DNA of 11,251 nucleotides from Lachnospiraceae bacterium. Its GTDB lineage: Bacteria; Bacillota_A; Clostridia; Lachnospirales; Lachnospiraceae. How positions within the stretch are numbered: position 1 is the first letter of the stretch; the number at the start of each line of letters is the position of its first letter. Under the pieces are notes generated by a model. That model saw only the letters and a program-made list of their open reading frames with translations, had not been told where the DNA came from and searched no databases. The translations under genes and the position numbers were made by a program. The DNA is taken from contig JAILDD010000150.1 of assembly GCA_024689605.1 (NCBI GenBank), positions 1-11,251 of the forward strand, in the 5' to 3' direction. Positions 1 through 11,251 of the stretch are shown piece after piece.

Positions 1-383
1 CACAGGGTTCGCTCATAGCATTTGAAACAGGCGAAGCAGTTACCTACGGACTTTTCAATGCGCAGGGCCGCGGCCAGCTCTTTATCGGTCCCGGCGAGCG
101 TGTATACTCGGGCATGATAATCGGAGAAAATCCCAAGTCCGAAGATATAGAAGTAAATGTCTGCAAGAAAAAGCAGCTTACAAATACACGATCCTCAGGT
201 GCAGACGATGCGCTTAAGCTTGTTCCCCCCAAGATCCTTTCACTTGAGCAGTCCCTTGAGTTCATCGGAACAGACGAGCTGCTTGAAGTCACACCTGAGC
301 ATCTTCGCATACGCAAGAAGATTCTGGACCCCCTTAAGCGTAAACGTGCAGCAATCTCCGCTGCAGCTAAAACGACATCGTAA
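1..383 (+). CDS. typA: TypA/BipA ribosome-associated GTPase, C-terminal part (5' end outside window)
   Basis: The reading frame is already open at base 3 and ends at a TAA (381-383), giving about 126 C-terminal residues. It matches the end of the TypA/BipA translational GTPase: a segment reading QGRGQLFIGPGERVYSGMII, then a GENPKSEDIEVNV stretch, then LTNTRSSGADDALKLVPP, and finally SLEQSLEFI and DELLEVTPEHLRIRKK. This is the elongation-factor-like domain V plus the TypA-specific C-terminal domain that contacts the ribosome. The GTPase domain lies upstream, outside the window. TypA acts in the cytoplasm on 50S assembly and stress or cold adaptation; that role is family knowledge. The basic tail and its length are normal, so the gene seems intact at this end. 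A strong terminator follows 33 bp downstream. Confidence 0.95.
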   Translation, partial: QGSLIAFETGEAVTYGLFNAQGRGQLFIGPGERVYSGMIIGENPKSEDIEVNVCKKKQLTNTRSSGADDALKLVPPKILSLEQSLEFIGTDELLEVTPEHLRIRKKILDPLKRKRAAISAAAKTTS

Positions 384-415
384 GTTTTATTACTTCGATA
401 TATAACCTCCCCCCT

Positions 416-447
416 AAAGAGACCCGGATTCCGGGCCTCTTTTTTTG
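416..447 (+). terminator. Intrinsic terminator of typA
   Basis: The hairpin has arms AAAGAGACCCGG (416-427) and CCGGGCCTCTTT (431-442), loop ATT, and one A.C mismatch at 422/436. It runs into seven T residues (441-447). It lies 33 bp past the typA stop on the same strand, the standard arrangement for a Rho-independent terminator. Confidence 0.88.
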
Positions 448-450
448 CGA

Positions 451-480
451 AAAAAAAACAGCTGCAGAAAAATCTGCAGC
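451..480 (-). terminator. Intrinsic terminator of ilvE (minus strand)
   Basis: There is a perfect 8-bp inverted repeat, GCTGCAGA (461-468) and TCTGCAGC (473-480), with a 4-base loop. Read on the minus strand, the stem is followed after TG by nine U (A run at 451-459). It lies 38 bp beyond the ilvE stop. With the typA terminator it forms two separate back-to-back terminators between convergent genes, rather than one shared bidirectional one. Confidence 0.85.
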
Positions 481-518
481 CGTTCAAAAATCATTGCTAA
501 CGTTTTAAATTTAAATAC

Positions 519-1544
519 TTAGTCTATCTCGCAGATCCAGCCTTCAGGCGCTTCAAGTCTGCCCATCTGGATGCCTGTAAGAGTATCATAAAGCTTCTTG
601 GTTACAGGTCCCATATCTTCCATACCTGCAGGGAATGCGATCTCGCCGTCCTTGTAAACGATCTTGCCTACAGGTGAGATAACGGCAGCAGTTCCGCAGA
701 GTCCGCACTCAGCAAAATCCTTTACCTCTTCAAACTTAACTTCCCTATGCTCGACCTTAAGACCAAGGATATGCTCAGCCACATACATGATGGATCTTCT
801 TGTTATTGAAGGAAGGATTGAGTCAGACTTAGGTGTAACCACTGTGCCATCCTTTGTAACGAAGATGAAGTTTGCACCGCCGGTCTCCTCTACCTTTGTA
901 CGTGTTGCAGCATCAAGGTACATATTCTCGGCAAACCCGTTTGCATGTGCAGTAACTATTGCATGAAGACTCATTGCATAGTTAAGACCTGCCTTGATAT
1001 GACCTGTTCCGTGAGGTGCAGCTCTGTCAAAATCAGACACTGTAATGGTTATGGGCTTTGCGCCGCCCTTGAAGTAAGGTCCTACGGGTGTAGCAAAAAT
1101 CCTGAACTGATACTCATCAGCAGGCTTTACTCCGATAACCGGATTTGATCCGAACATATAAGGTCTGATATAAAGAGTTGCGCCTGAGCCATAAGGAGGT
1201 ACATATGCCTCATTTGCCTTAACAACTGCCTTAACAGCTTCTATGAATTTATCCTCGGGGAAAGGAGGCATCTCCAGTCTCAGCGCTGTATCGTGCATAC
1301 GCTTTGCATTGAGGTCAGGTCTGAAGCACACCGTGCGTCCATCTTCTGTGGTATACGCCTTAAGGCCCTCAAAACAGGTCTGGGCATACTGCAGGACGCC
1401 TGCGCACTCGTTCAATACGATATTCTCATCTTCGGTAAGACCGCCCTCTTCCCATGCGCCGTTTTTGTAATTAGCCACGAAACGCTTGTCAGTCTTCACA
1501 TAGCCAAAGCCTATTGAGGCCCAGTCGATATTCTTCTTTTCCAT
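519..1544 (-). CDS. ilvE: Branched-chain amino acid aminotransferase (PLP fold type IV)
   Basis: This enzyme moves the amino group between glutamate and the 2-oxo acids of Leu, Ile and Val, the last step of their synthesis and first of their breakdown, in the cytoplasm. The 341-residue product has the length of the longer (Bacillus/eukaryote-like) BCAT group. Visible marks include LQYAQTCFEGLKAY near residues 51-64, RPDLNAKRM, the YIRPYMFGSNP segment, and HIKAGLNYA with Lys184 as the expected PLP Schiff-base lysine. EETGGANFIFV is the motif before the cofactor phosphate region, and CGLCGTAAVISPV follows. An in-frame ATG exists at 1622 but has no SD and sits inside a hairpin. The ATG at 1544 follows AGAAAGGGGAATAAT and starts MEKKNIDWASIGFG like other BCATs, so I chose it. 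It is a single-gene unit with its own promoter, a structured leader and a terminator. Confidence 0.95.
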   Translation of the reverse strand: MEKKNIDWASIGFGYVKTDKRFVANYKNGAWEEGGLTEDENIVLNECAGVLQYAQTCFEGLKAYTTEDGRTVCFRPDLNAKRMHDTALRLEMPPFPEDKFIEAVKAVVKANEAYVPPYGSGATLYIRPYMFGSNPVIGVKPADEYQFRIFATPVGPYFKGGAKPITITVSDFDRAAPHGTGHIKAGLNYAMSLHAIVTAHANGFAENMYLDAATRTKVEETGGANFIFVTKDGTVVTPKSDSILPSITRRSIMYVAEHILGLKVEHREVKFEEVKDFAECGLCGTAAVISPVGKIVYKDGEIAFPAGMEDMGPVTKKLYDTLTGIQMGRLEAPEGWICEID

Positions 1545-1557
1545 TATTCCCCTTTCT

Positions 1558-1683
1558 GCCGCTTTTTGCGGCGTCGCGAAGAGAATTTGCGAAGGCAAAT
1601 TCTCTGATGCGATAAAGAACATTGTTGCCGCCTTGCGGCATCAATGTTCAGTTGAAAGAAATACCATCGGGTATTTCTTTCAA
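1558..1683 (-). repeat. Four contiguous hairpins in the ilvE leader
   Basis: Four inverted repeats stand almost end to end. (A) TTGAAAGAAATACC (1652-1665) pairs with GGTATTTCTTTCAA (1670-1683): perfect 14 bp, 4-base loop. (B) GAACATTG..GCCGC (1617-1631) pairs with GCGGC..CAATGTTC (1635-1649): two stem blocks with a small internal mismatch. (C) GAGAATTTGC (1581-1590) pairs with GCAAATTCTC (1595-1604): perfect 10 bp, extended by TCGC/GCGA at 1574-1577/1609-1612. (D) GCCGC (1558-1562) pairs with GCGGC (1568-1572). Gaps between them are 1-4 bases. On the minus strand all lie downstream of the predicted ilvE promoter and end just before its SD. None carries a T-run, so they do not look like terminators. 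B and D share the same GCCGC/GCGGC arms and could pair alternatively. Confidence 0.7.
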
Positions 1684-1736
1684 ACTCTTGCCTTTCCTTT
1701 TTTATTTAGCTTTTTGTTGAAAAAAACAACAAAGTC

Positions 1737-1765
1737 AGTTTATACCCGACTTTTTTCTATGTCAA
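1737..1765 (-). promoter_or_regulatory. Predicted sigma-A promoter of ilvE
   Basis: On the minus strand there is a perfect TTGACA -35 (1760-1765), a 17-base spacer, and a TAAACT -10 (1737-1742, 4/6 to consensus). Transcription would start near 1730, giving a leader of about 185 nt that contains the hairpin chain. Confidence 0.6.
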
Positions 1766-1775
1766 GACCGACATA
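1758..1775. promoter_or_regulatory. Inverted repeat overlapping the ilvE -35 box
   Basis: TATGTC (1758-1763) and GACATA (1770-1775) form a 6-bp dyad with a 6-base spacer. It covers the TTGACA box of ilvE and lies in the divergent ilvE/diguanylate cyclase control region. It could be an operator; the regulator is unknown, and a dyad this short may arise by chance. Confidence 0.3.
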
Positions 1776-1814
1776 AGTACCACATAAAAAAACTGTATAT
1801 GTTATGCAAACCTG

Positions 1815-1823
1815 TGATATAAT
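1815..1823 (+). promoter_or_regulatory. Extended -10 promoter for the diguanylate cyclase gene
   Basis: TGATATAAT (1815-1823) is a full TG-n-TATAAT extended -10 element. No good -35 is visible 17 bases upstream, which extended -10 promoters tolerate. The start would fall near 1830, leaving a 5' leader of about 50 nt. The leader contains CTTATTG (1831-1837) and CAATAAG (1865-1871), which could pair across a 27-base loop next to the SD. Confidence 0.55.
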
Positions 1824-1882
1824 TAAGAGACTTATTGAACTGTCCAAAAATCTTATTTTTTGAACAATAAGACGGGGTGAAT

Positions 1883-2974
1883 ATGAAATACATTTGGGAT
1901 TCAGTTGAAAAATTCCTTTTTGCGGATGTAAAAAACGAAAAAGAGACCAAGGATCTGGCTATCCTGATCAGACTGAACTGCCTTGTATTTTCCATATATT
2001 TCTTTTTCACCGGTCTACTGATTGCATATATGCAGCACTACGCCCTGGGCCTTGCAATGGCCGGCGCAGTAGGACTCACTGTAGGCGCATTCATATTCAC
2101 CTATGAGAATCGGACCATTCCCGGGCTCATCCTTCTGAACGGTGTGCTGATAGTATTTCCCGTTCTTCTGGCACTTTTTACCGGCTTCCAGTGCGGATAC
2201 CAGTACATACTTTTCATAAACATACTTCTTATGTATTTCAATAATACCGGAAATCCTCTGTATAAAAGGATTTATTCGGTAGTTTTGATGGCAGTCATCC
2301 TTATACTGGTTGAGCTGTGCCCGGAACTTCCACTGTTCACTACCCCGATTGGTTCATACCTCATATATGTGCAGTGCTTTAACGTAATAATATTGGGGGC
2401 CAGCATCCTGGTAACAGCATACTGCTACAGTACGAAGTTCAACCAGTCCGAAGAAAAACTGCGCCGCATAAATGAAAACCTTGAGCGTATGGCCAATCTC
2501 GATACCCTTACAGGTCTTTCAAACAGAAGACATATGAACGAATACCTTTCAGATGTCGTATACGAATATAACCACACCGGACACATATTTACCATTGCTA
2601 TAGGCGATATCGATTTCTTTAAGAAAGTAAATGATACCTACGGCCACGATACCGGCGACTATGTCCTGACTTCCGTGTCCGACATATTTAAGACTTTCAT
2701 GAAAAACAAAGGCCGGGTTGCAAGATGGGGCGGAGAGGAATTCCTCTTTGCATTTGAAAACATGAAAGCTGAACAGGCCTTTAAGGAACTTGACGAGCTG
2801 CGCAAGCAGATAGAAAGTACTCCCATGCAGTTCAAGGACTATGATTTCAAGGTAAGCATGACCTACGGCCTTGAGGAATTCAACCCCAGGCTCGGTATAG
2901 AAGCAACCATTAACCACGCCGACAAGAAGCTCTACGAAGGAAAGACCGGCGGCAGGAACCGGGTTGTGATGTAA
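1883..2974 (+). CDS. Membrane-bound diguanylate cyclase (6 TM + GGDEF)
   Basis: Predicted to make cyclic di-GMP from two GTP at the inner face of the membrane. The 363-residue protein has about six hydrophobic segments (roughly 27-51, 53-73, 79-100, 105-119, 129-147, 157-182). A short charged coiled-coil linker (about 185-205) follows, then a full GGDEF domain: DTLTGLSNRRHMNEYL opening, GDIDFFKKVNDTYGHDTGD with the metal- and GTP-binding Asp and Asn, and the active-site loop RWGGEEF (GGEEF at 283-287). The RxxD inhibitory site that normally precedes this loop by five residues is replaced by KNKG, so I-site product inhibition is probably absent. A GTG at 1877 is in frame, but GGGG at 1874-1877 is placed correctly for the ATG at 1883. 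The membrane sensor region matches no named domain that I recognise, so the signal is unknown. Confidence 0.92.
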   Translation: MKYIWDSVEKFLFADVKNEKETKDLAILIRLNCLVFSIYFFFTGLLIAYMQHYALGLAMAGAVGLTVGAFIFTYENRTIPGLILLNGVLIVFPVLLALFTGFQCGYQYILFINILLMYFNNTGNPLYKRIYSVVLMAVILILVELCPELPLFTTPIGSYLIYVQCFNVIILGASILVTAYCYSTKFNQSEEKLRRINENLERMANLDTLTGLSNRRHMNEYLSDVVYEYNHTGHIFTIAIGDIDFFKKVNDTYGHDTGDYVLTSVSDIFKTFMKNKGRVARWGGEEFLFAFENMKAEQAFKELDELRKQIESTPMQFKDYDFKVSMTYGLEEFNPRLGIEATINHADKKLYEGKTGGRNRVVM

Positions 2975-3057
2975 AAATCAATTCCGCCATTCTGCGCCAA
3001 TAGATTCTTTTACATGCCCTCAGCACTAAATGTTTCGGACTGTTCTGAATAGTTATA

Positions 3058-3546
3058 CTATACCCTCTTGTATGTAACAAAATTATATTCCAGATCAAAA
3101 TAAGTCTGCTCTTCCCCTTCGTTTACTATCTTCCACTCTTCGGATTTATCCAGATTCGGGAAATACGCATCTGCAGCATATTCCATATTTATCTTTGTGA
3201 CGATAGCGGTATCGCAGTAAGGAAGCATCTGCTCATATATGCTTGCGCCTCCGATGATATATACATCATTGCTATCATACTCTTTTACCTTTTCAAGCAG
3301 TTCCTTCACAGAATGAACCACTATCGCATCCTTAACTGTCAGCGACTCGTCCCTGGACATGATTATATTTGTGCGGTTCTTAAGGGGGCGGCCTTCAGGG
3401 AATGTTGAAAGAGTCTTGCGTCCAAGCACCACCACCTTACCGGTGGTCTCCATGCGGAACATCTTGTGGTCCCCCGGGATGCTTACCAGCAGTTCCCCCT
3501 GATTGCCTATTGCCCAGTTATTGTCAGCCGCAACTATTATCTTCAT
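3058..3546 (-). CDS. folA: Dihydrofolate reductase
   Basis: Reduces dihydrofolate to tetrahydrofolate with NADPH in the cytoplasm. The 162-residue length is typical. Visible are the start MKIIVAADNNWAIGNQGELL and IPGDHKMFR with Asp26 at the place of the catalytic acid. VVVLGRKTLSTFP is the NADPH-binding GR(K/H)T segment, and NRTNIIMSRD, VYIIGGASIYEQMLP (the GG cofactor loop) and the C-terminal strand FVTYKRV follow. The start follows AGGAGGAG (3552-3559) at a 5-base spacing. It is last in the minus-strand cluster, 33 bp after thyA, whose product dihydrofolate is its substrate; the pairing is functionally coherent. No strong terminator is visible between it and the convergent cyclase gene. Confidence 0.96.
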   Translation of the reverse strand: MKIIVAADNNWAIGNQGELLVSIPGDHKMFRMETTGKVVVLGRKTLSTFPEGRPLKNRTNIIMSRDESLTVKDAIVVHSVKELLEKVKEYDSNDVYIIGGASIYEQMLPYCDTAIVTKINMEYAADAYFPNLDKSEEWKIVNEGEEQTYFDLEYNFVTYKRV

Positions 3547-3579
3547 TCAATCTCCTCCTGCCGAATAAAGGCTATAAAT

Positions 3580-4428
3580 TTAAATAGCTATAGGAATATT
3601 CTCTATCTGAGGCTCTGTTTCGTAGCCTATAACCTTCACATCATCCCTAGTAAATTCATAGAAATCATGGATATCCGGATTGATCCAGAATTCAGGTGCG
3701 GGATGTGTAGGTCTTTCTATCAGCTCTTTTATAATGTCCACATGCCTGTCGTAAATGTGGGCATCCGCTATCACGTGAACCAGTTCCCCCACCTTCATAT
3801 CACACACCTGAGCCAGCATATGTACCAGAACTGCATACTGAACCACGTTCCAGTTATTTGCCGCCAGGACGTCCTGTGAACGCTGATTAAGTATTGCATT
3901 CAGAGTCAGCTTGTCATCCCCTTTCTTTTGGGTGACATTGAAGGTCATGCTGTATGCACAGGGATAAAGATGCATCTCGCTAAGGTCTGCGTGCACATAC
4001 ATGTTCGTCATGATACGTCTGCTGAAAGGATTATTCTTCAGGTCATAGATCACACGGTCAGTCTGGTCCATCATACCTTCTTTATACTTATGCTTTACCC
4101 CCATCTGATAGCCGTAGGCCTTGCCTATGGAACCTGTTTCATCAGCCCAGGAATCCCAGATATGGCTGTGCAGCTCGTGGATGTTATTGGACTTCTGCTG
4201 CCATATCCAGAGCATTTCCTCCGTGGCAGACTTAAGTGCAGTCTTCCTTACGGTAATGATAGGAAACTCCTTCGTAAGATCATAGCGGTTCACTACACCA
4301 AATCTCTTTATTGTATACGCAGGTGTTCCGTCTTCCCAGTGCGGACGAACCTTCTCTCCTTCCGTGCTGGTACCGTTTTCCAGAATGTCCCTGCACATAT
4401 CCTTGAACATATCATCTGCCATGCTCAT
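3580..4428 (-). CDS. thyA: Thymidylate synthase, Bacillus ThyA/phi3T-like class
   Basis: Methylates dUMP to dTMP using methylene-tetrahydrofolate and releases dihydrofolate. The 282-residue product shows ITVRKTALKSATEEMLWIWQ (about 58-77), HIWDSWADETGSIGKAYGYQ, NNPFSRRIMT with the phosphate-binding arginines, YPCAYSMTF with nucleophile Cys157, and QRSQD (182-186). NNWNVVQYAVL supplies the base-binding Asn, and the C-terminus ends PIAI. The residue after the catalytic Cys is Ala, not the His of the common PCH motif, and the QF after it is TF. From memory, this variant is shared with B. subtilis ThyA and the phage phi3T enzyme (TPCVYETQW), so it marks that class rather than a defect. The start is supported by AGGAGG at 4437-4442 with 8-base spacing. 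It lies 56 bp after aroF. Confidence 0.96.
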   Translation of the reverse strand: MSMADDMFKDMCRDILENGTSTEGEKVRPHWEDGTPAYTIKRFGVVNRYDLTKEFPIITVRKTALKSATEEMLWIWQQKSNNIHELHSHIWDSWADETGSIGKAYGYQMGVKHKYKEGMMDQTDRVIYDLKNNPFSRRIMTNMYVHADLSEMHLYPCAYSMTFNVTQKKGDDKLTLNAILNQRSQDVLAANNWNVVQYAVLVHMLAQVCDMKVGELVHVIADAHIYDRHVDIIKELIERPTHPAPEFWINPDIHDFYEFTRDDVKVIGYETEPQIENIPIAI

Positions 4429-4484
4429 GACCTTTTCCTCCTCATACTTGTTGTTATTCCCCCACGTAACAGTCCGGAGATTCC

Positions 4485-5513
4485 TCAGACTGCATCCGCA
4501 ATGTCAAAAATAAGCTTCTCAGAAGCAGCCCAGCCAAGGCAGGGATCGGTTATCGACTTTCCGTAAATGCCCTCCCCTATCTTCTGCGAGCCTTCCTTGA
4601 TATAGCTCTCTACCATCACACCCTTTACCAGGCTGCGGATGTCAGGATTGATCCTCCTTGAATGTAGTACCTCGCTTACTATCCTGGGCTGCTCGTCAAA
4701 TCTCTTTCCGGAATTAGAATGGTTCGTATCTATAATGCAGGCAGGATTGATAACATCTGCCTCGTCATACAGCTCCCTTAAAAGCGAAAGGTCCTCGTAA
4801 TGATAGTTCGGTATGGACCTTCCGTGCTTATTGACCGCACCCCTGAGAATAGTGTGGGCATAAGGATTTCCGCTGGTCTTTACCTCCCAGCCCCTGTAAA
4901 TAAATGAGTGAGGATGCTGGGCAGCATGTATGGAATTGAGCATTACGGAAAGATGTCCGCTAGTGGGATTCTTCATTCCTGCCGGCACATCAAAACCGCT
5001 TGCTGCCAGCCTGTGCTGCTGGTCCTCAACAGACCTTGCACCGATTGCCACATAGGAAAGTATATCCGACACATAGCGCCAGTTTTCCGGATAAAGCATC
5101 TCATCCGCACTGGTAAGTCTCGATTCCCGCATTACCCTGATATGCATCTGCCTCATGGCTATAAGGCCTTTCAGGAAATCCGGAGCCTCAGTGGGATCCG
5201 GCTGTGAAGATATGCCCTTATATCCGTCACCTGTGGTGCGGGGCTTGTTGGTATATACTCTAGGTACAAGGATGAGCTTGTCCTTAACCTGCTCTGCCAC
5301 TTCCGACAGCCTGTTTGTATAATCCACAACAGCCTCTTCATTATCCGCTGAGCAAGGGCCTATTATAACCAGAAACTTATCGCTCCTGCCGGCTATCACA
5401 TCACAAATTTCCCTGTCTCTCTTTTTCTTGAATTCCTGAAGCTCCGCAGGAACAGGATACTGCTCCCTTATCTCTGTAGGTGTCGGCAGTTTTCTTACGA
5501 AATCAAAACTCAT
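4485..5513 (-). CDS. aroF: 3-deoxy-7-phosphoheptulonate (DAHP) synthase, class I AroF/G/H type
   Basis: Condenses phosphoenolpyruvate with erythrose 4-phosphate, the first step of the shikimate pathway to Phe, Tyr and Trp. The 342-residue protein follows the E. coli AroFGH pattern. It shows LVIIGPCSADNEEA with metal-ligand Cys54, ILVPRVYTNKPRTTGDGYKG (PEP binding, KPRTT near 90-94), GARSVEDQQHRLAASG, GMKNPTSG, HTILRGA, DTNHSNSGK (metal His), GVMVESYIKEG (metal Glu), and YGKSITDPCLGW (metal Asp). It has the N-terminal extension of about 45 residues involved in feedback control in this class, but which amino acid inhibits cannot be read from the sequence. An in-frame TTG at 5531 exists, but AAGGAG lies inside that extension and is placed 7 bases before the ATG at 5513, which fixes the start. 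The paralogue letter is a convention. Confidence 0.95.
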   Translation of the reverse strand: MSFDFVRKLPTPTEIREQYPVPAELQEFKKKRDREICDVIAGRSDKFLVIIGPCSADNEEAVVDYTNRLSEVAEQVKDKLILVPRVYTNKPRTTGDGYKGISSQPDPTEAPDFLKGLIAMRQMHIRVMRESRLTSADEMLYPENWRYVSDILSYVAIGARSVEDQQHRLAASGFDVPAGMKNPTSGHLSVMLNSIHAAQHPHSFIYRGWEVKTSGNPYAHTILRGAVNKHGRSIPNYHYEDLSLLRELYDEADVINPACIIDTNHSNSGKRFDEQPRIVSEVLHSRRINPDIRSLVKGVMVESYIKEGSQKIGEGIYGKSITDPCLGWAASEKLIFDIADAV

Positions 5514-5558
5514 ATGGCATCTCCTTATCAAGTACTTATGCTGTGTGCCTTCATTTGC

Positions 5559-5588
5559 TTAAATTAACGATAAATTTTCAGAACACAT
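5559..5588 (-). other. Possible 9-codon upstream ORF in the aroF leader
   Basis: GGAGGAACCA precedes an ATG at 5588 that opens MCSENLSLI and stops with TAA 45 bp before the aroF start. The SD is as good as those of neighbouring real genes. The peptide has no run of aromatic residues, so a classic aromatic attenuation leader is not supported. It may be chance or a translated leader. Confidence 0.3.
5573..5587. promoter_or_regulatory. Partial CodY-box-like sequence upstream of aroF
   Basis: AATTTTCAGAACACA agrees with the CodY consensus AATTTTCWGAAAATT at 12 of 15 positions, with a perfect left half. It lies in the only large gap of the cluster, 60-75 bp before aroF. CodY control of amino-acid genes is common in Firmicutes, but its presence in this organism is not shown. 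Confidence 0.25.
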
Positions 5589-5631
5589 TGGTTCCTCCAG
5601 TTACAATCAGCATTCCTTCGTCAAACTCCCC

Positions 5632-6564
5632 TCATTCAGTCTTCTCTGTCTTCTCAGTTTCTTCGGTCTTCTCAGTTGTTTCAACCCTTTCAGCTTTTCC
5701 TGCCTGATACGCCCTCACCCTGAAAAAAGTAATGAGTGCTGCTGAAATAATGAACAAAGTCATTCCCAGACACTGGGAAACTGCCAGGTTAGTTCCTGCA
5801 AATTTAAGCTGATCCGTACGGATTCCCTCTATAAAGAAACGGATGATGCCATATCCCCCCAGATACCAGAGGATGCACTCCCCGTCAAACTTTTTCTTTT
5901 TCCTGAAAGCGATTATTAGTATGAGAAGTATCAGGTTGGAAAAACTCTCATAAAGAAAAGTTGGATGAACCTGTATGTAATTGGTTCCCTCCACAATGTG
6001 AGCCTCTAAGTCTGCGCTTATGTCCCTGCCCCTGACCGCATCTATCGGAAGCCTCATTGCAAAAAGATTATCCGAGTATCCGCCAAAAACTTCCCGGTTT
6101 GTAAAGTTTCCCCAGCGTCCTATTATCTGTCCGGTAAGGGCCCCCAGCGCCGCAGTGTCCAGAAAAGCAAAGAGATTCTTTTTCTTCACCCGGCACCAGA
6201 TGAAAGCAGTAAGGAGGCCTGCCAGGACACCACCGTATATAGCCAGTCCCCCTTCCCTTATATTGATTATACTTGCCAGATTATCCTTGTAATAATCCCA
6301 AGAAAAGATCACATAATAGAGCCTGGCCCCTACAAGTCCGAACCCAAGTATCCACATGCCTGCATCATAAATATCGTCCGGGTTGTTTCCGTCCTTTTTC
6401 GTTATCGCAGCCATCAGTGTAAATGCGCATATCACACCAAAACCTATTATTGCGCCATATAATGCTATGGTCACGCCAAATATCTGAAAGCTTTTCGGAA
6501 CATTCTCCAGATAGATTCCCAAAAAAGGAAAGGCGATCGCTGTAACATCCATCCATTCGGGCAT
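5632..6564 (-). CDS. lgt: Prolipoprotein diacylglyceryl transferase
   Basis: Transfers diacylglyceryl from phosphatidylglycerol to the lipobox cysteine of prelipoproteins, in the cytoplasmic membrane. The 310-residue polytopic protein carries REGGLAIYGG (103-112) and the Lgt signature GRWGNFTNREVFGG (149-162) with Arg150 and Asn153. HPTFLYES (200-207) and FFIEGIRTDQL (243-253) follow, with about seven hydrophobic segments. The Tyr at 110, where E. coli has His103, is common in Gram-positive enzymes. The start ATG follows AAGAGG at a 9-base spacing. Its stop-to-start distance from ychF is 16 bp, so the two are surely cotranscribed. The C-terminus is unusual: after the last membrane segment it ends in a Thr/Glu/Lys tail, TEKTEETEKTEKTE, encoded by short tandem repeats. 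Confidence 0.95.
   Translation of the reverse strand: MPEWMDVTAIAFPFLGIYLENVPKSFQIFGVTIALYGAIIGFGVICAFTLMAAITKKDGNNPDDIYDAGMWILGFGLVGARLYYVIFSWDYYKDNLASIINIREGGLAIYGGVLAGLLTAFIWCRVKKKNLFAFLDTAALGALTGQIIGRWGNFTNREVFGGYSDNLFAMRLPIDAVRGRDISADLEAHIVEGTNYIQVHPTFLYESFSNLILLILIIAFRKKKKFDGECILWYLGGYGIIRFFIEGIRTDQLKFAGTNLAVSQCLGMTLFIISAALITFFRVRAYQAGKAERVETTEKTEETEKTEKTE
5635..5676 (-). repeat. Degenerate 9-bp coding repeat (Thr-Glu-Lys) at the lgt 3' end
   Basis: On the minus strand, ACTGAGAAG-type 9-base units repeat four times plus a partial copy, with single-base changes. They encode residues 297-310 of Lgt. The tail lies after the last membrane segment. The number of units could vary by replication slippage without breaking the frame. 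Confidence 0.6.
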
Positions 6565-6580
6565 TAATCTCTACCTCTTA

Positions 6581-7681
6581 TCACACATTGAACCTGAACA
6601 GGATCACGTCGCCATCCTTGACCACATAATCCTTTCCTTCCATACCCACAATGCCTTTTTCCCTTGCTGCAGCCAGGGATCCGTTATCCAGAAGATCCTG
6701 ATAGTTTACGACCTCAGCCTTTATGAAGCCTTTTTCAAAATCGGTATGTATCTTGCCCGCTGCCTGGGGTGCTTTTGTGCCTTCCTTTATGGTCCAGGCA
6801 CGGCACTCATCCTCACCAGCAGTCAGGAAGCTTATAAGCCCCAGCAATGAGTAACTTGCAGAAATAAGCTTATCAAGTCCGGAAGACTCCACGCCCAGAT
6901 CTGCTAAAAACTCAGTTTTCTCGGTATCGGAAAGCTCCGACAGTTCTTCCTCAAGCTTTGCAGAGATAACGAATACACCGTTACCCTCAGAAGCTGCCAG
7001 CTCCCTTACCTTTGCTACATACTGATTGCCTACGCCATCATCTGCCAGGTCATCCTCTGCCACATTAGCTGCATAGATCGTCTTCTTGGCAGTGAGCAGA
7101 TTATACTCAGCAAAAGTCTTCTGAAGTTCCTCATCCTCAGGCACCTCAAAAGTCCTTGCACTCTCTCCGGCATCCAGGTGTGCCTTAAGCTTTTCAAGCA
7201 TATCCACTTCCTTCTGAAGGGACTTGTCCATCTTGGCCTGCTTAGCTACCTTTGCATATCTGCGCTCAAGTATCTCTATATCGGAGAACACAAGCTCCAT
7301 ATTGATAGTCTCTATATCACGAACCGGGTCTACGGAACCGTCCACATGAATTACATTGGTATCCTCAAAACACCTTACCACATGGACAATGGCATCCACT
7401 TCGCGGATATTTGCAAGGAACTGGTTTCCCAGGCCCTCACCCTTGGATGCCCCCTTTACAAGTCCGGCGATATCAACGAATTCAATCGCAGCATGGGTAA
7501 CCTTCTTTGTATGGTACATCTCGCCAAGCTTCTCTATACGCTCGTCTGGCACCGGCACGATTCCCACATTGGGATCTATTGTACAGAACGGAAAGTTTGC
7601 CGCCTGTGCCCCCGCCTTCGTAAGTGAATTAAACAATGTTGACTTGCCCACGTTAGGAAGTCCCACGATTCCGAGCTTCAT
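6581..7681 (-). CDS. ychF: Obg-family ATPase YchF/OLA1
   Basis: A P-loop nucleotide hydrolase that binds ribosomes and, unlike most relatives, prefers ATP. Its cellular role (translation and redox stress response) is known only in outline. The 366-residue length is standard. The domains in order are the G domain with G1 GLPNVGKS (7-14), the switch I region NFPFCTID, and G3 DIAGLVKGASKGEGLG (from 70). G4 NVAE (206-209) is the YchF form that replaces NKxD and explains ATP preference. A helical coiled-coil insert lies around 133-195, and a C-terminal TGS domain (about 280-366) contains AWTIKEGTKAPQAAGKIHTD and ends DVILFRFNV. The SD AAAGGA lies 9 bases before the ATG. It is the first gene of the minus-strand cluster, directly behind the promoter at 7753-7781. 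Confidence 0.97.
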   Translation of the reverse strand: MKLGIVGLPNVGKSTLFNSLTKAGAQAANFPFCTIDPNVGIVPVPDERIEKLGEMYHTKKVTHAAIEFVDIAGLVKGASKGEGLGNQFLANIREVDAIVHVVRCFEDTNVIHVDGSVDPVRDIETINMELVFSDIEILERRYAKVAKQAKMDKSLQKEVDMLEKLKAHLDAGESARTFEVPEDEELQKTFAEYNLLTAKKTIYAANVAEDDLADDGVGNQYVAKVRELAASEGNGVFVISAKLEEELSELSDTEKTEFLADLGVESSGLDKLISASYSLLGLISFLTAGEDECRAWTIKEGTKAPQAAGKIHTDFEKGFIKAEVVNYQDLLDNGSLAAAREKGIVGMEGKDYVVKDGDVILFRFNV

Positions 7682-7752
7682 AATAATTCATCCTTTCTCT
7701 GCTTGCCAACTATATCGATTATTTGATTCCATAGCAAAAAAACAGCAAAAAA

Positions 7753-7781
7753 AGTATACCACTTTTTAGCTGTTCACACAA
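7753..7781 (-). promoter_or_regulatory. Predicted promoter of the ychF-lgt-aroF-thyA-folA cluster
   Basis: On the minus strand there is TTGTGT (7776-7781), a 17-base spacer, and TGG-TATACT, an extended -10 (TATACT at 7753-7758, 5/6). Start is predicted near 7746, leaving a leader of about 65 nt. The -10 is embedded in an inverted repeat AAAAAGT-ATACC-ACTTTTT (about 7749-7767), which could be an operator or a simple A/T effect. Confidence 0.65.
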
Positions 7782-7793
7782 TGTAATTACTTT

Positions 7794-7813
7794 TTCACTT
7801 CAGTTCACTTCAG
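7794..7813. repeat. Perfect 10-bp tandem repeat upstream of the ychF promoter
   Basis: TTCACTTCAG occurs twice without spacer (7794-7803, 7804-7813), ending 13 bp upstream of the predicted -35. The one-helical-turn period and location suit a same-face protein binding site, but no regulator is known. Confidence 0.5.
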
Positions 7814-7846
7814 CATTCATAATCCGGAAAAAGATTTCAGATCATT

Positions 7847-7880
7847 CGGCAAAAACAACATTCGATTGTCGTTTTTGCCG
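7847..7880. terminator. Hairpin between the broken membrane gene and ychF
   Basis: CGGCAAAAAC (7847-7856) pairs with GTTTTTGCCG (7871-7880). After one mismatch (A.C on plus, G.U on minus) ACA/TGT extends the stem to 14 positions with loop TTCGAT. The T-rich tail (CTTTTGTTTTT, 7881-7891) lies on the plus-strand side, so it looks like a terminator for plus-strand transcripts, although no plus-strand gene precedes it. On the minus strand, which ends the upstream gene, no T-run follows directly. Confidence 0.4.
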
Positions 7881-7938
7881 CTTTTGTTTTTCCCCATATA
7901 AATTACAAAATCCGATTATGTTTCGGCATTCATACCTA

Positions 7939-8526
7939 CTAGGGCCTTCGCAGCAATGCATTACGTATCTCATCAATCTCTGCCCTGTCATTGAACCTAT
8001 GCACCATGCAAAGATGTACTGACATACTGCCGTTTTCATCATTAACAGTAACGCTCACACCCACACCTGAACGAGTTGCTACCCTTACTACATCGGTGAT
8101 GCTGTCACGCCTGAGCACAGCTCAGTTTTTGATAAACAGATATTGCCTGCCAAGCCTAAACTGGTCGCCCATACAAGGCTGTGCCGATGCAAAATCACTG
8201 ATCATCATCCGTCCGCCGTCTTCAGCAATGAAGGAGTTGAGCCTTTTTGATGCTCCTACTCGATAACTGTAGGCAAGCCCGCAAAGAAACGCAAACACGG
8301 CACTTACTATGACACCTGCGGCTATAGCAAGCAAGAGACTCTCCCCGAGAACTGCAATGAAAAAGGTTATCAGCAAACCCGTAAGAACAGTGATCACAAC
8401 AGGGGCTACTCCCAGCTTAGGCACACGCATTACTTTGCAGTAGCTATATAAGGCATTACTTACCTGATTAAGCTGTTGCTCGTTCATCATCCCAGTAGCA
8501 TAGTATTCCTGATTCAATTGTGACAT
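7939..8526 (-). pseudogene. Two-TM membrane protein gene interrupted by an in-frame TGA
   Basis: The frame starting at 8526 runs 134 codons to TGA (8122-8124). It then continues in the same frame for 60 codons to TAG (7939-7941). The part after the TGA reads AVLRRDSITDVVRV, then alternating strands VGVSVTVNDENGSMSVHL, then a helix DRAEIDEIRNALLRRP. Together with GDQFRLGRQYLFIKN just before the stop, this looks like one continuous PH-like beta domain ending in a helix. A single G-to-T change of a GGA (Gly) codon would create the TGA, and Gly fits this turn. The simplest reading is a recent nonsense mutation. Other genes here (lgt, aroF, ychF) end in TGA, so the code is standard. I do not recognise a named family. 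Confidence 0.65.
8122..8526 (-). CDS. Small two-TM membrane protein, 134 residues as currently readable
   Basis: This is the part of the interrupted gene that would be translated. A hydrophilic helix of about 35 residues (MSQLNQEYYATGMMNEQQLN) is followed by two hydrophobic segments (about 41-62 and 65-90) separated by GES, then a cytoplasmic stretch. An upstream TTG at 8595 is in frame, but AGGAGG (about 8538-8543) lies 11 bases before the ATG at 8526, which I take as the start. The protein stops inside what should be the C-terminal beta domain, so it is probably not fully functional. Function unknown. Confidence 0.55.
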   Translation of the reverse strand: MSQLNQEYYATGMMNEQQLNQVSNALYSYCKVMRVPKLGVAPVVITVLTGLLITFFIAVLGESLLLAIAAGVIVSAVFAFLCGLAYSYRVGASKRLNSFIAEDGGRMMISDFASAQPCMGDQFRLGRQYLFIKN

Positions 8527-8684
8527 CTGCGTTGACACCTCCTGTAATGATGAATTGCGGCTTGCCGGCTTGACTCGTGCCCCAGCGGCGGTCAAATGAT
8601 ATTATCACGCTTCCGTCGCCGCTTCATTCTCAATGCGGTAGAAATCCATAATCGATTATCCTGCTGATTTTTTCCCATTAAAAC
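8527..8684. other. Spacer between the tRNA-Ala and the broken membrane gene, with a 14-codon ORF
   Basis: On the minus strand an ATG at 8649 with CAGGA nine bases upstream opens MDFYRIENEAATEA, then two successive stops (TGA, TAA at 8602-8607). It is in frame with the membrane protein gene downstream and may be a leftover of an older or longer gene start. The spacer also holds a perfect 12-bp palindrome ATAATCGATTAT (8648-8659) and a GCGGCG/CGCCGC stem (8585-8590/8617-8622) with TGATATTATCA in its loop. Confidence 0.3.
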
Positions 8685-8757
8685 TGGAGCATACGGGGTT
8701 CGAACCCGTGACCTCAACACTGCCAGTGTTGCGCGCTCCCAGCTGCGCCAATGCCCC
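8685..8757 (-). tRNA. tRNA-Ala (anticodon GGC)
   Basis: A 73-nt cloverleaf folds on the minus strand. The acceptor GGGGCAT pairs with ATGCTCC and includes the G3.U70 wobble that is the alanine identity element. The D arm is GCGC-AGCTGGGA-GCGC. The anticodon arm is CAACA-CTGGCAG-TGTTG with anticodon GGC (reads GCC). A 5-nt variable loop AGGTC and the T arm ACGGG-TTCGAAC-CCCGT follow, with discriminator A. CCA is not encoded and must be added. It lies 41 bp beyond the stop of the chimeric ORF and may be read from that transcript; no convincing promoter of its own is visible. Confidence 0.96.
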
Positions 8758-8798
8758 TAAATTTGATATCCCAAATCCTTCTATCTCGTAAAAAGTTT

Positions 8799-9491
8799 TT
8801 ATCCCCAATCAAACGTAATAAGCCCATAAACATATAGGCCCAAAGTCAGAATCGGAACAAGATACTTAAATATAAGTTTCATCCAGCTTTGTATCTTCAG
8901 ACCTTTACCGCTGTTTGCTTCAGCGACAAATTCATCCCATCCCCAGCCGAATTTATAACAGCAAAAAACGCTAAAGACAAAGGCTCCCAGCGGGAGAAGG
9001 TTTGTACTGACAATGAAATCCCAAAAATCCAGCCATGCGCTTCCTTCCGCAAAAGGCTGAAAATGCAGAACACTATATCCCAAAGCCGTGGTTGAAGACA
9101 GTAATGCTATTACCACGGCACAGACACCGCACCCAACCGGACGCTTCCAGCCTGTCAGTTCTCGTACGCTCGCAAGTATTCCTTCGAAAACACCTAGCTC
9201 TGTCGAAAATGCCGCAAATACCATAAACAGGAAGAATAAACTGCCCCATATTCTTCCGCCTTTCATATTATTGAAGACATTAGCCATTGTATCAAAAAGC
9301 AGAGAGGGTCCAGCATTTACCTCTATGTCAAAGGTGAAACAAGCCGGAAAGATTATGATCCCCGCTAATATGGCAACAAAAGTGTCCAGAAAAATAACGT
9401 TTAATGATTCCCCTAAAATACTTCTTTCTTTACCGACATAACTTCCGAATATTGCCATTGCGCCGATGCCAATGCTAAGGGAGAAAAAAGC
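8799..9491 (-). pseudogene. 3' fragment of a neurotransmitter:sodium symporter (NSS/SNF family) gene
   Basis: About 230 codons match the second half of bacterial NSS transporters of the MhsT/LeuT type. TM6 is AFFSLSIGIGAMAIFGSY, TM7 has LDTFVAILAGIIIFPACF, and TM8 has FAAFSTELGVFEGI, the region of the second sodium site. TM9 follows WKRPVG, TM10 has DFIVSTNLLPLGAF, and TM11 has FKYLVPILTLGLYVYG. It ends without a twelfth segment, as several bacterial members do. The first five segments are missing; the reading frame is otherwise clean. Confidence 0.8.
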
Positions 9492-9731
9492 CTTATTCAT
9501 TGCATCATATAATCCCTCATCTTTTTCCGAGATTATACGAAAGGGAATATTTCTTTCCTTAAAACGTTCCCTGTATCCTTCTGCAATTTCAATTGTACGA
9601 TCATCCGAACCGCCGTCCTGTATCAGATATTCATACTCAGTAAAATCCTGATCCAGAACAGAGTCCATGGTAAATTCAATATCCTTTTCCGCATTTAGAC
9701 ATACGGTAATCACAGATATCAGAGTCTTCAT
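8799..9731 (-). CDS. In-frame chimera: glycosyltransferase family 2 N-terminus fused to sodium symporter C-terminus
   Basis: A single open frame of 310 codons contains two unrelated families. Residues 1-80 are the start of a GT-A glycosyltransferase: SVITVCLNAEKDIEFTMDSV, the nucleotide-binding QDGGSDDRT and SEKDEGLYDAMNK. From residue 81 (AFFSLSIGIGAMAIFGSYVG) to the end it is the C-terminal half of a neurotransmitter:sodium symporter, with TM6 to TM11. The glycosyltransferase lacks its second half (acceptor site), and the symporter lacks TM1-TM5, including the unwound TM1 that binds Na+ and substrate. Neither activity is expected. The start overlaps the histidine kinase stop by ATGA (9728-9731), so it is probably translated by coupling. 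Causes to consider are a deletion joining two genes or an assembly error. The membrane topology of such a protein would be abnormal. Confidence 0.85.
   Translation of the reverse strand: MKTLISVITVCLNAEKDIEFTMDSVLDQDFTEYEYLIQDGGSDDRTIEIAEGYRERFKERNIPFRIISEKDEGLYDAMNKAFFSLSIGIGAMAIFGSYVGKERSILGESLNVIFLDTFVAILAGIIIFPACFTFDIEVNAGPSLLFDTMANVFNNMKGGRIWGSLFFLFMVFAAFSTELGVFEGILASVRELTGWKRPVGCGVCAVVIALLSSTTALGYSVLHFQPFAEGSAWLDFWDFIVSTNLLPLGAFVFSVFCCYKFGWGWDEFVAEANSGKGLKIQSWMKLIFKYLVPILTLGLYVYGLITFDWG
9492..9731 (-). pseudogene. 5' fragment of a family 2 glycosyltransferase gene
   Basis: Eighty codons carry the first half of a WcaA-like GT2 domain. The normal LYDAMNKG continuation breaks off exactly at LYDAMNK. 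A complete enzyme of this kind would be about 240-330 residues. Which sugar it used cannot be told. Confidence 0.75.
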
Positions 9732-10975
9732 ACTTTCTTAACCAGCAGTTCCACTACAAATCCCTCATCGTTGTAGTATTCGAAGCCGCCGCCCTGTTTT
9801 TCCATGTAGAGATTTACAAGATACATTCCCAGGCCGTAACCGTTTTTATCCTTTGAATTCGTGCCCCTGTAGTACTTTTCTACTAAAAGGGGAATCTCTT
9901 CCTCTGAGACACCGGGGCCGTTGTCCCTTATGGTTATCTTTACAAATCTGTCCTTCTTCCCGTCATCCGAGGCAGTGATCTCAGTCTCCTTGAAGGAAAC
10001 GTGTATATCAGTACCTGCATACTTATAAGAATTCCCGATCACATTATCGATCACCTGCTCCATCCTGAGCCTGTCCATATATACCAGACAGCCCGGAATA
10101 TGGTTTTCCATTATGATCTTACCGTACTCCTTGAGGTTTGTTATGAATCCTTCAATATCAGTCGACGGATACTCATCGATTGACAGAGTGACTTCCTTCA
10201 TATCGTCAATGGTTGCGTGAAGGACATTCTGCACCAGCTCCTGTATTGTTGCAGCCTTCTTAGTTATATAGCCTACCTTCTCCTCAAGATTTTCAATCTC
10301 GGCATACCTGTCCGCAAGCACTCCCTGCATATTATCCGCGGTACCGTCGGAAGGAACTTCCTCCGCTGCTCTGCCCGCATCATCAGAGCCGGAGCCAGCT
10401 TCTGCCATCAGCTTCTCCAGCTCTTCCTTCTTCCTTGATATCTGCATCTCCAGGACTTCGCAGGTAGCCTGTATGGTAGCCACCGGAGTCTTAAGGTCAT
10501 GGCTTAATTCGGCCACCAGCTGTTTCTTGGCATTTTCCGCCTCAATCTCACGCCGTTTGGATGCCCGCAATTCCTCCCTCATGATATCGAAGCCCTCGGA
10601 AAACTCCACGAAGCTGTTGTTCTTTTTCATGGGAAGGGGTACATCAAGATTCCCTTTTGCGATTTCCTCCGCAAATTTCTGAAGCTCCATTATGGGCTTA
10701 AGTTCTCTGAAATATATCACCAGCAGCAGGACATACCCGGCAATCATCATCAGAGCCCAGATGTACACCGTAAATATGAAGGTCTGCTCCTTGTACATAT
10801 CCACGGAATTGCTCATATGATCCCAGATCTGCTTGTATACCTTAAGCTCTTCATCAGTATATGAGTCCGGTACCCTTTGGGCAAAACTAAGACTTTTGTG
10901 CAGACCAAAGATAACAAGCAACACAACACCCATAAAAAATGTATATAAGAGCGCTATTTTCTTTAACCCCTTCAT
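9728..10975 (-). CDS. Sensor histidine kinase of a two-component system
   Basis: A 415-residue membrane kinase that should phosphorylate the response regulator encoded just upstream. It has a short N-terminus, TM1 (about 7-27), an extracytoplasmic loop of only about 38 residues, TM2 (about 66-89), and a HAMP-like linker (90-140). The DHp domain follows with H-box ELSHDLKTPVATIQA (phospho-acceptor His159), then the N-box VIDNVIGNSYKYA (Asn311, Asn315), G1 DNGPGV (351-356), YYRGTNS, and G2 NGYGLGMYLV. The small sensor loop suggests sensing within the membrane or through a partner. Odd is a roughly 40-residue Gly/Ser/Asp/Glu-rich stretch (about 185-225) between the two DHp helices. The start has GGAGGAG eight bases upstream and overlaps the regulator stop by ATGA (10972-10975). 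Confidence 0.93.
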   Translation of the reverse strand: MKGLKKIALLYTFFMGVVLLVIFGLHKSLSFAQRVPDSYTDEELKVYKQIWDHMSNSVDMYKEQTFIFTVYIWALMMIAGYVLLLVIYFRELKPIMELQKFAEEIAKGNLDVPLPMKKNNSFVEFSEGFDIMREELRASKRREIEAENAKKQLVAELSHDLKTPVATIQATCEVLEMQISRKKEELEKLMAEAGSGSDDAGRAAEEVPSDGTADNMQGVLADRYAEIENLEEKVGYITKKAATIQELVQNVLHATIDDMKEVTLSIDEYPSTDIEGFITNLKEYGKIIMENHIPGCLVYMDRLRMEQVIDNVIGNSYKYAGTDIHVSFKETEITASDDGKKDRFVKITIRDNGPGVSEEEIPLLVEKYYRGTNSKDKNGYGLGMYLVNLYMEKQGGGFEYYNDEGFVVELLVKKV

Positions 10976-11251
10976 TCGGAAGACTCCTCCAGTATGTATC
11001 CGGTTCCCCAGATAGTCTTGATTATCTTCGGATCATTTGGATTAACTTCCAGCTTTTCCCTGAGCTTCCTTATATGCACATTAAGTGTTCCGTCAGAATA
11101 GAAGGTATCACCCCATACTTCCTCAAAAAGGGCATCCTTGGTAACTATAGTATTTTTATGGGAATATAAGCATTTTAGAAGTGCAAATTCCTTTGCCTTA
11201 AGGCTGATATGCCGCCCCTCCACTACCACCGACATGGTAGCATCTTCAATC
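10972..11251 (-). CDS. OmpR/PhoB-family response regulator, C-terminal part (5' end outside window)
   Basis: The frame runs off the right edge. About 92 codons are visible and end EESSE at TGA. They form a winged-helix DNA-binding domain: VVVEGRHISLKAKEFALLKC, then NTIVTKDALFEEVWGD. The recognition helix region is GTLNVHIRKLREKLE, and the wing is IKTIWGTGYILEE. The receiver domain with the phosphorylated Asp is outside. It is the partner of the kinase downstream, to which it is translationally coupled. Target promoters cannot be inferred from this window. Confidence 0.94.
   Translation of the reverse strand, partial: IEDATMSVVVEGRHISLKAKEFALLKCLYSHKNTIVTKDALFEEVWGDTFYSDGTLNVHIRKLREKLEVNPNDPKIIKTIWGTGYILEESSE

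What the first reader, a model, noticed from the sequence alone, without database searches (positions are those of the whole stretch)
8799..9731. Seamless in-frame fusion of half a glycosyltransferase to half a sodium symporter
Two families with no functional link are joined with no frame loss at LYDAMNK|AFFSLSIG (about 9486-9497). Both halves are well conserved and end at a natural module edge (before TM6). The join could be a recent deletion between two genes, with a short shared sequence such as AAGGCTTTT as the crossover. It could also be an assembly chimera, or a new membrane-tethered GT fragment. It lies 41 bp from a tRNA gene and is translationally coupled to a histidine kinase, so it is likely to be expressed.
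Basis: partly seen in the sequence, partly recalled or inferred. Interest (0 to 1): 0.7.

Follow-up and report, generated by a model that had tools for sequence, protein, structure and literature searches.

The report
Two broken genes joined in frame
The start of a sugar-transferring enzyme gene runs straight into the end of a sodium-driven transporter gene; it looks like a recent accident at a short stretch that the two genes share, leaves both proteins without key parts, and is most likely an ordinary dead gene rather than a new kind of protein.

Summary
Window 8799-9731 (-) is one 310-codon ORF: residues 1-80 are the start of a GT2 glycosyltransferase, residues 81-310 the end of an NSS (SNF) symporter. 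No second fusion appears among the hits listed. Both parents exist whole elsewhere (GT 275 aa, 99% identical over the shared part; NSS 446-452 aa, 88-91%). The join lies in a 15-nt stretch that GT and NSS share at 13 of 15 bases in 3 of 5 NSS relatives compared (12 of 15 in the other 2); the crossover is inside AGGCT (9489-9493). The stretch is in the same codon phase in both genes (A-M-N-x-A), which explains the kept frame. One relative, G402, has the two-component genes and the ychF-to-BCAT block in the same order and orientation, about 4 kb apart, so the two sides probably come from one locus. That locus is variable: what follows the kinase differs between relatives. Most likely a short-homology deletion in a Lachnospiraceae-like genome left a non-functional chimera. 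A library or assembly chimera remains possible (about 30%): one contig, no reads, and the two sides differ in nearest relative. A working new protein is unlikely, since most of the GT domain and NSS TM1-5 are missing.

The parts
9494..9731 (-). 5' part of a GT2 glycosyltransferase gene (first 79 codons plus the first base of the Lys codon), start overlapping the kinase stop
   Evidence: Pfam Glycos_transf_2 profile 1-74/168; intact 275-aa P0121 is 99% identical over the shared part
9489..9503 (-). 15-nt short homology shared by the two parent genes; exact shared core AGGCT at 9489-9493 holds the crossover
   Evidence: alignment with NSS relatives, intact GT of G405 and G417, ranking of registers
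8799..9488 (-). 3' part of an NSS/SNF symporter gene (TM6 to the C-terminus) with its stop
   Evidence: Pfam SNF profile 252-484/524; blastn similarity to intact NSS loci ends at 9503 or 9504 in 78 of 80 loci (9473 and 9493 in the other two); MhsT alignment 218-446
9728..10975 (-). histidine kinase, upstream of and overlapping the GT start
   Evidence: Pfam HATPase_c and HisKA; 4 of 35 genus genomes hold it at 86-89% aa over its whole length
10972..11251 (-). 3' part of the response-regulator gene, cut by the contig end
   Evidence: 98.2% DNA identity to G405 over 280 bases
8685..8757 (-). tRNA-Ala (GGC), 41 bases after the fusion ORF
   Evidence: ARAGORN, Rfam RF00005 62 bits
7939..8523 (-). 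small gene X with an in-frame stop; intact homologues of 194-207 aa in relatives
   Evidence: tblastn of the 194-aa G002 protein, 71% identity across an internal stop (ORFs)
6581..7681 (-). ychF, syntenic anchor: in G402 the kinase lies about 4.1 kb upstream of it in the same orientation
   Evidence: TIGR00092

Best explanation
A recent recombination joint in a variable locus. The ancestor had RR-HK-GT with a full 275-codon GT, and further along on the same strand a full NSS gene before tRNA-Ala, gene X and ychF. A deletion, by replication slippage or RecA-independent annealing, between two imperfect 15-nt direct repeats (GCaATGAATaAGGCT in the GT, GCcATGAAycAGGCT in the NSS) removed the GT 3' part, whatever lay between, and the NSS 5' part. 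Because the repeat codes A-M-N-x-A in the same phase in both genes, the frame survived. The product could be translated with the kinase operon but should have neither GT nor transport activity. Shown: the fusion, the parents, the shared stretch, synteny with one relative (G402). Inferred: the ancestral order, the mechanism, expression, the lack of function.
For: Intact GT 99% identical and intact NSS 88-91% exist; the 119 other hits listed (of 7994) carry SNF without GT2, and the 119 other hits listed (of 137) carry no SNF, by precomputed Pfam. Crossover in AGGCT inside a shared stretch, 13/15 with L002, L003, L005, among the best 1-6 of about 360,000 same-phase pairings. HK-GT with the 4-base overlap is intact in G405 and G417. 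G402 contig C4 is collinear with pieces of window 2-7681 and with 9728-11250, same order and strand. The locus is variable: 2 of the 4 genomes with a close kinase have this GT after it, the other 2 have other ORFs. Gene X beside it also carries an in-frame stop. Deletions between repeats under 30 bp by slippage are a known route (PMC2884548, passages read; PMC5426353, abstract and outline read).
Against: One contig, no reads, no second strain with the joint. No genome was found that holds GT and NSS together in the supposed ancestral order; the NSS half matched over its length in 3 of 35 genus genomes (G002, G004, G005), and none of these gave a GT match at E 1e-40. Synteny rests on one genome. 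The left side is closer to G402 (BCAT 91%, ychF 89%) than to G405/G428 (80-82%), while the kinase is about 82% from all four: a two-source contig would also give this. The NSS half shows no sign of decay (dN/dS 0.06-0.08; one departure at otherwise invariant sites), which says only that the event is young or not real.
Confidence: 0.62

Rival explanations
1. Library or assembly chimera: a template switch at the short homology, or a misjoin between strains or species, placed kinase-GT DNA next to NSS-tRNA-ychF DNA. No cell carries the fusion.
For: The window is a single 11,251-base contig for which no genome is held; the joint lies 1.76 kb from the contig end; an intact GT 99% identical exists; left and right sides differ in their nearest relative; template switching also favours short homology (general knowledge). 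Chimeric contigs are noticeable even in simple simulated metagenomes (PMC3100316, abstract and outline seen).
Against: G402 has the same two blocks in the same order and strand about 4 kb apart; a random join landing like that is of the order of 1 in 1000 (my rough estimate, not computed), though a mix-up of strain variants of one locus would not need that luck. The shared stretch has 5 exact bases at the crossover, 13 of 15 in all, short for a k-mer misjoin (assembler and k unknown). The kinase incongruence has another possible explanation: the G402 and G417 kinase loci are 97-98% alike while matched stretches upstream are 71-83%, so alleles seem to move there.
Confidence: 0.31
2. A new, selected fusion protein: the GT half works as a soluble sugar-nucleotide-binding or regulatory head tethered by the NSS transmembrane half.
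For: Open frame, kept translational overlap with the kinase, no visible decay in the NSS half.
Against: No second instance in the listed hits or the kept loci. The GT lacks the second part of its domain (profile 74 of 168) and the NSS lacks TM1-5. The predicted fold is poor (pLDDT 55, pTM 0.30), though the intact NSS with a shallow alignment also gave pLDDT 57 (pTM 0.63), so this test is weak.
Confidence: 0.03
3. Insertion rather than deletion: a segment with the NSS 3' part, tRNA-Ala and gene X arrived by horizontal transfer and joined the GT at the short homology.
For: The NSS is 86% identical in G001 and G003, whose housekeeping matches are 66-73% identical, so it seems to move between lineages; it is also closer to G002, G004 and G005 (83-85%) than BCAT (73-75%) or thymidylate synthase (77-79%) are, although among those three genomes the three genes differ about equally; gene X is nearer to G002 (82%) than to G402 (74%); the tRNA has no close match in 35 genus genomes but 77-88% matches in plasmid and phage records.
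Against: Gene X and NSS lie on different contigs in G002 (C112 and C322), so they are not shown to travel together. None of the 11 window proteins scanned for families is an integrase; I did not look for a second boundary.
Confidence: 0.04

Closest known systems
Deletions between short direct repeats (short-homology illegitimate recombination, replication slippage)
   Same: Joint inside a repeat under 30 bp shared by both parents; one hybrid copy kept
   Different: The repeat is imperfect (13/15 with 3 of 5 relatives) and the deleted segment is not seen; the frame was kept because the repeat is in the same codon phase
NSS/SNF sodium symporters (MhsT 4us3, LeuT 2a65)
   Same: C-terminal half from TM6 on, aligned to MhsT 218-446
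   Different: TM1-5 are absent
GT2 glycosyltransferases (nearest solved by sequence 9omm/9omh; intact P0121)
   Same: N-terminal half of the GT-A domain, residues 1-80
   Different: The rest of the domain is absent, including the stretch N-A-G-D of P0121 that I take (recalled, from no call) as the metal-binding motif

Membership tests
GT2 glycosyltransferase | complete catalytic GT-A domain | tested here: not met
   Pfam profile 1-74 of 168 only
GT2 glycosyltransferase | N-terminal half of the domain | tested here: met
   46.9 bits against a cut-off of 23.3; 99% to P0121
NSS/SNF symporter | TM1-5 repeat with the Na+ and substrate sites of TM1 (role recalled) | tested here: not met
   Pfam profile begins at 252 of 524; MhsT alignment begins at 218 of 455
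NSS/SNF symporter | second half, TM6 on, without decay | tested here: met
short-homology deletion joint | short repeat shared by both parents at the joint | tested here: met
   13/15 with NSS of L002, L003, L005, 12/15 with L001, L004; relatives' sequences, not the true parents
short-homology deletion joint | both parents in one locus, same strand, in an undeleted relative | tested here: inconclusive
   RR-HK and ychF are one locus in G402, but no genome with GT and NSS together was found
short-homology deletion joint | reads span the joint | not testable with these tools
   no reads held
conserved fusion-protein family | same architecture in more than one genome | tested here: not met
   none in the 119 other listed hits (of 7994) and the 119 (of 137); 80 of 80 kept loci (of 277 relatives) have the usual NSS sequence at the joint

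The most novel reading that the evidence does not exclude
The fusion is expressed with the two-component operon and its GT head, anchored by the remaining NSS helices, has been co-opted, for example to bind a sugar nucleotide at the membrane for the glycosyltransferase locus that follows the kinase in G405 (further GT-like ORFs there are judged by eye, not tested).
Probability: 0.02. Interest if true: 0.55.

Novelty: new member of a known kind. Interest (0 to 1): 0.15.

Why it matters
As a protein it probably does not matter. As an example it shows how two unrelated genes can fuse in frame without selection: when the shared stretch at the joint encodes the same residues in both, the frame is kept automatically. 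It also warns against reading a lone two-domain protein from one contig as a new architecture.

Tried and rejected
Conserved fusion family: rejected as far as the lists go, no second instance; P0086, which covered 97% of the query, is a plain NSS whose extra alignment is weak. A random join of two genomes: made unlikely by synteny with G402, not excluded. Detecting decay in the NSS half: no signal; the GT half (80 codons) gave dN/dS 0.07 and 0.27 against G405 and G417, which have 0.14 between them, too few codons to judge. AlphaFold2 of the fusion against the intact NSS: both poor with shallow alignments, so not used as evidence. A viral copy: no exact junction match and no relative in viral contigs. 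Plasmid protein search of the gene X ORF: none. The GT search in 397 genomes of the family gave at best 57%. Promoter scan of 8500-9000: none found; two terminator-like sites against a mean of 0.5 in shuffles, not used. Literature: one search found no paper with all its four terms; the 12 papers listed of 264 had nothing that I judged on point. Searches (8 of 88 listed; 8 of 114 listed) led to three papers: PMC5426353 and PMC3100316, abstracts and outlines only, and PMC2884548, passages only. I did not search for a report of this very fusion, so I make no claim about print.

Full report
The ORF at 8799-9731 (-) is as described: 310 codons, GT2 on residues 6-82 and SNF on residues 75-307, each above its Pfam cut-off but each only part of its profile, 1-74 of 168 and 252-484 of 524. 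The window appears to be the whole contig: the fusion protein and the kinase are both listed with one contig of 11,251 bases, and no genome is held for it.

Both parents exist whole. P0121 (275 aa) is 99% identical over the GT part and continues DAMNKAAGSAEGEW where the fusion turns to DAMNKAFFSLSIG. NSS relatives of 446-452 aa (L001-L005) are 88-91% identical over the other part. In one search, 7994 candidates were scored and 120 listed; the window is one, and the other 119 carry SNF without GT2. In one search, 137 of 149 candidates passed and 120 were listed; the other 119 carry no SNF. All 80 loci kept of the 277 relatives in genome contigs have the usual NSS sequence at the joint, with Q where the fusion has K.

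The joint. On the coding strand the window reads GCAATGAATAAGGCT-TTTTTC. The intact GTs of G405 and G417 read GCAATGAATAAGGCT-GCCGG, and the five NSS relatives L001-L005 read GCCATGAAyCAGGCT-TTTTTC. The base at 9494 is GT-type and the T run NSS-type, so the crossover lies in AGGCT, 9489-9493. Among all 15-nt pairings of GT and NSS in the same codon phase (about 360,000 per pair of genes; two GTs and five NSSs compared), the junction has 13/15 for L002, L003 and L005, reached 1-6 times, and 12/15 for L001 and L004, reached 11-26 times. In windows of 18-21 nt the junction is less outstanding (8-389 equal or better in phase), so the homology is confined to about 15 nt. These are relatives' sequences, not the true parents.

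Same locus? A search of 35 genomes of the genus of G004 with the whole window found G402 contig C4 collinear with window 2-384, 450-1545, 1688-3575, 3584-4443, 4484-5556, 5664-7681 and 9728-11250, all in the same orientation. In G402 the kinase and ychF are about 4.1 kb apart with other ORFs between; in the window they are 2.05 kb apart with the fusion, tRNA-Ala and gene X between. No other genome was shown to have both blocks on one contig. Kinases at 86-89% identity occur in 4 of 35 genomes, G402, G405, G417 and G428; the GT follows in G405 and G417 with the 4-base overlap, not in G402 or G428. In the protein tables two kinase/GT pairs share a longest-contig length (P0246 and P0127, 26,543; P0249 and P0123, 3,969), which suggests the same neighbourhood. 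The region after the kinase is thus variable. Alleles also seem to move there: G402 and G417 are 97-98% alike over RR and HK but 71-83% in the longer matched stretches upstream, and the window is 97.5-100% identical to G405 at 11012-11251, 93-95% at 10772-11011 and mostly 74-85% from 10771 down, with one indel-rich block at 59%.

Against this, the sides differ in nearest relative: BCAT and ychF are 91% and 89% to G402 and 80-82% to G405 and G428, while the kinase is about 82% to all four. A contig of two sources would show this too. The exchange of alleles noted above is my explanation; it is not proof. The nearest kinases found are P0241 (96%) and the partial P0251 (98% over 82%); they come from other sources than P0121, so a same-strain kinase-GT contig was not shown.

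The NSS looks like a roaming gene: 86% identical in G001 and G003, whose housekeeping matches are 66-73%, and matched over the NSS half at 83-85% in only 3 of 35 genus genomes (which scored at most 9 candidates a genome). Among G002, G004 and G005 the NSS (91-97%) differs about as much as BCAT (92-94%) and thymidylate synthase (88-93%), yet the window's NSS is closer to them (83-85%) than its BCAT (73-75%) or thymidylate synthase (77-79%).

Function. The fusion has no complete GT domain and no TM1-5; the nearest solved NSS aligns from MhsT residue 218 on, and the joint is next to LeuT Q250. Selection cannot be judged: dN/dS of the NSS half is 0.06-0.08 against L001-L005, which have 0.04-0.14 among themselves, and it departs at one otherwise invariant site (80 others: mean 0.19, maximum 3). 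Structure prediction was uninformative. Host: the nearest named NSS records are ruminant-gut MAGs filed as Lachnospiraceae or Oscillospiraceae; that the window is of this kind is inference.

Verdict: a true observation with an ordinary cause. Most likely a young short-homology deletion that killed both genes and kept the frame because the shared stretch is in phase in both; next most likely a chimera made in the library or by the assembler; a working fusion is a remote possibility.

Noticed in passing
window 7939-8523 (-): Gene X, a small gene with hydrophobic stretches by eye and no Pfam or NCBIfam match for its ORF, has an in-frame stop; intact homologues of 194-207 aa exist in G002, G340 and G402.
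   Followed up: partly
window 8685-8757 (-): tRNA-Ala(GGC) has only weak matches in 7 of 35 genus genomes (75-80% over 45-58 bases) but 77-88% matches over 73-91 bases in plasmid and phage records, among them Butyrivibrio proteoclasticus pCY186: perhaps carried in by a mobile element.
   Followed up: partly
window 10770-11251: Identity to G405 rises from about 82% to 97.5-100% towards the contig end, inside HK and RR: an allele-exchange tract or a second source at the contig end.
   Followed up: partly
L115:2262-4225 and L116:853-2816 (G402, G417), RR-HK: 97-98% identical RR-HK in two genomes whose longer matched upstream stretches are 71-83% identical: recent exchange of this two-component locus.
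   Followed up: partly
window 1530-1700: The stretch upstream of BCAT matches many places in each of four relatives at 71-96%: a dispersed intergenic repeat.
   Followed up: no
P0004 (385 aa): An NSS record with an internal repeat of its TM6 region (AMNQAFF occurs twice), itself perhaps a chimera or local duplication.
   Followed up: no
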